Below, one piece after another: positions 1-64,000 of a DNA stretch of 64,000 nt; the stretch's first letter is position 1, and the number at the start of each line of letters is the position of its first letter. The notes beneath the pieces are model-generated. The model was not told the origin of the DNA, did not search any database, and saw only the letters and a list, made by a program, of their open reading frames with translations. Both the position numbers and the translations under genes were made by a program. Location: contig CAMDOF010000006.1 of assembly GCA_945903465.1 (NCBI GenBank), positions 1 through 64,000 on the forward strand, given 5' to 3'. The stretch is from Opitutus sp. GAS368. Lineage in GTDB: Bacteria; Verrucomicrobiota; Verrucomicrobiia; Opitutales; Opitutaceae.

Positions 1-1
1 C

Positions 2-82
2 AATCGCGACGACCTCGCTCCGCTGCTGCCGTGCAACTGGACGCCGACGACGAGTCTGACTGCCTTCCCATCGTCGGCGTAG
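2..82 (+). pseudogene. IS66-family transposase, C-terminal end only
   Basis: An open frame enters from the left edge and stops at 80-82. Its residues include DDLAPLLPCNW, which resembles the DLLPWNW-type ending of IS66 TnpC transposases (family knowledge). Only 26 residues are visible, so nothing can be said about the catalytic domain or whether the copy upstream is intact. The minus-strand IS-like debris that follows suggests a composite of IS fragments rather than one intact element. Confidence 0.5.
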
Positions 83-107
83 CCCACGATCAGATTGGTC
101 ACTACGG

Positions 108-677
108 TCAGAGTGCATCTCTCATAGTGGTGACCATTACGACCCGACCTACGGTCCTTCGTAAACCCCCTTCAGGTGGATCCCAACCGGTCGCTTGCGA
201 AGCTACACCCGCGACCGTCGGACTAATCCCGTGGATCCGCGCCACGGCGGTCGCCGCTCGCCACAGTTCCCGGGGAATGCGCTGCCCCCGTGGCCGGGTG
301 CATCGCCAAGTCATGAAACGCCGAGCGAGCGATTGCAGACCCGCCGGCTCGGAATAGTGTACCGCTGTCATCGTGGTGGTTGTTGCCATCGCCACCAGCG
401 TACTAGGAATCAGTCGCCGAGTTACGCAGCCTTGCCGAAGGTACACGCTGTGCAGTCGGCGTTGCAGATCGTAATAATTGAGTTTGAGCGCCGCGACCGT
501 CGGACTAATCCCGCGGATCCGCGCCACGGCGGTCGCAGCTTGCCACAGTTCTCGGGGAATGCGCTGCCCCCGTGTCCGAGTGCACCGCCAAGTGATGAAA
601 CGCCGGGCGAGCAATTGCAGACCTGCCGGCTCGGAATGGTGTACAGCTGTCGTCGTGGTGGTTGTTGTCATCGCCAC
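108..677 (-). pseudogene. tandemly duplicated IS-associated short ORF, degenerate
   Basis: The 189-residue frame contains the same unit twice. Each unit has a Thr-rich start, then an SEPAGLQ..LARRF..WRCTR segment, then RIPRELW.AATAVARI.GISPTVA. Only the first protein copy continues into LKLNYYDLQRRL; the second runs into unrelated sequence. The IPRELWQAA...LNYYDLQRRL pattern recalls small helix-turn-helix proteins often encoded beside IS elements in Verrucomicrobia and Planctomycetes (from memory, not searched). The duplication and the broken second unit argue that it is no longer a normal gene. Confidence 0.4.
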
Positions 678-719
678 CAGCGTAGCAGGAATCAGTCGCG
701 GAGTTACGCACTCTTGCCG
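211..719. repeat. 282-bp-period tandem duplication (about 210-437 and 493-719)
   Basis: Bases from gcgaccgtcg at 211 recur at 493, and gttacgca at 421 recurs at 703, so the period is constant at 282 bp. The copies differ by scattered substitutions with little length change. The 55 bases between the copies encode the LNYYDL segment that the second protein copy lacks. Confidence 0.85.
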
Positions 720-769
720 AAGCTACACGAACTTTTGACAACGCCCCGGGCGCTTCCGAGCGCTACACG

Positions 770-997
770 CTAGAAACGCAAGCGCCCGTTTTCATGCCCA
801 CACATAGGACACGAGCAGAAACTCGTTCCGCGTGATTCACTATAAATCCCACTGCACCGAATGCAATGAAACGTCACCTTGCGCCTCTCTTTCTCAAACC
901 GCCGATGATCCCGCTGATCATAGAAGAACCAAATCCCAAAAAAACTGAACCCCACCACAACCCCGTAAACTAAAATCGCGAAGTCGGATTCTAACAT
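770..997 (-). CDS. small membrane-anchored zinc-ribbon protein
   Basis: A 75-residue protein of unknown function. Residues 7-26 form one hydrophobic membrane segment. A basic linker (HRRFEKERRK) follows, then a cytoplasmic-looking zinc ribbon with CxxC at 45-48 and CPMC at 63-66; a further Cys sits at 61. It is the first gene beyond the rplQ terminator, so it is probably transcribed separately from the ribosomal operon. Its AT content matches the neighbouring ribosomal genes rather than the IS debris on its other side. I do not recognise a family beyond the zinc-ribbon fold. Confidence 0.65.
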   Translation of the reverse strand: MLESDFAILVYGVVVGFSFFGIWFFYDQRDHRRFEKERRKVTFHCIRCSGIYSESRGTSFCSCPMCGHENGRLRF

Positions 998-1150
998 GAA
1001 AAGCCTTTTGATAAAGAAAGATTTGGTCTTTGATCACCTACCGGCTTTGGCTCACAGACCCTAAAGAAGCGACCTACATTAAATAGACAGAAGGACGTTG
1101 ATATTATTTATACCCTCACCCAAAAACACATGCAGGAGTGCCTGATTACA

Positions 1151-1182
1151 AACAAAAAAGCGCCGAGCAGACAGCTCAGCGC
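1151..1182 (-). terminator. intrinsic terminator after rplQ
   Basis: Read on the minus strand, a 9-bp stem (GCGCTGAGC with GCTCGGCGC, one G-T wobble) is followed by TTTTTTG. It lies about 20 bases beyond the rplQ stop and closes the ribosomal superoperon. Confidence 0.8.
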
Positions 1183-1205
1183 GATTAAATCTGCAAAACA
1201 TGCCA

Positions 1206-1727
1206 TCAGCTCTTAACTTCATCCAAGACAGGCTTAGCCTGAGTCGCCAATAAAACCGCCGATTCAGAATTCGCATCACCTTTGGCTAGAATTACCTTCT
1301 TGGCCCTAACAGAGCGCCCTTTAGACTTTTTGTAACCAGAATCATCGGCCTTAACGAATTCAATTAAAGCCATCTCCGCCGCATCACTCTGTCGCTGCGC
1401 TCCCAGTTTATAAATACGAGTGTAGCCTCCGCTACGATTCGCAAACTCCTTGTAGCTCTCATTAAATAGCTTGGTGATTGCGTCCTCATCCCGCACATCA
1501 GCCAAAGCCAAACGCCGCAGATGAATCGCATCCTTCTTCTCGGTTTTCGCCGCCGCCTGTTTGGCCTTGGTAATCACCTTCTCCACAAAGGGGCGCAGCG
1601 CCTTCGCCTTCGTAAGCGTCGTCTGAATACGACCATGTTTGATGAGCGAGGCAGCCATGTTGGACAACATGGCGGCACGATGCTCGCGTGTAACCCCCAG
1701 AGAGGCGTGATGTTTATTGTGACGCAT
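1206..1727 (-). CDS. rplQ: ribosomal protein L17 (bL17), C-terminally extended
   Basis: Large-subunit protein near the exit tunnel. The start MRHNKHHASLGVTREHRAAM and the block LIKHGRIQTTLTKAKALRPFVEKVIT are the standard L17 core, complete by about residue 130. The protein is 173 residues against the usual 120-130. The extra C-terminal 40-50 residues are Lys/Ala-rich (KKSKGRSVRAKK). It is the last ribosomal gene before the terminator, 150 bases after rpoA, the normal rpoA-rplQ order of the alpha operon. Confidence 0.97.
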   Translation of the reverse strand: MRHNKHHASLGVTREHRAAMLSNMAASLIKHGRIQTTLTKAKALRPFVEKVITKAKQAAAKTEKKDAIHLRRLALADVRDEDAITKLFNESYKEFANRSGGYTRIYKLGAQRQSDAAEMALIEFVKADDSGYKKSKGRSVRAKKVILAKGDANSESAVLLATQAKPVLDEVKS

Positions 1728-1842
1728 TGTATTTTTTATTTACCGGCTCCCGATCGGCAATCTGCTCGCAGCGTTGGACGCCAGCAGACGGCGCGAGGCC
1801 GAAACTCGTTTAATTATCTAAATATAAGGAGCGTATTCCGAG

Positions 1843-1855
1843 CGGGGATTCCCCG
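1843..1855 (-). other. hairpin between rpoA and rplQ
   Basis: Perfect CGGGG-ATT-CCCCG inverted repeat about 22 bases after the rpoA stop. No T-run follows in the direction of transcription, so it is more likely a processing or 3'-stabilising hairpin than a terminator. The rest of the 150-base gap shows nothing else I can support. Confidence 0.4.
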
Positions 1856-1877
1856 ATCAAAACACCCTCCCTTCAAA

Positions 1878-2879
1878 TCAACTTTCCTTCTTGGCTTCTA
1901 AAAGCCGCTCATCGAACTTCATCCCTAAAGATAGCCCAAGAGCTTCCAGCTTCTCCTTGATCTCATTCAAGGACTTCTTACCGAAGTTCCGATATTTGAG
2001 CATCTCTTGTTCCGTTTTCATCGCAAGTTCGCCCACCGTCGTGATGTTAGCATTGTTCAAGCAGTTCGCTGCACGGACCGATAGCTCAATCTCATTCACA
2101 GACATATTGAGCAACTTACGCAACTTGTTCTGCTCCTCACTAACCTCAGACTGCTGGTTCTCAAACTCATACAATTCCTCGCTAACACGATCAAAAACAT
2201 CGAGATGATGCTTAAGGATCGATGCAGCCTGCTTGAGGGAATCGTCGGGTGTAATTCTCCCGTCTGTCCAAATCTCAAGGATGAGTTTATCGTAGTCGGT
2301 AATTTGGCCAACACGCGTTGCCTCAACCGAATACTTAACAAGACGAACCGGTGAAAATAACGAGTCGATCGGTATCACTCCGATCAATTGCTCCTCTTTT
2401 TTATTAGATTCCCCCGGATAATAACCGCGACCAGTCTTAATCTCAATCTCCGCTTCAAAGCTACGTTTGTGATCAAGCGTACAGATCACCTGTTCAGGGT
2501 TCACAATCGTAATGTTAGCGTCCGCCTGGATATCCGCCGCCGTCACTACTCCCGTCTTCGTCGCCTTTATCTGCAACGTAATCGCCTCGCGCTTGGTCGA
2601 TACCATCAAGACCTTCTTTAAGTTGAGGACTATGTCAGTCACATCCTCGACGACACCGTCAATAGATTGAAATTCGTGATTTACACCATCGATCTTAATT
2701 GACGAGATGGCAGCGCCTTCGATGGAACTGAGCAGCACCCGCCGAAGCGAATTCCCGACAGTGTGACCGTAACCGGCCTCAAAGGGCTCAGCGATGAATT
2801 TCGCGTAGGTCGGCGTAGCGCCTTCCTCAACTTTAGTGAGCTTGCTGGGCAGTTCGAACTTTCCGAGACGTTTGGGCAT
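1878..2879 (-). CDS. rpoA: RNA polymerase alpha subunit
   Basis: 333 residues, normal for the family. The N-terminal dimerisation domain shows [26 protein letters not shown], which nucleates RNA polymerase assembly. The C-terminal domain (about 245-320) shows [21 protein letters not shown] and [16 protein letters not shown], the surface that contacts UP elements and activators. It sits between rpsD and rplQ as in the classical alpha operon. Confidence 0.98.
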
Positions 2880-2934
2880 GGCTGGGAGTTCTGACGTTTA
2901 GCGTAGAATAAATTAAAGTGGAAAAATCGTGCGC

Positions 2935-3546
2935 TTAGAAGCGCGAATAGAACTCAACAATGAGTTGCTCGTTGATCTCTTGCGTCATCTCCTCACGAGT
3001 GGGCAAACGAACCACAATCGCCTTAAATACCTCCGGATTCATTGACAACCAACCGGGGACATTGCGAATGCGGCTTTCTTCCATGCAACGAGTCGCCAAC
3101 TGGCGAGACGCTGGTGCGTTCTTAACCTCTATCTCGTCGCCTGCCTGAACATTATAACTGGCTATATCGACCTTATGACCATTAACGCGAATATGCCCGT
3201 GATTAACAAACTGCCGGGCCGCCGCGCGACTCTTGGCAAGCCCTAGAAGGTAGACCGTACTATCAAGCCTCGTTTCGAGAAGCTGAAGGAAGCGCTCGCC
3301 AGTGACGCCACGCTCGCGCTTCGCATTTTCGAAAACACGCCGAAATTGCCGCTCTAAGAGACCATAAATATAGCGCAACTTCTGCTTTTCATTCAAGCCG
3401 ACGGCATATTCTGAAACCTTGCGTTTCATCTTCGCGCCATGAACGCCAGGCGGATAAGACCTACGTTCAAAAGCCTTGCCCGAGCCAAGAATATGCTGGC
3501 CAAAGCGACGACTAATACGGGTGGTGGGGCCAGTGTAACGAGCCAT
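2935..3546 (-). CDS. rpsD: ribosomal protein S4 (uS4)
   Basis: 203 residues, the usual length. It begins MARYTGPTTRISRRFGQ and carries the S4 RNA-binding fold in the middle (RLDSTVYLLGLAKSRAAARQFVNHGHIRVNG). A primary 16S rRNA binder that often acts as the alpha-operon translational repressor in enterobacteria; no such repressor target was identified here. It lies between rpsK and rpoA. No zinc-binding Cys cluster is present at the N terminus, so it is the zinc-independent type. Confidence 0.98.
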   Translation of the reverse strand: MARYTGPTTRISRRFGQHILGSGKAFERRSYPPGVHGAKMKRKVSEYAVGLNEKQKLRYIYGLLERQFRRVFENAKRERGVTGERFLQLLETRLDSTVYLLGLAKSRAAARQFVNHGHIRVNGHKVDIASYNVQAGDEIEVKNAPASRQLATRCMEESRIRNVPGWLSMNPEVFKAIVVRLPTREEMTQEINEQLIVEFYSRF

Positions 3547-3595
3547 TGTAAAATAAATGCTAAGATTAGGTGAATGACGGTGAATCGCGTTGCGA

Positions 3596-4240
3596 TTATA
3601 CGCGACGACGCTTGCGCGGACGACAGCCGTTATGAGGAATCGGTGTGACGTCTACGATCGAAAGAATTTCGAGCCCAATCGCCTGCAAAGCCCTAATCGC
3701 CGAATCGCGACCCAGCCCAGGACCAGAAACACGAATTACCACATCTTTCAATCCGTGGGCCATCGCATTACGAGCGGCATCTTGAGCGACAACTTGCGCT
3801 GCGTAAGCTGTTGATTTACGGGAACCTCGAAAATTGCACTTACCGGCAGAAGACCACGCGATAACCGCTCCCTTTTGGTCAGTAATCGAAACAATCGTGT
3901 TGTTAAATGATGCCAGGACATTCGCCACACCGGACACGACGTTCTTGGAACCTTTAGCCTTACGCACTTTAATTGAACCGAGCTCTTCCTTTAAGAGATC
4001 CTCGGCCGTCGGCTGCTTAGCTACACCGTGAACCATCTCAACCGGCTTTTGATCAGCCGCGGGTACGGCCCCGGGCGCCCCTACTGAAGGAGCGAGCGCA
4101 CCATCAACGCTCGCCTTCGAAGGCTTATCGCTATTCGCCTTGGGCCCCTTTACCTTCTTTTCGACAGCAGGAGCAGTCGCCACATCGGCAGCCACCTTCG
4201 CGGTTTTATCTTTCTTTGGAGCAGACTTTTCTTCGGACAT
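3596..4240 (-). CDS. rpsK: ribosomal protein S11 (uS11) with about 90-residue N-terminal extension
   Basis: The core from about residue 92 ([26 protein letters not shown]) to the basic tail [13 protein letters not shown] is canonical S11. Before it comes a low-complexity Lys/Ala/Pro region ([21 protein letters not shown], then a [16 protein letters not shown] stretch). The protein totals 214 residues against about 130 normally. The extension uses the frame from the ATG at 4238-4240, 11 bases after the rpsM stop; a shorter start at the internal Met-Val-His-Gly is possible but would still leave some extension. Confidence 0.95.
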
Positions 4241-4251
4241 GATATTTAAAG

Positions 4252-4632
4252 TTAAACTTCTTTCGCTTTGGTAACTCCGACGGTCTTGCGCGGGCCCTTA
4301 CGGGTTCGAGCATTCGTACTGGTGCGCTGTCCGCGTACAGGAAGACTCCGACGATGGCGAACACCACGATAACAATTAATCGCTTGGAGCCGTTTCAAAT
4401 TACCAGCTATCTCACGTCGCAAATCACCCTCCAGCACCCACTTGTGCTCCGTGATAATATGCAGGATCTTATTCAATTGCTCTTCCGTTAGATCCTGCGC
4501 CCGCATATCGGGGTTCAGACCGGATTCCTTCACGAGAAGGTCAGCACGGGTCGGACCAATTCCGTTAATATAACGAAGTGAAAACGCGACTTTCTTTTTC
4601 GCGGGGATGTCGACACCAAGGAGACGAGGCAT
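4252..4632 (-). CDS. rpsM: ribosomal protein S13 (uS13)
   Basis: 126 residues, standard. The start [19 protein letters not shown], the helix-two-turn-helix [19 protein letters not shown], and the basic tail [20 protein letters not shown] are diagnostic. S13 sits in the 30S head and contacts the 50S subunit and P-site tRNA. In the classical order infA and rpmJ precede it; here only a 130-base AT-rich gap separates it from map. Confidence 0.98.
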
Positions 4633-4659
4633 AATATGTAAGGTGAGTTAAGTTGAAAT

Positions 4660-4696
4660 CCTAGAAAGTAACTAGGAACGAGCGTCAAAGGACGCT
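4660..4696 (-). other. two adjacent hairpins between map and rpsM
   Basis: Two perfect inverted repeats stand side by side: TCCTAG-AAAGTAA-CTAGGA (4660-4678) and AGCGTC-AAAG-GACGCT (4681-4696). They lie 30-60 bases upstream of rpsM in an AT-rich gap that lacks infA and rpmJ. There is no T-run, so they are not ordinary terminators; a leader or processing role is inferred. Confidence 0.45.
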
Positions 4697-4761
4697 AAAA
4701 TTAATATAAAAAAGAAACAAAATGAAAAATAAAATTAAAGGAAAAAATGAATACTCAAAGG

Positions 4762-5535
4762 TTAGACTTTGAAAGGAACGGTTAGAATTTCCGGGCCCCG
4801 TTCTGTCGTCAGAACCGTATGCTCGAAGTGGGCCGATCGAGACCCATCAGCAGTGACGACGGTCCAACCATCAGACAACGTCTTAGTCTTGAATCCTCCC
4901 GCATTAACCATGGGCTCAATCGCTAAAGTCATCCCTGCCTTAATCCTTTCTCCGGTTCCACGCCGTCCGAAATTCGGAATTTCCGGAGGCTCGTGCATCG
5001 AAACCCCCACACCGTGCCCAACCATATCTCGGACTACACTGAATCCACTCTGTTCAACGTGCGCCTGTATCGCTACCGAAATATCACCTATTCGATTACC
5101 CACTTGTGCTTGTTGAATGCCCAAATGAAGAGCCTCTTGCGATACGATGAGAAGGGATTTCACTTCGGGAGAGGCATTACCGACAGTAACCGTAAATGCG
5201 TTATCTCCGATGTAACCCCCATACCAGACAACAATGTCCAATGAAACGAGGTCACCGTCGCGTAAAACACGCCGGAGGGAGGGAATTCCATGCACAATTT
5301 CTTCATTAACTGAGATGCAGGTGTGAGCTGGGTAACGTCGAGCACCATGCTGATATCCATAACAAGCGCTCCGTGCCCCAAAACCAGCAATAAACCGTTG
5401 CCCCGCATCTTCCAAGTCTTGCGTTGTAATCCCAGGGACCACGAGCGGCTTAAGCTGCTCTAGGACCGTTGCGGAAATACCACACGCCTCACGCATTCTT
5501 AAAATACCCTCCTTAGTTTTAATCGGGATATTCAA
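4762..5535 (-). CDS. map: methionine aminopeptidase type I
   Basis: Removes initiator Met from nascent proteins. Metal-ligand blocks are visible: LVSLDIVVWYGGYIGDNAFT (two Asp), MVGHGVGVSMHEPPEIPN (His), MTLAIEPMVN (Glu) and HFEHTVLTT (Glu). I chose the TTG at 5533-5535 because it gives MNIPIKTKEGILRMREACG, the normal MetAP start, and forms a TTGA overlap with the upstream Adk-like stop. An ATG at 5580 adds 15 residues and a 49-base overlap. Length is then 257 residues. It keeps its classical place after secY-adk. Confidence 0.93.
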   Translation of the reverse strand: MNIPIKTKEGILRMREACGISATVLEQLKPLVVPGITTQDLEDAGQRFIAGFGARSACYGYQHGARRYPAHTCISVNEEIVHGIPSLRRVLRDGDLVSLDIVVWYGGYIGDNAFTVTVGNASPEVKSLLIVSQEALHLGIQQAQVGNRIGDISVAIQAHVEQSGFSVVRDMVGHGVGVSMHEPPEIPNFGRRGTGERIKAGMTLAIEPMVNAGGFKTKTLSDGWTVVTADGSRSAHFEHTVLTTERGPEILTVPFKV

Positions 5536-5957
5536 AGTAATGACGGCACGCACGCCTTTGTAAGAAGGCCTAGCGCACAATAGTAATCGACTAAATCAAC
5601 TCGGGGATTCTCGCCTAAAACGACCGCATTAATTGCCTCGTCGCGAGAATCTAACCATTCGTCGAATACTTTTGCTTGGAGCAGCGTAGCCGGGAAGTCA
5701 ATTAGGACAAAACCCGCATCAGGTTTACGCGAGAAGAACCAAAGGCGCATTCGCGCCAAAAGTTCATCATGAACGGATAGGACCGCCCGACGCGAAATCT
5801 CCTGCCTCGAAAGGCTGAAGGGAGAGACGTGCTCAATGTTCAAAGAACGAAACTGGCCAATCAGCATCTCGATATGAGAGCTTATTGAACCGAGTACTAA
5901 CAACTTACATTTTGCCCGATGGCCGCTGAAAGGTAAGTGGATCAAGATGTCAGCCAT
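5532..5957 (-). CDS. degenerate adenylate-kinase-like protein lacking the P-loop
   Basis: This gene occupies the classical adk slot between secY and map. The fold trace of Adk can be followed: KCKLLVLG then SISSHI (24-29) where the AMP/ATP kinases have a GAPGAGKGT loop, then FVLIDFPATLLQAKVFDEWL (83-102) where Adk has DGFPRTxxQA. The catalytic Lys/Gly loop is gone and the Arg of DGFPRT is Ala. The protein is 141 residues, ending before the lid and C-terminal lobe. It stays in frame and is coupled to map, so it looks retained rather than decaying. Kinase activity is not expected; a structural or regulatory role is open. Confidence 0.7.
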   Translation of the reverse strand: MADILIHLPFSGHRAKCKLLVLGSISSHIEMLIGQFRSLNIEHVSPFSLSRQEISRRAVLSVHDELLARMRLWFFSRKPDAGFVLIDFPATLLQAKVFDEWLDSRDEAINAVVLGENPRVDLVDYYCALGLLTKACVPSLL

Positions 5958-5976
5958 CACGACCGAAGTAAAGAAC

Positions 5977-7482
5977 TTATTTCAGAAAAGCTTTGTACGC
6001 CCAAATCGCCGTGCCCAAGAATAGCAAAACAAGCATCGGTAAAGCAATCTTCATCACCGCCTCATGGCTCAAAGCCTCTCCAGCTAGACCTTGCTGGGGA
6101 TTAGCGCTCCGCGCCCGAATCCTCCCCTTCTTCAAAAAACCGTCGTAGTGACGCTGCAACAGGAAGGTTTCAATCTGGCGCATGGTATCAAGAATAACGC
6201 CTACAGTTATCAACATTCCTGTCCCGCCAAAAAAGTATGCTATCCGCGTTGGAACGTTGAGTTCGAACAAGAGTACATCGGGCATAATCGCAATCAATGT
6301 CAAAAAAACAGCCCCCGCCAGAGTCAAGCGGGTCATGATGAAGTCCAAAAACTGAGCGGTCGGCTCACCTGGCCGCACCCCAGGAATATAACCACCATAC
6401 TTCTTTAAATCATCTGCGATCTGAATGGGCTTAAACATGACTGAAACCCAAAAGTAACTAAAAAATAGAATGAGTGTCGTGTTCAGCGCGTAGTACGTCC
6501 AGTGGCCCCGCAAAAGATTATTCGAAAACTCACTTAGAAACTTCAGTTGAAAGTGCGCACCAACCCACGAGAAAATCTGCTGAGGGAAAAGTAGTATAGC
6601 ACTCGCGAAGATCACAGGCATCACACCCGAATAGTTCACCTTCAGGGGCAGGAAAGAGCTCTGCCCACCCATTACCTTGTTTCCTACCACCCGTTTGGCG
6701 TACTGAACCGGAATCTTGCGCTGCCCTTGAACCACCGCAATGATCCCCATCGTCACTACAATAAACAGTGCGACCATAATCAAGGCCTGCGGAACACCGA
6801 GGCTTGGTCCTGTACCCACCGGGCGGAAAAATAAATTAATCGTCTGCGCGGCCGCGCCAGGAATATCAGCCAAAATACCCACTGTTATCAGCAGGGAAAC
6901 CCCGTTGCCAATCCCCCGCTGAGTAATTTGCTCCCCAAGCCACATTAAGAGCATAGTACCTGCTGTCATAAAAATTACCGAGGTAAAAATAAAACTCCAC
7001 TTCCCGATGATCACAATTGAACCGTACGTCGCAACATCATAACCAGGAAATAACTGAGCAGGATTCTGCAGCGCCAAAAGCAACAAAGTCCCCTGAATAA
7101 AGCAGATTAAAACTGTCGCATAACGGGTGTACTGTGTCAATTTCTGCCGACCTACGTCGCCCTCCTGCTGCAAACGACTTAAAGCGGGAACAACCGCTGT
7201 CATTAATTGGAAAATAATCGATGCGCTAATATAGGGCATGATTCCTAGCGCGGCGATTGCGCCTTTCGTCAAGGCACCACCCGTAAACATATTATAGAGC
7301 CCAATAAGATTCCCAGCACCGCTGGAAGCCTGCTCGGAGAAAAACCGCTGGAGCGGGTGCGGATCGATACCAGGTAGTGGTATGATCGAAGCGACACGCG
7401 CCACAAATAACAGAGACAGTGTATAAAAAATCCGCGAGCGCAGCTCTGGGATCTTTAGAGAATTCGTGAATGCAGAAAACAC
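5977..7482 (-). CDS. secY: SecY preprotein translocase channel subunit
   Basis: 501 residues with about ten membrane segments. It begins MFSAFTNSLKIPELRSRIFYTL and has the plug/TM2 block GGALTKGAIAALGIMPYISASIIFQL, the LGEQITQRGIGNGVSLLI segment and the cytoplasmic loop GGYIPGVRPGEPT typical of SecY. It forms the inner-membrane channel with SecE/SecG. It is somewhat longer than E. coli SecY (443) because of periplasmic loop insertions around 300-340. The intrinsic terminator just upstream may uncouple it from rplO. Confidence 0.98.
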   Translation of the reverse strand: MFSAFTNSLKIPELRSRIFYTLSLLFVARVASIIPLPGIDPHPLQRFFSEQASSGAGNLIGLYNMFTGGALTKGAIAALGIMPYISASIIFQLMTAVVPALSRLQQEGDVGRQKLTQYTRYATVLICFIQGTLLLLALQNPAQLFPGYDVATYGSIVIIGKWSFIFTSVIFMTAGTMLLMWLGEQITQRGIGNGVSLLITVGILADIPGAAAQTINLFFRPVGTGPSLGVPQALIMVALFIVVTMGIIAVVQGQRKIPVQYAKRVVGNKVMGGQSSFLPLKVNYSGVMPVIFASAILLFPQQIFSWVGAHFQLKFLSEFSNNLLRGHWTYYALNTTLILFFSYFWVSVMFKPIQIADDLKKYGGYIPGVRPGEPTAQFLDFIMTRLTLAGAVFLTLIAIMPDVLLFELNVPTRIAYFFGGTGMLITVGVILDTMRQIETFLLQRHYDGFLKKGRIRARSANPQQGLAGEALSHEAVMKIALPMLVLLFLGTAIWAYKAFLK

Positions 7483-7521
7483 GGGATAGAAGCTAGAGGT
7501 TGGGCGCGTATGCTAGATAAC

Positions 7522-7548
7522 AAAAAAAGGCGCATCCACGATGCGCCT
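7522..7548 (-). terminator. perfect intrinsic terminator between rplO and secY
   Basis: On the minus strand, AGGCGCAT-CGTGG-ATGCGCCT is an 8-bp perfect stem followed directly by TTTTTTTG. It begins eight bases after the rplO stop and lies 40 bases before the secY start. By sequence it is the strongest terminator in the window, yet it stands within the spc gene order. Confidence 0.88.
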
Positions 7549-7555
7549 AAGGAGA

Positions 7556-8002
7556 TCAACCGATAATAACCTGACCACCTGCCTTTTCAATTTTCACTTT
7601 AGCAGAATCAGAGAATTTGGCGGCAGTAACCTTCAAGGCCCGGTTCAATTCACCATCACCAAGTATCTTGACCCGCTTCTCACCGCCACGGATAAAACCC
7701 GCCGCTGCCAGCGAAGCAGCCGATATCTCTAAGATGCTTTCATCGAGAAGGGCGAGGTCACCAACATTTAAAACCGCAATTTCGGTGCGGTGGTTATAAT
7801 TATTAAAACCACGGTGGGGTAACTTTCTATAAAGTGGCATCTGGCCACCTTCGAAACCGGGACGAATACTACTACCGGACCGGGCTGATTGGCCCTTGCC
7901 ACCTCGGCCGCTAGTCTTCCCGTGGCCACTGCCTTCGCCGCAACCGACACGCTTCTTGCGATGAATCGCACCAGCGACGTTTTTAAGATTATGGAGTTTC
8001 AT
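7556..8002 (-). CDS. rplO: ribosomal protein L15 (uL15)
   Basis: 148 residues, standard. It begins MKLHNLKNVAGAIHRKKRVGCGEGSGHGKTSGRGGKGQ, the Gly/Arg-rich L15 tail that threads 23S rRNA, followed by FEGGQMPLYRKLPHRGFNN. It follows rpsE with a 92-base gap in which rpmD (L30) would normally lie but no L30 frame is present. The terminator follows at once. Confidence 0.98.
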   Translation of the reverse strand: MKLHNLKNVAGAIHRKKRVGCGEGSGHGKTSGRGGKGQSARSGSSIRPGFEGGQMPLYRKLPHRGFNNYNHRTEIAVLNVGDLALLDESILEISAASLAAAGFIRGGEKRVKILGDGELNRALKVTAAKFSDSAKVKIEKAGGQVIIG

Positions 8003-8094
8003 GTTAATTCCTTATTTTACGCCTCGTATCGCCTACAGGCAACAGAGACTCGGATTTTTGAATAGAGGACTACTAAAAGGCAAAAAGCCGACAA

Positions 8095-8769
8095 TTAACC
8101 AACAGTTGACCGAACCTTGGCGATATCTTCCGACAGCCGGAGCTTACGAAGACCATCTAAAGTGGCGTGAACTACGGCGATGTGGTTAGAAGAACCCATC
8201 GACTTCGTTAGGATATTCTTCACTCCAGCCGCTTCGAGAACAGCTCTGACTCCACCACCAGCTATGAGACCCGTACCCGGAGAAGCTGGCTTAAGCATTA
8301 CACGCCCGCCATCGTACTCGCCCATCACATCATGCGGGATCGTATCGCCCTTAAGCTTTACGCTCACTAAATGTTTGTGCGCGTTGGCGGTACCCTTCTT
8401 GATCGCATCAGGCACTTCATTGGCCTTGCCATAACCTATGCCGACCTTCCCCTTGCCGTCACCCACTACCGCCAATGCAGCGAAAGAAAAACGGCGCCCA
8501 CCCTTCACAACTTTGGCGCAGCGATTTATAAATACGACCTTCTCTATCATCGAAGGCCCATCACCATCAGATTGTTTATCACGGTTGTCACGTCGACCAC
8601 CATCACGGCGAGGGCCACGAAAATTACCGCCACCTTGGCCACGAAAACCTCCTGGACCACCTTGGCCACGAGGAGCGCGTTGCTCTCGAACAGGGGCCAC
8701 GGTTTCGCTAGGGCTAACTACAACGGCTGGTTTGACAGAATCAGGGACAGAAATGGTATCAATGCTCAT
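8095..8769 (-). CDS. rpsE: ribosomal protein S5 (uS5) with RG-rich N-terminal extension
   Basis: The core from about residue 74 ([23 protein letters not shown], then [18 protein letters not shown] and [12 protein letters not shown]-like blocks) is canonical S5, which monitors decoding accuracy. I chose the ATG at 8767-8769, just after the rplR stop; a longer frame to 8859 would overlap rplR by 86 bases. The resulting 224-residue protein has about 70 extra N-terminal residues. Of these, 31-65 are Arg/Gly/Gln/Asn-rich, resembling RGG-type RNA-binding tails. Confidence 0.95.
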
Positions 8770-8773
8770 ACTT

Positions 8774-9136
8774 TTAGAATTTAAGACCGCCTTCGCGCGC
8801 AGCGTCAGCGAAGGTTTTGACTTTGCCGTGATAGGGTGCGCCACTACGGTCGAAAACAACGACAGTAATACCAGCAGCCCTCGCCTTGGCGGCGAATGCT
8901 ACCCCCAGCGTCTTAGCACTTGAGATGTTGGCCTTCAGCTTTTGCTTACGCAATTCAGCATCCAGACTACCCAAAAAAACCAATGTCGCCCCAGCATCGT
9001 CATCGATAGCTTGGGCATAGACATGCTTTGAGGTGAAACGAACGGCGAGTCGTGGGCGAAGAGCCGTGCCCGTGACCTTCTTACGAATGCGCCAACGGCG
9101 GTTTTGGAGAAGACGGGCTTTCGATACAGTGTTCAT
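8774..9136 (-). CDS. rplR: ribosomal protein L18 (uL18)
   Basis: 120 residues, standard. [29 protein letters not shown] and [28 protein letters not shown] are the 5S rRNA-binding L18 core. It is placed between rplF and rpsE as in the spc operon, with five bases to the S5 start. Confidence 0.98.
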
Positions 9137-9147
9137 GGGTGTAATCC

Positions 9148-9684
9148 TTATGCGACGGTCTTTCCTTCCTTGCGACGAACCCGCTCGCCAACAATGCGGA
9201 CGCCCTTGCCCTTATAGGGCTCTGGTGGATAGTAGCTGCGGATTTCTGCTGTAACGGCGCCGACTAACTGCTTATCCGCCCCTTCGACTTTTACCTTAGT
9301 TTGGTCAACGACGGTAATCTTAATTCCGTCAGGAATATCCATAACGATGGGGTGGGAATAACCCAGTGCTAGGTCTAGTTGCTTTCCCTTGAGGTTCGCC
9401 TTAAAGCCTACGCCCTGAATCTCTAGGTCTTTAACGTAGCCTTCGGTAACTCCCTTGACCATACCCGCAACAATCGAACGGGCCGTCCCGTACATCGCAC
9501 TCGCGAATCGAGTATCATCCTTAGGGGCAAAAGTAACTTGTTTGTCAGCGACTGTAATAATAACAACAGGGGCAAAAGTCTTTTGAACTTTGCCCTTTGG
9601 ACCCTCGATAAGTACAGCTCCACCGGTGACGGTGACTTTAACCTTGTCTGGGATTGGAACGGGTTGTTTGCCGATGCGACTCAT
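9148..9684 (-). CDS. rplF: ribosomal protein L6 (uL6)
   Basis: 178 residues, standard. The start MSRIGKQPVPIPDKVKVTVTG and the end PPEPYKGKGVRIVGERVRRKEGKTV are characteristic of the two-domain L6, which lies near the factor-binding site. It is between rpsH and rplR, 11 bases upstream of rplR. Confidence 0.98.
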   Translation of the reverse strand: MSRIGKQPVPIPDKVKVTVTGGAVLIEGPKGKVQKTFAPVVIITVADKQVTFAPKDDTRFASAMYGTARSIVAGMVKGVTEGYVKDLEIQGVGFKANLKGKQLDLALGYSHPIVMDIPDGIKITVVDQTKVKVEGADKQLVGAVTAEIRSYYPPEPYKGKGVRIVGERVRRKEGKTVA

Positions 9685-9718
9685 TTTTATAATTTGGCTA
9701 GATGGTAGAAGGTGCCGA

Positions 9719-10111
9719 TTACCAAACGTTACAGAGGAGTTCGCCCCCAGCCTTCTGGCGGCGACAATCAGCGTCCTTCATCAAACCTTTAGAAGTTGAT
9801 ACAATAGCGACTCCAAGACCGTTCAATACTCGCGGAACATCTGAATAACTGTAGTAAAGACGGCGACCGGGAGTTGAAACCCGCGTCAGACCAGTCAGCG
9901 CAGGGGCCCCATCAACGTACTTCATTCTTACGACTAAGGTTTTGTGTCCGAGAGCGTCAAGACCGTTACTGTGGTCGGAAACATATCCTTCAACTTTAAG
10001 GATGCGGGCAAGGCCCTCCTTTAGTTGAGAGTGCGGCATGGAACAATCGTCCAGCTTCGCTTTTGAGGCATTGCGCAAGCGCGTCAGAAAATCACTAATT
10101 GGATCGGTCAT
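9719..10111 (-). CDS. rpsH: ribosomal protein S8 (uS8)
   Basis: 130 residues, standard. It begins MTDPISDFLTRLRNASKA and ends RVLNGLGVAIVSTSKGLMKDADCRRQKAGGELLCNVW, the conserved STSKGxMTDxxA(R)xxxxGGExLC motif with small changes. A primary 16S rRNA binder and, in E. coli, the spc-operon repressor. It keeps the spc position between rpsN and rplF. Confidence 0.98.
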   Translation of the reverse strand: MTDPISDFLTRLRNASKAKLDDCSMPHSQLKEGLARILKVEGYVSDHSNGLDALGHKTLVVRMKYVDGAPALTGLTRVSTPGRRLYYSYSDVPRVLNGLGVAIVSTSKGLMKDADCRRQKAGGELLCNVW

Positions 10112-10190
10112 TTTGGATGTAGTTTAAGTGAGCAGCACGGGTCATATCCTCAACGCAAAGAGCGATGAAACCCCCATGAGCCAAAGTTGC

Positions 10191-10496
10191 TTACCAGGAC
10201 GACTTAATAACGCCTGGAATTTTGCCATTAAGCGCTAACTCACGGAATGTAATGCGAGACACTCCGAACTTCCGAATGTAGGCGCGAGGTCTTCCGCTCA
10301 GTGAACAACGGTTACGGATGCGGGTTGGCGATGAATTACGCGGAAGCTTCTGGAGCTTTTTTTGAGTAGCGTGAAACTCTTCGTCGGTGACGGTTGGGTT
10401 GATGAGGAGAGCTTTAAGTTCAGCACGCTTTGCGGCGAATTTAGCGGATAGATGAATACGCTTTTTATTGCGTTCAATGGCAGATGTCTTTGGCAT
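10191..10496 (-). CDS. rpsN: ribosomal protein S14 (uS14), long zinc-free form
   Basis: 101 residues. It ends [40 protein letters not shown]. The CxxC...CxxC zinc site of the 61-residue S14 form is absent, so this is the long C-minus type. It is located between rplE and rpsH as expected. Confidence 0.98.
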
Positions 10497-10515
10497 AACG
10501 GGTATAAAGACTGAA

Positions 10516-11097
10516 TTAAACTTCGGTCGCCTTCGGCGCCATTAATTGCTGCTCAGTCCGTCGGAAAGGCATACCTAATAGCTTCAACAGTTCACGCCCC
10601 TCGTCGTCACTGCCAGCAGTGGTTACGATCGTAATGTCCAATCCCATGGTCTTTTTAACATTCTCAACCGTAATCTCAGGAAAAATCGTGAAATCTGTCA
10701 CGCCTAAGCTGTAGTTGCCTTGCCCATCTAACTTCGACGGAACCCCACGGAAGTCGCGAATGGTTGGGAGCGCCACGGCAAGAAGCCTATAAAAAAATTC
10801 CCACATCGAGTTACCACGCAGGGTCACACTGCAACCAGTCACTTGATTCGGCTTTAATTTAAAATTTGCTATCGCCCGCTTCGTGCGATTGAGGATCGGC
10901 TTTTGGCCGGCAATTGCCGCCAAATCGCGAGCAACATCGGCAATTTGGTTTTTATCGGCATCCGCATCAATACCGCTATTTAGGTTGATTTTAACAACCT
11001 GAGGGACTTGGTGCTTATTTTTGTAACCGCGACTCTTGACGAGTTCAGGGGCGACGTGCTCAAGATAAATTTTTTTTAGGGAAGGAACGTAGCTCAT
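10516..11097 (-). CDS. rplE: ribosomal protein L5 (uL5)
   Basis: 193 residues. Core motifs are [30 protein letters not shown], and the C-terminal [15 protein letters not shown] followed by [21 protein letters not shown]. It binds 5S rRNA and P-site tRNA. It carries a short C-terminal addition ([15 protein letters not shown]). It is 101 bases downstream of rplX; the gap is AT-rich with no clear signal. Confidence 0.98.
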
Positions 11098-11198
11098 TTT
11101 AAAGGCCCCCGATTACCGACCGGGTGGCAAAAGTGAAAAGTATATTTAATGGAAGAAAACTTTTTATTAACAACATGCATCAGGGCACAAAACTGAGT

Positions 11199-11468
11199 CT
11201 AGACTGCGGCAGCAGCTTTCTTTCGCTTACTCGAGTCGAAATTAGCCTGAAGCATGAGGTTACTGATATGGATAGAACCCTCGAGTTCACTGATGGCGCC
11301 CTGCGGATTCTTTTCGGACTTCTTAAGATGTTTTTTAATCATCGCAAGGCCCTCGACTCGTGCGCGCATTTTAGCGGCCAAAATTTCGAGAACCTTACCG
11401 GACTTACCCTTTTGGGAACCGGCTATAACAGTGACTTGGTCACCGCGTTTGACATGGAACTTCTGCAT
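11199..11468 (-). CDS. rplX: ribosomal protein L24 (uL24)
   Basis: 89 residues, somewhat shorter than the usual 100-105. The KOW motif VKRGDQVTVIAGSQKGKSGKVLEI is intact, and the conserved PQGAISELEGSIHISNLML follows. It is an assembly initiator of the 50S subunit. It starts one base after the rplN stop, in the standard rplN-rplX-rplE order. Confidence 0.97.
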   Translation of the reverse strand: MQKFHVKRGDQVTVIAGSQKGKSGKVLEILAAKMRARVEGLAMIKKHLKKSEKNPQGAISELEGSIHISNLMLQANFDSSKRKKAAAAV

Positions 11469-11469
11469 G

Positions 11470-11835
11470 TTAGAGAACCTCCGGAGCTAGGGAAATAATC
11501 TTCATAAAATTTTTCGCCCGCAGCTCACGAGCAACGGGGCCAAAAATACGGGTGCCACGAGGATTATTACTGGCATCTATGATGACGATCGCGTTGCTGT
11601 CGAAGCGCAGATAGCTACCATCCGCACGACGCACAGCAGCTTTGGTACGCACAACAACAGCTTTAGCAACTTCACCTTTTTTTACGGTGGCGTCAGTTGT
11701 ACTTTCTTTGATGTGCACAGTAACAATATCTCCGATATGGGCGTAAGGCGTCTGCTGGCCCATACGTTGAATTAGGGCGGCCTTGCGAGCACCGGTGTTG
11801 TCGGCGACTTCGAGAATTGAGCGCAATTGGATCAT
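11470..11835 (-). CDS. rplN: ribosomal protein L14 (uL14)
   Basis: 121-122 residues, standard. It begins [22 protein letters not shown] and ends [29 protein letters not shown], both diagnostic. L14 forms an inter-subunit bridge and is the RsfS docking site. It lies between rpsQ and rplX. Confidence 0.98.
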
Positions 11836-11871
11836 AACGATACCTATTTAAAGGTTTAGATGGTTAAAAGG

Positions 11872-12249
11872 TTACGACCTTTTCTTCTCTGAACCAACCG
11901 TGGCGTCGAGAGCCTTCGTGGTTTTAGTTGGCACCGCCGCCGCGACATCGGTCTCTGTGATCGCAGCCCCGTCGGCAGCAATCGCTTTGTGAAGAACAGA
12001 TACGACGCGCCAACGCTTGAGTTTGCTAATTGGCCGCGTCTCCATGACTTCAACCTTATCACCGATGTTGGTCACATTCTTGTCATCGTGAACATGCAAA
12101 ACCGTCTGGCGATTAACAACCTTATGGTAAAGGGGATGAGGAGTCTTGTAGGCAATCGTCACCTTGATGGACTTAGCGCCCGATCGGCTCGAAACGAAGC
12201 CGATTTGGAGTTTACGCTTGGAGCGCTGACCTGCTGTGGCAGTAGACAT
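11872..12249 (-). CDS. rpsQ: ribosomal protein S17 (uS17), C-terminally extended
   Basis: The core RKLQIGFVSSRSGAKSIKVTIAYKTPHPLYHKVVNR and GDKVEVMETRPISKLKRWRVVSVL is S17, normally complete at about 85 residues. I chose the ATG at 12247-12249 because an AAGGAA site stands about eight bases upstream and it clears the rpmC stop; a longer frame reaches 12282. The 125-residue product carries about 40 extra C-terminal residues rich in Ala/Thr/Lys. Confidence 0.95.
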   Translation of the reverse strand: MSTATAGQRSKRKLQIGFVSSRSGAKSIKVTIAYKTPHPLYHKVVNRQTVLHVHDDKNVTNIGDKVEVMETRPISKLKRWRVVSVLHKAIAADGAAITETDVAAAVPTKTTKALDATVGSEKKRS

Positions 12250-12278
12250 GGATTGGGTTCCTTTTCGGCGAGAGCCGC

Positions 12279-12485
12279 TCAAGCTGCCTTTTTAGGCGCC
12301 TGATTCTTTTGAGTGAGGATGGTCTCGAGACGGGCGATGTCCTTGCGGAGCGTACGTAACTCGTGGGTCTTCTCGACTTGGCCCGTCTGCTTCCGGAGCC
12401 TAAGTTGGAGGAGTTGGTCGCGGATATCGCGGAGCTTGGTGGTGATCTCGACTTGGGAGAGGTCGCGGATTTCTTTCGAAGTCAT
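12279..12485 (-). CDS. rpmC: ribosomal protein L29 (uL29)
   Basis: 68 residues, two-helix L29. It begins [60 protein letters not shown]-like sequence; the LRxLRKDIARxxT block is diagnostic. It lies at the exit tunnel next to L23 and is a trigger-factor/SRP neighbour. It sits between rplP and rpsQ. Confidence 0.97.
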
Positions 12486-12514
12486 AACGGAGCGGTTTTG
12501 AAAATCGGTTAGGA

Positions 12515-12940
12515 TTAGGCAGCGTTACTATCGCGCGCGATAAAACGGCAATGAAACGGTAACTTCGCGTCAGCGAGACGAAACGCCTCTTTAGCGATCG
12601 TGAGAGAAACACCGGCAAGTTCGAAAAGAACAGCTCCCGGCTTAATAACGGCGACGTAATACTCAACCGGCCCCTTGCCTTGGCCCATGCGGACCTCGGC
12701 CGGCTTTTTGGAGACGGGCTTGTGCGGGAAAATCCGAATCCACAATTTCCCCTTCCGCTTTAAGTGCCGGGAGATGGTGACGCGAGCAGCTTCGATCTGT
12801 TGACCGGTCATCGGACCACGAGTCAAAGATTGAAGTCCGAATTCGCCGAAAGCCAAGGTATTGCCGCGCTTAGCATTGCCAGCGCGAGAGCCCTTCATTG
12901 ACTTACGATATTTAGTGCGGGCGGGTGAAATTGCTGCCAT
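12515..12940 (-). CDS. rplP: ribosomal protein L16 (uL16)
   Basis: 141 residues, standard. [64 protein letters not shown] and [19 protein letters not shown] are diagnostic. L16 organises the A site and peptidyl-transferase region. It is in the standard rpsC-rplP-rpmC order. Confidence 0.98.
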
Positions 12941-12976
12941 GGGAGGTTTCTCCTAAAGTTAAGTGACGAGTAGGTC

Positions 12977-13609
12977 TCAGTTGTTGTCGGCTTCTTTTTT
13001 ACAGATCCAGCATTTAACGCCGATCTTTCCGTAGACGGTCAAAGCCTCTGCGAAACCGTAGTCAATATTTTCACGAAGTGTATGAAGGGGAACCCGGCCT
13101 TTACGCTGCCATTCACGGCGCGCAATATCGGCACCGCCAAGGCGACCTGAACATTGAATACGTATACCCTCGGCCCCCAGTGCCATCGCCATCTCTACCG
13201 CCTTTTTCATCGCGCGCCGGAAGGCAATACGACGCTCAAGTTGGAGCGCGACATTTTCTGCAACCAAAGCGGCCTCAATTTCTGGCTTCTTAACCTCTTG
13301 AATATCCAAAAGGATTTCTTTGCCCGTGAGCTTAGCTAGCTCTTCTTTAATCTTTTCAATCTCTTGGCCCTTGCGACCGATGACAATACCGGGGCGAGCT
13401 GTGAAAATTTTGACACGCACACGATTGGAAGCTCGCTCAATAAAGATGCGAGGAACTGAAGCCTGTTTAAGCTTCTCCATCAACTTTGCGCGAATGATTT
13501 GATCCTCGTGGAGCAACTTTCCGAAGTCTTTCTTGCTGGCGTACCAACGAGACTGCCAGTTGCGACGGACGGCGAGACGGAAACCGATCGGGTTTGTTTT
13601 TTGGCCCAT
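12977..13609 (-). CDS. rpsC: ribosomal protein S3 (uS3)
   Basis: 210 residues. It begins [24 protein letters not shown]; the KH domain motif [20 protein letters not shown] and the C-terminal [34 protein letters not shown] are complete. S3 lines the mRNA entry pore. It starts ten bases after rplV. Confidence 0.98.
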
Positions 13610-13618
13610 GGAAGTAAA

Positions 13619-13963
13619 TTACGAGTTGGTGGTTCCGTCAGAAAGCACAATGCGGATGTGAGACATCTTCTTTCGACGAGGCATCGCCGTACCGCGCGCG
13701 CCTGCTTTAAATCGTTTCAAAACGGGGCCGTTTTCGATGATCGCACTTTTAACGCGAAGGGAGTCAGCGGAAAGGTTATTATTATTCTCTGCATTGGCGA
13801 TCGCACTTTTCAGAGTCTTTGCAATTAATTTAGCCGACTTGCGAGGAACCAGCATGAGATAATCGACAGCTTCCGAGGCCTTGCGGCCTTGGATCGTGCG
13901 GGCAACTTCGCGGACCTTTTTAGGGGACATTCGCGCGTAGCGGGTGAGGGCTTGGACTTCCAT
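13619..13963 (-). CDS. rplV: ribosomal protein L22 (uL22)
   Basis: 114 residues, standard. It begins MEVQALTRYARMSPKKVREVARTIQGRKASEAVDYL and ends with the tunnel beta-hairpin RFKAGARGTAMPRRKKMSHIRIVLSDG. It normally follows rpsS directly; here an extra secreted-protein gene is inserted upstream, leaving an 81-base gap. Confidence 0.98.
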   Translation of the reverse strand: MEVQALTRYARMSPKKVREVARTIQGRKASEAVDYLMLVPRKSAKLIAKTLKSAIANAENNNNLSADSLRVKSAIIENGPVLKRFKAGARGTAMPRRKKMSHIRIVLSDGTTNS

Positions 13964-14044
13964 GATGTTAGTTTAGATTCCGAAGAAGAACTTCGGCGAT
14001 AGCGCTCAAAAACGAGGGAGCGTACCCTTTAGGTTTTATCTGAG

Positions 14045-14371
14045 TTAAGTTTTGAGAATTTTGACAGCAATCAAATCATCCACGCGGATCGATTGGTTAG
14101 GAGAAACTAAAAGGATGACTGCCGCGCTGGTATCAGGACGAAGACCCACGAGGAGCACTTCTGCGATCTCGGCCCGCCCACGCTTAACTGAGCACACCAT
14201 ACCTTGACGAAGCCCTGAGTTATAGCCCTGGCGAATGATGACGAGATCAGCCAACCGCGACGAATGGATAGCCGCCACGTTCCCCAACCGCGGCGCCACT
14301 GCAGTCGCGCCGAAAGTTGGCAAAACAGCAGAGCAACTAAGAAGGATAAACGAGATTAAGCGAAAAGCCAT
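14045..14371 (-). CDS. predicted secreted protein inserted between rpsS and rplV
   Basis: 108 residues with a clear signal peptide (MAFRLISFILLSCSAVLPTFGA). The mature part reads RLADLVIIRQGYNSGLRQGMVCSVKRGRAEIAEVLLVGLRPDTSAAVILL. This has the shape of the small beta-barrel modules in which a protein is described as starting from a nGLxxGxxxxVxR turn, seen in FlgT/CsgG-associated and other envelope proteins; the resemblance is only to the pattern. It is on the same strand, 12 bases after rpsS and 81 before rplV, so it must be co-transcribed with the S10 genes. A homologue in this position would be unusual for model organisms. Confidence 0.75.
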   Translation of the reverse strand: MAFRLISFILLSCSAVLPTFGATAVAPRLGNVAAIHSSRLADLVIIRQGYNSGLRQGMVCSVKRGRAEIAEVLLVGLRPDTSAAVILLVSPNQSIRVDDLIAVKILKT

Positions 14372-14383
14372 GACATTAACAGG

Positions 14384-14659
14384 TTAAATTTCTTTCCTGG
14401 TCATGCCACCGTGGCCCTTGAATATCCGGGTCGGAGAGAATTCCCCTAATTTGTGTCCAACCATATTTTCTGTCACGTAGACGGCAATGAAAGCCTTGCC
14501 GTTGTGAACGCTGAATGTATGACCGATGAAATCAGGGGTGATAGTTGACCGCCGCGACCACGTCTGGATGGGCTTTTTTGACCCAGCTTTCGTGGCCTTC
14601 TCGATTTTCTCGAGAAGGTGGTATTCAACGAAAAAACCCTTTTTGATGGAGCGTGCCAT
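14384..14659 (-). CDS. rpsS: ribosomal protein S19 (uS19)
   Basis: 91 residues, standard. It begins [20 protein letters not shown] and contains [46 protein letters not shown]-type sequence. It sits in the 30S head near S13. It is 18 bases downstream of rplB. Confidence 0.98.
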
Positions 14660-14677
14660 GGTACGAGAGGTGTCGGA

Positions 14678-15544
14678 TTACTTCTGACCACGCGGCTTGC
14701 GGCCGTTATGGTGAACAATGATTTGAGCGTTCGAGATTTTGGAACGGCGACGGGTGGGAAAACCCTTCGCGAGTTGTCCCCAAGGGGAGACGAGCTGCTG
14801 ACGACCGCCACCGCCCTTGGATTTGCCTTGACCGCCGCCATTAGGATGGTCGACCGGATTCATCGCCATACCACGAACGGTCGGTCGGACGCCGAGCCAA
14901 CGCTTGCGACCAGCCTTGCCAAGCGACTGCTGATTATGATCGCCATTTCCGACTTCACCGATAGTCGCACGACAACGAGCATGCACCCGGCGCAACTCAC
15001 CCGAAGGCATTTTGAGGGTGGCAGAATCACCCTCGACCGCAACCAGTTCAAGGCTGGTACCGGCAGATCGAGCAATTTGAGCACCCCGACCAGGAACGAG
15101 CTCAACGCAGTGCACCAAAGTTGAGGGAGGGATCAGGGAAAGCGGAAAGTTGTTACCAAAGTTAAAGTCATTGGTCGTGGCCTTATCCGAAGCGAAGATC
15201 GAGTCACCAACTTTAAGGCCCTTGGGAGCAATGATATAAGTTTTGACCCCATCCGAATAGGCAACGAGCGCCAAATTCGCGGAGCGATTGGGATCATATT
15301 CAATCGCCTGAACTTTAGCTGGAAGGTCCAGAACGTTACGTTTGAAATCAATAATACGGTAAAGTTGCTTATGACCACCGCCACGATGGCGCGAAGTCAC
15401 GCGGCCATAAACGTTGCGCCCGCCGGACTTGTGCTTGTGCTCGGTGAGAGCTCGTTCAGGGCGCTTCTTTGAAAGCCCCTTCTCCATATTCAACGAGGTG
15501 AATCGGCCAGAGGGAGTGAGCGGACGAAATGAGTGAATAGGCAT
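14678..15544 (-). CDS. rplB: ribosomal protein L2 (uL2)
   Basis: 288 residues. It begins MPIHSFRPLTPSGRFTSL; the SAGTSLELVAVEGDSATLKMPSGE barrel and the C-terminal VRGMAMNPVDHPNGGGQGKSKGG loop near the peptidyl-transferase centre are intact. The tail ends RRRSKISNAQIIVHHNGRKPRGQK. It lies between rplW and rpsS. Confidence 0.98.
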   Translation of the reverse strand: MPIHSFRPLTPSGRFTSLNMEKGLSKKRPERALTEHKHKSGGRNVYGRVTSRHRGGGHKQLYRIIDFKRNVLDLPAKVQAIEYDPNRSANLALVAYSDGVKTYIIAPKGLKVGDSIFASDKATTNDFNFGNNFPLSLIPPSTLVHCVELVPGRGAQIARSAGTSLELVAVEGDSATLKMPSGELRRVHARCRATIGEVGNGDHNQQSLGKAGRKRWLGVRPTVRGMAMNPVDHPNGGGQGKSKGGGGRQQLVSPWGQLAKGFPTRRRSKISNAQIIVHHNGRKPRGQK

Positions 15545-15576
15545 GTTGGTATATCTTCGAGGGGGGTTGAGTCTCG

Positions 15577-15858
15577 TCAGACGAGCTCAATCTTGTCGCC
15601 AGCTTTTAGCGTGACGATCGCTTTCTTGTAGTCTGAGCCAACACTGGGACGACCTTGGCGACTTTTTTTATTTTTACCGCGGTAGATCATCGTGTTGACG
15701 CGCCTGACAGTAACCTTGAATGTTTTCTCAACTGCCTCGGCGATTTGGTGCTTGTTGGCGTGGCCAAAGACTTCGAAAGTATACTGACCGAGGACGGAGG
15801 ATAGCTTGTTCGATTTCTCAGTGAGACGAACCAGTTTGAGGATCTTGTCGGCTTGCAT
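15577..15858 (-). CDS. rplW: ribosomal protein L23 (uL23)
   Basis: 93 residues, standard. RLTEKSNKLSSVLGQYTFEVFGHANKHQIAEAVEKTFKVTVRRVNTM and the RGKNKKSRQGRPSVGSDYKKAIVTL tail are diagnostic. It is the chaperone/SRP docking site at the tunnel exit. It overlaps the rplD stop by one base. Confidence 0.98.
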   Translation of the reverse strand: MQADKILKLVRLTEKSNKLSSVLGQYTFEVFGHANKHQIAEAVEKTFKVTVRRVNTMIYRGKNKKSRQGRPSVGSDYKKAIVTLKAGDKIELV

Positions 15859-16493
15859 TAGTTTTTCCCTCCGATTGCCCGGGCGATGATTGTTTCGAGC
15901 GCCTTGGAGCTGACGATAATTTTAGCGTATTGCGCCAAGTCTAGAGTGTTAAGCTTGGCGGCGTCTTGGAGTGAAACGCGCTCGATGTTACGAGAAGCTC
16001 TGCTGGTAACAGCACTGAAAGGCGAGTCGACGAGAAGAATCTTACCCTTGGGAGCGATCAGGGAAATGACAGAGACAATCTCTTTAGTTTTTTTGGCAGT
16101 AGATGCGAAAGTTTCAATAACGGCAATTTCACCGGCGGAAACGCGATCAAAGAGCGCACGGGTGAAGGCTAGATGCTTTACCTTAGCATTGATCTTCTTC
16201 GAGTAATCGCGGGGCTTAGGCCCGAAGACGACACCGCCGCCCACCCACAATGGGGAACGAATCGAGCCGGCGCGAGCGCGACCAGTGCCCTTTTGCCTCC
16301 AAGGCTTTTTACCACCGCCGCGAACCTCTCCGCGGGTCTTGGTGGAATGCGTACCCTGGCGGTTGTTGGCGTTAATGGCAACGATCACTTCCTTGACCGC
16401 CTGAAGGCCTTTATCGCCCTCGAACGTGGGAATATTGGCGAAATCTTTTTCGCTGCTCGTCTTTCCGTCGGAACTAAAAACGGTGAGTTTCAT
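15858..16493 (-). CDS. rplD: ribosomal protein L4 (uL4)
   Basis: 211 residues. The extended loop [58 protein letters not shown] is the tunnel-constriction arm of L4. The globular part shows [10 protein letters not shown]4 regulates the S10 operon in E. coli; the structured rpsJ-rplC gap upstream is a candidate target but this is inference. Confidence 0.98.
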
Positions 16494-16507
16494 ATCGGCT
16501 GGATTCT

Positions 16508-17233
16508 TTATTTCTTAGCGGCTGGCTTAGCGGCTGGCTTAGCGGCCGCACCCTTTTTAGCATCTGCCGCGAGAGGAGCAGGCGGCGTGGGCAACGCCCA
16601 TTGGCCTTTGATCGCGGAGCGAACGATAACGTCATCGCCGTTGGCGCCAGGAATAGCGCCCTTCACTAGAATCAGGTTCTTATCTGCGATGACCTTAACA
16701 ACTCGGAGGTTTTGAACGGTGCGCTTTTCGCTACCCATATGGCCGGGCATGCGTTGGTTTTTCCAAACGCGACCTGGAGTCTGGCGCATACCGACGGAGC
16801 CGATACGGCGATGGAACATCGAACCGTGCGAAGCAGGTCCACCGGCGACGCGGAATCGTTTGACGACGCCTTGGAATCCCTTGCCCTTGGTGATGCCAAT
16901 GACATCAACCAGCTGGCCCTCGGAGAAATTCGTGACGTTAACGATGTCGCCAACTTTAAGAGTGGAAGCTGAGTCAAGACGGACTTCAGCGAGAATGCGA
17001 GGGGCGAGTTCAAGACCTGCTTTTTGAGCGTGCCCGAGTTCACCGGCCGCGGTGTTCTTTGCCTTCTTCTCGGCGAAGCCAAGTTGGACAGCGTGATAGC
17101 CGTCGATTTCGACGGTCTTGATCTGGACCACAAAACAGGGTCCAGCTTGAACTACGGATACGGGTACTAAAACGTTTTGTGCGTCGTAGACCTGAGTCAT
17201 TCCGAGTTTCTTACCTAAAATTTCAGAGATCAT
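16508..17233 (-). CDS. rplC: ribosomal protein L3 (uL3), C-terminally extended
   Basis: It begins MISEILGKKLGMTQVYD and has the KGKGFQGVVKRFRVAGGPASHGSMFHR-like core with the QRMPGHMGSEKRTVQNL motif. The last 30 residues, ending AAAKPAAKPAAKK, are an Ala/Lys/Pro tail beyond the usual end; total 241 residues. L3 reaches the peptidyl-transferase centre. It is separated from rpsJ by an unusual 153-base gap. Confidence 0.98.
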   Translation of the reverse strand: MISEILGKKLGMTQVYDAQNVLVPVSVVQAGPCFVVQIKTVEIDGYHAVQLGFAEKKAKNTAAGELGHAQKAGLELAPRILAEVRLDSASTLKVGDIVNVTNFSEGQLVDVIGITKGKGFQGVVKRFRVAGGPASHGSMFHRRIGSVGMRQTPGRVWKNQRMPGHMGSEKRTVQNLRVVKVIADKNLILVKGAIPGANGDDVIVRSAIKGQWALPTPPAPLAADAKKGAAAKPAAKPAAKK

Positions 17234-17242
17234 AGGCTAAGC

Positions 17243-17276
17243 GGTAGGTGAAAAAGTTCCGTTGAGACGGACCTAC
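17243..17276 (-). promoter_or_regulatory. leader hairpin upstream of rplC
   Basis: In the mRNA sense, an outer stem GTAGGT/ACCTAC encloses an inner TCCGT-CTCA-ACGGA stem with an asymmetric ACTTTTTC bulge. It ends about ten bases before the rplC start, in the only large gap of the S10 part. It could be an attenuator or an autoregulatory target of L4 or another r-protein. The remaining bases of the gap show nothing else I can support. Confidence 0.45.
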
Positions 17277-17386
17277 TTTAGCTAGGGGCTTGGCGGTGCA
17301 CGGGGCACACAAGCAACTGCTAACTGTAGATTGAAGAGATCCGGGTGCGGATGAGAGCTTCGGTCGTGGGTTAAGGTTATCTAAAC

Positions 17387-17695
17387 TTAAACGTTAATGG
17401 TGATATCAACCCCCGAAGGTAAGTTGAGTTTCTTGAGTTCGTCCACGGTTTGAGCGGTGGGTTCGATGATATCGATGAGTCGCTTGTGGGTCCGAGTTTC
17501 GAACTGCTCCATCGACTTCTTGTCGACGTGGGGAGAGCGATTGACTGAAAGTTTCTCGATACGAGTTGGCAAGGGTATGGGTCCAGACACGCGAGCGCCA
17601 GAGCGCTTAGCGGTTTCGACGATGTCCTGAGCTGACTGATCGATAACACGATAGTCGAAGCCTTGAAGTTTGATGCGAATGCGTTGGCCTTTCAT
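17387..17695 (-). CDS. rpsJ: ribosomal protein S10 (uS10, NusE)
   Basis: 102 residues, standard. It begins [45 protein letters not shown] and contains [21 protein letters not shown]10 also acts as NusE in antitermination. It directly follows fusA (20 bases), where tuf would normally stand. Confidence 0.98.
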
Positions 17696-17715
17696 GGCGG
17701 AAAAAGAACAGTGGT

Positions 17716-19908
17716 TTACGTACGGGCGGGGCCCTTAGCGTTGGTTTCGACGATCTTGGCGAGGAGTGAATTGGGAACTTGTTCGAAGTGCGAAGGGGTG
17801 ATCCCAGCGCTCGCGCGACCCTTAGAAAGTGAGCGGATGTCTGTGACATAGCCGAACAAAAGTTCGAGAGGGACAAAAGCGGTGATAATACACGCTCCGG
17901 TTTTGTTCTCCATGCCTTGGATTTGACCACGTCGACGGTTGATATCTCCCATCAAGTCCCCCTGGTACTCTTCTGGCGTAGTGACTTCAACGGCCATAAT
18001 TGGCTCTAAGAGAATCGGGTTGGCCTGTTTCATGGCGTCCTTAAATGCAAAGATACCGGCCATCTTGAAGGCGAGTTCCGAGGAATCAACTTCGTGAAAG
18101 GAGCCTTCAATGATCCGAACGATCACATCGACCACAGGGAAGCCAGCGACGACACCGTTGTTGGCACCCTCCAAAATACCTTCGGTGGAAGGTTTAATAA
18201 ACTCTTTAGGAATAGAGCCACCGACGACTTCATTGATGACCTCAACGCCTTTACCCTTCACATTTGGTTCTAATTTGATCACGACGTGACCGTACTGACC
18301 CTTGCCCCCGGATTGACGGATAAATTTGCCCACACCGTCAGCTGATTTCGCAATCGTCTCGCGGTAAGCGATTTGTGGCTTTCCGGCGGTTGCCTCGACC
18401 TTGAACTCTCGCTTCATACGGTCGCGGATGATGTCTAAGTGGAGTTCCCCCATTCCGGCGAGAATCGTCTGGCCAGTATCGGTGTCAGTACGAACTCGAA
18501 GCGTAGGATCTTCAGCGACCAAGCGTTGGAGGGCTGTGCCCATTTTTTCTTGGTCCGCCTTAGAGTTCGGCTCAATGGACATTGAAATAACGGGCTCTGG
18601 GAATGACGGTGGCTCGAGGCGGATGTCGAAGTCTTCGTCGCAGAGCGTATCACCCGTGATGACGTCCTTGACTCCGACCACGGCGCAGATATCGCCCGAG
18701 TAAGCCATATCGATTTCCTCACGCTCGATTGCACGCATTAGAACGAGTCGGGAAACCCTTTCTGTCCGGCGCGTCCGAGGGTTATAAACTGACATACCTC
18801 GGGGCAAGGAACCCGTATAAACTCGAAAGAATACTAACTTACCGACGAACGGATCGGTCCAAAGCTTGAAAGCTAGGCCAGCCATTTTTGACTTATCATT
18901 GACGACGGCCTCAACGGGTTTGCCGTCGCTATCTTGTCCCTGCATGGGCGGAACATCAATCGGACTCGGCAAGTAATTAACGACGCAATCGAGTAAGCGC
19001 TGAACACCTTTTTTCTTGAAAGCGGAGCCAGGAACAACACCCGTGAATTGCAGAGAGATCGTGGCCTTACGAACACCTAGCATCAGTTGTTCAACAGAGA
19101 TTTCATCGCCGTTAAGATAACGCTCGGCGATCACGTCATCGAAATCGGATACGGCTTCGACAAGTTTGTCGCGGTATTCTTTTGTAAGGGCCTTCATATC
19201 CTCGGGCACCTCACGAGTCACTGGATCCATACCGAGTGGGTCGGTAGTATCTTCAAATATATAGGCTAAGTTTTGAACGAGATCGATGAGTCCGGTGAAG
19301 TTTTCCTCTTTGCCGATCGGGATGAAAATGGGATGGGCATTTGCCTTGAGTTTCTCACGCATCTCGGAGACGGCGCGAAAGAAGTCAGCACCTGTGCGGT
19401 CCATTTTGTTGATAAACGCAACGCGGGGCACTCGATATTTGTTCGCCTGGCGCCAGACGGTCTCAGACTGAGGTTGGACGCCAGCGACGGCGCAGAACAC
19501 GGCGACGGCACCATCAAGGACACGGAGGGAACGTTCGACCTCGGCGGTGAAATCGACGTGACCGGGAGTATCGATTATGTTGATCCGCTGTTTGATCCCT
19601 TTCCAAGGCCCCCAAGAAGCATTCCAAGCACAAGAAATTGCTGCGGCCGTGATCGTGATGCCACGCTCGCGCTCCTGTTCCATCCAGTCTGTGACTGTGG
19701 AACCCTCATGCACTTCGCCCATCTTGTGAACGGCACCTGAGTAGAAAAGAATGCGCTCGGTCGTGGTCGTCTTGCCCGCGTCAATATGGGCGGCAATACC
19801 GATATTTCGAGTCCACTCGAGAGGAAACGGACGATCCTTGGAGTTGACTGACGATATCTTTGCCTTGTCTGTGACAATAGCAATAGAGGGAGCGGCGGCA
19901 GCAGACAT
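17716..19908 (-). CDS. fusA: elongation factor G
   Basis: The 730-residue translocation GTPase. G1 [19 protein letters not shown], the switch region [24 protein letters not shown] and [10 protein letters not shown] are intact, followed by domains II-V ([18 protein letters not shown]). It is about 30 residues longer than E. coli EF-G, mostly from an N-terminal addition ([21 protein letters not shown]). It lies in the str order rpsL-rpsG-fusA but tuf is missing after it. Confidence 0.98.
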
Positions 19909-19929
19909 GGTGTGAATCCGAGAGATTAG

Positions 19930-20403
19930 TTACCAGCGAAGGTGGGCAAAAGCGCGATTGGCTTGAGCCATCTTATGGGTATCTTCCTTCTTCTTAACAA
20001 CGGAACCAGTATTGTTATAGGCGTCGATAATTTCTGCGGCGAGCGCGTCCTTCATCGTGATTCCCTTACGATTACCGGCAGCGTCAACGATCCAGCGGAG
20101 AGCGAGGGATTCCTGCCGCTCGAAGGAGATCTCGATTGGCACTTGATAAGTGGCACCGCCGACGCGGCGGCTTTTGACTTCTAGGCGAGGGCGGGCATTT
20201 TCCAAAGCGCCAAGCATTAAATCAACGGGGTCGCCCTTTTCGAGTTTCTCGGAGACTTTTTCGAAAGCGCCGTAAACAATGCGTTGGGCAAGATTTTTCT
20301 TACCGCTCTTCATGATGACATTGACGAGATGCGCGACCAAAGGGGAGTTATAACGGCTATCCGGAACAACGTGACGTTTATCTGCTCTGTGGCGACGTGA
20401 CAT
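19930..20403 (-). CDS. rpsG: ribosomal protein S7 (uS7)
   Basis: 157 residues, standard. It begins [28 protein letters not shown] and has [24 protein letters not shown] and the C-terminal [22 protein letters not shown] head-domain 16S rRNA binder and the str-operon repressor in E. coli. It is 30 bases after rpsL. Confidence 0.98.
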
Positions 20404-20433
20404 GGAGAAATCGGGTTAGGTGATTGCGGTGAC

Positions 20434-20814
20434 TTACTTGGCAGCCTTTGGACGCTTAACGCCATACTTCGAGCGGGAACGGCGGCGTTTTTCGACTCCG
20501 GTCGCGTCGAGGGTACCCCGAACGATATGGTAACGAACGCCGGGCAAGTCTTTAACGCGGCCGCCGCGGACGAGGACGATAGAATGCTCTTGGAGATTAT
20601 GGCCTTCGTCAGGGATGTAGGAAATCACTTCATTGCCATTAGTCAGGCGAACCTTGGCGACCTTGCGGATGGCGGAGTTCGGCTTCTTTGGTGTGCGAGT
20701 CATAACCTGCACGCAAACGCCACGACGGAAAGGGTTGCCATCCAAAGCGGGTGACTTGGATTTGGCGGTCACCTTTCGGCGGCCCTTGCGTACGAGTTGA
20801 TTGATTGTCGGCAT
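20434..20814 (-). CDS. rpsL: ribosomal protein S12 (uS12)
   Basis: I chose the ATG at 20812-20814, giving [29 protein letters not shown], the universal S12 start; the open frame extends to 21036 but that part is not S12-like. The 126-residue product has [22 protein letters not shown] (the decoding and streptomycin-determinant region with an unmutated PKKPNS) and [22 protein letters not shown]. It is the first gene of the superoperon. Confidence 0.98.
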
Positions 20815-20873
20815 ACGATTGAAGTGATCCTTAAGAGTGAAAGTTAGGAGAAAAGAGGACGACGCTACCGTGC

Positions 20874-20908
20874 GCCGAAAGTTCGGCAAGAACTTTTTGG
20901 CAAAAAGT
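20874..20908 (-). promoter_or_regulatory. overlapping alternative hairpins in the rpsL leader
   Basis: Three perfect inverted repeats overlap within 35 bases: CTTTTT-GGC-AAAAAG (20894-20908), AAAGTTC-GGCAA-GAACTTT (20878-20896), and GCCGAA-AG-TTCGGC (20874-20887). The middle stem competes with both outer ones. The block sits 60-95 bases upstream of the rpsL start, in the leader of the whole superoperon. This is the geometry of an attenuator or a ribosomal-protein autoregulatory leader; function is inferred. Confidence 0.5.
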
Positions 20909-21243
20909 GAAAAATAGCGCGGCCGGCGAGAGAAGTGGCTTCCGAGTTTGCTACGTGCGTGGGCCTGTCGAGGCCTAGATCGCAAGTAACCTACGAGGAG
21001 GAAGAACGATCGTCCGGTTTTTGGAGCGGAGCACAAGCACGAAGTGAAAAGAGGCGGAGATTCTTTTCGCTCGGCATGGGAATCTGGAGATTTGCAGGCG
21101 GAGATTTGCAGGGCGGTTGACCTGAGGGCGCGAGATCACGAGATAGTGGGAGAGACAAGCGCCGAAAAGATTCCAGGAATTAAGCGAAAAGCATTTCTGG
21201 AGTCGAAATCGGGTGAAAACTCTACGACGGTTAAAAATCTTAT
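20909..21243. other. divergent intergenic region upstream of rpsL and the NMP kinase gene
   Basis: The region must hold the promoters of the superoperon (minus) and of the kinase gene (plus). I cannot pick out a convincing -35/-10 pair. It contains a 14-bp tandem repeat (ggagatttgcagg[c/g]) at 21086-21113 and is otherwise without recognisable content. Confidence 0.5.
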
Positions 21244-22464
21244 ATGCCAACTTCCCCTTCTGCTCCGGTCGCTGAAACAAAGCCGGTGATAAGTAAGCTC
21301 AACGACCTTGAAATCAAAGATGCGCACCTAATTTTCGAGTCGGCGTGGAGGGATATTGAAGGTCTAGTCGGCAAGGAGAAGCTGCGATTTCCGAAGGAGA
21401 TCATTTTATTGGGAGGCGCGCCAGGTTCGGGCAAGGGGACGAACACGGGATTTATCACGAAGACGCGGGGGTTGACGTGCGAGCCGGTCGTGATGAGTGC
21501 GCTGCTGGACTCATCGGAAGCCCGAAGCCTGAAAGACGCCGGTAATATGGTCGGCGACCGCGAAGTGGTGGGCCTGCTTCTGCGGCAGCTTTTGCGGGAG
21601 GAGTATCGGGATGGCGTCATCCTCGATGGTTTTCCCCGGACCAAAGTCCAGGTGGAGTGCCTGAAACTGCTCGTTGACAAGATGCACGGGCTGCGTCGGG
21701 AGTTTTATTATTCGGCGCTGAGCATTCATTTTCGGCAGCCGACGATCCATATTATGGTGCTTTTTGTTGATGAGAGGGAGTCGGTTGGTCGGCAGCTGAA
21801 GAGGGGACGCGAGACGAAGGCGCACAACGAAGAAGTCGTGCGGACGGGAGCGGGCGAGTTATGGGAAGACCGACCGACCGACCACGACGGGGGATTAGCA
21901 CAACGGCGTTACCGGGTGTTTAAGGAACAAACGTGGGATGCGCTACAATCGCTCAAGGAAATTTTCCATTACCATTTTATTAATGCACAGGGGGCGATTG
22001 GCGAGGTTGAGCAAAACATCCTGAGGGAGCTTGAGTACCAAAGTACGCTGGAGTTGGATCCGCGTACGGTTGATCGGCTGCGAGGGGTGCCGGTAGCGAG
22101 CCAAATTATTATTCACGCACGCCAAGAACTGGTGAAGCGGCTCGACAGCTATGAGCTCGAACACGGGGAGCTGTTTGCCCAGGTTACCGGATTCATTGAG
22201 AAAAAAATTATTCCGATTGTGATTCGGCACGCGATTTCCGGCGTCGCGCTGATTAACGCGGAGGAGAAGGTCCTCGAGGACGCGCTGGCGCTGACGATGT
22301 TGATCGATGTTTTTTCAGAGCGGGGATACCATGCGGTGGTGGATCTGCATAAGATCGAAGTGCCGGAAAATTTTGACCTTGCGACGGGCCAAATCCGGTG
22401 TCGTTTGAAAAAAGTATTTCGCATCCAAATCCGATTCCACGGTTCGGAAATTCGGCGGGGATGA
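21244..22464 (+). CDS. enlarged nucleoside monophosphate (adenylate) kinase-like protein
   Basis: 406 residues, about twice the length of Adk. The N-terminal half carries an intact P-loop GGAPGSGKGTNTGF (57-70), the NMP-binding region (MVGDREVVGLLLRQLL) and ILDGFPRTKVQVECLKL (126-142). A lid-like region follows (KRGRETKAHNEE, RRYRVFKEQT). The C-terminal 150 residues (HARQELVKRLDSYELEHGELFAQVTGFIEKKIIPIVIRHAIS) match nothing I recognise. It probably makes ADP from AMP plus ATP. This matters because the Adk copy in the spc operon has lost its P-loop. It is transcribed divergently from rpsL. Confidence 0.8.
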   Translation: MPTSPSAPVAETKPVISKLNDLEIKDAHLIFESAWRDIEGLVGKEKLRFPKEIILLGGAPGSGKGTNTGFITKTRGLTCEPVVMSALLDSSEARSLKDAGNMVGDREVVGLLLRQLLREEYRDGVILDGFPRTKVQVECLKLLVDKMHGLRREFYYSALSIHFRQPTIHIMVLFVDERESVGRQLKRGRETKAHNEEVVRTGAGELWEDRPTDHDGGLAQRRYRVFKEQTWDALQSLKEIFHYHFINAQGAIGEVEQNILRELEYQSTLELDPRTVDRLRGVPVASQIIIHARQELVKRLDSYELEHGELFAQVTGFIEKKIIPIVIRHAISGVALINAEEKVLEDALALTMLIDVFSERGYHAVVDLHKIEVPENFDLATGQIRCRLKKVFRIQIRFHGSEIRRG

Positions 22465-22509
22465 GCGCCGGGGGCGATCGCGTTTCGAAATCACGCTCAG
22501 CGCGCGAGA

Positions 22510-23736
22510 CTATTCGTAGCGAAGGGCGTCGATCGGATCGAGGGAAGCGGCCTTGAGAGCTGGGTAGAAGCCAAAGCCGACGCCGATGGCGGAGCAGACC
22601 GCCAAGCCGGCCACGGCCCAGCCGAGCGGAAAAACTGGGGTCGCGTTGAGTAATTTGGCGCCGATGTTACCGCCGACGATGCCGAAGATAATGCCGGCGA
22701 AGCCGCCTACGAGTGAGAGTAAGACGGCCTCGATCAAAAACTGCATAAGGATATGGCGCTTGCGGGCGCCGATGCTGCGGCGGATGCCGATTTCCTTGGT
22801 GCGTTCGGTGACGCTAACGAGCATAATGTTCATCACGCCGATACCCGACGCGACCAGAGCGATTGCGCTGATGACAAAGGCGCCGACTGCGACCATGCCG
22901 GCGATATTATTAAAGACCTCGATTAATGAATCCTGGGAAAAGACCTCGAAGTCATTGGCATCTTCCGGGGCGAGCCCACGAACGAGACGCATGACCCCGA
23001 CCGCATTATCCTGAACTTCAGCGAGCAAGGCCTGACTGGGAGCATGGACATTGACGGCGATGGAACGACCCGCGCGGCCATAGGTGGAGAGATACTTAGT
23101 GATGGTGGTGAAAGCGTAGTTATCTTGATTCTGGCCGAAGGAGGCGCCGCGAGGTGCGAGCACGCCGACAACGGTGTAATTTTGGCCATCAAGGCGAATA
23201 GCGCGGTTAAGTGGATCCTCATTGGGGAAGAGGCGCTCAACGATATCATTACCGAGGAGAATCACCGAGCGACCGTACTCCACATCGTCGGCGCTGATAT
23301 TACGACCCGAGGCAATTTCGAAGCCACGTGCGGCGGTCATATTTTCGTCGCTACCATTGAGCCCGATATTCGGATTGGTTTGACGATCGAGGTAGGAGGC
23401 GCGCGCACCGCCGCGCCCGATACTCAGGCTGATTTCTGCCGATTCACCCATGAGCTCCTTGAAGCGGGCAGCGCCGGCGAAGGTAATGTCGCGGCGATTA
23501 CCAAGGCGGAGGCGAGGATCGCTGAAATTGATCGTGGGATATTTGGTGAACTGAAAGCTATTTACCCCTAGGATATTGAGACCTGACTCGATAGACTCAC
23601 GGAGTCCGGCGATGATGGTCATGACACCGATGACTGAAAATACCCCGACCGCGATACCGAGCATCGTCAGGCCGGAGCGGAGCTTATTAGCGGCGAGGGA
23701 CGTGAGGGCGAGGCGGAGGGTCTCGACGAAATTCAT
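22510..23736 (-). CDS. ABC transporter permease, MacB/FtsX type (second subunit)
   Basis: 408 residues. The N-terminal segment LRLALTSLAANKLRSGLTMLGIAVGVFSVIGVMTI is the first membrane helix and coupling region of MacB-type permeases. A periplasmic domain (about 50-270) follows, then three C-terminal helices with VTERTKEIGIRRSIGARKRHILMQFLIEA, the FtsX signature. It overlaps the preceding permease by ATGA (23733-23736), so the two are translationally coupled and probably form a heterodimer. It ends DPIDALRYE, as its partner ends DPVEALRYE. Confidence 0.93.
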   Translation of the reverse strand: MNFVETLRLALTSLAANKLRSGLTMLGIAVGVFSVIGVMTIIAGLRESIESGLNILGVNSFQFTKYPTINFSDPRLRLGNRRDITFAGAARFKELMGESAEISLSIGRGGARASYLDRQTNPNIGLNGSDENMTAARGFEIASGRNISADDVEYGRSVILLGNDIVERLFPNEDPLNRAIRLDGQNYTVVGVLAPRGASFGQNQDNYAFTTITKYLSTYGRAGRSIAVNVHAPSQALLAEVQDNAVGVMRLVRGLAPEDANDFEVFSQDSLIEVFNNIAGMVAVGAFVISAIALVASGIGVMNIMLVSVTERTKEIGIRRSIGARKRHILMQFLIEAVLLSLVGGFAGIIFGIVGGNIGAKLLNATPVFPLGWAVAGLAVCSAIGVGFGFYPALKAASLDPIDALRYE

Positions 23737-24980
23737 TCGTAACGGAGGGCTTCGACCGGGTCGAGTTTACTCGCCGACCACGCGGGCGCGAAGCCGCTGA
23801 AAATACCGGTGAGTACGGAAACGCCAAGGCCGGTGAGAACGAGACCGGCGGAAAAGACGAGAGGAAAACTTGGCGCCAAAGTCGCGACGACCTGGGTGAG
23901 GCCGGCGGCTAAGAGCAAGCCACCCACACCGCCGACGAAGCAAATGGCGACTGCCTCAATTAGAAACTGGAGAAGGATTGTTCGGCGGCGCGCCCCGAGA
24001 GCTTTACGAGTGCCGATTTCTTTGGTCCGTTCCTTTACGCTGACGTAGGTGATGTTCATGATGCCGATCGCGCCGACGAAGAGCGCCAGCCCCGTAATGA
24101 AGAGGCCGGCAAGAGCGATGCCATTTTTAATGGGATCGATTCGCTCGCGAATGATGGCCTGTTCATTGAGGGCGAAATCATCCTCTTTTTCCGGAGGCAG
24201 CTGGCGAACGCGACGAACGAGACCGCGTAATTCTTCACGGGCATCGACGATGCGTTTGGCATCCACCTGAACGCGAACCTCGCTGTCATCGGTAGAGCGT
24301 GAAAATCGACGGAAAGCGCGAAGCGGGATCACCATCATTGAGTCCCAGCTGAAGATACCGAGAAAACTACCCTGGCGCGCGGCGACGCCGACCACCTGAA
24401 AGTTCTGATCACGAACGCGGATAGACTGACCGACGGCCGACTCGGCCGGGAATAAGGCGTTGGCGACATCGTAGCCGATCACGGCGACGTTCGTGCCATT
24501 CTGGGCCTCGAACTCTGAAAAAAAACGCCCGGATTTTAGATCTGAGCGGGTGATCCGAGCGTAATCGGCGGAGGTCCCGAAAGTGATGATATTATTCAAT
24601 CGGTATTCACCGCGGATAAGATTGAAAGGGCGAAGCACCGTGGGGACAGCAACGATGAGCGCGCTATTGGGAGTGGCGGCGATCCATTCGTTGATCAAGC
24701 GGGCGTACTCGGTACGAACGGGAGGGCGATTGCGAAATTTCCACCACTCAGCGCGGGCGCGCCAAGGAATTTTACTGACGTAAAGAAGGTCGTCGCCGAA
24801 GCCGGCGAAACTACGATCCACGCCGGCATCGATGCCATTAATCGCGGTCCCCATAAGGGTAACAGCGACGATTCCGATGATTACGCCAAGGGCGGTGAGA
24901 ACCGAGCGCAGTTTGTTCGCATAAATCTGGGCCGCGGCGATGCGAACGGACTCGGATACTTCGTAGACTAAGCGGCGCAT
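23733..24980 (-). CDS. ABC transporter permease, MacB/FtsX type (first subunit)
   Basis: 415 residues with the same architecture as its downstream partner: an N-terminal helix (NKLRSVLTALGVIIGIVAVTLMG), a periplasmic domain, three C-terminal helices and VKERTKEIGTRKALGARRRTILLQFLIEA. The operon order is adaptor, ATPase, this gene, second permease. The export substrate is unknown; macrolides, siderophores, peptides or lipoproteins are the usual cargos of the family. Confidence 0.93.
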   Translation of the reverse strand: MRRLVYEVSESVRIAAAQIYANKLRSVLTALGVIIGIVAVTLMGTAINGIDAGVDRSFAGFGDDLLYVSKIPWRARAEWWKFRNRPPVRTEYARLINEWIAATPNSALIVAVPTVLRPFNLIRGEYRLNNIITFGTSADYARITRSDLKSGRFFSEFEAQNGTNVAVIGYDVANALFPAESAVGQSIRVRDQNFQVVGVAARQGSFLGIFSWDSMMVIPLRAFRRFSRSTDDSEVRVQVDAKRIVDAREELRGLVRRVRQLPPEKEDDFALNEQAIIRERIDPIKNGIALAGLFITGLALFVGAIGIMNITYVSVKERTKEIGTRKALGARRRTILLQFLIEAVAICFVGGVGGLLLAAGLTQVVATLAPSFPLVFSAGLVLTGLGVSVLTGIFSGFAPAWSASKLDPVEALRYE

Positions 24981-25102
24981 CAGGAGGACTCAGTCAACGA
25001 AGCGGGAACGGACCGCGCCGTCGGGAGATACCAGGCGTCGGGAATTTCGAACGATGGGTGAAACGGCGACCAGAAAAAAGCGCGATGAGAGCACGGTATC
25101 AA

Positions 25103-25846
25103 TTAAGCTGTGGGTCCATCGGCTTCGATAAGACCATCGCGGAGGCGAACAATGCGGCGCGCGTGCCGCGCGACATCCTCCTCATGCGTGACCACGATGA
25201 GGGTATTGCCCTGAGCGTAAAGTTGTTCGAAGAGATTCATGATTTCGACGCCGGTTTTGGAGTCGAGATTACCGGTAGGTTCATCGGCGAGAATGATAGA
25301 AGGTTGGGTGACGAGGGCGCGGGCAATGGCGACCCGTTGCCGTTGCCCGCCTGAAAGCTCGTTGGGGCGGTGATGGATGCGATCGCCCAGCCCGACATTT
25401 TCGAGAGCCTGGCGGGCACGCGCCAAGCGCACCTGCTTGGGCAGGCCGGCATAGATCAAGGGCAACTCGACGTTATGAAGAGCATTGGAGCGGGGGAGCA
25501 GGTTAAAGGTTTGAAAGACGAAGCCGATCTCTCGATTCCGAATATCCGCGAGTTCATCATCGCTCATCGTGGCCACGTTTTTACCGCTGAACTCGTAACG
25601 CCCGGCGGTCGGCGTATCGAGACAACCCAGCATATTCATGAGGGTAGATTTACCGGAGCCGGAAGGGCCCATGATAGCGAGGTATTCGTTGCGATGAATC
25701 TGCACGTTGACGCCGCGGAGGGCGTGGACGATCTCGGAGCCCATCTTGTAAAGCTTAGAGACGCCCTCGATGTCGATGACAAGGGGTCCGGCGGGCCGGA
25801 CGGCGCGGGCATCGAGGGGATCGGCGAAAAGAGCGGGCGAGGTCAT
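25103..25846 (-). CDS. ABC transporter ATP-binding protein, MacB/LolD type
   Basis: I chose the ATG at 25844-25846 ([16 protein letters not shown]...), giving 247 residues; a longer frame reaches 25987 and would overlap the adaptor gene. Walker [13 protein letters not shown], the Q-loop [11 protein letters not shown], signature [15 protein letters not shown], Walker [16 protein letters not shown] and the H-loop [12 protein letters not shown] are all present. It energises the two FtsX-type permeases encoded next. Confidence 0.96.
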
Positions 25847-25934
25847 AAAATAGCGAGTGAGGGGGACTGAGTGGCGAGTGAGGTGCGAGGTACCACGACG
25901 GGAAGCAAGGCAGGCCACGAACGGAGAGCTCGCG

Positions 25935-27311
25935 TCACTTAATTTCTCCCCGAGGCTTTGGTTTTTCGAAGCGAATTTTCGCCCCATCAGTGAGTAGACG
26001 GGTTATCGTGCTGAAAGGACCGCCGACGACTTCATCACCCTCTTTGAGGCCAGATTTGATTTCCATATGGGTGGTATCGCCGATGCCAGTTTCTACAGAG
26101 ACTTTCCGGACGGTTTCTCCGGAACGTACAAAGACGACGCGCTCGAGAACTTCGCGGTCGGCCCGCTCACGCTCGCGCTGTTGCTTGTCGTTGACGGCAC
26201 TAGCGGCGCCATCCCCCTGATTTTCCTTCGCCTTAAGTTCGCGCGCCGTCGCAAGTTTTTCTACAGTCAGTTGGCCCTCGCGGCTGCGCACCGTGACGGC
26301 TTGGATAGGGACGGCGAGAACGTTTGAGGCAGTTTGGGTTTCGACGTCGACGTTGGCGCTCATCCCAGGTCGCAGAGGCGCGTCTTTGTCAGAGACACGA
26401 ATTTTCACGAGAAAATTGGTGACCTCGTCGGAGGTATTGAATCCGGTCACCTTGGCGGCGGCGGCGATCTCCTTGACGACGCCAGTGAATTTGCGGTTTG
26501 GATAGGCGTCGATGGCGATGCGGGTGCGATCGCCGACCTTCACGTTGACGATATCGTTTTCGTTAATGTTCACGCGAACCTCCATCATACTCAGGTCGGC
26601 AATGCGCATAATATCGGCCCCGCCGTATTGTCCGGTGCCGGCCACGCGCTCGCCCACCTCACTGGTGCGAGAGGTGACGATACCGTCGACGGGTGAGTAA
26701 ATTGTGGCCTTGGTGAGTTGGTCGCGCATTTGGCTGAGCATGCCCTCCGCGCGGGTGATGTTGGCGAGGGCGCTCTCGTAGCCGGCCTGAGCGCCCTCGA
26801 AACTATTCCTGACGCTGGTCAAATCAGCATCGGCGATAAGTTGTTTACGATGGAGTTCCTCGGTGCGACGCAAGTCCTCCTGCGCCTTGAAAACCGACGA
26901 TTTGTTCACTAAACTAGAGGCTTTCGCGGCAAGAACGCTCGCCTCCTGTTGCTCGACTTGGAACCGGAAGTTATCCGCTTTGATGCTGACTAAAAGGTCC
27001 CCTTTTTTAACGACTGCGCCCTCGCGCAGCGGCATGGCGACAACCTCTCCGGCGACCTCGGGGGCAATCTTGACCTCGACCTCGGGTTGGATTTTACCAG
27101 TGGCATTGACGAGCTGAATGATGCTCTTGACGATAACTTTCTCGGTGGTGACGACGAATCCCTTATCGATATTTTTATTCCTCAGGTAGGCCCAAATCCC
27201 GAGCCCGACGGCAAGGATGAAGACTCCGATAAATAGCCAAGGGCGTTTCTTTTTTTTTGGCACGAGACCACCGATGGCGGAAGAGACAGCAGGCACAGAG
27301 GCAAGATTCAT
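25935..27311 (-). CDS. periplasmic adaptor (MacA/HlyD family)
   Basis: 458 residues. A lysine-rich N-terminus (PKKKKRPW) precedes one membrane helix (about 25-44). The barrel-sandwich [40 protein letters not shown] is followed by a helical hairpin and then [22 protein letters not shown]. An unusual charged insertion ([28 protein letters not shown]) sits in the distal membrane-proximal region. It bridges the ABC permeases to an outer-membrane channel; no TolC-like gene is nearby. It is the first gene of a four-gene operon. Confidence 0.93.
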
Positions 27312-27341
27312 ATTAGTCCGCGGCGATAAATAGTTAGGAGG

Positions 27342-27370
27342 AGCGTACGATTAAAAAAAACAGGATGCAA
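27342..27370 (-). promoter_or_regulatory. sigma-70-like promoter for the MacAB-like operon
   Basis: On the minus strand TTGCAT (27365-27370) and TACGCT (27342-27347) are separated by exactly 17 bases. The predicted transcript would begin about 25 bases before the adaptor ATG at 27311. Confidence 0.45.
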
Positions 27371-27450
27371 GTGACGTCTAAATTTTGATATAAATATGAG
27401 GGCAAAACCCAGCGAAAAAAATGCATAAGGATGGGTGGCCGACGAGACCC

Positions 27451-28425
27451 TTAGGGGCCAGCCCAACGGAGGGCGGCGATCTTCGATACGAACGGGGTGT
27501 CGGAGAGGAGATAGGCGACCCATTGTTGGGCGAGAAAAGGTGCCCAGAGGACGCCCTTTGAACCTAGGCCGTTGACCAAGCCCAAGCGGGGAACGGAGGG
27601 GTGCGGGCCGGCGATTGGATGCTTATCCGGTAAATTGACCCTTACGCCGCAACGTTGGCCGGTGACCGCAAAAGGACGTTGACCGAGCATCGAACGGGCG
27701 CTGCGCTCTAATTCACGACGGCCGGCGAGACTGGGATCTGCAGTCGTGAGCCCAGGCTGGTGAGTTGCACCGACCCAGGCGGTATCGGTGCCGAGCGGCA
27801 CGATCCAATGGCGGCGGTTGAGCACGACATCCGGAGAGAGCCCAGCCACGGCCACCTCGATAATTTCACCTCGGGAAAACTCCCAAGGTACGAAGCCAAA
27901 CTCGGACCGACGCGTAATTGCGGCGCCCGAGCAATCGATAACCAGCGAGAAAGCGCTCTCGGTGGCCTGAGGCCGCCAGTGACCGCTTTGCCGCCAGTGA
28001 GTTCGGGTCGCGAGGATGAGTGCGGGCAGATCCACGCGTGCGGCGTCTTTGATCCAAAATCCAGAGTCGTCGGACTCAGCCGCAAAAGGCGCCAGTTCTC
28101 CCCTCGCCTGCTTGGACGCAAACACCGTGCGCTCATGATCATCCGCAAAGAGTCGGCGCACGCGCATCTCGCGCCACAAAGGCACGCCCAAGGCAGTTTC
28201 TAAATCTTGGTAAAAAGCACGCGCGATCGGCAGCAGCGTTTCGATTTGCGAGCTTTTTACCAACCGGCGACCTGTAATGGGATTGATGATACCGGCGGCC
28301 GCGGCGGTCGCGGTGGGCGCCTGCCCGCCATCAACGATCACGAAGGTAATACCGGCCCGCTCCAACGCCCAAGCCAAGACCGTCCCGGCGAGCCCCTGAC
28401 CGACAATTAAGACAGCCTCTGCCAT
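27451..28425 (-). CDS. FAD-dependent oxidoreductase (DAO family)
   Basis: The ATG at 28423-28425 gives MAEAVLIVGQGLAGTVLAWAL, with the dinucleotide-binding GxGxxG motif right at the start; 324 residues. Further DAO features are AAGIINPITGRRLVKS, VIDCSGAA and a C-terminal NGLGSKGVLWAPFLAQQ, which binds the FAD pyrophosphate. The resemblance is to glycine-oxidase/MnmC C-domain-like amine oxidases. The substrate is unknown. It runs in the same direction as the PIG-L gene upstream with a 120-base gap. Confidence 0.85.
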   Translation of the reverse strand: MAEAVLIVGQGLAGTVLAWALERAGITFVIVDGGQAPTATAAAAGIINPITGRRLVKSSQIETLLPIARAFYQDLETALGVPLWREMRVRRLFADDHERTVFASKQARGELAPFAAESDDSGFWIKDAARVDLPALILATRTHWRQSGHWRPQATESAFSLVIDCSGAAITRRSEFGFVPWEFSRGEIIEVAVAGLSPDVVLNRRHWIVPLGTDTAWVGATHQPGLTTADPSLAGRRELERSARSMLGQRPFAVTGQRCGVRVNLPDKHPIAGPHPSVPRLGLVNGLGSKGVLWAPFLAQQWVAYLLSDTPFVSKIAALRWAGP

Positions 28426-28512
28426 AAAAAACGTCCCTCGGCGGCGAGGGCAGTGCGGGCGAACCCCGCCAGGCCGCAAACGAGAAATGGGGAAGTCACC
28501 ACGACCTCAGGG

Positions 28513-28552
28513 CTAAGTCGCCGATGACTTTTGGCTGGAACGTGGCACTTAG
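28513..28552. repeat. inverted repeat covering the PIG-L stop codon
   Basis: CTAAGT (28513-28518) and ACTTAG (28547-28552) face each other across 28 bases, and AAGTC/GACTT (28515-28530) forms a competing inner stem. The tta of the PIG-L stop (28549-28551) lies within the right arm. It shares GGCTAAGTC with the 3'-end repeats described at 31099 and 37212. Confidence 0.4.
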
Positions 28553-29400
28553 GCGAAGTTAGCCAAGCGGGTGGCGACATCTGCCTTGAAGCGATCGACA
28601 AATCCTTGGGTATACTCCGCGACTGAAAGCGCCGGATTATCTATAAGCGGCGTGAGATCCATAGCCCAGGTGATACCTTGGAATTGATCCGTCGCGTGCG
28701 AGGTGTGGTAAGTTGCGTGCGCAATGCGGCGGCCGGCAGTCGCAAGGTCGTAGCGTTTTCCGCCGCTGATCTGGGAATCGAAAACGCCGACGAGGGCCAT
28801 GGCGAGATTAGGAAACCTCCCCGCATCGAGCACCTGTTTATCAGCATCGAGCAGCCAATCAAGATCCCGCCAGACCTCGCAGCCGAGCACGCGGCGCGGG
28901 CGGCAGTTGGCAGGAATTTTGCGCAAGGCGGCGAGGCTGTGAGCGAGTACGCCAATGTGGGTGTCATGCTTGTCAGCGGGCTGGTGCAAATAGACAATCT
29001 CAGCCTGAGCGGCGGAGAAAATCTTTAACAAATCGTCCTGAACGGCCAAGTTGGCCTTGTCCTTCACCGCGGAGCTGGGATGAGCTAATTGGATCTGGAT
29101 GCTGTACTCTCCGACAACGGCTGCCTTGCGCTGTTCTTGGCGGCGCACCTCCTGCATTTGAACGTCTGTAAATTCCGCATAAACCCCGGCGCGCGGGCTG
29201 CCAGCTCCATTGGTCACGACGACACCACTGAACCATCGATCGCGGCGACCGAAGCAATCAGCAATGCCGGGATAGGCCATAATTTCAATATCGTCCTGAT
29301 GAGCGGCGACGCAGAGATGGGTGGTCCGGGCGAGGGCATTTTCGGGTGTGAGGCCGGTATCCGGAACGAAAATATCGGCGGCGGGATGGGAAAATTTCAT
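28549..29400 (-). CDS. PIG-L family deacetylase
   Basis: 283 residues. The zinc-binding motif appears as AHQDDIE (33-39; AHPDDE in most members), and the third ligand region as HQPADKHDTHIGVLAHSL. Family members remove acetyl groups from N-acetylglucosamine conjugates. The C-terminal half contains AHATYHTSHATDQFQGITWAMDL. The nearby sugar-kinase-like gene supports a role in amino-sugar metabolism, but the specific substrate is unknown. No signal peptide is seen, so it is probably cytoplasmic. Confidence 0.85.
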   Translation of the reverse strand: MKFSHPAADIFVPDTGLTPENALARTTHLCVAAHQDDIEIMAYPGIADCFGRRDRWFSGVVVTNGAGSPRAGVYAEFTDVQMQEVRRQEQRKAAVVGEYSIQIQLAHPSSAVKDKANLAVQDDLLKIFSAAQAEIVYLHQPADKHDTHIGVLAHSLAALRKIPANCRPRRVLGCEVWRDLDWLLDADKQVLDAGRFPNLAMALVGVFDSQISGGKRYDLATAGRRIAHATYHTSHATDQFQGITWAMDLTPLIDNPALSVAEYTQGFVDRFKADVATRLANFA

Positions 29401-29550
29401 GCAGGAAAAATGAGAACGAAAAGGAGCGGATGGTCAGAGGAGGCCGGAGTCGGCGAAAGATCAATGAGGCGGAGCGCCGATACGGCTAAGCCCTCGGGAG
29501 GAATCTCCTTATGAAAATCTACTGTCAGGAGGGCATTCGCGGCCGGCGGA

Positions 29551-30954
29551 CTAAACGAGGGAAGGGCGAAGGGATGGCAAGCTGGCGGCGGCGGTAGCTT
29601 GGCCGTGGCGCTTGCTCTTTTCGTCAGGAGTCAGGATGCGAATCCTCTCAGCAAGCTCGGGGAACTCCGCGCGCAGCACGCCCTCGGCCCGCTCGATGAT
29701 AATTTCGCCACCCTCTCCAGAGGTAACCCGCCCGAGAATCAGGAGATGATGGACGTCGTAAAAGTCCGCGTAGTGGGCAATCGCGTAGCCAAAACCAATG
29801 CCGATGGCGTCGTAAATCATTCGGGCGCGCGGGTCGCCGGCCTTCATCGCAGCCTGGACGGCGAGCAATTGCTCAGGCAGGGGGACGTTGGCCAGAGAGG
29901 CCAAACCCACCTTTGCGGCGAGACGCGCCACACCCTGTTGAGAGAAATATTGGGCGCCGCAGCCCAAATCCCCCGACCATTCATCACGCGGAGCATTAAG
30001 CCGATAATCGATGGGCGCGAAGGCGAGCTCATTGAGCCACGAAGTGATCGTGCCCGACGGCGTGACGTAGCCACCAGCTTGACTTGTACCCATGGAGACA
30101 CCGAGCACGGCGTTTGCATTCATTTCCATGGAACCTGCGAGGGCGGTGACCTCGCCGTCGTTAGCGACTTCGAACGGCACTCCGCCCCAACGTTCCTGCA
30201 AGGTAAAAAACATCCTTCGTATGTGTTGATCAAAAAGAGGTGGGGGCACCCCCCGAAACAAGGAGCCGACGCGTACCTCATTGTTGACGTAGACGCCGGC
30301 AGCGCTACCACCGATTGCATCGACACGGGGCAGGTGGGCCGCGGCCCGCGAGAGGGAGTCGTGCACGCCAGCGAGATGGTAAGCCGGATCTTGCTGAAAA
30401 TATGGATCCCAGGCGATCTCCTCGGAGAAAACGACGTGACCGTCGATCAAAGCGGCCGACTTGCGATCGCTGCCACCGAGATCGAATCCGATGCGACAAC
30501 CGTCGAGGTGCCGCCCCATGGGGGAACTCGTCTCGCGAGCGGAGGGGAGGTCGGCGAGCGGGCACGCGGCAATCTCGAAGCTCTGGCCAAAGACCTTAAC
30601 GCCCATAAACTCGTGATCGAAAGCCCGAGCCCCGGTAGGATGATAAATCGTGGCGAGGGCGGCGGCGATTTCGTCGGCGCCAGCGACGAGGATTCGACTG
30701 CCGCCCTTCATCCAAAGCAGAAACTTCAGGAGGCGCTCTGAGTAGAGCAACGTCAGGTGAGCGGCGGGGTGAGACGCGGCAAGAACGCGGCTGACATGCT
30801 GAAAAACTGAGCCATCGGGTCGGCAAAGAGCGAAAGCAAAGGGACGGGACCCAGGATCGGTTGCCACGAGTTGGCGATAGGCACGATTCCACAAGGAAGC
30901 GGGCAGAAATTCTGGATCAATTTGCGACCGTATTTTTTGGGGGACGAGCAACAT
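29551..30954 (-). CDS. atypical ROK/hexokinase-like sugar kinase
   Basis: 467 residues, longer than usual ROK kinases (about 300). An uncharacterised N-terminal domain (1-150) precedes the actin-like ATPase fold. Phosphate-1 is IGFDLGGSDRKSAALIDG (155-172). The catalytic Asp region is VANDGEVTALAGSM (263-276), where ROK has NDANAAALGE. Phosphate-2 is LGVSMGTSQAGGYV. The ROK zinc motif (ExGH...CxCGxxGC) is replaced by NELAFAPIDYRLN...GCGAQYFS, so the canonical zinc site is missing. It lies upstream of the PIG-L gene with a 150-base gap and probably phosphorylates a sugar. Confidence 0.75.
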   Translation of the reverse strand: MLLVPQKIRSQIDPEFLPASLWNRAYRQLVATDPGSRPFAFALCRPDGSVFQHVSRVLAASHPAAHLTLLYSERLLKFLLWMKGGSRILVAGADEIAAALATIYHPTGARAFDHEFMGVKVFGQSFEIAACPLADLPSARETSSPMGRHLDGCRIGFDLGGSDRKSAALIDGHVVFSEEIAWDPYFQQDPAYHLAGVHDSLSRAAAHLPRVDAIGGSAAGVYVNNEVRVGSLFRGVPPPLFDQHIRRMFFTLQERWGGVPFEVANDGEVTALAGSMEMNANAVLGVSMGTSQAGGYVTPSGTITSWLNELAFAPIDYRLNAPRDEWSGDLGCGAQYFSQQGVARLAAKVGLASLANVPLPEQLLAVQAAMKAGDPRARMIYDAIGIGFGYAIAHYADFYDVHHLLILGRVTSGEGGEIIIERAEGVLRAEFPELAERIRILTPDEKSKRHGQATAAASLPSLRPSLV

Positions 30955-31098
30955 GGGAGGGCAAAAAACGCTAGGTCAGCGACCACTCAAGAAAAAAAGA
31001 TCCCGTTTTTTCTGAGGAGCAAACGGGGCCGAGGGAGCAGGACGGAAAGCAGGCTCAAAAAATCATCTTAAACGAGCCAACCATGGGAGGCGAGGAGT

Positions 31099-31217
31099 CT
31101 GTCCGACTTAGCCGCTTGGAGGCGTTTAATGGATCAATAATCGGATTTTAATGAACTCAAACTCCCCAAAAATTGATTCCAGAGGGCCTTTATCTTCTCA
31201 AACCGAAAGGCTGCTAG
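31099..31217 (+). repeat. 3'-end structured repeat, copy 1
   Basis: A 119-base element about three quarters identical by eye to the reverse complement of 37212-37328. Shared blocks include GACTTAGCCG, AGGCGTT, ATGAACT, ATTGATTCCAG and CCGAAAGGC.GCTAG. It stands ten bases beyond the stop of the HlyD-family gene (31227). Read from that gene, GCCTTT and AAAGGC can pair, a stem that is kept in the other copy with different bases. Confidence 0.75.
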
Positions 31218-31226
31218 ACGCCGCGG

Positions 31227-32330
31227 TCAGCGCAACGCGACGTCGACGGGCTCACCGGGGCGGAGCTTCATACCGGCGGGCACCGATAAATGAACTCGCA
31301 AGCCCAACTCAACAAAGGGAGAGACCGGCAAGCGCATCGCGGAGAGAATCGAAGGAGAAACTGGCTCCAGCTGGGTGCCGACCATCAAAATTTTCGAGGA
31401 GCCGCTGAAGCGCTCGTTACCGCGGGTGAAGACTTCCGCGGATGAACCAGCCTTTAAATCGGCGGGAACGGGGTGGCGAATATACCCCACCAATCGATCT
31501 GAAAGCGGTGAGTTGATGCGAACAACCGGCTCGCTGGCAGCGACGGTTTCACCGACGCGACGAAGGACCAAAGAAACGGTGCCAGCCATTGGCGCGATCA
31601 ATGGGCAAGGAGCGAGTTGGGCTTCCGCCAGACTCAATTTGGCCTCCTGGACCTTGATCGCAGAAGCCAAAGCGGTTTCTGGGGCGAGGCCCTCCTTGAT
31701 CGCGGCAGGCGTGGCGTGGATTTTAAGGATCGGATCTAAGTGGGCGACCATCCCGGTTTCTTCGGCAACCTGCGCGGCCAAAACGTCGCGGTTACTTCTG
31801 GCCTGCTCAAAATTCTCTTCCGTGATCATTTTGAGGCGAAAGAGATTTTCCGCGCGAGCCAGATCCGCCTGCGCCTGCTGCAAGCGCACGCGCAGGCCAG
31901 CGAGCACGATACGATGGCTCATCGATTCAAGTTGGAGACGTTCAAACTCAATCGTCATCCGCTGACGATCGGTCGAGCCCTGCATGGTCGCAGACAGCAT
32001 CGCGACCTCCGCCCGGATGACCGCCAAGGTTGTTTCTAGAATCCGCGGATTAACCGCAACCACTTGGCCGATGACATCGCCGGCGCGGACCGATTGGAGT
32101 GAAACGACCTGGAGACTGGCGATCACACCCGCTTGGGCGCTACGAACTTCGGACTGAACAACCTCGGCCTCTGCGACCAAGGCCGTCGGAATGACCGAGC
32201 GGCTCCACAAAAAGGCAACTAAAGCCACGCCCAGCAGGAAAACGACGCGGGGAAGATAAAGCAGGCGGATCTCGCGCCAGCGCTGGGCAGGCGGGGTCGG
32301 GATCGGGCCCAAGATACGGGAGTCGCTCAT
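31227..32330 (-). CDS. HlyD-family secretion/efflux adaptor
   Basis: 367 residues. One membrane helix (about 27-46) follows a short cytoplasmic N-terminus. The lipoyl halves AEAEVVQSEVRSAQAGVIASLQV and CPLIAPMAGTVSLVLRRVGETV flank a long helical hairpin (about 110-220, heptad-rich, LQQAQADLARAENLFRLKMITEENFEQARSNRDVL). The C-terminus ends PGEPVDVALR. It is the third gene of the operon VTC-DUF4956-HlyD and starts nine bases after the DUF4956 stop. Partner channel and cargo are not encoded nearby. Confidence 0.88.
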   Translation of the reverse strand: MSDSRILGPIPTPPAQRWREIRLLYLPRVVFLLGVALVAFLWSRSVIPTALVAEAEVVQSEVRSAQAGVIASLQVVSLQSVRAGDVIGQVVAVNPRILETTLAVIRAEVAMLSATMQGSTDRQRMTIEFERLQLESMSHRIVLAGLRVRLQQAQADLARAENLFRLKMITEENFEQARSNRDVLAAQVAEETGMVAHLDPILKIHATPAAIKEGLAPETALASAIKVQEAKLSLAEAQLAPCPLIAPMAGTVSLVLRRVGETVAASEPVVRINSPLSDRLVGYIRHPVPADLKAGSSAEVFTRGNERFSGSSKILMVGTQLEPVSPSILSAMRLPVSPFVELGLRVHLSVPAGMKLRPGEPVDVALR

Positions 32331-32339
32331 GGGAGTAGT

Positions 32340-33023
32340 TTAAATCTCTGATTCATCAGCCGATTGAACACTGGAGACCCGATCGACGCCGGGAAGGGCG
32401 GCAAGCTCGGAGAGGAGTTCGGCGGCGCGCGCGGGATCGCGAAGGAGAACGCGATAGGAAAGATCGGCGCCCTCCATACCCGATCCAAAGTGCTGGTTAG
32501 CCACGTGCACCTTTAGACTGTGCCTCTCGAGGAGTAGCATCACGCCCGGTAACTCATCAGCCGTGCGCATCCAGCGTAGATTGAGGATCATATCGAAGCG
32601 GTGACGCGTGCCCGCGGCCGTCATCCACAGGAAGATGAAAAGTCCGGACAAGGCGAAGGCACCGACGACGGCAGTCGCGAATTTCTGGGTGCCACAACCC
32701 GTCCCGAGAATAATCACAGAAAGCACGTAACAGGTGTCGAGCGTATCGCGCAAAGCGTTACGAAAACGGATGACCGCAAAGACGGCGATAAGCCCGAAAG
32801 CCGTGACGAGATTGTTCGCCATGACGAGCAGAACGAGGGCCACCAGCACAGGCAGGACGATCAGCGAAACGACAAATGAACGGGAATAAGAGACGCCCGA
32901 ATGAGTAAGCACATACACCCAAGCGAAGGTCTGCCCAAAGAGGTAGGCGAGCACAAGGGCAAGAAAGAGCGAGACAAAGCTCGTGGGGGCTGATCCGAAA
33001 TCACCTTGTAAAAAAGCACTCAT
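32340..33023 (-). CDS. DUF4956 membrane protein
   Basis: 227 residues. About five hydrophobic segments occupy 14-135 (VSLFLALVLAYLFGQTFAWVYV; FVVSLIVLPVLVALVLLVM; TAFGLIAVFAVIRFRNALRDTLDT). The motif FAVIRFRNALRDTLDTCYV is the core I associate with DUF4956. The soluble C-terminal 90 residues look like an ACT/MgtC-type ferredoxin fold (ERHSLKVHVAN, LAALPGVDRVSSVQ). It overlaps the VTC gene by ATGA (33020-33023). Its function is unknown; the recurrent partner is a VTC-domain protein. Confidence 0.85.
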   Translation of the reverse strand: MSAFLQGDFGSAPTSFVSLFLALVLAYLFGQTFAWVYVLTHSGVSYSRSFVVSLIVLPVLVALVLLVMANNLVTAFGLIAVFAVIRFRNALRDTLDTCYVLSVIILGTGCGTQKFATAVVGAFALSGLFIFLWMTAAGTRHRFDMILNLRWMRTADELPGVMLLLERHSLKVHVANQHFGSGMEGADLSYRVLLRDPARAAELLSELAALPGVDRVSSVQSADESEI

Positions 33024-33874
33024 TTACGATTTGGGCCTAGAGAGGAACGTAATGCGGTGGAAGCGTCAAGCCAAGGCGCGCTGGTCGCGACGGTCGTTTC
33101 CGAGTTGCCCCATTGAAAGCCCGTCAGGCGCCGCGACACTTTACTATGGCCGAGCTTTTCGACCCCCTCGCCATATTTAGCGGCGCCCGAACTCTTCAAA
33201 TCGAAGCCGCGGACCATCTCTATCATCCACGTGGGCATTCGCTCAGTAAATTTAAGTTCAAGGATGACCACGCCTTTAAAGATCGAGGCTGGTTTCTTGA
33301 ATTTAGCCGACAAATCGCCGCCAAACTCCGGTTCAGCATGGACATTCCGATCCAAGGTCACCCGCACCGCGCCTTTGCCACCGCTGACATAGGCCTCGCG
33401 CATATAAGCGTTGTGGAGACGGGGCGCAGCCTGAAGTCGTTCGACCAATTGCCAGAAATCTAACAAGTCGGACCATTGCTGCGGGTTCCAAGCGTGGAGA
33501 TCGCCACGCGACGGACTGGCGCCGACGAGTAACGACCGGATGGCGTGCCGGCCGACTCGCGCGCGTTGTTTAACGATACCCTCATTAATCCGGTGCTTTA
33601 TTTCGAAATAAACGGGAGAGGCGGGATCCTCGTCGTAATAGCGAATGCGCAACTTGAAACGATTGCGCTCGCCGTTAGCCGCGGCGTGGTAGGTCGTCAG
33701 CTGATTCGAATCCAGATAGAGGGTTTGAACTTCGTAGGAATTATCCACTTTGCCGACCGCATTTTCATCTGGATCGAGATAACTGGTGAGGAAACTCCGG
33801 ACCTGCCGCGCGGTCTCTTCACTGACAATATACTTGATTTCGCGCCGTTGGCGCTGAGCGCGATCAACCTTCAT
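33020..33874 (-). CDS. VTC-domain protein (polyphosphate-polymerase-like)
   Basis: About 284 residues from ATG 33874; a GTG at 33901 would add nine. Basic and acidic tunnel motifs typical of VTC/CYTH-like triphosphate tunnel enzymes are visible: RREIKYIVSEE, YLDSNQLTTYHAAANGERNRFKLRIRYY, VYFEIKHRINEGIVKQRA and GVVILELKF. In yeast Vtc4 this fold polymerises polyphosphate from ATP (family knowledge). No membrane segment is seen; the coupled DUF4956 protein could supply it, by analogy with the membrane part of the VTC complex. Actual activity is unproven. Confidence 0.85.
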   Translation of the reverse strand: MKVDRAQRQRREIKYIVSEETARQVRSFLTSYLDPDENAVGKVDNSYEVQTLYLDSNQLTTYHAAANGERNRFKLRIRYYDEDPASPVYFEIKHRINEGIVKQRARVGRHAIRSLLVGASPSRGDLHAWNPQQWSDLLDFWQLVERLQAAPRLHNAYMREAYVSGGKGAVRVTLDRNVHAEPEFGGDLSAKFKKPASIFKGVVILELKFTERMPTWMIEMVRGFDLKSSGAAKYGEGVEKLGHSKVSRRLTGFQWGNSETTVATSAPWLDASTALRSSLGPNRK

Positions 33875-33904
33875 CTTTTGCCGAAAGAAAGCTAAAGACA
33901 CTGC

Positions 33905-33921
33905 TTGAGGTCAAGCCTCAA
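33905..33921. promoter_or_regulatory. TTGAGG/CCTCAA palindrome upstream of the VTC gene
   Basis: A perfect 6-bp inverted repeat with a 5-base spacer (TTGAGG-TCAAG-CCTCAA), about 30 bases upstream of the ATG chosen for the VTC gene. It could be an operator or an mRNA hairpin. Nothing else supports a specific regulator. Confidence 0.3.
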
Positions 33922-34395
33922 TCAGATTCGTTGAGGGTTTTTATCCACGGCCAGCGTCTCCGCCCACCTTGGGCGAACGGAGATTAGTAACCGAGGGAGA
34001 GCGGGCCGCGCTCACCTGGGATTGCGCGGCGCCTTGGTCGATAGGCGGTGGGCGTGGGGGGCGAGCGCGAAGGGCGACAACACCGCCCAATTCCTCGCCG
34101 CCATCACCACCTACCACCCCTGCTTGAACTTCACCCGTAAAACCGCTCCCGCGGCAACCAAACCCCGGCCGATCTCCTCGCCCTACGCGCCCCTCACGAC
34201 AGTCCCCAAATACTACTCCTTCCCCCCATCCTGCTCGATGCACCCGCCGCCGCCGCCCGCCGCTCGCCCGAATCCATCCTGCCCGACGCACCCCATTCCG
34301 CTCGATGCACCCCTCGGTCAGCAACGGCCCAGGACCTTCTGATCCTCGGGAAACGGGTCGACTTAAGCAGCGATACCGCCAACCATCAAACCACG
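33922..34395. other. divergent intergenic region, no gene seen
   Basis: C-rich sequence between the VTC operon and the secreted esterase-like gene. Frames on both strands are Pro/Ser or Gly/Arg-rich translations with no recognisable domain. The string GCTCGATGCACCC occurs at about 34233 and 34299 with a related copy between them. Promoters for both flanking transcripts must be here, but I cannot place them. Confidence 0.5.
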
Positions 34396-37215
34396 ATGGA
34401 CCGATTTTCTCGTTGCTCATTGCTGCTCTCGTTCGCCCTCGCCGCCGACCTTTTTTGCTCACTGAGGGCCCAAACCGCAACCAGCGTAACACTGGGAGGA
34501 ATCACTTTTTCGCATAAAGGGCTCGTCGGCGTCGGGCGGATCGACGCCAGCAAACGCGATCAGCAAGGCGAGACCTTGGGATCGCTCTCTGGTCTTGCGC
34601 TGGACGTGCGCAGTTGGCAGCGCATTAGCAGCGGAACGTACTCGGGCACGCTGTACAGCCAGCCCGACCGCGGATACATCAAAGCCAGCGTCTCCACGCC
34701 CTACCTGCCTCGCCGACAGAAATTCGTTTTCGACTTCAAGCCAGACACGAACGGCTCATCCAAGCAAGATCAGCTCACTCTTACGCTAAGCGCGACGACG
34801 CTATTGAGCGAAGCTAACGGGACCGCGCTCACATCCCTTGACCCCACGACAACAGGCGCGGCGACGCGTACGGGGTTCCCCAAATTGCCACAAGCGTACA
34901 ATGGTCGAATCGCCATCGACCCCGAGGGGCTAGCCCTGATGCCTGACGGCACGTTTTTCGTCAGCGACGAATACGGGCCCTACCTTTATCGCTTCTCTGC
35001 TAGCGGCGCACTGCTCAGTGCGGTGCGCCCACCCGAAGCGTTCATTCCCAAGCGTGGCGGGCAGGATTCATTTTCATCCGACAGCCCCGCCGCCGGCCAA
35101 GCCTCGCCCAATCCCAGCCAACCCGACGCCGGGCGCGAAAATAGCCAAGGGCTCGAAGGTCTCAGCGTCTCGGCCGACGGGCGTTGGCTTTATGCGATGA
35201 TGCAATCTGCCACCCGGCAAGACGGTGGAACCGGCGGTAGCGGCCAGCGCCGGTTTACCCGTCTGCTCGAATATGATCTCACCAATCCCGCGGCGCCGAA
35301 TCTCACCGGTGAATGGATTCTGCCATTGCCCCTCTACTCCAACAACGGCACCGCCGCAGTCGCCTCGGTGGGCGACATTGTGACGCTCAGCCGCCGCCAT
35401 TGCCTAGTCCTGACGCGCGACGGCAACGGACGAGGCAGCGACGTCACGCGCTCCCTTTACCGCGCCGTCCTCATCTACGACCTCGCCAACGCCACCAACA
35501 TCGCCGGCACCGGCTTCGACAATCCCAACACGCCGGCCGCACCGAATGGAGTACTCGCGGGCGGCATTACACCCGCCACTTCCGCCGTGCTGATTGACAT
35601 CAACGAGGCGACGCAGTTGACGAAGTTTAATCTCAACAACAGCGCGAGCGACAACTCTGACACGCTGGCCGAAAAATGGGAGAGCCTCGCGCTCGCTCCG
35701 GCCCTCGACGCCACGACTCCGGACGATTTTTTTCTATTCATCGGTAACGACAACGACTTCTCCAGCACGAATGGATTTCAAGACGGCTCCGCCTACAAGG
35801 CCGGCCAAAACATCGATACGATGGTCCTCGCCTACCGCGTGACCCTACCCGGCACCGCCACCCTGCCCAGCATCACGAATCAACCCATCGGCACCGCGGT
35901 CGCCCTCGGTCGATCCGCCAGTTTCAGCGTCACCGCCTTGGGTAGCCCGTCCCCGACTTATCAGTGGAGTAAAAACGGACAGGAAATCGCGGGTGCGAGC
36001 ACCGCGACGCTGGCCATTACCAACGCCCAAGCCAGTGACGGCGCTTTTTATAATGTGACGGTCACAAACGTAAGTGGAGCGGTTGCGAGCACGAGCGTTC
36101 TGCTGACAATAACCGGAGCCAACTCCCCCATTTTCACAGTCCAACCTTCTGCGCAAACCGTCGCCACCGGCAGCACCGTTGTTTTTACCGCGGCGGCCAG
36201 CAACTCCCCTTCGTATCAGTGGCGGCATGACGGCGTCCTGGTCGGCGGAGCCACCAGCCGGATGTTGGCGCTCCGCAATCCGAGCAACGCGAACGCGGGT
36301 CTCTATACCGTGACCGCGACGAACCCATCGGGAATCACGATAAGCAATGCCGCACTCCTCACAGTGCTCAACAGCGCCGCCAGTGAAGTCGGGCGCTTGA
36401 TTAACCTCTCGATCCGCACGACCCTGAGCGTCAGCGATCCGTCGTTCACAATGGGGACGGTTCTCGGCGGAACGGGTACCAGCGGGACCAAGCCATTGCT
36501 AGTGCGCGCCGCGGGACCCTCCCTCGCGCTCTTTGGGATCACCGATGCCCTGGCTGATCCCAAGGTCGACATTTTCACGGGCTCGACCGTTTTTGCGACG
36601 AACGACAACTGGGAAGGGGCCGCCGCCCTCAGCGCGATTTTCAGTCAAGTGGGCGCCTTTGCCTACAACGGCCCCGCCTCCCGGGATGCCGCTGTTTATA
36701 ATGCGGCGATCGCCGCGCGCGACTATACGATAGAAGTTCGCGGCGTGGGTAACGCCGCCGGCACCGTTTTGGCCGAGCTTTACGACGCGACCCCGGCGGC
36801 GGGATTTACCGCTGCGACGCCCCGGCTGGTTAATGTCTCGGTGCTAAAGATTATTCCAAGCGGCAGCACCCTTTTCGCCGGCTTCGTCATCGGCGGCACG
36901 ACGGCAAAAACCGTCCTCATCCGCGTCATCGGGCCCCGCCTAGCGCTCAGTCCCTTCAGCATCGGCGACGCCATGGCCGATCCCAGGCTCGAACTTTACG
37001 CCGGCAGCGCCGTCGTCGGCAGCAATGACAACTGGGAAGGTGACCCGCAATTGACCACGATCGGGACCAGCGTGGGCGCGTTTGCGGTCACGGATGGCAG
37101 CAGTCGCGATGCGATGCTCCTCGTCACGCTGCCGCCCCGCGATTACACGGTGCAAGCCACCGGCGTAAACAACAGCAGCGGGCGCGCCATTGTCGAAGTC
37201 TACGAAGTGCCCTAG
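34396..37215 (+). CDS. secreted esterase-like (phytase-family) protein with Ig-like and duplicated C-terminal domains
   Basis: 939 residues with a signal peptide. Domain 1 (about 30-480) has GLSGLALD, YNGRIAIDPEGLALMPDGTFFVSDEYGPYLYRF and NSQGLEGLSVSADGRWLYAMMQS, the beta-propeller pattern of the esterase-like activity of phytase family. Two Ig-like domains follow (about 490-660; YQWSKNGQEIAGAS and YQWRHDGVLVGGAT). The rest is a roughly 135-residue domain repeated twice: LINLSIRTTL...LLVRAAGPSLALFGI...NDNWEG and LVNVSVLKII...VLIRVIGPRLALSPF...NDNWEG. The substrate is not known. It is the first plus-strand gene of the secreted cluster, and the structured repeat begins at its stop codon. Confidence 0.85.
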   Translation: MDRFSRCSLLLSFALAADLFCSLRAQTATSVTLGGITFSHKGLVGVGRIDASKRDQQGETLGSLSGLALDVRSWQRISSGTYSGTLYSQPDRGYIKASVSTPYLPRRQKFVFDFKPDTNGSSKQDQLTLTLSATTLLSEANGTALTSLDPTTTGAATRTGFPKLPQAYNGRIAIDPEGLALMPDGTFFVSDEYGPYLYRFSASGALLSAVRPPEAFIPKRGGQDSFSSDSPAAGQASPNPSQPDAGRENSQGLEGLSVSADGRWLYAMMQSATRQDGGTGGSGQRRFTRLLEYDLTNPAAPNLTGEWILPLPLYSNNGTAAVASVGDIVTLSRRHCLVLTRDGNGRGSDVTRSLYRAVLIYDLANATNIAGTGFDNPNTPAAPNGVLAGGITPATSAVLIDINEATQLTKFNLNNSASDNSDTLAEKWESLALAPALDATTPDDFFLFIGNDNDFSSTNGFQDGSAYKAGQNIDTMVLAYRVTLPGTATLPSITNQPIGTAVALGRSASFSVTALGSPSPTYQWSKNGQEIAGASTATLAITNAQASDGAFYNVTVTNVSGAVASTSVLLTITGANSPIFTVQPSAQTVATGSTVVFTAAASNSPSYQWRHDGVLVGGATSRMLALRNPSNANAGLYTVTATNPSGITISNAALLTVLNSAASEVGRLINLSIRTTLSVSDPSFTMGTVLGGTGTSGTKPLLVRAAGPSLALFGITDALADPKVDIFTGSTVFATNDNWEGAAALSAIFSQVGAFAYNGPASRDAAVYNAAIAARDYTIEVRGVGNAAGTVLAELYDATPAAGFTAATPRLVNVSVLKIIPSGSTLFAGFVIGGTTAKTVLIRVIGPRLALSPFSIGDAMADPRLELYAGSAVVGSNDNWEGDPQLTTIGTSVGAFAVTDGSSRDAMLLVTLPPRDYTVQATGVNNSSGRAIVEVYEVP

Positions 37216-37328
37216 CGGCCTTTCGGACTTAGGGAATCAAGGCCACTGGAATCAATACTCGGGGATTTTTAGTTCATAAAAAGTCGAATGGTGAACCATT
37301 AACGCCTGCAAACGGCTAAGTCCGACAG
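37212..37328 (-). repeat. 3'-end structured repeat, copy 2
   Basis: A 117-base element, about three quarters identical by eye to 31099-31217 when reverse-complemented. It begins within the stop codon of the 939-residue protein. It is bounded by a perfect 10-bp inverted repeat, TCGGACTTAG (37224-37233) and CTAAGTCCGA (37317-37326). Internal stems are GGCCTT/AAGGCC and AATGG/CCATT. It lies about 150 bases before the next gene. Confidence 0.75.
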
Positions 37329-37477
37329 CCTCGTGGTTCAGCTCTTGGTTGCTCGCAGCAGGAGTTGAGGCCGGCCACGCGGGCTCCAACGATGGCGGCT
37401 CTCGAAAAACTCTGGGCGACGTTAACTCGATCTTAAGCACGCTTGCAGTGGCGCGGCGGGCGACCGAATCTCGCGAA

Positions 37478-40400
37478 ATGCACCGACTAAAACCGCTCGT
37501 CGCATTCACCGGCGCGGCGCTCGCGAGCGCCGCAGGGTGGGCAGCCGTACCGGGCAAACTCGAATTCAACCGCGACATCCGCCCGATCCTTTCTGAAAAT
37601 TGTCTGCAATGCCACGGGCAGGACGCCCAACGCCGCGAAGCCAAGCTGCGACTCGACGACCGAGCGAGCGCCACCCGGGAGAACGACGGCGTCGCGGCGA
37701 TCCGGCCGGGGCGTCCCGAAGAGAGCGAAATGATTTTTCGTATTCTATCTTCCGATACAGAAGAGGTCATGCCGCCACCCTCCACCCACAAGCGGGTGAG
37801 CGCCGCGCAGGCCGCGCAGCTCCGTCGCTGGATCGCCGAAGGCGCCGATTATCAAGAGCACTGGGCTTTTGTGACGCCGACGCGCGCGGCTCTCCCCTCG
37901 GTGAGTAAAGCGGAATGGCCGCGGCAAGGGATCGACCACTTCGTCTTACAAGGCATCGAACGAGCTGAGCTGGCGCCCTCTCCGGCCGCGGCACCAGCGA
38001 CCTGGTTACGACGGGCGAGCCTTGATCTCACTGGGCTGCCACCAACCCCGGCTGAGCTTGACCGCTTCACGGCGGAGGCCGCTCAATCCGGCGAGGACGC
38101 GTACCTTCGCGCCACCGACCGCCTGCTCGCGTCGCCCCACTTTGGTGAACGCCTGGCGCTCGACTGGCTCGATACCGCTCGCTACGCCGACACCCACGGG
38201 TTCAACAATGATTCCAGCCGCACCATGTGGCGCTGGCGCGATTGGGTGATTGAGTCCTTCAACGCCAACCGGCCCTACGATCGCTTCATCATGGAACAAA
38301 TCGCCGGCGACCTGCTACCCGCGGCCACGTTGGAGCAGCGCATCGCCACGGGGTTCAACCGCAATCATGTGATCAGTAGCGAAGGCGGCATCATCGATGA
38401 GGAATATCGGGTGGAGTACGTCGCAGATCGAGTTAAGACCGTGAGCACGGCCTGGCTCGGGCTGACCTTCGAGTGTGCCCGCTGCCATGACCATAAATTC
38501 GACCCCATCAGCCAGCGGGATTATTATCGTTTATTTGCGTTTTTTAATAACGTACCGGAACACGGCGAGGACGGCCGCGTTGCCAACGCGGTGCCGATGC
38601 TCCCCTCCCCCACTCGCGAGCAACAAGCCGAGCTCGCGCGACAGAACCACGCGATAGCCGCTCTCGAGGCCGCCAAGCGCGCCGCGCAATCGGCCTGGCA
38701 GTGGCGCGATGCGGACCGCGACCGCAGCGCGGTGCTGACCAAGGAGGCGCGCACCGCGTTAGATGCCGAGAAAGATGCCACCGTGGTAGAGATCAGCAGG
38801 CCGCCGAGCGCCGCGGGACCCACCCCCGAGAAGGCTGCGAAGACAGCCACCGCGACATTGGTCCGGGCAACCGACGACGCCGCGGCCGCGATAAGTTCGG
38901 AAGGCGCGGCCGCGGTCACTCCGCCCGTTGCGACGAAAATTTCTGCGACCAAGCTCGACTTCAATCGTAAAGAAGGCGTGACCATCGCGCTGTGGATCCA
39001 GCCTGAAACAACGAATCCCCGGGATGTGGCGATATTTTCTAATGTTGATTATACCGGCTCGCCCGCCGCCACGACGTTTGGCCGCGGGGCGGAATGGCGA
39101 CTCATCGACGGAGAGTTGGAAGTGCGCCTGTGCAATCGATATCCCGCCTATGCCGTGATCGCACGAACCAAGGGGGCGCGGTTAGGTGCGAGCGAGTGGC
39201 ATCACCTCGCCGTGAGCTATGCGGGCAACCGGAAGGCGGCGGACCTCCGTTTCTACATCGATGGACAGGAAATTGCCGCGGAAACGCGCTACGATGACCT
39301 CCATGGAGACTTGCCCAAAACTGATTTTCTCGTCGGGACCGATACGGCGTTGCCCGCAGCGCGCTGGCTTGGAAAAATCGAAGACCTCCGGGTTTTCCCG
39401 CGGGTCATCGCGAGCACCGTCGTGCGCGCCGCCTACCTCGTGCGAGCGCTCCCGGAAGCCCTTGCGGGGATCGGCCAGCCGAACACTCCCGCAACCCATC
39501 GCCACGCATTGCGCGATGCGCTTCTCGCGGATGACGCGGCCACCCGCGACATTTTTAAGCAATACACCACGCTGCTCGAAGAACACCTTGCCCTGCGCCG
39601 TAGCCTCCCGACCACGATGGTCATGGAAGAACTGCCCCAACCCCGGCCCGCATTTATCTTGAAACGCGGGCAATACGACGCCCCCGGCGAACCCGTCGAC
39701 GCCGGCGTGCCCGAGGCCCTGCTCGGCACCTGGCCGCAAGCGGCGCCCCGCAACCGCCTCGGGCTCGCCCAGTGGCTGACCCGACCGGATCACCCGCTGA
39801 CCGCTCGCGTCGTGGTAAACCGTTTTTGGACGCATCTGTTCGGTACCGGTCTCGTCAAAACCTTGGAAGATTTCGGCTCGCAAGGCGAATGGCCCAGCCA
39901 TCCGGAGCTGCTCGACTGGCTCGCGCGGGAATTCGTGGACCGCGGCTGGAACGTCAAGGCGCTTTTCAAGCAGATCGTTCTCTCTGCCACGTACCGCCAG
40001 GACTCCGCCGTGACAACCGCACTCCTGAAGAGGGATCCCGAGAACCGTCTGCTCGCCCGCGGTCCCCGCGTACGCCTGCCGGCGGAGCTGATCCGCGATC
40101 AGGCGCTCGCTGTATCCGGATTACTGACACCACGGGTCGGTGGGCCGAGCGTCTATCCCTACCAGCCCGAAAAACTCTACGAGGGCATCGTCGTGGGCGC
40201 GGCCTATCCCGGCACCCAGTGGGGTAAAGGCACGGAGTCCGACCTTTACCGCCGCAGCCTCTACACGTTTTGGAAACGCACGGTGCCTCACCCGGCGATG
40301 AGCACGTTCGACGCGCCGGACCGCGAGTTCTGCACCGTGCGCCGCTCGCGAACGAACACTCCCCTGCAAGCCCTCACGCTGTGGAATGAACCCGGGTACG

Positions 40401-40705
40401 TCGAGGCCGCCCGCCGCCTCGCCACTCGCATGCTCCGAGACTTCCCCGGCAGCGACGCCGCCCGCATCGCGCTCGCTTTCCAGGCGGCTACTGGCCGACA
40501 TCCACGACCAACCGAGACCGCCGTGTTGCTCCGCACCTTTGCCTCGCTCCGTACTGACTACGCGGCCCACCCCCAAGATGCCGCGGCCTTGCTCCGAGTC
40601 GGGCTCAACGCAGTCGATCCCTCCATACCGCCCGCCGATCTGGCCGCGGCCACCGGAGTTGCCAGTATGATCCTAAACCTGGACGAAACCATCACGAAAA
40701 ACTGA
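37478..40705 (+). CDS. secreted PSCyt1-DUF1549-LamG-DUF1553 protein
   Basis: 1075 residues from the ATG at 37478 ([23 protein letters not shown] signal peptide); the frame is open to 37349 but that part is not a signal sequence. A haem-binding CLQCH (42-46) lies in the Planctomycete cytochrome C domain with [30 protein letters not shown]1549 follows ([51 protein letters not shown]). A LamG-like insert (about 520-690) precedes DUF1553 ([34 protein letters not shown]). Such proteins pair with DUF1501 proteins and sulfatases in Planctomycetes and Verrucomicrobia; the biochemical role is unknown. Confidence 0.93.
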
Positions 40706-40708
40706 GAG

Positions 40709-40726
40709 CCATCTCGCACGAGATGG
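40709..40726 (+). other. hairpin between the DUF1553 and DUF1501 genes
   Basis: CCATCTCG-CA-CGAGATGG is a perfect 8-bp inverted repeat starting three bases after the stop. No T-run follows, so it may be a processing or stability element rather than a terminator. Confidence 0.45.
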
Positions 40727-40800
40727 TCCTCACCGGATAAACGAAGCCCAAGCCAGCAGACCCGCTCACCAGCCCGCCAACCATTCCAGAGCATTTTCTT

Positions 40801-42270
40801 ATGTCCTGTCACCGCTACGAATCCGTCCAGAGCCGCCGCGATTTTCTGGTTAAAACGGGCCTCGGTCTTGGAACCGCTGCTCTTGCCCAAATGCTTCGGG
40901 GCGAAGTCGGCCGGCCTTCCGTCGGAGCACCCGTGGCGAAGAGCAGTGCGGTCAGTGCACTCCCCGGTTTACCGCATTTCGCACCCAAGGCGAAACGAGT
41001 GATCTGTCTCTTTCAGTCAGGCGGTCCTTCCCATCTCGATCTCTTCGACGACAAACCCGTCTTGCGCGCGCGCTTCAACGAGGATTTGCCTGATTCCATC
41101 CGCCGCGGCCAGCGGATCACCGGCATGGTCGCCTCGCAGACGCGCCTCGCCGTACAACCCAGCAAATGGGCTTTTCAGCCGGGTGGGCGGAGTGGCACTC
41201 TCTTCAGCGATCTGCTCCCGCATACGCGAGCGATTGCCGACGAGCTCTGCGTGATCCGTTCCATGCAGACCGAGGCGATCAACCACGACCCGGCGATCAC
41301 GTTTTTCCAGAGTGGCAGCCAACTACCCGGTCGGCCCAGCCTCGGCGCCTGGACCGACTACGGCCTCGGCCGGCTGAACGAAAACCTGCCCTCGTTTGTC
41401 GTGCTCGTCTCCGTCAACAAAAAAAATGCTGGCCAAGGTCTCCTCGCCCGCCTGTGGGGCAGCGGCTTTCTACCGAGCCAGCATCAAGGAGTGCAATTCC
41501 GCAGCGCCGGCGAACCGGTCCTATATTTAAATGACCCCGAAGGAATCACCCGTGAGCGCCGCCGGCTGATGCTCGATGGCGTCGCCGATCTTAACCGCCA
41601 GCAATTCGCCACAAGTGGAGATCCCGAAATCGAGACGCGCATCAGCCAGTACGAGATGGCGTACCGCATGCAGCGGAGCGTACCAGAGTTGATGGATCTC
41701 GCCGGTGAGCCCGCAGCCGTCATCGACCGCTACGGTCCAAATGTGCGCGAGCCTGGCAGCTTCGCCCGCAACTGCCTGCTCGCCCGGCGACTCGCCGAGC
41801 GCGGGGTCCGCTTCATTCAACTTTACCATCGCGACTGGGACCATCACGGCGGCCTCCAAGATCGCCTCCCGCAAATGACCCAAGATGTCGACCAACCGAG
41901 CGCCGCACTCGTGCAGGATCTCAAGCAGCGCGGGATGCTTGAGGATACACTCGTCATTTGGGGCGGCGAGTTTGGCCGCACCCCCTATGCCCAAGGCACA
42001 GCCAAGCTCGACGCCTACGGCCGCGACCATCACGGCAAAGCGTTTTCCCTTTGGATGGCGGGCGGCGGCATTAAGGGCGGGATGACGCACGGGACGACCG
42101 ATGACTTCGGCTTTAATGTAGTTGAAAATCCAGTACACATCCACGACCTGCAAGCGACGATCCTTCATTGTCTCGGCGTCGATCATCACCGCCTCACCTA
42201 CCGCTTCCAAGGCCGCCAATACCGCCTGACCGACGTCCACGGCGAGGTGGTGAAAGCCATTCTCGCGTAG
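40801..42270 (+). CDS. DUF1501 secreted protein (sulfatase-like fold)
   Basis: 489 residues. A twin-arginine signal is present (QSRRDFLVKTGLGLGTAALAQML, Arg12-Arg13). Diagnostic DUF1501 blocks are VICLFQSGGPSHLDLFDDKPVL, TEAINHDPAITFFQSGSQLPGRPSLGAW and LVIWGGEFGRTPYAQG...GRDHHGKAFSLWMAGGGIKGG. The family has an alkaline-phosphatase/sulfatase fold. It follows the DUF1549/DUF1553 gene by 95 bases in the same direction, the standard pairing. Confidence 0.94.
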   Translation: MSCHRYESVQSRRDFLVKTGLGLGTAALAQMLRGEVGRPSVGAPVAKSSAVSALPGLPHFAPKAKRVICLFQSGGPSHLDLFDDKPVLRARFNEDLPDSIRRGQRITGMVASQTRLAVQPSKWAFQPGGRSGTLFSDLLPHTRAIADELCVIRSMQTEAINHDPAITFFQSGSQLPGRPSLGAWTDYGLGRLNENLPSFVVLVSVNKKNAGQGLLARLWGSGFLPSQHQGVQFRSAGEPVLYLNDPEGITRERRRLMLDGVADLNRQQFATSGDPEIETRISQYEMAYRMQRSVPELMDLAGEPAAVIDRYGPNVREPGSFARNCLLARRLAERGVRFIQLYHRDWDHHGGLQDRLPQMTQDVDQPSAALVQDLKQRGMLEDTLVIWGGEFGRTPYAQGTAKLDAYGRDHHGKAFSLWMAGGGIKGGMTHGTTDDFGFNVVENPVHIHDLQATILHCLGVDHHRLTYRFQGRQYRLTDVHGEVVKAILA

Positions 42271-42294
42271 ATGCGCCGGTGGCGGGTGGTGGGC

Positions 42295-42320
42295 GCGGTT
42301 GGCGGACGCGGTTGGCGGAC
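42295..42320 (+). repeat. 13-bp tandem repeat after the DUF1501 gene
   Basis: gcggttggcggac occurs twice head to tail (42295-42307 and 42308-42320). The surrounding 218-base gap before the sulfatase shows no other recognisable feature. Confidence 0.6.
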
Positions 42321-42488
42321 GCACCCCCAGTCAGCGCGACCCATTTTAAATTATCCAAAGATCGAATCGCGCTTTCACCAAGGTACCACAGTCCCCCGCC
42401 GACCTTTCTGTAGCCAACTGATCATCGTAACGTCCGGGGGCAAACTGCGTCTCCACGGTTTCAATAATTATTCATTAAATCGCCCAAT

Positions 42489-44036
42489 ATGCGCTCCGCC
42501 CCTCGCCCCCCAATTCTGCTAACGTGGCTCGTCGTCCCGCTTTTATTACTGACGGCCGCCGCCAACCGCGCCGCGGACAGCCGCCCCCACGTGTTGTTCA
42601 TCACGATGGATGACATGAGCTGCGACTCGGTGGGCGTGTACGGCTGCAAGCTCGCTGGCACGACGCCCAACATGGACCGTCTCGCTCAGCAATCGCTCCG
42701 GTTCAATCACGCCTACTCCCAAGTCGGCAACTGTATGCCGACGCGCAACGTGATCGCCTCGGGACGTTACCCGCATAACAATCGCGTCGAAGGATTTTAC
42801 GAGGTGAAGAATCCCGGCTACCCGACTTTTTCCGACCTGATGCAAGCGGGCGGCTATTTTACCGGTATCCGTGGGAAGGTCGCCCACTCCACGCCTTATT
42901 CTCCTTACCCCGGCTGGAACATCGTGCTCGATACCTTGCCCGACGGCACGACCGCTGACACCAAAAACGTCGCGTCGTACTACGCCTCGACGCAACAGGG
43001 CATCGCGCTCGCAAAGAAAGCTGGCCGACCTTTTTGCCTCAACATCAACATCTCAGACCCGCACAAACCTTTCTGGAACGAGGACCACCGGCCCGAGCTC
43101 AATCGCCCCAGCCGGGTCTTTACTGCCGACGAAGTAGTCGTACCCGGATTTTTACCAGATGATCGCGCGGTCCGCGAAGAACTGGCGCTCTATTATTCGT
43201 CGGTGCGCCGCGGCGACGACTGCCTCGGCGAGGTCCTCCGCGCGTTGCATGAATCCGGGGAGGAAGCGCGGACCGTGATCATTTTCCTTTCGGATCACGG
43301 TATGCCCCTGCCCTTCGCGAAGACGCAACTCTACTTTCACAGTACCCGCACGCCCTGGATGTTTCGCTGGCCCGGCGTGACGAGGCCCGGCACGGTCGAC
43401 GACCAACACCTCGTCTCCTTTGTCGATCTGCTCCCGACCGTTTTGGAAATGGTCGGGCTACCCGCTCCTTCCGGCTTAGATGGCCGGAGCTTCGCGCCCG
43501 TGCTACGCGGGGAGCGTCAGAGTAACCGCGAATTTGTGGTGACGGAATACAATGAAAACTCTGGGGGCAACCGCCACCCGATGCGCTCGATTATCACCAA
43601 AGACTTCGCTTACATCTTTAATCCCTGGTCGAACGGCGAGCGCGTGATGGCCACCGCCACAAAAGGAACTGTCACCTACCGGCGCATGCAGGCCTTGGCT
43701 AAAACCGATTCTAAAGTTGCCGCGCGGCTGCTGTTTTTTGACCGGCGGGTAACCGAAGAAATGTATAATTACGCAGCCGACGCCGACGCCCTAGAAAATC
43801 TTATCGGGCAGCCGGCGTATAGCGCCGAGCGCGATCGACTGACCCGGCAACTCGAGGGCTGGATGGTAAAAACGGGCGACCCGATGCTAGCGGTTTTTCA
43901 AGCGCGCCGCGACCCTCGGGCCCTCGCCCTTTACATGGATAAGGTCGAACGCGAGGCGGCCGAACGCAAAGGACAGAAATCACCCAAGGCCAAAAGCGGC
44001 CCGAAGCGCCGCGCGAACGTTCCGGATCTTGAATGA
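42489..44036 (+). CDS. secreted sulfatase (type I, sulfamidase-like)
   Basis: 515 residues with a signal peptide. Metal-binding Asp pair in VLFITMDDMSCDSVGVYGC. The formylglycine motif is NCMPTR (Cys82, CxPxR), so maturation needs an FGE enzyme that is not in this window. Further conserved blocks are HKPFWNEDH, VIIFLSDHGMPLPFAKTQLYFHSTRTPWMFRWPG and LVSFVDLLPTVLEM. The SDHGMPLPFAK pattern resembles heparan N-sulfatase-like members. A Lys-rich C-terminus (KGQKSPKAKSGPKRRAN) is odd. It probably desulfates a polysaccharide in the periplasm. Confidence 0.95.
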   Translation: MRSAPRPPILLTWLVVPLLLLTAAANRAADSRPHVLFITMDDMSCDSVGVYGCKLAGTTPNMDRLAQQSLRFNHAYSQVGNCMPTRNVIASGRYPHNNRVEGFYEVKNPGYPTFSDLMQAGGYFTGIRGKVAHSTPYSPYPGWNIVLDTLPDGTTADTKNVASYYASTQQGIALAKKAGRPFCLNINISDPHKPFWNEDHRPELNRPSRVFTADEVVVPGFLPDDRAVREELALYYSSVRRGDDCLGEVLRALHESGEEARTVIIFLSDHGMPLPFAKTQLYFHSTRTPWMFRWPGVTRPGTVDDQHLVSFVDLLPTVLEMVGLPAPSGLDGRSFAPVLRGERQSNREFVVTEYNENSGGNRHPMRSIITKDFAYIFNPWSNGERVMATATKGTVTYRRMQALAKTDSKVAARLLFFDRRVTEEMYNYAADADALENLIGQPAYSAERDRLTRQLEGWMVKTGDPMLAVFQARRDPRALALYMDKVEREAAERKGQKSPKAKSGPKRRANVPDLE

Positions 44037-44251
44037 GTCGGTGGCTCCGGCGCCAAGTCTGGCACGGGAATCAAGACCGTTGCGAGCGTTGTGCGGCCGT
44101 GGGACCGACGGGCGCGGAGCACGTCAACCCCGTCGAAACACCCGTCGTACCCACGGGCTATTGGGTTCTAGACTTCGGCGGCCGGCGGCGCGAACACGGC
44201 CTATTTCTGGCGAACAGTAATCCACCGGAGTTCGGTGAACTCCCGGTGTGA
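44033..44251 (+). CDS. short uncharacterised ORF overlapping the sulfatase stop
   Basis: 72 residues starting in an ATGA overlap with the sulfatase stop. It contains CERC (about 18-21) but no second CxxC and no recognisable domain, and it runs into the strong hairpin at 44223. The overlap favours translation, but the proximity of IS-like ends makes it equally likely to be non-coding debris. Confidence 0.25.
   Translation: MSRWLRRQVWHGNQDRCERCAAVGPTGAEHVNPVETPVVPTGYWVLDFGGRRREHGLFLANSNPPEFGELPV
44223..44248 (+). other. strong hairpin downstream of the sulfatase gene
   Basis: CACCGGAGTTC-GGT-GAACTCCCGGTG forms an 11-bp stem with a single bulged base. It stands about 190 bases after the sulfatase stop and next to IS-like ends. 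No T-run follows. It may terminate or protect the sulfatase transcript, or belong to a mobile element. Confidence 0.45.
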
Positions 44252-44334
44252 TGAGCAAGTCTCGCGTCGGATGAAGAAATTTAAGAAGCGTTTTTTGATG
44301 AGGTTTCTAAGAAAATCCTCACTCGGCGATGTCG

Positions 44335-44540
44335 CTCATTTAAACTGATCCACTTCTGCTCACATAAATTGACCCACCTCCAAAAAAGCTGCTCAGATAA
44401 TTGACCCTCGTTTATGCGCATGAACGCTCTTTCCTCCTTTGAAAACCTGAAAAAAACCGGAACTCCTTGGAAAAGGAAGCAAATCACCGGTGGATCAGTT
44501 TAACTGAGCAGCGGTGGGTCAAAATAGGTGAAGCGCCATC
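44335..44540. mobile_element. IS21-like ends without transposase (internally deleted element)
   Basis: The left part carries TTTAAACTGATCCAC (about 44339), TTGACCCACC (about 44367) and GCTGCTCAG..TTGACCC (about 44388). The right part carries, inverted, GGTGGATCAGTTTAACTGAGCAGC and GGTGGGTCAAAATAGG (about 44489-44530). These multiple subterminal repeats with TGATCCAC/TTGACCCAC boxes resemble the ends of IS21-family elements (from memory). Only about 100 bases separate the two ends and no istA or istB frame exists, so it is a deletion derivative. Bases 44541-44737 up to rsmE hold no gene I can support. Confidence 0.5.
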
Positions 44541-44737
44541 GGCACTCGGACGAAGGTGGTCGAAAATCGCCAGAAAAGAACGCTTTCACGATCGCCACTG
44601 GCACTGGACTTCGGCGGCCAAGGTGCAGGGGCGCCCTATCCATGGGTGAAAGTCTAAATTTCAACAGCCTGATCGGCACAAATAGGATCGCGACGCACAT
44701 CAGTACGAGCGGGGCACTGAGACCGGGCAACAGTCGT

Positions 44738-45511
44738 TCAGGTGTTCTGTAATTCGTAGCCAAGAATACTTAGCGCGTAGACCGCTGCAGTTTCACACCG
44801 CAGGACGAGTGGGCCCAAAGTAATCGGCTCGAAGCCGACGCTGAGCGCCCGACTGATCTCTGCTGGGGAGAAATCCCCCTCTGGACCGATCAAGCAAAGA
44901 ATTCGTAAGGGCGGGCTCGCGAGGTCGGCGCGGGTGGCGCGGAAGGCGCGGAAGGCGGCGAGTAGCGTCTTCAACGATTTCGCGCCCGGGTGGAGACTCG
45001 CGATTAATTTTAAATCAAAATCCGCGGCCGTCGCCATCAAGTCCACGGCTTTTTGCAACGGCTGGATCTCGGGTAAAAAGGCGTTACCGCATTGTTTCGC
45101 CGCCTCGAGGGCGGCCGCCTGCCATTTCTCGACTTTCCGATCGGAGCGATCGCCCGCAAGATGCACCTGCGTTCGGTCGCTCTCGAGGGGAGCGATGCCC
45201 ACGACCCCGAGTTCCGTCGCCTTGCGCACGATCGCATCCATGCCCGCACCTTTGGGGAGCGACTGCCCAAGCGTGATCGCATAAGGTAGTGGCGGGCACA
45301 GACGCCGAGAACGCACCCGAAGGATGGCGGCGGCTTTGCGATCGCCGGAGAGCTCGCAGGTCCACTCAGTACCATGACCATCGAACGCCACGACGACCGC
45401 ACCCACGCGGGCGCGATTGACAACAACCAAGTGATGCGATTCTTCCGCCGAGAGCACGAGTTCCGTCGGTTCGGCGGACGGCGAAGTACCATGAACACGA
45501 AAATCAGGCAT
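44738..45511 (-). CDS. rsmE: 16S rRNA m3U1498 methyltransferase
   Basis: 257 residues. SPOUT-fold signatures are QSLPKGAGMDAIVRKATELGVVGIAPLESDRT, QCGNAFLPEIQPL, CLIGPEGDFSPAE and the knot LGPLVLRCETAAVYAL (LGxRILRxETA family pattern). The N-terminal PUA-like domain reads ESHHLVVVNRARVGAVVVAFDGHG. It methylates U1498 in helix 44 of 16S rRNA. It is divergently oriented to the tRNA downstream and appears as a single gene. Confidence 0.95.
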   Translation of the reverse strand: MPDFRVHGTSPSAEPTELVLSAEESHHLVVVNRARVGAVVVAFDGHGTEWTCELSGDRKAAAILRVRSRRLCPPLPYAITLGQSLPKGAGMDAIVRKATELGVVGIAPLESDRTQVHLAGDRSDRKVEKWQAAALEAAKQCGNAFLPEIQPLQKAVDLMATAADFDLKLIASLHPGAKSLKTLLAAFRAFRATRADLASPPLRILCLIGPEGDFSPAEISRALSVGFEPITLGPLVLRCETAAVYALSILGYELQNT

Positions 45512-45735
45512 AGGGAGAAGCTGCTAGCCGCAGTGAAAAATTCAAAGTTAAAGCCACGCAGCGGTCAATCGGCCCGCGCGGTCAACCGGGCCATTGGCGG
45601 GTGGCAAGAATCATGTTAAAAAAATGAAGGTAGCGGAAATTCGCACAACAAAAAATTATCCGCGGCAAGCAAGGCCGCGAGGGCGAAGAGCTGAACGAGG
45701 CCCATAATTTAAAAAAAGAGGATGCGAATTTTTCG

Positions 45736-45763
45736 TGGACACGGTCGCCGGTGAAACTACGTT
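45736..45763 (+). promoter_or_regulatory. candidate promoter of tRNA-Leu
   Basis: TGGACA (45736-45741) and TACGTT (45758-45763) with a 16-base spacer, ending 16 bases before the tRNA. This is close to the spacing expected for a sigma-70 tRNA promoter. Confidence 0.4.
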
Positions 45764-45779
45764 ACGAAAGTTAAACGCA

Positions 45780-45864
45780 GCCCGGGTGGCGGAATTGGCA
45801 GACGCAGTAGACTCAAAATCTACCGACGAAAGTCTTGTGGGTTCGACCCCCACCCCGGGCACCA
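45780..45864 (+). tRNA. tRNA-Leu(CAA)
   Basis: The acceptor arms GCCCGGG and CCCGGGC pair perfectly and the CCA is encoded (45862-45864). The anticodon stem-loop GTAGA-CTCAAAA-TCTAC gives anticodon CAA. A long variable arm and the T-arm GTGGGTTCGACCCCCAC are present, as in class II tRNAs. Just downstream lie a beheaded gene and IS30 debris, suggesting that the 3' end may have served as an integration site. Confidence 0.96.
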
Positions 45865-45923
45865 GTTTCATAGGTAAAAAGAGAGAAGGGGGTTGGTGAA
45901 ATCTCCTCCCGAAATACCTTTGA

Positions 45924-46310
45924 AAAAGGGGTACAATTTGGCACCCAGGTTGTCACGGGGGGCTTGACTCCTTTTCAGGGAAATCCGGTCCAGTTACCGT
46001 CGGTCATATCTCAGCCATTTTTTGGAACGGAGTCATCCACGGGTATTCGGTTTATCTCGGGGCAGATGGAAAGGGCCGCCGACTCGGGAAGGTTTTCGCC
46101 AACTGGTCGGGATCCGAACGCTGGGCCCAACTCAACGGACCTCGTCCGGTCTCCATTGACGAACTACCGAACCGAAAGACTGGAGTCCTCTACAACTTGG
46201 AACGTCTAAAAATCTATCAGACTGAACTAACGGAGGCGGTGGCGTTTTATCTTAGACAAGGCGCACTCAAGAATGAGTTCGGATATCTCATCTCGCCAAA
46301 AATACACTGA
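45924..46310 (+). pseudogene. 5'-truncated gene of unknown family downstream of tRNA-Leu
   Basis: A 128-codon frame without any start codon runs to TGA at 46308-46310. It reads as genuine coding sequence from HISAIFWNGVIHGYSVYLG through KVFANWSGSERWAQLNG and KTGVLYNLERLKIYQTELTE to YLISPKIH. I do not recognise a family. Lacking a start and lying between a tRNA and an IS30 fragment, it looks like the tail of a gene cut by integration or deletion. Confidence 0.55.
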
Positions 46311-46398
46311 GTAACGAAGCGGGTCATATTTGTGGGATCATTCCAGGCGAGCCTACCCCCGAAGCCCCCGCCGCAACGCGCGCGCCAAGAGCGGCCGA

Positions 46399-46799
46399 TG
46401 GCCAAAGCCCATTTCAATTTGGAAGAACGCATTAAGTTGAACGCGGTGTTACGCGCCGCGGAAACCTCGGCGCTCGTTGCAGCCAATTGGCCCGTTCGGC
46501 CGGAACGACCCGTCGGGAACTGACGCGCAACGGCGACCGACGAGCTGCCCGGGCCGCCGAGGCGCAGCGTGCGGCGCAGGGCCGGCGATGGGCGCGGCGC
46601 GACGGGCTGCCTGCGCCATCGACGAGCACTTCCGCTGTGGGTCGAAGTGTATCAGCGCTGGCATCGTGGCTGGTCCCCGGAGGAAATCGCCGGCAGCCTC
46701 AAATGTGACCACCCTAATCTGCCATTGATGCACACCTTCCAAGAATCGATTTACCGCTACGTTTACATCATCGCCCGAGGGGAGCTGCAAAAGGGCTGA
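46399..46799 (+). pseudogene. IS30-family transposase remnant, frameshifted and truncated
   Basis: The three frames together read as the N-terminal part of an IS30 transposase: HFNLEERIKLNAVLRA (start at 46399), then, after a +1 shift near 46485, LARSAGTTRRELTRNGDRRAARAAEAQRAA, then, after a second shift near 46600, EVYQRWHRGWSPEEIAGSLK and ESIYRYVYIIARGELQKG. The helix-turn-helix is recognisable, but the DDE catalytic domain is absent. It is dead and cannot move itself. Confidence 0.75.
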
Positions 46800-46916
46800 G
46801 ACGCCCGATTCACGGATGGTCGGTTCTCGCTTTGCAAGCCAGCAAACCCTTCCAAAAAAATCCGATTTCCTGTATTGCAAGTGGCTTTCCGTCCTATCGC
46901 CCGTTGTTTTCTCACT

Positions 46917-48449
46917 ATGCAACTTCGCCGCGCCCGCGGGGCTACCCCCTTTTTTTGCCTCTCTTTTCTCCTGACCGGCGCCGCGCTCGCGGCGGCACAG
47001 GCCAAAGCCCCAGAGGCCGCCGCGCAAACACCGACCGTCGAAAACTCGGTCGTTAAAATTTTCGCGACCGCCCGCTACCCTGATCCTTACAAACCGTGGA
47101 CGAAACAAGCTCCGCGGGAAGGCACCGGCACTGGCGTCATTATTGAGGGGAAACGCATCCTCACGAACGCCCACGTCGTCCTTTACGCCAGCCAGGTCCA
47201 GGTTCAGGCCAACGCTTCCGGAGATAAAATTTCCGCGACCGTCGAGACGATCGCTCCCGGTATCGACCTCGCGATTCTGAAGCTCGACGACGAATCGTTT
47301 TTTGATATCCGCCCCCCTCTGCCCCGCGCCACCCTGCTACCCGCCGTCAAAGATGCGGTCCTCGTCTACGGCTTCCCCGCCGGAGGCACCAACCTCTCCA
47401 TCACCAAGGGAATCGTCTCCCGCCTCGAGTTCACTTCTTACAATTTTTCCACATCCGGCCTCCGCATCCAAATCGACGCCGCGATCAACCCCGGTAACAG
47501 CGGCGGTCCGGCCGTCGCCGATGATAAGATGATCGGGGTCGCTTTCAGCCGTCTCGGCGGCGGCGATAACATCGGCTACATTATTCCGTGCGAGGAAATC
47601 GAACTCTTCCTGCAAGACGCCGCCGACGGCCACTACGACGGCAAACCTGGGATGTTCGACGCCCTCCAAACTTTCGAGAACCCCGCCCTCCGCCGCTTCC
47701 TCAAGGTCGACCGCGGCGTCGATGGCATGATTGTCACCGAGGCGGACCAAGACGATCCCGCCTATCCGCTCCGCCCGTGGGACATTCTCACCCACATCGG
47801 CGACCAACCCATCGACAACGAGGGGATGGTCAAGGTCGGTGCGATCCGTGTCCGCTTCCAATATTTGATCCAAAAGATCGCGAAGGCTAACCGCGTGCCC
47901 CTCACCTTGGTGCGGGCCGGCCAAAAAATCAATGTGGAGCTCGCGGTGCCGCCCCGCCGCCCGCTGGTTATGCCTGACCTCGCCGGTCAGTACCCCTCGT
48001 ACTTCGTCTACGGCCCCCTGGTTTTTTCCCACGCCACTCAACATTTTCTCTCCGGTCTCAGCAAAGCCGCCGGTTCTCTCGCCGCCATCGGGAGCCCCTT
48101 GTCTACGCGGCTCGCCGACCGCCCCGCCTTCCCCGACGAGGAACTCGTCGTAGTATCGTCACCCTTCTTCCCTCACAAACTCTCCAAAGGATATTCCCAA
48201 GCTCAGACTCGTGTCGTCGCCTCGGTGAACGGCACGAAAATCAAAAACCTGAACCATCTGGTCGCCACCCTGCGCGATGCCACCGATGAGTTTATCATCT
48301 TCGATTTCGCGGGCAAAAAATTCGAGACCCCCGTCTTTCCCCGCCAAGAAATGATCGCCGCCACCGAGGAAATTCTCAACGACAACGGCGTCCGAGCCCA
48401 AGGCTCGCCCGACACCCTGGCGATCTGGAATAAATCCTCACCGAAATAA
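46917..48449 (+). CDS. HtrA/Deg-like serine protease with PDZ region
   Basis: About 510 residues from the ATG at 46917, which gives a signal peptide (MQLRRARGATPFFCLSFLL...); the frame is open to 46875. The catalytic triad is His86 (LTNAHVV), Asp117 (GIDLAILKL) and Ser195 (NPGNSGGPA). A PDZ domain follows at about 255-345 (GVDGMIVTEADQDDPAYPLRPWDILTHIGDQPI). A further C-terminal domain (about 350-510) contains a second, degenerate PDZ-like stretch (VVASVNGTKIKNLNHLVATL). The layout resembles the plant-type Deg proteases. It is exported and probably acts in envelope protein quality control. Confidence 0.92.
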   Translation: MQLRRARGATPFFCLSFLLTGAALAAAQAKAPEAAAQTPTVENSVVKIFATARYPDPYKPWTKQAPREGTGTGVIIEGKRILTNAHVVLYASQVQVQANASGDKISATVETIAPGIDLAILKLDDESFFDIRPPLPRATLLPAVKDAVLVYGFPAGGTNLSITKGIVSRLEFTSYNFSTSGLRIQIDAAINPGNSGGPAVADDKMIGVAFSRLGGGDNIGYIIPCEEIELFLQDAADGHYDGKPGMFDALQTFENPALRRFLKVDRGVDGMIVTEADQDDPAYPLRPWDILTHIGDQPIDNEGMVKVGAIRVRFQYLIQKIAKANRVPLTLVRAGQKINVELAVPPRRPLVMPDLAGQYPSYFVYGPLVFSHATQHFLSGLSKAAGSLAAIGSPLSTRLADRPAFPDEELVVVSSPFFPHKLSKGYSQAQTRVVASVNGTKIKNLNHLVATLRDATDEFIIFDFAGKKFETPVFPRQEMIAATEEILNDNGVRAQGSPDTLAIWNKSSPK

Positions 48450-48680
48450 CCGACCGCGCCACCATCTCCCCTCCACCCACCGCCCCACCGCCACTCACCG
48501 CTAGGCCCGCATCGCCCAACCCGTCCACGCCCCCAGCCATCAAGGCAACCAGCCTCGCGTTTCGCCCCGCGAGCGCTGACGCGACGCCAATCAGAGTACC
48601 CAGGTGCCACCCGGGGAACGCGTGATCCCCCATGATGCCGCACTTGCCAATCGCCCCAACCCCCTCAACTTTTCCGCTCT

Positions 48681-49337
48681 ATGCATTTTGGAAATCTTCA
48701 ACCCAGCCTCTCCGCCCCACTGCCGCGTCTTGATGACGATGACGACGACGAAGAGACCCCCCAAAGCGAACGCCGCGCCCAGCGCAACACTCCGGTCGCC
48801 CTGTTGATTCAAAAGAAATTCCTCCAGCAGAGAAAGATTTTCCTTTGGGGCGCCGTCACCGATGAAACCGCTAAAGACCTGACCGAGAAGCTGCTGTATC
48901 TCGAGTCAGATGAACCGGGTAAAGACATCACCTTCTACATTAATTCACCTGGTGGATCAATCACCGCTGGCATGGCCATTTACGATACGATGCAGCTTGT
49001 TACGTCGCCGATTACGGTGGTCGTGACCGGTATGGCGGCGTCGATGGGCTCGATTCTCCTGAGCGGGGCCCCCAAGGGACGCCGCCTGCTTTACCCGCAC
49101 GCGCGCGTCCTGATTCACCAACCATTAATTTCCGGGCGGATGATCGGACCCGCCAGCGACATCAATATTCAGGCTAAGGAAATGGAAAAACTCCGCCTAG
49201 AATTGAATCAAATCCTCGCCAATGCCTCGGGCCAGCCCATGGAGATCATCAACCGCGATACGGATCGCGATTTTTATCTCACCGCGCCCGAAGCGATCGC
49301 CTACGGGCTCGCCGATCGGATCGTCGATAAAGTCTGA
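48681..49337 (+). CDS. clpP: ATP-dependent Clp protease proteolytic subunit
   Basis: 218 residues. Catalytic Ser121 in VVTGMAASMGSILLSGAPKGRR, His146 in RVLIHQPLISG and Asp in INRDTDRDFYLTAPEAIAYGLADRI. FYINSPGGSITAGMAIYDTM is diagnostic. The N-terminus is unusual: 40 residues before the core include an acidic run (LDDDDDDEE) that may be a propeptide. No clpX follows, so it stands apart from its ATPase. The 231-base gap to the HtrA-like gene is C-rich with no recognisable gene. Confidence 0.95.
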   Translation: MHFGNLQPSLSAPLPRLDDDDDDEETPQSERRAQRNTPVALLIQKKFLQQRKIFLWGAVTDETAKDLTEKLLYLESDEPGKDITFYINSPGGSITAGMAIYDTMQLVTSPITVVVTGMAASMGSILLSGAPKGRRLLYPHARVLIHQPLISGRMIGPASDINIQAKEMEKLRLELNQILANASGQPMEIINRDTDRDFYLTAPEAIAYGLADRIVDKV

Positions 49338-49341
49338 TTCC

Positions 49342-51003
49342 TCAAGGGGCGGCGGCTGGGCGTGATTTCTCCGCGGCCGCTGAGATCAAACTATTCCACT
49401 CGGTTTGCCAGGCCGCCGCCACCAGCGGCAGGTCGACCGCGAGCGCCCTCTGCCGTGCTTCCGGCAGCCAGGCGATCTTCAGCGCAGGCGGGCACGAGGC
49501 GCCCGCGAGCAAGACCTGCCACACCTCCAGCGCGAGCTGCGGCCGACCGCACTGCTCTAGACGAAGCGCGGCTTCGCGCGCCAAGGCCGCCTCGTTCAAT
49601 GAAAATCCTTGGCGCAAGCGCACGAAACCCAGCGCCTGACCCGCGCGGCCAAGATCGCCCGCCGCCGACCACTGGCGCGCCAACTCAACCCCGACCGCTA
49701 AGTGCGGCCGCTCGCGTTGCAAACTCGCGGCCCAGGCAAGCGCCTCCTCCCCTCGCCCCGCTGCCGCCCACTCGCGCATCCTCCGCAACGTCGCATACCC
49801 CGCAAGTTCCTCTGGCAATTTCAAAAAATTCTCCATCTGCGCCGCCCACGACACCGTCCATGGACGATACAAGGGATCGCCAATCAACACACCCTGCCAA
49901 CTCAGCGCCTTGATCGAATAATAGGCCGCTTCCGCCAAGGTCGACCCGCGCGCCAACGCCCGCAAAAACAAATGAGGTTGATGCGTCAACTCGAGGTAGG
50001 GTTCGTAAACATTTCCCAACGTCGCGGTCACCCCTCGCGCCACGAAAGGCCCCGCCCAGCCACGATCGCTCACTCTCAGCGAGCTGGCCGAATGACTATG
50101 AATATGGAGGGCAATCGCACCTGGAGGAAAACGAAAACCAGGCAGCGCAAACGGGCCCTCCACGTTTTCAGCATACCAACCAAAATAAAGGACGGGCGCA
50201 TCGATCCGCGCCGTGGCCAGCATCGTCGAATCAGACCGGTCCACAGCCGGGGCAAAACCCAGCGCGGCCAACTGCGCCGCGACCGATTCCAACCACGGAT
50301 CACCTATGTCGTCACGATTAGCAATGTCCACGTACGCCCGGCCCAGCAGCCCCGTCCGCTCCGCCGCGACCGCACGATCCACCAAACTGTTCGCCGCCTC
50401 CGCGGTCGGCCCATCTAAGCGCGCGACCCGAATGACCTCACCGAGTGCTGCCGCCGATGGGCGGTCGTTCGCAAACAAAGGATTCTCCACAAAAGCTGTA
50501 ATCGGATAATTAGACCGAGCCAGCAGGCTGAGCTCCGAGTCCACCGAGCCGGCGTTCGTACGAAACTCCCGCCGCTTCGTGAGCGGGAGAACTTCCGAAA
50601 AATACTCAGCGGCATGCGCAATTTTCAAAGGCACTCCACGACAAATGACCAAGGCCTCAATCCGATGACCGGACACCGCCATTTTCTGCCGACCTAAACC
50701 ATCGGTCAGCGCCATCGGGATAGCATCAATCCACCGTGCTGCCACGAGCTGCGTCAACAAAGGCTGCCAGAGCGCGCTAATAAATTCCGGCCAAGTGATT
50801 TCTTCTGCATTCGGCAAGCGCAGCGCGATGATATTGGCCATCGGCACTCCGCGCGCTTCCGCATAATGCCGAGCAATCCGGACCGAATCCGCGTCGGTCA
50901 GGTTCGCCACTAAAATCACCCGTTCCGCCCGCGGCGACTCTCCGGCCCATCCGACCACCGCCGCCCAAATCCCGACGACGGCGCACCAGTAGCCACCTTT
51001 CAT
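49342..51003 (-). CDS. TIGR03790-family secreted protein
   Basis: 553 residues from the ATG at 51001-51003, which overlaps the crcB stop by ATGA; the frame is open to 51084. A signal peptide is present (MKGGYWCAVVGIWAAVVGWA). Diagnostic family blocks are RVILVANLTDADSVRIARHYAEARGVPMANIIAL, ALVICRGVPLKIAH, GRAYVDIAN and ALHIHSHSASSLR followed by GVTATLGNVYEPYL and ALSWQGVLIGDPLYRPW. Function is unknown. A C-terminal 130 residues look like TPR-type helices. It is the last gene of a three-gene overlapped operon. Confidence 0.88.
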   Translation of the reverse strand: MKGGYWCAVVGIWAAVVGWAGESPRAERVILVANLTDADSVRIARHYAEARGVPMANIIALRLPNAEEITWPEFISALWQPLLTQLVAARWIDAIPMALTDGLGRQKMAVSGHRIEALVICRGVPLKIAHAAEYFSEVLPLTKRREFRTNAGSVDSELSLLARSNYPITAFVENPLFANDRPSAAALGEVIRVARLDGPTAEAANSLVDRAVAAERTGLLGRAYVDIANRDDIGDPWLESVAAQLAALGFAPAVDRSDSTMLATARIDAPVLYFGWYAENVEGPFALPGFRFPPGAIALHIHSHSASSLRVSDRGWAGPFVARGVTATLGNVYEPYLELTHQPHLFLRALARGSTLAEAAYYSIKALSWQGVLIGDPLYRPWTVSWAAQMENFLKLPEELAGYATLRRMREWAAAGRGEEALAWAASLQRERPHLAVGVELARQWSAAGDLGRAGQALGFVRLRQGFSLNEAALAREAALRLEQCGRPQLALEVWQVLLAGASCPPALKIAWLPEARQRALAVDLPLVAAAWQTEWNSLISAAAEKSRPAAAP

Positions 51004-51368
51004 CGCGCGAGTCGCCACCCCAGCCACGTCGCCCCCAGGCATCCCGCCAGCGAAATCACCACGTTCAAAATTCCCCCAGTCCAATTCCCTTTCTGCATCT
51101 GCTCAATCGTCTGCCAGCTGAACGTCGAAAAAGTCGTGAAGCCACCGCACACGCCCACCACCCAAAAACTATGCGCACGCCCACTTTCACCCGAGTCAAG
51201 CAGGGCGAACCTCGCCATCAAAATACCGATCAAGCAGGAACCCGCCACATTCACCAAGACCGTCGCCCACGGGAGCCGGCCCGCCGGAATCAACTGACCA
51301 GCCAGCGCCCTGATCACCGAGCCGAGCCCGCCACCGAGCGCCACCCAGCCCAGCGCTGCCCACTTCAT
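51000..51368 (-). CDS. crcB: fluoride channel CrcB/Fluc
   Basis: 122 residues with four membrane segments. Conserved Asn40 in VNVAGSCLIGIL and the pore motif GGFTTFSTFS (75-84) are intact, so it should export fluoride as a dual-topology dimer. It overlaps the nuclease gene at its start (ATGA, 51365-51368) and the TIGR03790 gene at its end, so all three are translationally coupled. No convincing fluoride riboswitch was found upstream of the operon. Confidence 0.95.
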   Translation of the reverse strand: MKWAALGWVALGGGLGSVIRALAGQLIPAGRLPWATVLVNVAGSCLIGILMARFALLDSGESGRAHSFWVVGVCGGFTTFSTFSWQTIEQMQKGNWTGGILNVVISLAGCLGATWLGWRLAR

Positions 51369-52417
51369 GGCGAGGCGGGCTTGCGCGAGCGCACGGGATC
51401 GGCCCGCTTACCCAGTTGCGTCCGTAAATAGGTGTCGACCGGTGCCGACTGCCAGGCCGTCAACCAGACGCAAGCCAACATCTGCCCACCCACCAGCAAC
51501 TGCTCCGAAATAAAAGCCCGTCCTTCCGCCGTGATCGCTTGGGCGCCATGGCCCAATAGCCCGGCTTTTTCCAGAACGTACAACGGCTCCACCCGCGCAT
51601 TCTGAGCGATCACATGCTCCAGCATCGCTACAAAAAATGGATCGCGACCATCACTCCGCGCCATGACCCTGATCGGCTCCGCCGGGGTGACGCGCGCGCG
51701 CAGCTCCGGGAGTTTGAGCTGCGCCTTAGCCGCGAAGCCGCCATCGATCCACGAGTGAAATCCTCGCCAGACGGTATAGCCTTGGGGGTTGGCGCCGCTC
51801 CATCCATTATAGTGCACCGTCGTGTGCAGGGGCTGCGCAGAGTCACCCACGTAGTGAGCGAGTATCCCCATCATGTTCACGATATCCGCGCGCGCGTTGA
51901 AAATCTCCCCATCGGTCCCGCCCACCTCAACAAACGCCTTCCAAGAAGAAATCGCGGCCCGCAACTTGTGATAATATTCCGCCATGGCCCAGGGCGAAAA
52001 ACCGGGCCACTCCTGCGTGTGATCACTATTTTTCGCCGGATCAATCTCGTGAAACTTGGCGATATTCGCCGCTCGGCCCGCCGCAAACGAAACCACAAAA
52101 TCATAACGAAGCGACGATACCCGCCGTATATCGAGACCCGCGTCAGCAATCTGTTCCACATCAAAAAAATGATCCGTCCAACTCCCGCCCGATTGCCGCA
52201 ACCACGGATCCACGCTGCGCCAACGATCCGGCACATTAGCTAAAAAAGCGATCCGCTCGGCCTCGGCCGGCCCTTGCACGAAATCAGGGAAATCCTTGGG
52301 CAAGGCGGCCAGCGCGAGTTGGCTCACCAAACTGTGGCAAACGGCGTCCCAAGCTCGCACCGGCCACGTCAACAACCCCACCGCTCCGATCGCTAAAAAT
52401 GAAAGACGTATGCACAT
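51365..52417 (-). CDS. secreted S1/P1-type zinc nuclease
   Basis: 350 residues from the ATG at 52415-52417, giving MCIRLSFLAIGAVGLLTWPVRA and then a mature N-terminal Trp23. In S1/P1 nucleases this Trp is itself a zinc ligand. Other ligand regions are VCHSLVSQLAL, TDHFFDVEQ, ILAHYVGDSAQPLHTT and FHSWIDGGF. It degrades single-stranded nucleic acid in the periplasm or outside (family knowledge). The C-terminus has a basic tail. It is the first gene of the nuclease-crcB-TIGR03790 operon. Longer frames to 52495 would remove the signal peptide from the N-terminus. Confidence 0.87.
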   Translation of the reverse strand: MCIRLSFLAIGAVGLLTWPVRAWDAVCHSLVSQLALAALPKDFPDFVQGPAEAERIAFLANVPDRWRSVDPWLRQSGGSWTDHFFDVEQIADAGLDIRRVSSLRYDFVVSFAAGRAANIAKFHEIDPAKNSDHTQEWPGFSPWAMAEYYHKLRAAISSWKAFVEVGGTDGEIFNARADIVNMMGILAHYVGDSAQPLHTTVHYNGWSGANPQGYTVWRGFHSWIDGGFAAKAQLKLPELRARVTPAEPIRVMARSDGRDPFFVAMLEHVIAQNARVEPLYVLEKAGLLGHGAQAITAEGRAFISEQLLVGGQMLACVWLTAWQSAPVDTYLRTQLGKRADPVRSRKPASP

Positions 52418-52586
52418 GTTTAAATTTCTATCAGCGTGCCATTCGCCTTTGCGGGAGGCAAGATCTTCGGCCGAGCGGTTGGACGGCCTGCCCATCGGCT
52501 GATCTCAGCAACGCCCGTGGTGAGATCTCACCCGGCCAGCGCTCCTGCCGGCGCCGCCAGGCGCATTCACCCCGGCCCAGAAACGG

Positions 52587-53702
52587 CTACGGAGCCCGCC
52601 CCGGCCCCCCCGCCCGCCCCCCAGCAGCGGCGCGACTCACACCCGCTAGCCTCGTACTGTAATCACTAATACCCGCCACCAAGGCCGCGGCAAGCTGCTG
52701 GCGATACTCCAGCGTGCCAATCTTCCGAGCTTCCGCCGTACTCGTTAAGAAACCGCACTCAATCAAGACACCGGGGCAATCCAAGCCTCGCAATACCCCC
52801 CAATGCGCGAGCTTTTTTCCACGATCGAACGTTTTCAGATCCAGCACAAAGCGCCGATGCACGGCATGGGCCAACACCGCGCTCCAATGATCGTGTCGAT
52901 TGACCGGCGCCGCAGTCCGCTCCGCGTCATTCGGCTCACGCGGGCTCCATGAATTCGTGGAACGTTGCAGGGGCGGCGCAAAGGTAAAAACTTCGACCCC
53001 GGAAGTTTTGTTGTCACGCGGCAACGCGTTAAAATGAATACTCACGAAGAGATCCGCCCGCGCGGTATTCGAAATAACCGTACGCTGAGTCAACTCAAGA
53101 AAGCTATCGCTCTCCCTCGTAAGAACCACGCTAAACCCCGCACTCTCCAATCCTTTTTTTACCCGCCGGGCCACATCCAGCGCGTAGGTTTTCTCCAGCG
53201 CGCTCGTCCCGTTGTCTTTGCCCCCGTGCCCAGGGTCCAACACCACGACTTTTACCGGCGCCGGCGCCGCCACCCCACGCCCCGGTTGCAACAGCGGCGC
53301 CAAACTCAGATCTGCATCCACGCGGCTGAGATACAACGCCCCAGCCGACTCCACCACGGGATCACCCAAGAACACCCGCAGACCCTCCACAAGCGCCTCA
53401 CGCCCATCTCGCTCCACCACGACGCGCCCTCTCGGACCGGCGAGCGTCGCCTGCTTCCCCCGTTCGCTCAGCGTCAGCGACAGTCCCAGCCGACCGCCGA
53501 AATCGGCCAGTTTCACGTAATCACGCCCGCCGATTTTTTTGAGGGCCAAGGGGACCTCCGGCACGACGGGCGCGGGCGCACCAGGCCGAGAGGGGGCGGC
53601 CCGCGAAGGCTCCTGCGCCGGCAGCTCCGCACTGACGAAAAAAAACAGGCACCTGCAGAACAATAACCCCGCCGCCAAACCCGCGGGCGGCCAAACGTTC
53701 AC
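52587..53702 (-). CDS. N-acetylmuramoyl-L-alanine amidase
   Basis: 371 residues. An N-terminal signal (AAGLLFCRCLFFFVSA) and a Pro-rich linker precede a copper-amine-oxidase-like domain (about 50-140). The Amidase_3 domain carries VVLDPGHGGKDNG, DLFVSIHFNALPRDNK and PGVLIECGFLTSTAEARKIG, with the zinc-binding His and catalytic Glu regions visible. A lengthened loop (about 235-275) has RHDHWSAVLAHAVHRR. It cleaves peptidoglycan stems for cell separation or turnover. It overlaps infC by ATGA (53699-53702). Confidence 0.93.
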   Translation of the reverse strand: MNVWPPAGLAAGLLFCRCLFFFVSAELPAQEPSRAAPSRPGAPAPVVPEVPLALKKIGGRDYVKLADFGGRLGLSLTLSERGKQATLAGPRGRVVVERDGREALVEGLRVFLGDPVVESAGALYLSRVDADLSLAPLLQPGRGVAAPAPVKVVVLDPGHGGKDNGTSALEKTYALDVARRVKKGLESAGFSVVLTRESDSFLELTQRTVISNTARADLFVSIHFNALPRDNKTSGVEVFTFAPPLQRSTNSWSPREPNDAERTAAPVNRHDHWSAVLAHAVHRRFVLDLKTFDRGKKLAHWGVLRGLDCPGVLIECGFLTSTAEARKIGTLEYRQQLAAALVAGISDYSTRLAGVSRAAAGGRAGGPGRAP

Positions 53703-54397
53703 TTCGAATCGGAATCTGCGGCCGAATCATCCTCGCTGTCGCCATTGCCCTGCTGACTTGGATCGTTGGGATCGTGCTCAGCGCGATTCTCATCGGGCTG
53801 ATGGAACTTCGGTTTGCGCTTATTCACTGGCAACGGCGTGAGCATCACGTGGATATTCCGGCCGATTAACTTGGGCTCGGCATCCGGGTGCCCCATCCCG
53901 AGCAGATCCGCCACGGCGCGCTTCATCACATTAAAGCCCAACTCGGTGTGCGCCATTTCGCGTCCGCGAAACTTGAGACGCATCTTCACCTTATTCCCGT
54001 GATCGAGAAACTGCTCGGCGTGCCGCAACTTGGTCTCGAAATCATGCTGCTCAATGCGCGCGGTAAACTCGATTTCCTTGATCTTGCTCGCCGTCGATTT
54101 CGCGTTCGAGTGCTTCTTCTGCTCCTCGTAAACATACTTGCCGAAATCCATGATGCGGCAGACGGGCGGGGTCGCATTCGGCGCCACCTCGACCAAGTCC
54201 AAGCCATTCTCCAGTGCAAGATTCACGGCCTTCGCCGTATCCAAAATCCCCAGTTGCTTGCCCTCTGGAGAAATTACCCGAACTGTCGGGGTCTTGATGC
54301 GATGATTGCGGCGAATGGCCGCGAACGGGTCGACATTGCGACGTTGATAGGAGCCTGGGCGGCTGGCGCCAGCGGAAGGGAACGAAGTGGCCATCAA
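53699..54397 (-). CDS. infC: translation initiation factor IF-3, C-terminally extended
   Basis: About 232 residues. The N-domain has NHRIKTPTVRVISPEGKQLGILDT and the linker KSTASKIKEIEFTARIEQHDFETKL leads to the C-domain (GNKVKMRLKFRGREMAHTELG). The last 40 residues (KFHQPDENRAEHDPNDPSQQGNGDSEDDSAADSDSK) are an acidic tail beyond the usual end. Normally rpmI and rplT follow infC; here a peptidoglycan amidase follows with a 4-base overlap. Confidence 0.96.
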   Translation of the reverse strand: MMATSFPSAGASRPGSYQRRNVDPFAAIRRNHRIKTPTVRVISPEGKQLGILDTAKAVNLALENGLDLVEVAPNATPPVCRIMDFGKYVYEEQKKHSNAKSTASKIKEIEFTARIEQHDFETKLRHAEQFLDHGNKVKMRLKFRGREMAHTELGFNVMKRAVADLLGMGHPDAEPKLIGRNIHVMLTPLPVNKRKPKFHQPDENRAEHDPNDPSQQGNGDSEDDSAADSDSK

Positions 54398-54659
54398 TAA
54401 GAGTTATGACGAAGGACTAAAAAGCTTGTTTGTGAGCAAAAAACCGACGGGGGCAAGGGTTATTTCAGCCGTCGTAATTTCAGACCACGGCGGATTTTTT
54501 TCCTCGGCACCTGAAGCGCGAAAGGGTGGAACGTGCGCTCCGCGCTCGGTTAGTTTTATGCCGACAGCAGAAAGCGCCCGGAGCGCACGATCCACTTTCT
54601 GAGCCGGTCTTTGCAAAAGTCCGCCGTGAATTCCAGACGTCGGGCCGCCGCTCCGTCCG

Positions 54660-55118
54660 CTAAATGCTAAAACTCTCCCCGCAAGAACAACTCGCCTTCG
54701 CGTTCGGATTTGAAAATTTGAAACCACCCGCCACGAGTGCGTGCGAGTAATCAACGTGCGTGCCCTTCAGATAAAGCGCGCTCTTGCTGTCGACCACCAC
54801 GGCCACGCCGCCCGTCCGCACCAGAATGTCCCCGCGCTTCGGAAGCGCCACAAATTTCATCTTGTAACTGAGCCCATTGCACCCCCCTCCACTGATCGCG
54901 ACACGCAGAAAGTCGCCCTGCTTTTCACGAGCCACCAGGCTCGCCACCTTCCGCCCCGCCGACTCAGTGAATAGCACCAGCCGCTCGTTGCCTTCGCGCA
55001 CACCCTCCACTCCCGCTACGGGGCTTGGCGCAGCCGAAAGCACCGACGAGGGCGCACCCGCTGGCGCCTGAGCAATATCAGAGAGAGCAGAATCCATTAA
55101 CTCCACCAAAGCGGACAT
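54660..55118 (-). CDS. iron-sulfur assembly protein, IscA/ErpA (HesB) type
   Basis: The last 105 residues are the A-type carrier fold: LVLFTESAGRKVASLVAREK, LRVAISGGGCNGLSYKMKF, GTHVDYSHALVAGGFKFSNPNAKASCSCGESF, with three cluster-binding Cys. I chose the ATG at 55116-55118 (MSALVELMDSAL...); the ATG at 55097 with a GGTGGAG three bases upstream is an alternative. Either way there is a 40-50 residue Ala/Pro/Ser-rich N-terminal addition. The 5' part of the longer frame to 55448 is not conserved-looking and overlaps the next gene divergently. Confidence 0.88.
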   Translation of the reverse strand: MSALVELMDSALSDIAQAPAGAPSSVLSAAPSPVAGVEGVREGNERLVLFTESAGRKVASLVAREKQGDFLRVAISGGGCNGLSYKMKFVALPKRGDILVRTGGVAVVVDSKSALYLKGTHVDYSHALVAGGFKFSNPNAKASCSCGESFSI

Positions 55119-55398
55119 TTCCGCAGGCGCAACCCTTTCGCACAACGCGTTCAGCCTCTCGCCCTTTCTCACCACCCGCCGCAGCCGCCCGGCCGCCCCC
55201 CCGCCGTCGGGCGCACCTGCCGTCGCGCACACCTGACATTGCGCGGTGGGGGCAGCCCAAATGCTGCGCGCTGGGGACGTCGCGCGCACCTGCCGTCGCG
55301 CGCACCTGCCACTGGTCCTCGCGGCCACGCGGATTTTTTTACGGGTTCGGGAATCCAAGATTGATCGCCGCTCTGACCTTGCAGCGCGCCGCGCTATC

Positions 55399-56442
55399 GT
55401 GCTTAACCGAACCGTGCGTTTCACCCCTAATCTCCTCCTCATTCTCACGCTAGCGATCTCCGCGCCCTGGGCGCGCGCTCACGAGGCGGCCGCCGACATG
55501 GTCGCCGCCGCCAATCAACTGCTCGCTACGCTCACCGCCGAACAGAGAAAAGAGGCGATCTACCCGCTCACCGACGCCGAACGCGAAAACTGGAATTTCG
55601 TGCCGATCGAGCGCCATGGTCTGCCCCTGAAAAAAATGTCCACGGAACAAGCCGCCCTCGGCTTCGCCTTACTCCGGACCGGCCTCAGTCCGAGCGGCGT
55701 CGCCAAAGCCAGCGCGATCATGCAACTCGAGATACTTCTGAAGGAACTCGAAAACGATAAGCCTGCCGGTCGGCGAAACCCGACGATGTATTTCATCACC
55801 ATTTTCGGAGAGCCGGCTGGTAACAAATCGTGGGGCTGGCGCTTTGAGGGGCATCATATGTCTTTCAACTTCACGGTCGTTGACGGCAAACATGTATTTT
55901 TTGCGCCCGCCTTTATGGGCACCAACCCAGCTGAAGTGAGGCAAGGACCACGCAAGGGGGAACGCGTCCTCGGCGAGGAAGAAGACCTCGGCCTCGCCCT
56001 GATTAACTCCTTGGATGCGGCCCAGAAAAAAATCGCCATTTTTGCAGAGAAAGCCCTCACCGAAATCGTCACGAAGAACGACAAGCGCGTGAGCCCACTT
56101 TCACCCGTCGGTATCGCGGCCACTCAGCTCAACCCAGCCCAGCGCGAGAAACTCATCGCCCTCGTAAAGCTCTACCTCGGCCGCGCTCGCCCTGAGCTCG
56201 CCGCCGACGCCTTCGCCGCCGCCACGGCCACGGGTCTCGAAAAAATCACGTTTGCTTGGGCCGGTGGTCTCGATCGCAGCCAGCAGACTTACTACCGGCT
56301 ACAAGGCCCCACCTTCCTCATCGAATTCGATAACTCCCAAGGTAACGGCAACCATGTACACTCGACGGTGCGCGATTTCAAAGGTGATTTCGGTCACGAT
56401 CTGCTCGCGCGCCATTACGCCGAGCAACACGGTAAAAAATAA
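55399..56442 (+). CDS. DUF3500 secreted protein
   Basis: No ATG fits the N-terminus. A GTG at 55399 or 55414 gives a good signal peptide (VRFTPNLLLILTLAISAPWARAH). The mature protein has LLATLTAEQRKEAIYPLTDAERENWNFVPIERHGLPLKKM, YFITIFGEPAGNKSWGWRFEGHHMSFNFTVVDG and FAWAGGLDRSQQTYYRLQGPTFLIEFDNSQGNGNHVHS-type sequence, which is the DUF3500 signature. About 347 residues. The activity is unknown; several conserved His (GHHMS, NHVHS) suggest a metal site. It is transcribed divergently from the IscA-type gene. Confidence 0.85.
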   Translation: MLNRTVRFTPNLLLILTLAISAPWARAHEAAADMVAAANQLLATLTAEQRKEAIYPLTDAERENWNFVPIERHGLPLKKMSTEQAALGFALLRTGLSPSGVAKASAIMQLEILLKELENDKPAGRRNPTMYFITIFGEPAGNKSWGWRFEGHHMSFNFTVVDGKHVFFAPAFMGTNPAEVRQGPRKGERVLGEEEDLGLALINSLDAAQKKIAIFAEKALTEIVTKNDKRVSPLSPVGIAATQLNPAQREKLIALVKLYLGRARPELAADAFAAATATGLEKITFAWAGGLDRSQQTYYRLQGPTFLIEFDNSQGNGNHVHSTVRDFKGDFGHDLLARHYAEQHGKK

Positions 56443-57053
56443 CGCCGCAACCCGGCTCCGATCACCGTCGACTGGCAGGAGCCCGAACAAAGTCGCCCGC
56501 TCCCTGCCACCGGCGACCGCCGCTGGGCGGGTGATTAAAAAATGTTAGAGAGGGGGGGGACGGCTGAATTGCCACGCGCTCTTTCCCGCAGCAGAAACGC
56601 GGTGCCCAAAAAGGCAGGCGCCAGCAAACGGGTCGGGAGTGACCACGGCGGATCTACATACCGTCGGGTGATTAAGGCTCCCCGAGCCTGAAAACACGCC
56701 TGCTCCCGTAGCGTCAAACCGATCTCTTGCCCGGATCGTTCTCTTAGTTTCAAGCCTGAGACGCCATCAACCCCGGAAAACTATTTCGCTCGGTGCGCAC
56801 TCGCCAACGCGCCCAGCCGAAACGTACTCGGCGAGCGCAAAAATTCACCCATCAGCTTGGGTATGATCGAACGGTCGCGGCGCTCCGTTCCCTCAATATA
56901 GCCATTTTTTAGAGACTCAGGCTTTAATTGGCCAGGTGCTCCGAGCACCAGCGAGCGGACGGATTACCGCTCGCGGCTGCGGAAAAATTCCCCCTTCAAG
57001 TCACACTCAGACTACACGATCTACCCCACGCCTTTCACCAAAGAAGGCATGCT
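56443..57053. other. gene-poor region with one short coding-like frame
   Basis: No complete gene is seen. On the minus strand 56781-56948 (GTG start) reads QLKPESLKNGYIEGTERRDR then SIIPKLMGEFLRSPSTFRLG and stops; its composition looks coding-like but I do not recognise it, and no ATG or ribosome binding site supports it. The octamer AGCCTGAG occurs on the plus strand near 56753 and inverted near 56919. The region may hold remnants of a lost gene between two convergent transcripts. Confidence 0.35.
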
Positions 57054-60000
57054 TCAGGGAATTTTCAGCCGCTGCCCCGGTCGGAGGACATTCTCACCTT
57101 TCAGGAGTTCTCGGTTCGCATCGTAAATCTCCTGCCACCGGTTGCTCGTCCCATAGTAGCGCATGCTGATCCGCGTAAGTGAATCGCCTTCCGTCACCGC
57201 GTGAATGCGGGGAGCCACGGTCGGCACGACCGCCGCCCCCGCTGCCGTGGGCACGGGCGGCAAGGGCGCCGCAGTGGGTGTCCCGCCGTTCATCATCCGC
57301 GCTGCGGATGCAATCTGATCAAGCGTCCCCTGAGCTTGGCGCAACCGAGCGCCCATCGCGCTATTTTCCTGCTGCAGTTGCGCCACGCGGGTGGTGCGAT
57401 CCCGATCGAGTGCCTGCACCGTCTCATTCAAACGGGTAATTTCCACCCGCGACGCGGCCAAATCCCGTTGCGCCAAGGACAATTGCTCCGCAGCAGCGCT
57501 CAGATCCGCCATTTTTTGTTCAGCCTGTTGCCGGGCGGTCTCGCTTTGAGCCAAGCGGCTCTGATCGAGACGCAACGCCACCAACTCCTTCTGCAATTCC
57601 TTCCACTCGCCCGAAAGTTTTTCCTGAGCAACTGTCAACTCCGCCACGGTCGCACCCGCAGCTTCCGCCGTCTTCTGGGCCTGGAGCAGCCGCTGCTGCG
57701 AATCCGCCGTCTCCACTCGGACCGCGCTCGCGGCCTCTTCCGCCGATTTCAGGGTTTGCGCCAGACGCCGCTGCAAATCCGCCGTCTCCACACGGAGCGC
57801 GGTCACCGTTTCCTCCGCCGCCAGCGTCCGCGCTTGGTCGGCTCGCAGTGCGATCACCTGCTCCCCGACGGCCTTCAGCTGGTTCTGCTGTTTCTCATTA
57901 TTCACCCCCAGCTCATTGATCAAAGCGATCTGGGCTTCGGTGGCCTTGCCACCAGCCGAGAGCCTGAGCTTCATCTCTTCCAGCTCGGTAGTCACGCCCG
58001 CAGAAAACTGCCGAGCGTCCGCCAGTTGCCGCTCCGCCGTGCTTTTTTCTCCCGCCAATTTCTGATTCAGGCCCGTCAACTCAGCCACGGTCCCGCTGAA
58101 CTGATCGGCCGCTTTTTGCGACTGGCTCAGCTGTGATTTGATCTCGGTCATTTCGGCAAAACGTGCCTCCGCCATCGCCGCGACCGCTTTGAGGCGCTCG
58201 CGCTCGGCCCGCTGATCAGCGACCTGCGCATTCAACTCCTGCACCTGTTGCTGCCACCTCTGCTGCTCACCGGCTGCGGCGGTAATCACGTTGGCTTGGT
58301 CTCGGCCCGCTTGGCGGCTCTCGCGCAGCTGCGATTGCACCGACCCCAGCTCGGCTTGGGCGCGGTCAGCGCGCTCTCTCAACTCACCCAGCTCTTTCAC
58401 CAAGGCCGACTTTTCCACGGTATTTTTATCGTTAAAATCCGTCAACGCCGCGACACTCATGCCCTGCTGGACGGCCGCTTTCTCAGCATCGGCTACCTTG
58501 GCCGACCATCCGGCATTTTCCACACGAGCCCTGGCTAACTCCTCTCGGGTCCCATCGACGAGGGCCTGCAATGGTGCCATCTGGCGCTCGGTGGCCGATA
58601 GGCGGTTGAACATGTCCTCGACCTGACCACGCAAGTTATCGCGTTCCTGCGCCAGTCCCTTGCCGACCGATTTTGACGTATCCAATTCACGGTTACGCAA
58701 CTCTAATTCAGCCGCGAGCCGCGCCTGCTCGGTGCGAATCTTCTCCAACTCAGCCTGGGCGGATTGCCAACGGCCATTCCCCTGGTCAAGCTCGGCCTTG
58801 AGCGCGGATTCCTCCGAGCTCCGCGCTTGTAAAAAGGATCGATTCGCCTCGATCAAAGATCGATTGGTTTCCCGCGCACTCTGGAGGGAGGTCGCCACTG
58901 TCGCCATTTCTCGCGCGGCATTTTTCCGATCATCATCCAGCAAGGTTTCGAGCGAACGCACTTGATTCTGGAGCGTTGCCATCTCCAGACGCACGCCATC
59001 AGTCGGGCCCGCCTTGACCGCCGCCAACTGAGCGGCAAGCGCGGCCGCCGCGCTTTGCTTGGAGACCTCGAGATCTTTTTGGAGACTGTCCCCCTGCGCA
59101 CTCAGCTCCGCGATCGTCTTGCTCGCCGCTTCCAGCTGAGCACTCAATTTCTCGACTGTGCCGCGCTCCGTGCCATACGCCTCCTGCGAAGACACCAAGC
59201 GATCGCGCTCCCCTGTGATGGCCGCAAGGCGCAAGGAAACTTCGGCGAGTTGCGCCGCCGCCAGACTGCCCTCGGTCACCTGTTTTTTCGCTGCGACCAA
59301 CTCCGCTTGCAGCGCGGCGTGCTTGCTCGCGAGGTCCGCCTCGGCCAGCCCAGCTTCCTTCAAGCGATCACGCTCCGACGACGACTCCGCAAGTTGGCGC
59401 GTCGCTTCCACCAGTCGCTTCGTCAATAATTCCTGCGCGACATTTGCGGTTGTCGCCGCCACCTGTTGCTTCTCCAACGCTTCGTTTTTCAACGCTAAGT
59501 CAGCGGCCACCCGATCACGATCTTCACGCGCCAAGAGCCCCCGCTCGTCGGCCTTCCGCAGGGCTTCGCGTGCACCGGCCAAAGCCTCACCCGCCCGCGC
59601 GTTTTCCGCCGCAGAGAGCGCCGCTTGGGCCAGTTGGGTACGTACGCCCGCCAGCGCGAGGCGACCCGCCTCCTCCGTCGCCTGCGCCTGGGCCAGCATG
59701 CGCTTGAGCTCAGTCACCTGAGCGGCCTCTTCTCGCGCCACCGCGTTCGCGGCTTCCAAGGTCTTTAACGTTTCCGCGTGGCGCGTTTTCTCTGCCGCCG
59801 CCGCCGCGGTCGTCTGGCGCACCTCTTCCAACTGAGTATTCAGCGCGGCCGCGGCCTGCTGGGCCGTTGCTGTCGCCGTCATCGCCTCCGTCAACTGGGC
59901 GCGCATGGGTGCCAGTTGCTCTGGCGTCGCGGGCCCGGACGTCTTCGCCTCCACCTCAACCACGCGCCGCTCGAGAACCCCTTTGGCCAACGCCAAGGCC

Positions 60001-61628
60001 TCGCGCTGTTGCTCGGTGGTCGCGAGCGCCTGCTCCGCCTTCGCCACCCGTTCCTGCCACACCGGCAACTCTCGCGCCACCGCGTTCAGATGCGGCAATT
60101 TCTCGTTCTCCGCACGTAACCGCGTGATCTCGGCCTGCGCGCCCGCCCACTGGACCGCGGTCGCGCCCGCGGGAGGAGCACTGGCCGGCGCCTCCTGCAG
60201 GCGACGATTCTCGCCCAACAGTTTTTCGTTAGCCAAACGTAATTGATCGAGCTCCCGCGCGCGCGCCAACGCTTGGGGCGTTTTTTCCGGGTCTATGACA
60301 GGGGCATTCCGACTCGGCGAAGATCCACTCGCGGCAGCTGCTAAAGCCACTCGCAATTGCCGGCCGTATTGGGCCAACTCCACGGTCGATCGCTTCACCT
60401 CTTCGTTAAGGCGGGCGTTGTCGCTCATCAACTTCTCCACGATGCCGGGGTTATCAACCACCCCTGGCCGCGCAGCATCCGTGCCGCCCGTCGCGACCCT
60501 GGGGGCATCGACGACCCGCTTCGTTCCGGGAGCGGGCGCGGCCGTGACCAGCGCCGGCTCAGCTTGAGCCAACGACACCGGTATCGGGAGCGCCGGCTGC
60601 CCGGCCAACGGCGTTGCGGGGGGAGTAGCCGAGAGGCTCGGCAAAGCCTCTTGAGTGGCATCAACCGCCACCGCTCGACCGCCAGAGGAAACGCCCGCGA
60701 GCGCAGTGCTCGCGCCGGGCTCTCGCAGGCCCAGTTGAACGCGCAGTCTAACCATCCGGGATTGGGCCTCAGCGAGTTGGGCTGGTGAGATTTGCCGCGC
60801 CAGGATGTCCCGCCCAGTAACCTTCGCGCCGTTTTCAACCGATAAGGCCAACCACGTGTAGGCATCAATGAGGTCAGCTGGCCCCGCCCGGCCTTCCGCT
60901 AGCAAAATACCGAGATTATTCTGGGCTGGAGCGAAATTTTGCAGCGCCGCCGCGCGGTAAAAATCGAGCGCCGCCTTCGTATCCGGCGCGCCCCCTCGGC
61001 CCTCCTCGAGCATAATCGCCAGATTGTACTGACTCCTTGGATACTTAAGTTCTGCCGCGGCCCGATACCAGCGCTGGGCGGCGACCTCATCTTTCCCGAC
61101 GCCGCGCCCCAATTCATAGGCCAGCGCGAGATTATACTGGGCCTCCGGCACGCCGCGCTCCGCCGACTGTCGAAACCATAAAGCCGCCTCAAAATAATCC
61201 TGCTTCACCCCCAACCCATTGGCGAACATGTTGCCGACGTTAAATTGCGCGGGCGCAAATCCTTGCTCGGCCGCCTTTAAATAATAACTGAAGGCGGTCG
61301 CCGCGTCTGGCGCTACCCCGCGGCCCAATTCATACATCATGCCCAAGTTAAACTGCGCGGAGGCGGACCCTCGGTCGGCCGCCTGTCGATAGAGGCGCAG
61401 CGCCTCCGCCATATCCTGCGGCACACCCTTGCCCTGGGCGTAAGCGTTCGCCAAGGCGTTGACCGCATCGGGATCGCCCTGCCCCGCCCGCGCCAAAAGT
61501 GGACCGATTTCAGCTTGAGCCTGCAAACGGCCACCCGCCGCCCCAGCCATCATCAAAGCCGCCGCCAATCGGACGCAGTGATGAGGAGAAAGCGGTAACG
61601 GAGGAAAAATCCTAACGAGAGAACACAC
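57054..61628 (-). CDS. giant Sel1-repeat / coiled-coil / LysM envelope protein
   Basis: 1524 residues with a signal peptide (cleavage near RLQAQ). About seven Sel1-type repeats occupy 50-290 (for example ADRGSASAQFNLGMMYELGRGV and AERGVPEAQYNLALAYELGRGV). A Pro/Ala linker leads to about 1000 residues of almost continuous coiled coil (about 400-1430), rich in Ala, Glu, Gln and Leu and lacking Cys. The C-terminal LysM domain (about 1475-1523) reads EGDSLTRISMRYYGTSNRWQEIYDANRELL and should bind peptidoglycan. It therefore looks like a fibre anchored to the wall. It overlaps the preceding gene by 17 bases. Confidence 0.85.
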   Translation of the reverse strand: MCSLVRIFPPLPLSPHHCVRLAAALMMAGAAGGRLQAQAEIGPLLARAGQGDPDAVNALANAYAQGKGVPQDMAEALRLYRQAADRGSASAQFNLGMMYELGRGVAPDAATAFSYYLKAAEQGFAPAQFNVGNMFANGLGVKQDYFEAALWFRQSAERGVPEAQYNLALAYELGRGVGKDEVAAQRWYRAAAELKYPRSQYNLAIMLEEGRGGAPDTKAALDFYRAAALQNFAPAQNNLGILLAEGRAGPADLIDAYTWLALSVENGAKVTGRDILARQISPAQLAEAQSRMVRLRVQLGLREPGASTALAGVSSGGRAVAVDATQEALPSLSATPPATPLAGQPALPIPVSLAQAEPALVTAAPAPGTKRVVDAPRVATGGTDAARPGVVDNPGIVEKLMSDNARLNEEVKRSTVELAQYGRQLRVALAAAASGSSPSRNAPVIDPEKTPQALARARELDQLRLANEKLLGENRRLQEAPASAPPAGATAVQWAGAQAEITRLRAENEKLPHLNAVARELPVWQERVAKAEQALATTEQQREALALAKGVLERRVVEVEAKTSGPATPEQLAPMRAQLTEAMTATATAQQAAAALNTQLEEVRQTTAAAAAEKTRHAETLKTLEAANAVAREEAAQVTELKRMLAQAQATEEAGRLALAGVRTQLAQAALSAAENARAGEALAGAREALRKADERGLLAREDRDRVAADLALKNEALEKQQVAATTANVAQELLTKRLVEATRQLAESSSERDRLKEAGLAEADLASKHAALQAELVAAKKQVTEGSLAAAQLAEVSLRLAAITGERDRLVSSQEAYGTERGTVEKLSAQLEAASKTIAELSAQGDSLQKDLEVSKQSAAAALAAQLAAVKAGPTDGVRLEMATLQNQVRSLETLLDDDRKNAAREMATVATSLQSARETNRSLIEANRSFLQARSSEESALKAELDQGNGRWQSAQAELEKIRTEQARLAAELELRNRELDTSKSVGKGLAQERDNLRGQVEDMFNRLSATERQMAPLQALVDGTREELARARVENAGWSAKVADAEKAAVQQGMSVAALTDFNDKNTVEKSALVKELGELRERADRAQAELGSVQSQLRESRQAGRDQANVITAAAGEQQRWQQQVQELNAQVADQRAERERLKAVAAMAEARFAEMTEIKSQLSQSQKAADQFSGTVAELTGLNQKLAGEKSTAERQLADARQFSAGVTTELEEMKLRLSAGGKATEAQIALINELGVNNEKQQNQLKAVGEQVIALRADQARTLAAEETVTALRVETADLQRRLAQTLKSAEEAASAVRVETADSQQRLLQAQKTAEAAGATVAELTVAQEKLSGEWKELQKELVALRLDQSRLAQSETARQQAEQKMADLSAAAEQLSLAQRDLAASRVEITRLNETVQALDRDRTTRVAQLQQENSAMGARLRQAQGTLDQIASAARMMNGGTPTAAPLPPVPTAAGAAVVPTVAPRIHAVTEGDSLTRISMRYYGTSNRWQEIYDANRELLKGENVLRPGQRLKIP

Positions 61629-63117
61629 GAGAATCGTTTAAGGACAAAACCCTAGAGGGAAGCAAGGCGGCGTCTTGCATTCCGTGAATGATTTTCTTAT
61701 CCGGGGGACAAAAAGTCGCCAAGGCTCCTGATAAGCGCGGCCTCCCATCCACGAGAAAATAGTAGGGACAGAGCCGCAAGCGGCCCGACTTCGGGACGGC
61801 CGCGAGCGGCGCTGGCCGCGGCTCCTCACCTAAGCAAGGTGCAAAAACGGGATGCTCCAGCCGGCGTGGTTTCCGGTAAGTCTGCATGATATGTAAATTC
61901 GACGGGGCGAGCGCCAACGCTGCCGAAATTCCGCGCTCCCATGCTTGCCGCGCACAATCACTCCCCAAAACCACACTGCGCGCCCCCCAAGCCGTCGCAT
62001 GATAGCCGCTGATCTTGATAATTAAATCGCGTTCCTTCTGGGACGCCCCGCTCAGGTCCTCCCAACGCCCGAGCGGACGACCGCCCACTCGCGGGCCGTC
62101 CAGCACCGCTCCCGGCGGCAGCGGGGTCGGATCCAACACCCAGGAAGCCGGAATCAGATTCTGTAAAAGTTTCCGCGCGGGCCCACTCAGCGCCTCGGCC
62201 CAAAAATCGACCAGCAGATGATGATGGAAAAGCGCCAGCGCTAACTTCTCTTCCTGAAAATGACGCATCGGCGGAGTAATCGCGACTTCGCCGGCCGCCC
62301 ACGCCTCAAAAATATATCGCTGCGTCACAATATTCTCCAAATCAAACAACTCGAAAAAACGATAAATGATATCGATTTTCTCTGGGTTACCCTCCGAATC
62401 AAAGAACAGCGCGTTCTCGAGTGGGAACAGGTCCTCCGGTTTCAAGCAAAACACCCGCTTGCCCTGCAGTTGGAGCTGGTGGGCCAGCCAGAGCATCTCA
62501 GGCCGATAGGTCGACGCCTCATCGCTGACCACGAGCGCGATCAGCGGGTTGCGTAGCGCGGGCCGCAGCGCCGCCAATGACGCATAAAAATTGCTGATCA
62601 TGGCGTCGTCGGCTCCGAGAATATCCGAGCGGCTTGAGCCGGCGCCAACAGCCACCTTTCCCCCCGAGGCGTAATCTCCGGCCGCGCCCACACCGCCGTA
62701 CAAGCGATTTAAAAAGGCCGTCAAACCGATTCCTCCCGGCACCGCGTCAAGCTCGGTCAGGGCAAATCCTTCATCGGTGAGCAACAGATCGGGACGCAAA
62801 ACAGGGGGAAACATGCCGCGATTTCTGGGATCGCGAGCGTGCGTCACTAAGGCCGCTGGTTTTCCCCGGTCCAGATACTCGGCCACCCAAGGCGCGAGCA
62901 GGGATTTGTTGCGTAGAAGATTTTTGCCGGCGGCTGATCTCAGATAAAGCGTCTCCAGCGCTTGGTGGAACTCAAAGCACGCCTCGCCGATCGCCGTCAG
63001 CTCCGAGTGTTGCGCCGTCGTCAGAGGCCACGCCTCCGGGGAAAGCTGCCACGTCTTATCCTCAAAAAGAGGCTGCCGCGCGAGGGCGTCGCAAATCACT
63101 TCATAGGACAGAGTCAT
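61612..63117 (-). CDS. conserved-looking protein, possible permuted ATP-grasp enzyme
   Basis: 501 residues from the ATG at 63115-63117 (MTLSYEVICDALARQPLF); the frame is open to 63150. The block PPVLRPDLLLTDEGFALTELDAVPGGIGLTAFLNRLYGG resembles the Arg-Pro-Asp...Glu-Leu-Asn/Asp-Pro pattern of circularly permuted ATP-grasp or glutathionylspermidine-synthase-like enzymes. KISGYHATAWGARSVVLGSD could be a second nucleotide-binding element. No signal peptide is evident. It is translationally coupled to the giant envelope protein. The assignment is by pattern only. Confidence 0.45.
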   Translation of the reverse strand: MTLSYEVICDALARQPLFEDKTWQLSPEAWPLTTAQHSELTAIGEACFEFHQALETLYLRSAAGKNLLRNKSLLAPWVAEYLDRGKPAALVTHARDPRNRGMFPPVLRPDLLLTDEGFALTELDAVPGGIGLTAFLNRLYGGVGAAGDYASGGKVAVGAGSSRSDILGADDAMISNFYASLAALRPALRNPLIALVVSDEASTYRPEMLWLAHQLQLQGKRVFCLKPEDLFPLENALFFDSEGNPEKIDIIYRFFELFDLENIVTQRYIFEAWAAGEVAITPPMRHFQEEKLALALFHHHLLVDFWAEALSGPARKLLQNLIPASWVLDPTPLPPGAVLDGPRVGGRPLGRWEDLSGASQKERDLIIKISGYHATAWGARSVVLGSDCARQAWERGISAALALAPSNLHIMQTYRKPRRLEHPVFAPCLGEEPRPAPLAAVPKSGRLRLCPYYFLVDGRPRLSGALATFCPPDKKIIHGMQDAALLPSRVLSLNDSRVFSR

Positions 63118-63474
63118 AAAGAGAGCATCAACAAGGCCGAATCTTCCCATTCAGCAAGCCTGCGCGCCCGCCGACTCGCACCGCCGACCGAGATAGGCTC
63201 CGCACCAATCTCTTGGCGGGAACGCCGGAACCTTCCACGCATTTTGAGCGGGCCAAGCCTGCGGCTCGGCACGCTCGAGCGGACTGACTCAACCCCGACC
63301 ACGCGTCGTGACCGCTGGCTGGGATCATGATTTAAAAAGCGCTCGATTAGGAGACCGAAACCGCCAGCGATAACGCGGTAGATCACGACCACTCGAATCC
63401 GAATAATTTTACCTGGCCCCCCTGGAGCGGAAGGCTGACCGTAATCGCCGCGCGGAGCTTGCTGAGCGCGAAGC
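63118..63474. other. intergenic region, no gene seen
   Basis: About 357 bases between the ATP-grasp-like gene (minus) and the sigma-factor remnant (plus). Frames on both strands are Arg/Pro-rich with no recognisable domain, and no clear promoter was found. Confidence 0.5.
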
Positions 63475-63991
63475 ATGCGTGCTTCGCCCGATTATCCCGA
63501 TCGCTGGTTTTATGAAAATTTTTGCCCCATGCCGCGATCTTGCGGCGATGGTTGCGGGCCAGGTTTCCTTCGCCGACCGATTCGAACGATCTGGTGCCGG
63601 AGCCTTTTTCGCGGGTGTGGCAGGCGCGGGTGACCGCCCCGGTAGCATCGCTCAAGGGGATGCTCTTCACGACGTCCCGCCATCTCGTCCTCGATCAGGT
63701 GCGCCGGCAAAAAAATTGGCCGCGATGCTCGGACGGAAACCGCCGCGCAGTTCGTCTTTGATGATGTCCCTGCGGTGTCGGAGATTGTCGGCCGTCGCGA
63801 GGAACTCGCACGCTTGACCCAAGCCATCCAGTCCCTTCTCGAGCGGCGCCGCTCCGGCCGGACGCCTAAGCGTGGGCGGAAGTTTCCGTGCCGACAACGT
63901 CGATGCATTTGTCTGCCTGCTCGAAGCGAGCTTTGGCGTGTCGGCCCAGCTTCGCGCGGATGGGGCGCTCGTTTTGCGTTACCAGAAATAG
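63475..63991 (+). pseudogene. decayed ECF sigma factor fused to a FecR C-terminus
   Basis: From ATG 63475 the frame reads MRASPDYPDRWFYENF. After a missing base in a T-run (about 63520) it continues LPHAAILRRWLRARF, then SRVWQARVTAPVASLKGMLFTTSRHLVLDQVRRQK, which is sigma-70 region 2. After a shift in an A-run (about 63712) it reads TETAAQFVFDDVPAVSEIVG then RREELARLTQAIQSLL, the start of region 4. It then passes without the rest of region 4 into another frame, SVGGSFRADNVDAFVCLLEA then SFGVSAQLRADGALVLRYQK, stopping at 63989-63991. That is the C-terminal pattern of FecR-type anti-sigma proteins. A deletion has joined the two genes of a sigma/FecR pair. Confidence 0.6.
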
Positions 63992-64000
63992 GCTGCGGCC

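Follow-up and report, generated by a model that had tools for sequence, protein, structure and literature searches.

A repeat of about 122 bp, present in at least 83 copies in an 8.16-Mb Opitutaceae draft genome (G000), is very probably a non-autonomous MITE of the IS1182 family that is served by an IS1182 transposase in trans and inserts at CTAG. Two copies lie in the window (the whole 64,000-nucleotide stretch of DNA analysed). A sequence-only reading of this DNA had noticed the pair, in opposite orientation and aligning end to end at about three-quarters identity, and we find both as described, with 78% identity over query positions 1-123 (E = 4.6e-20, genome search). The boundaries then proposed were right in position and slightly short in extent, since, edge 4-mers included, the terminal repeats reach 31091 and 37336. 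A perfect 10-bp inverted repeat reported for copy 2 is present, and the TAG of the plus-strand esterase-like gene does fall in the CTAG of that copy. The features of the two loci are as follows.

31091..31217, plus strand: MITE copy 1, edges included (CGAG left, CTAG right); 98.5 bits, E = 1.1e-27
31091..31111, plus strand: left terminal inverted repeat of copy 1 with its edge 4-mer; two mismatches against CTAGNAGNCTGTCGGACTTAG
31197..31217, minus strand: right terminal inverted repeat of copy 1, degenerate, with CTAG at its end
31227..32330, minus strand: HlyD-type adaptor gene (HlyD_3, 26.8 bits against a cut-off of 22.2), its TGA stop 9 bp from copy 1
37212..37336, minus strand: MITE copy 2, edge 4-mers counted in; 102.9 bits, E = 4.9e-29
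37212..37232, plus strand: right terminal inverted repeat of copy 2, with CTAG edge, containing one arm of the perfect 10-bp inverted repeat
37213..37215, plus strand: TAG stop of the Ig-domain/esterase-like gene (34396-37215), within the edge CTAG of copy 2
37316..37336, minus strand: left terminal inverted repeat of copy 2, containing the second arm of the perfect 10-bp inverted repeat

Copy number and divergence of the repeat family

With copy 1 as query, the genome returned at least 40 matches (40 of 64 first-look candidates scored). An alignment of 30 copies taken from this search provided a profile, built from sequence alone, that retrieved the 83 copies at E ≤ 0.01; this number is a lower bound, 150 of 2031 first-look candidates having been scored. 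Further genomic copies, on which the sequence-only reading had staked its proposal, are thus abundant, and their number closes the question of chance occurrence.

Sixty-six copies are near full-length (at least 70 bits and at least 108 bp) and range from 111 to 136 bp. Their mean pairwise identity is 0.77, and 0.85 to the consensus; no two are identical, the best pair agreeing at 95%. The copies appear to be old and, for the most part, immobile at present. None carries a transposase gene: the longest stop-free frame is 44 aa, at most the element itself, and one frame is open from end to end in 42 of the 66. The consensus has a GC content of 46.7%, against 57.1% for the window, with the middle of the element AT-richer, and includes an inner GCC..GGC hairpin of three pairs. 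What looks like a second candidate MITE family, with related but different terminal repeat pairs (GGACTGAG / GGACTTTA) spanning 137-138 bp, was seen at three loci of G000 (C11:27317-27454, C28:45657-45793 and C50:38410-38547).

Terminal repeats and insertion sites

At either end of the element lies an imperfect terminal inverted repeat of 17 bp, with CTAG outermost; in one orientation the ends read about CTAGGAGTCTGTCGGACTTAG and CTAAGTCCGACAGGCTGCTAG. A terminal repeat pattern (AGNCTGTCGGACTTAG, up to two mismatches) matched the genome 129 times, against 8 matches for a reversed control, and the two arms pair in 85.8% of cells, compared with 23.5-45.4% when slid by 1-3 columns. The arms lie about 90 bp apart in the unit of about 122 bp, a layout that rules out a REP element. 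REP elements are described in the available part of PMC3733652 as palindromes of 20-40 bp; our repeat resembles them in being dispersed and mostly intergenic and in having inverted repeats, but a REP is one short palindrome, whereas here two distant terminal repeats delimit the unit.

Edge 4-mers were compared in 49 copies with clear ends; of the 34 copies left out of the 83, 17 scored below 70 bits and another 17 matched an end at fewer than 13 of its 17 positions. The C on the outside and the G on the inside are retained in 42-45 of the 49, the middle T in 20 (left) and 31 (right), and the middle A in 36 (left) and 31 (right); the two central letters of the CTAG have been lost more often than the letters around them. 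We infer CTAG to be the insertion target.

Duplication of a target is not detectable across the set: the 4-mers on the two sides of a copy are the same in 6 of the 49, against 5.9 in shuffled data, and no longer direct repeats surround these copies. Single loci can be read more closely. One copy (C128:1759) sits in another dispersed repeat, empty copies of which read ATTGCTAGGAAACTGG elsewhere; the filled site has ATTG-CTAG before the MITE and CTAG-GAAACTGG after it, and its flanks continue as in the empty copies, at other loci of the same genome, with nothing lost at CTAG. A copy in the same host repeat at C307:3708 has CTCG on both sides, the host repeat occurring elsewhere in the CGAG form. 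These two copies are compatible with a 4-bp duplication; in two more, in the same host repeat on C11 and C100, the left and right 4-mers are unlike.

This host repeat, a second dispersed repeat of G000 reading approximately TTATTGCTAGGAAACTGGATTTGCGGGGGGGAGGGGTTTAAGGGGAGGGGCATGG, gave 48 matches at E ≤ 1, 46 of them below 5e-4, on C307, C128, C130, C13, C61, C144 and other contigs, often clustered and with variable left flanks. Several MITE copies occupy its CTAG.

Gene context and stop-codon overlap

A simple codon-usage caller placed genes on either side of 67 of the 83 copies: 31 of these lie in 3'/5' gaps, 20 in 3'/3' and 16 in 5'/5'. For the other 16 it placed no gene on at least one side within the sequence analysed. 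Flanking sides over all copies comprise 76 gene 3' ends and 73 gene 5' ends, so that a general attachment to gene 3' ends, as the sequence-only reading had proposed, is not borne out; what stands is an excess at close range, with 25 3' sides to 11 5' sides within 60 bp and 13 to none within 10 bp. This excess is largely one of exact stop overlap. In nine of the 83 copies the edge CTAG supplies the TAG stop codon of a called gene, and these nine are among the 25 close 3' sides. Uniform intergenic placement would lead one to expect, roughly, 0.24 such overlaps. Among non-genic CTAG sites, stops make up 9 of 76 in the flanks (counted under a wide mask with duplicates removed; a first count of 11 of 90 may include a site at an element edge and overlapping stretches) and none of the 18 in the window. 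Given these proportions, 8-10 stop overlaps are predicted if CTAG is the target, and the nine found are in line with CTAG targeting. No copy lies inside a gene (0 of 83), a weak indication, as an interrupted gene would in most cases have been called as separate pieces.

In four of the nine stop-overlap genes the matching models reach the C-terminus: RecA and RecJ above the cut-off, and an MsbA-type ABC exporter and a Zn-alcohol dehydrogenase below it. A DEAD-box helicase and an HHH/S1 protein, which we take to be Tex, have complete core domains, and for the remaining three (a type III polyketide synthase, a TPR/cytochrome protein and the Ig protein of the window) the models do not inform on completeness. 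The output of the caller includes at least one likely spurious ORF, of 147 aa at C143, antisense to an apparent IS66-type transposase.

In the mechanism we propose, an IS1182-family DDE transposase, provided in trans, would bind terminal inverted repeats of the form (G/C)AG(T/C)CTGTCGGACTTAG and insert the element of about 122 bp at CTAG sites. Copies placed outside coding sequence would survive; as some non-coding CTAG sites are stop codons, some copies would come to lie exactly on a stop, where the edge CTAG would restore an in-frame TAG and the length of the gene would be kept.

An IS1182-type element could instead replace stem-loops, such as terminators, in the manner of IS1272, an IS1182-family member that is reported, in the available part of PMC5678879, to replace inverted repeats without duplication. 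The lack of detectable duplication across our set accords with this, and replacement could place copies near 3' ends, where close sides are in excess (25 to 11 within 60 bp). We nevertheless consider it unlikely, and do not favour it, given the gap types, the stop overlaps and the C128 flanks: gaps between convergent genes (20 of 67) and between divergent genes (16 of 67) are both occupied, nine copies lie on the stop codon itself, upstream of any terminator position, and the C128 flanks are continuous with empty host-repeat copies at other loci, with no loss at CTAG. Our element differs from IS1272 in that insertion at CTAG is the reading its sites suggest. A further idea, that the MITE is a stop-codon-safe inserter, taking over the CTAG at the stop codons of core genes such as recA and recJ, leaving an in-frame TAG and giving these genes a shared new 3' end of possible use to the host in termination or mRNA decay, strikes us as decidedly doubtful.

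Candidate transposase, RNA tests and distribution

In a congener (G019), an IS has the same ends on both sides (L044, 785-805 and 2588-2608) of a 468-aa ORF. This ORF matches the NCBIfam IS1182 model (NF033551) at 327 bits, against a cut-off of 270, and the Pfam models DDE_Tnp_1, DDE_Tnp_1_6 and DUF772; against IS5 models it scores 46 bits for a cut-off of 140 and 34 for a cut-off of 275. Several contigs of G001 carry the end CTAGCAGCCTGTCGGACTTAGCCGC, followed by the start of an IS1182-like transposase, and stop soon after. In the MITE's own genome, decayed IS1182 pieces adjoin MITE-type ends at C96 (with stops) and C173, the latter a 5' fragment abutting a MITE copy; no intact IS1182 transposase was found in this draft assembly. 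Three contigs of G000 (at C5:112407, C328:3562 and C178:128-148) break off inside IS-like left ends that open with the MITE terminal repeat and have an inverted second copy of it further in, C5 and C328 being the same there; these breaks suggest a collapsed multi-copy IS.

Among 27 genomes of the genus, the 21-base end (up to two mismatches) is present in nine, transposase matches, often fragments, in nine, and both together in eight (hypergeometric p = 3.5e-5, uncorrected for kinship); G023 has ends and no transposase match. The NCBIfam IS1182 model matches 10 of the 27, seven with ends and just two above the cut-off, a count made less telling by the 6 of 14 control genomes that match too. 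From the likeness of the ends and their co-occurrence with the transposase in eight genomes, we infer that the MITE is probably moved by an IS1182-type transposase. It resembles the IS1182 family in that its ends bound an IS of the congener with an IS1182 transposase and in its repeat length of 16-17 bp (we take the 16/16 in the ISPse1 table row, in the available part of PMC3281130, as repeat length and the 4 as direct repeats); it is unlike the family in being without a transposase.

Movement by another transposase family, for example of IS5 type with CTAG/YTAR targets, we regard as very improbable. Such a reading draws on MITEPsy1 of Pseudomonas syringae, which has, in the available part of PMC3189936, a length of 100 nt, 18-nt repeats, a 4-bp duplication of CTAG or YTAA and a suggested parent in ISPsy2; our element is like it in size, terminal repeat length and CTAG edges, and unlike it in terminal repeat sequence (compared by eye) and in that matching 4-mers here stay at the shuffled level, whereas duplication is reported for MITEPsy1. 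The tie between our MITE and IS1182 also lies in the ends, not the interior; but the IS that has these ends on both sides encodes an IS1182 transposase, and the IS5 models fall far below their cut-offs.

The copies give no sign of a conserved RNA fold. RNAalifold on 30 copies found three pairs, none compensatory. The terminal stem (16 pairs, 478 cells) is 85.8% paired, compared with 86.1% after shuffling of the 3' letters, and shows double changes at one pair, against 1.9 in shuffles. As neither value exceeds that of shuffles, changes in the two terminal arms are independent, as expected of decaying transposon ends and not of RNA under selection. The compensatory change that the sequence-only reading had seen in an internal stem disappears on wider comparison: the internal stems of both window copies lie in one register, and double-change pairs number 0 or 1 (two registers, 30 copies), against 0.1 and 0.8 in shuffles. 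At gathering thresholds Rfam matched tRNA alone in the window and assigned the repeat to no family. A structured 3'-UTR RNA element or riboregulator with its fold under selection is rejected by these covariation counts and is extremely unlikely, even though both window copies adjoin a gene 3' end, close sides favour 3' ends and each strand of copy 2 has a better fold than its shuffled versions (z -2.69 and -2.28), for copy 1 folds no better than shuffles on either (z -0.17 and -0.66) and the sides overall are about even. Terminator-like sites (a GC stem followed by a T run) number nine between 30900 and 37600, against 8.4 expected, with none inside either window copy, which rules out a terminator-like module for both. 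Of the RNA element, terminator and REP/MITE options raised at the outset, the MITE is the one upheld.

The distribution of the MITE is patchy. BLAST with one copy matched 3 of 38 relatives, its own genome included (G000, G019 and G003). A profile survey of 273 genomes of the order, drawn evenly and including few congeners, under stricter filters and with 12 candidates scored per genome, recovered its own genome; the four further genomes that were hit, at 16.8-18.0 bits, we regard as chance matches. Carriage by plasmids or phages finds no support in the 72,556 plasmid and 50,697 phage records, none of which matched at E 1e-5; nor did the exact pattern match among genome contig records, where those of its own genome may be absent.

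MITEs of this kind are already known and ordinary; the family itself is new, and in the available portions of the open-licence literature we found no IS1182-related MITE described from Verrucomicrobia. A repeat that might pass for structured RNA is hereby accounted for, and tied to a named transposase family in Opitutaceae. An element that targets CTAG would have a simple, low-cost way to spread, since non-coding CTAG includes stop codons and insertion there restores a stop; this overlap with stop codons is the single feature that may interest specialists.
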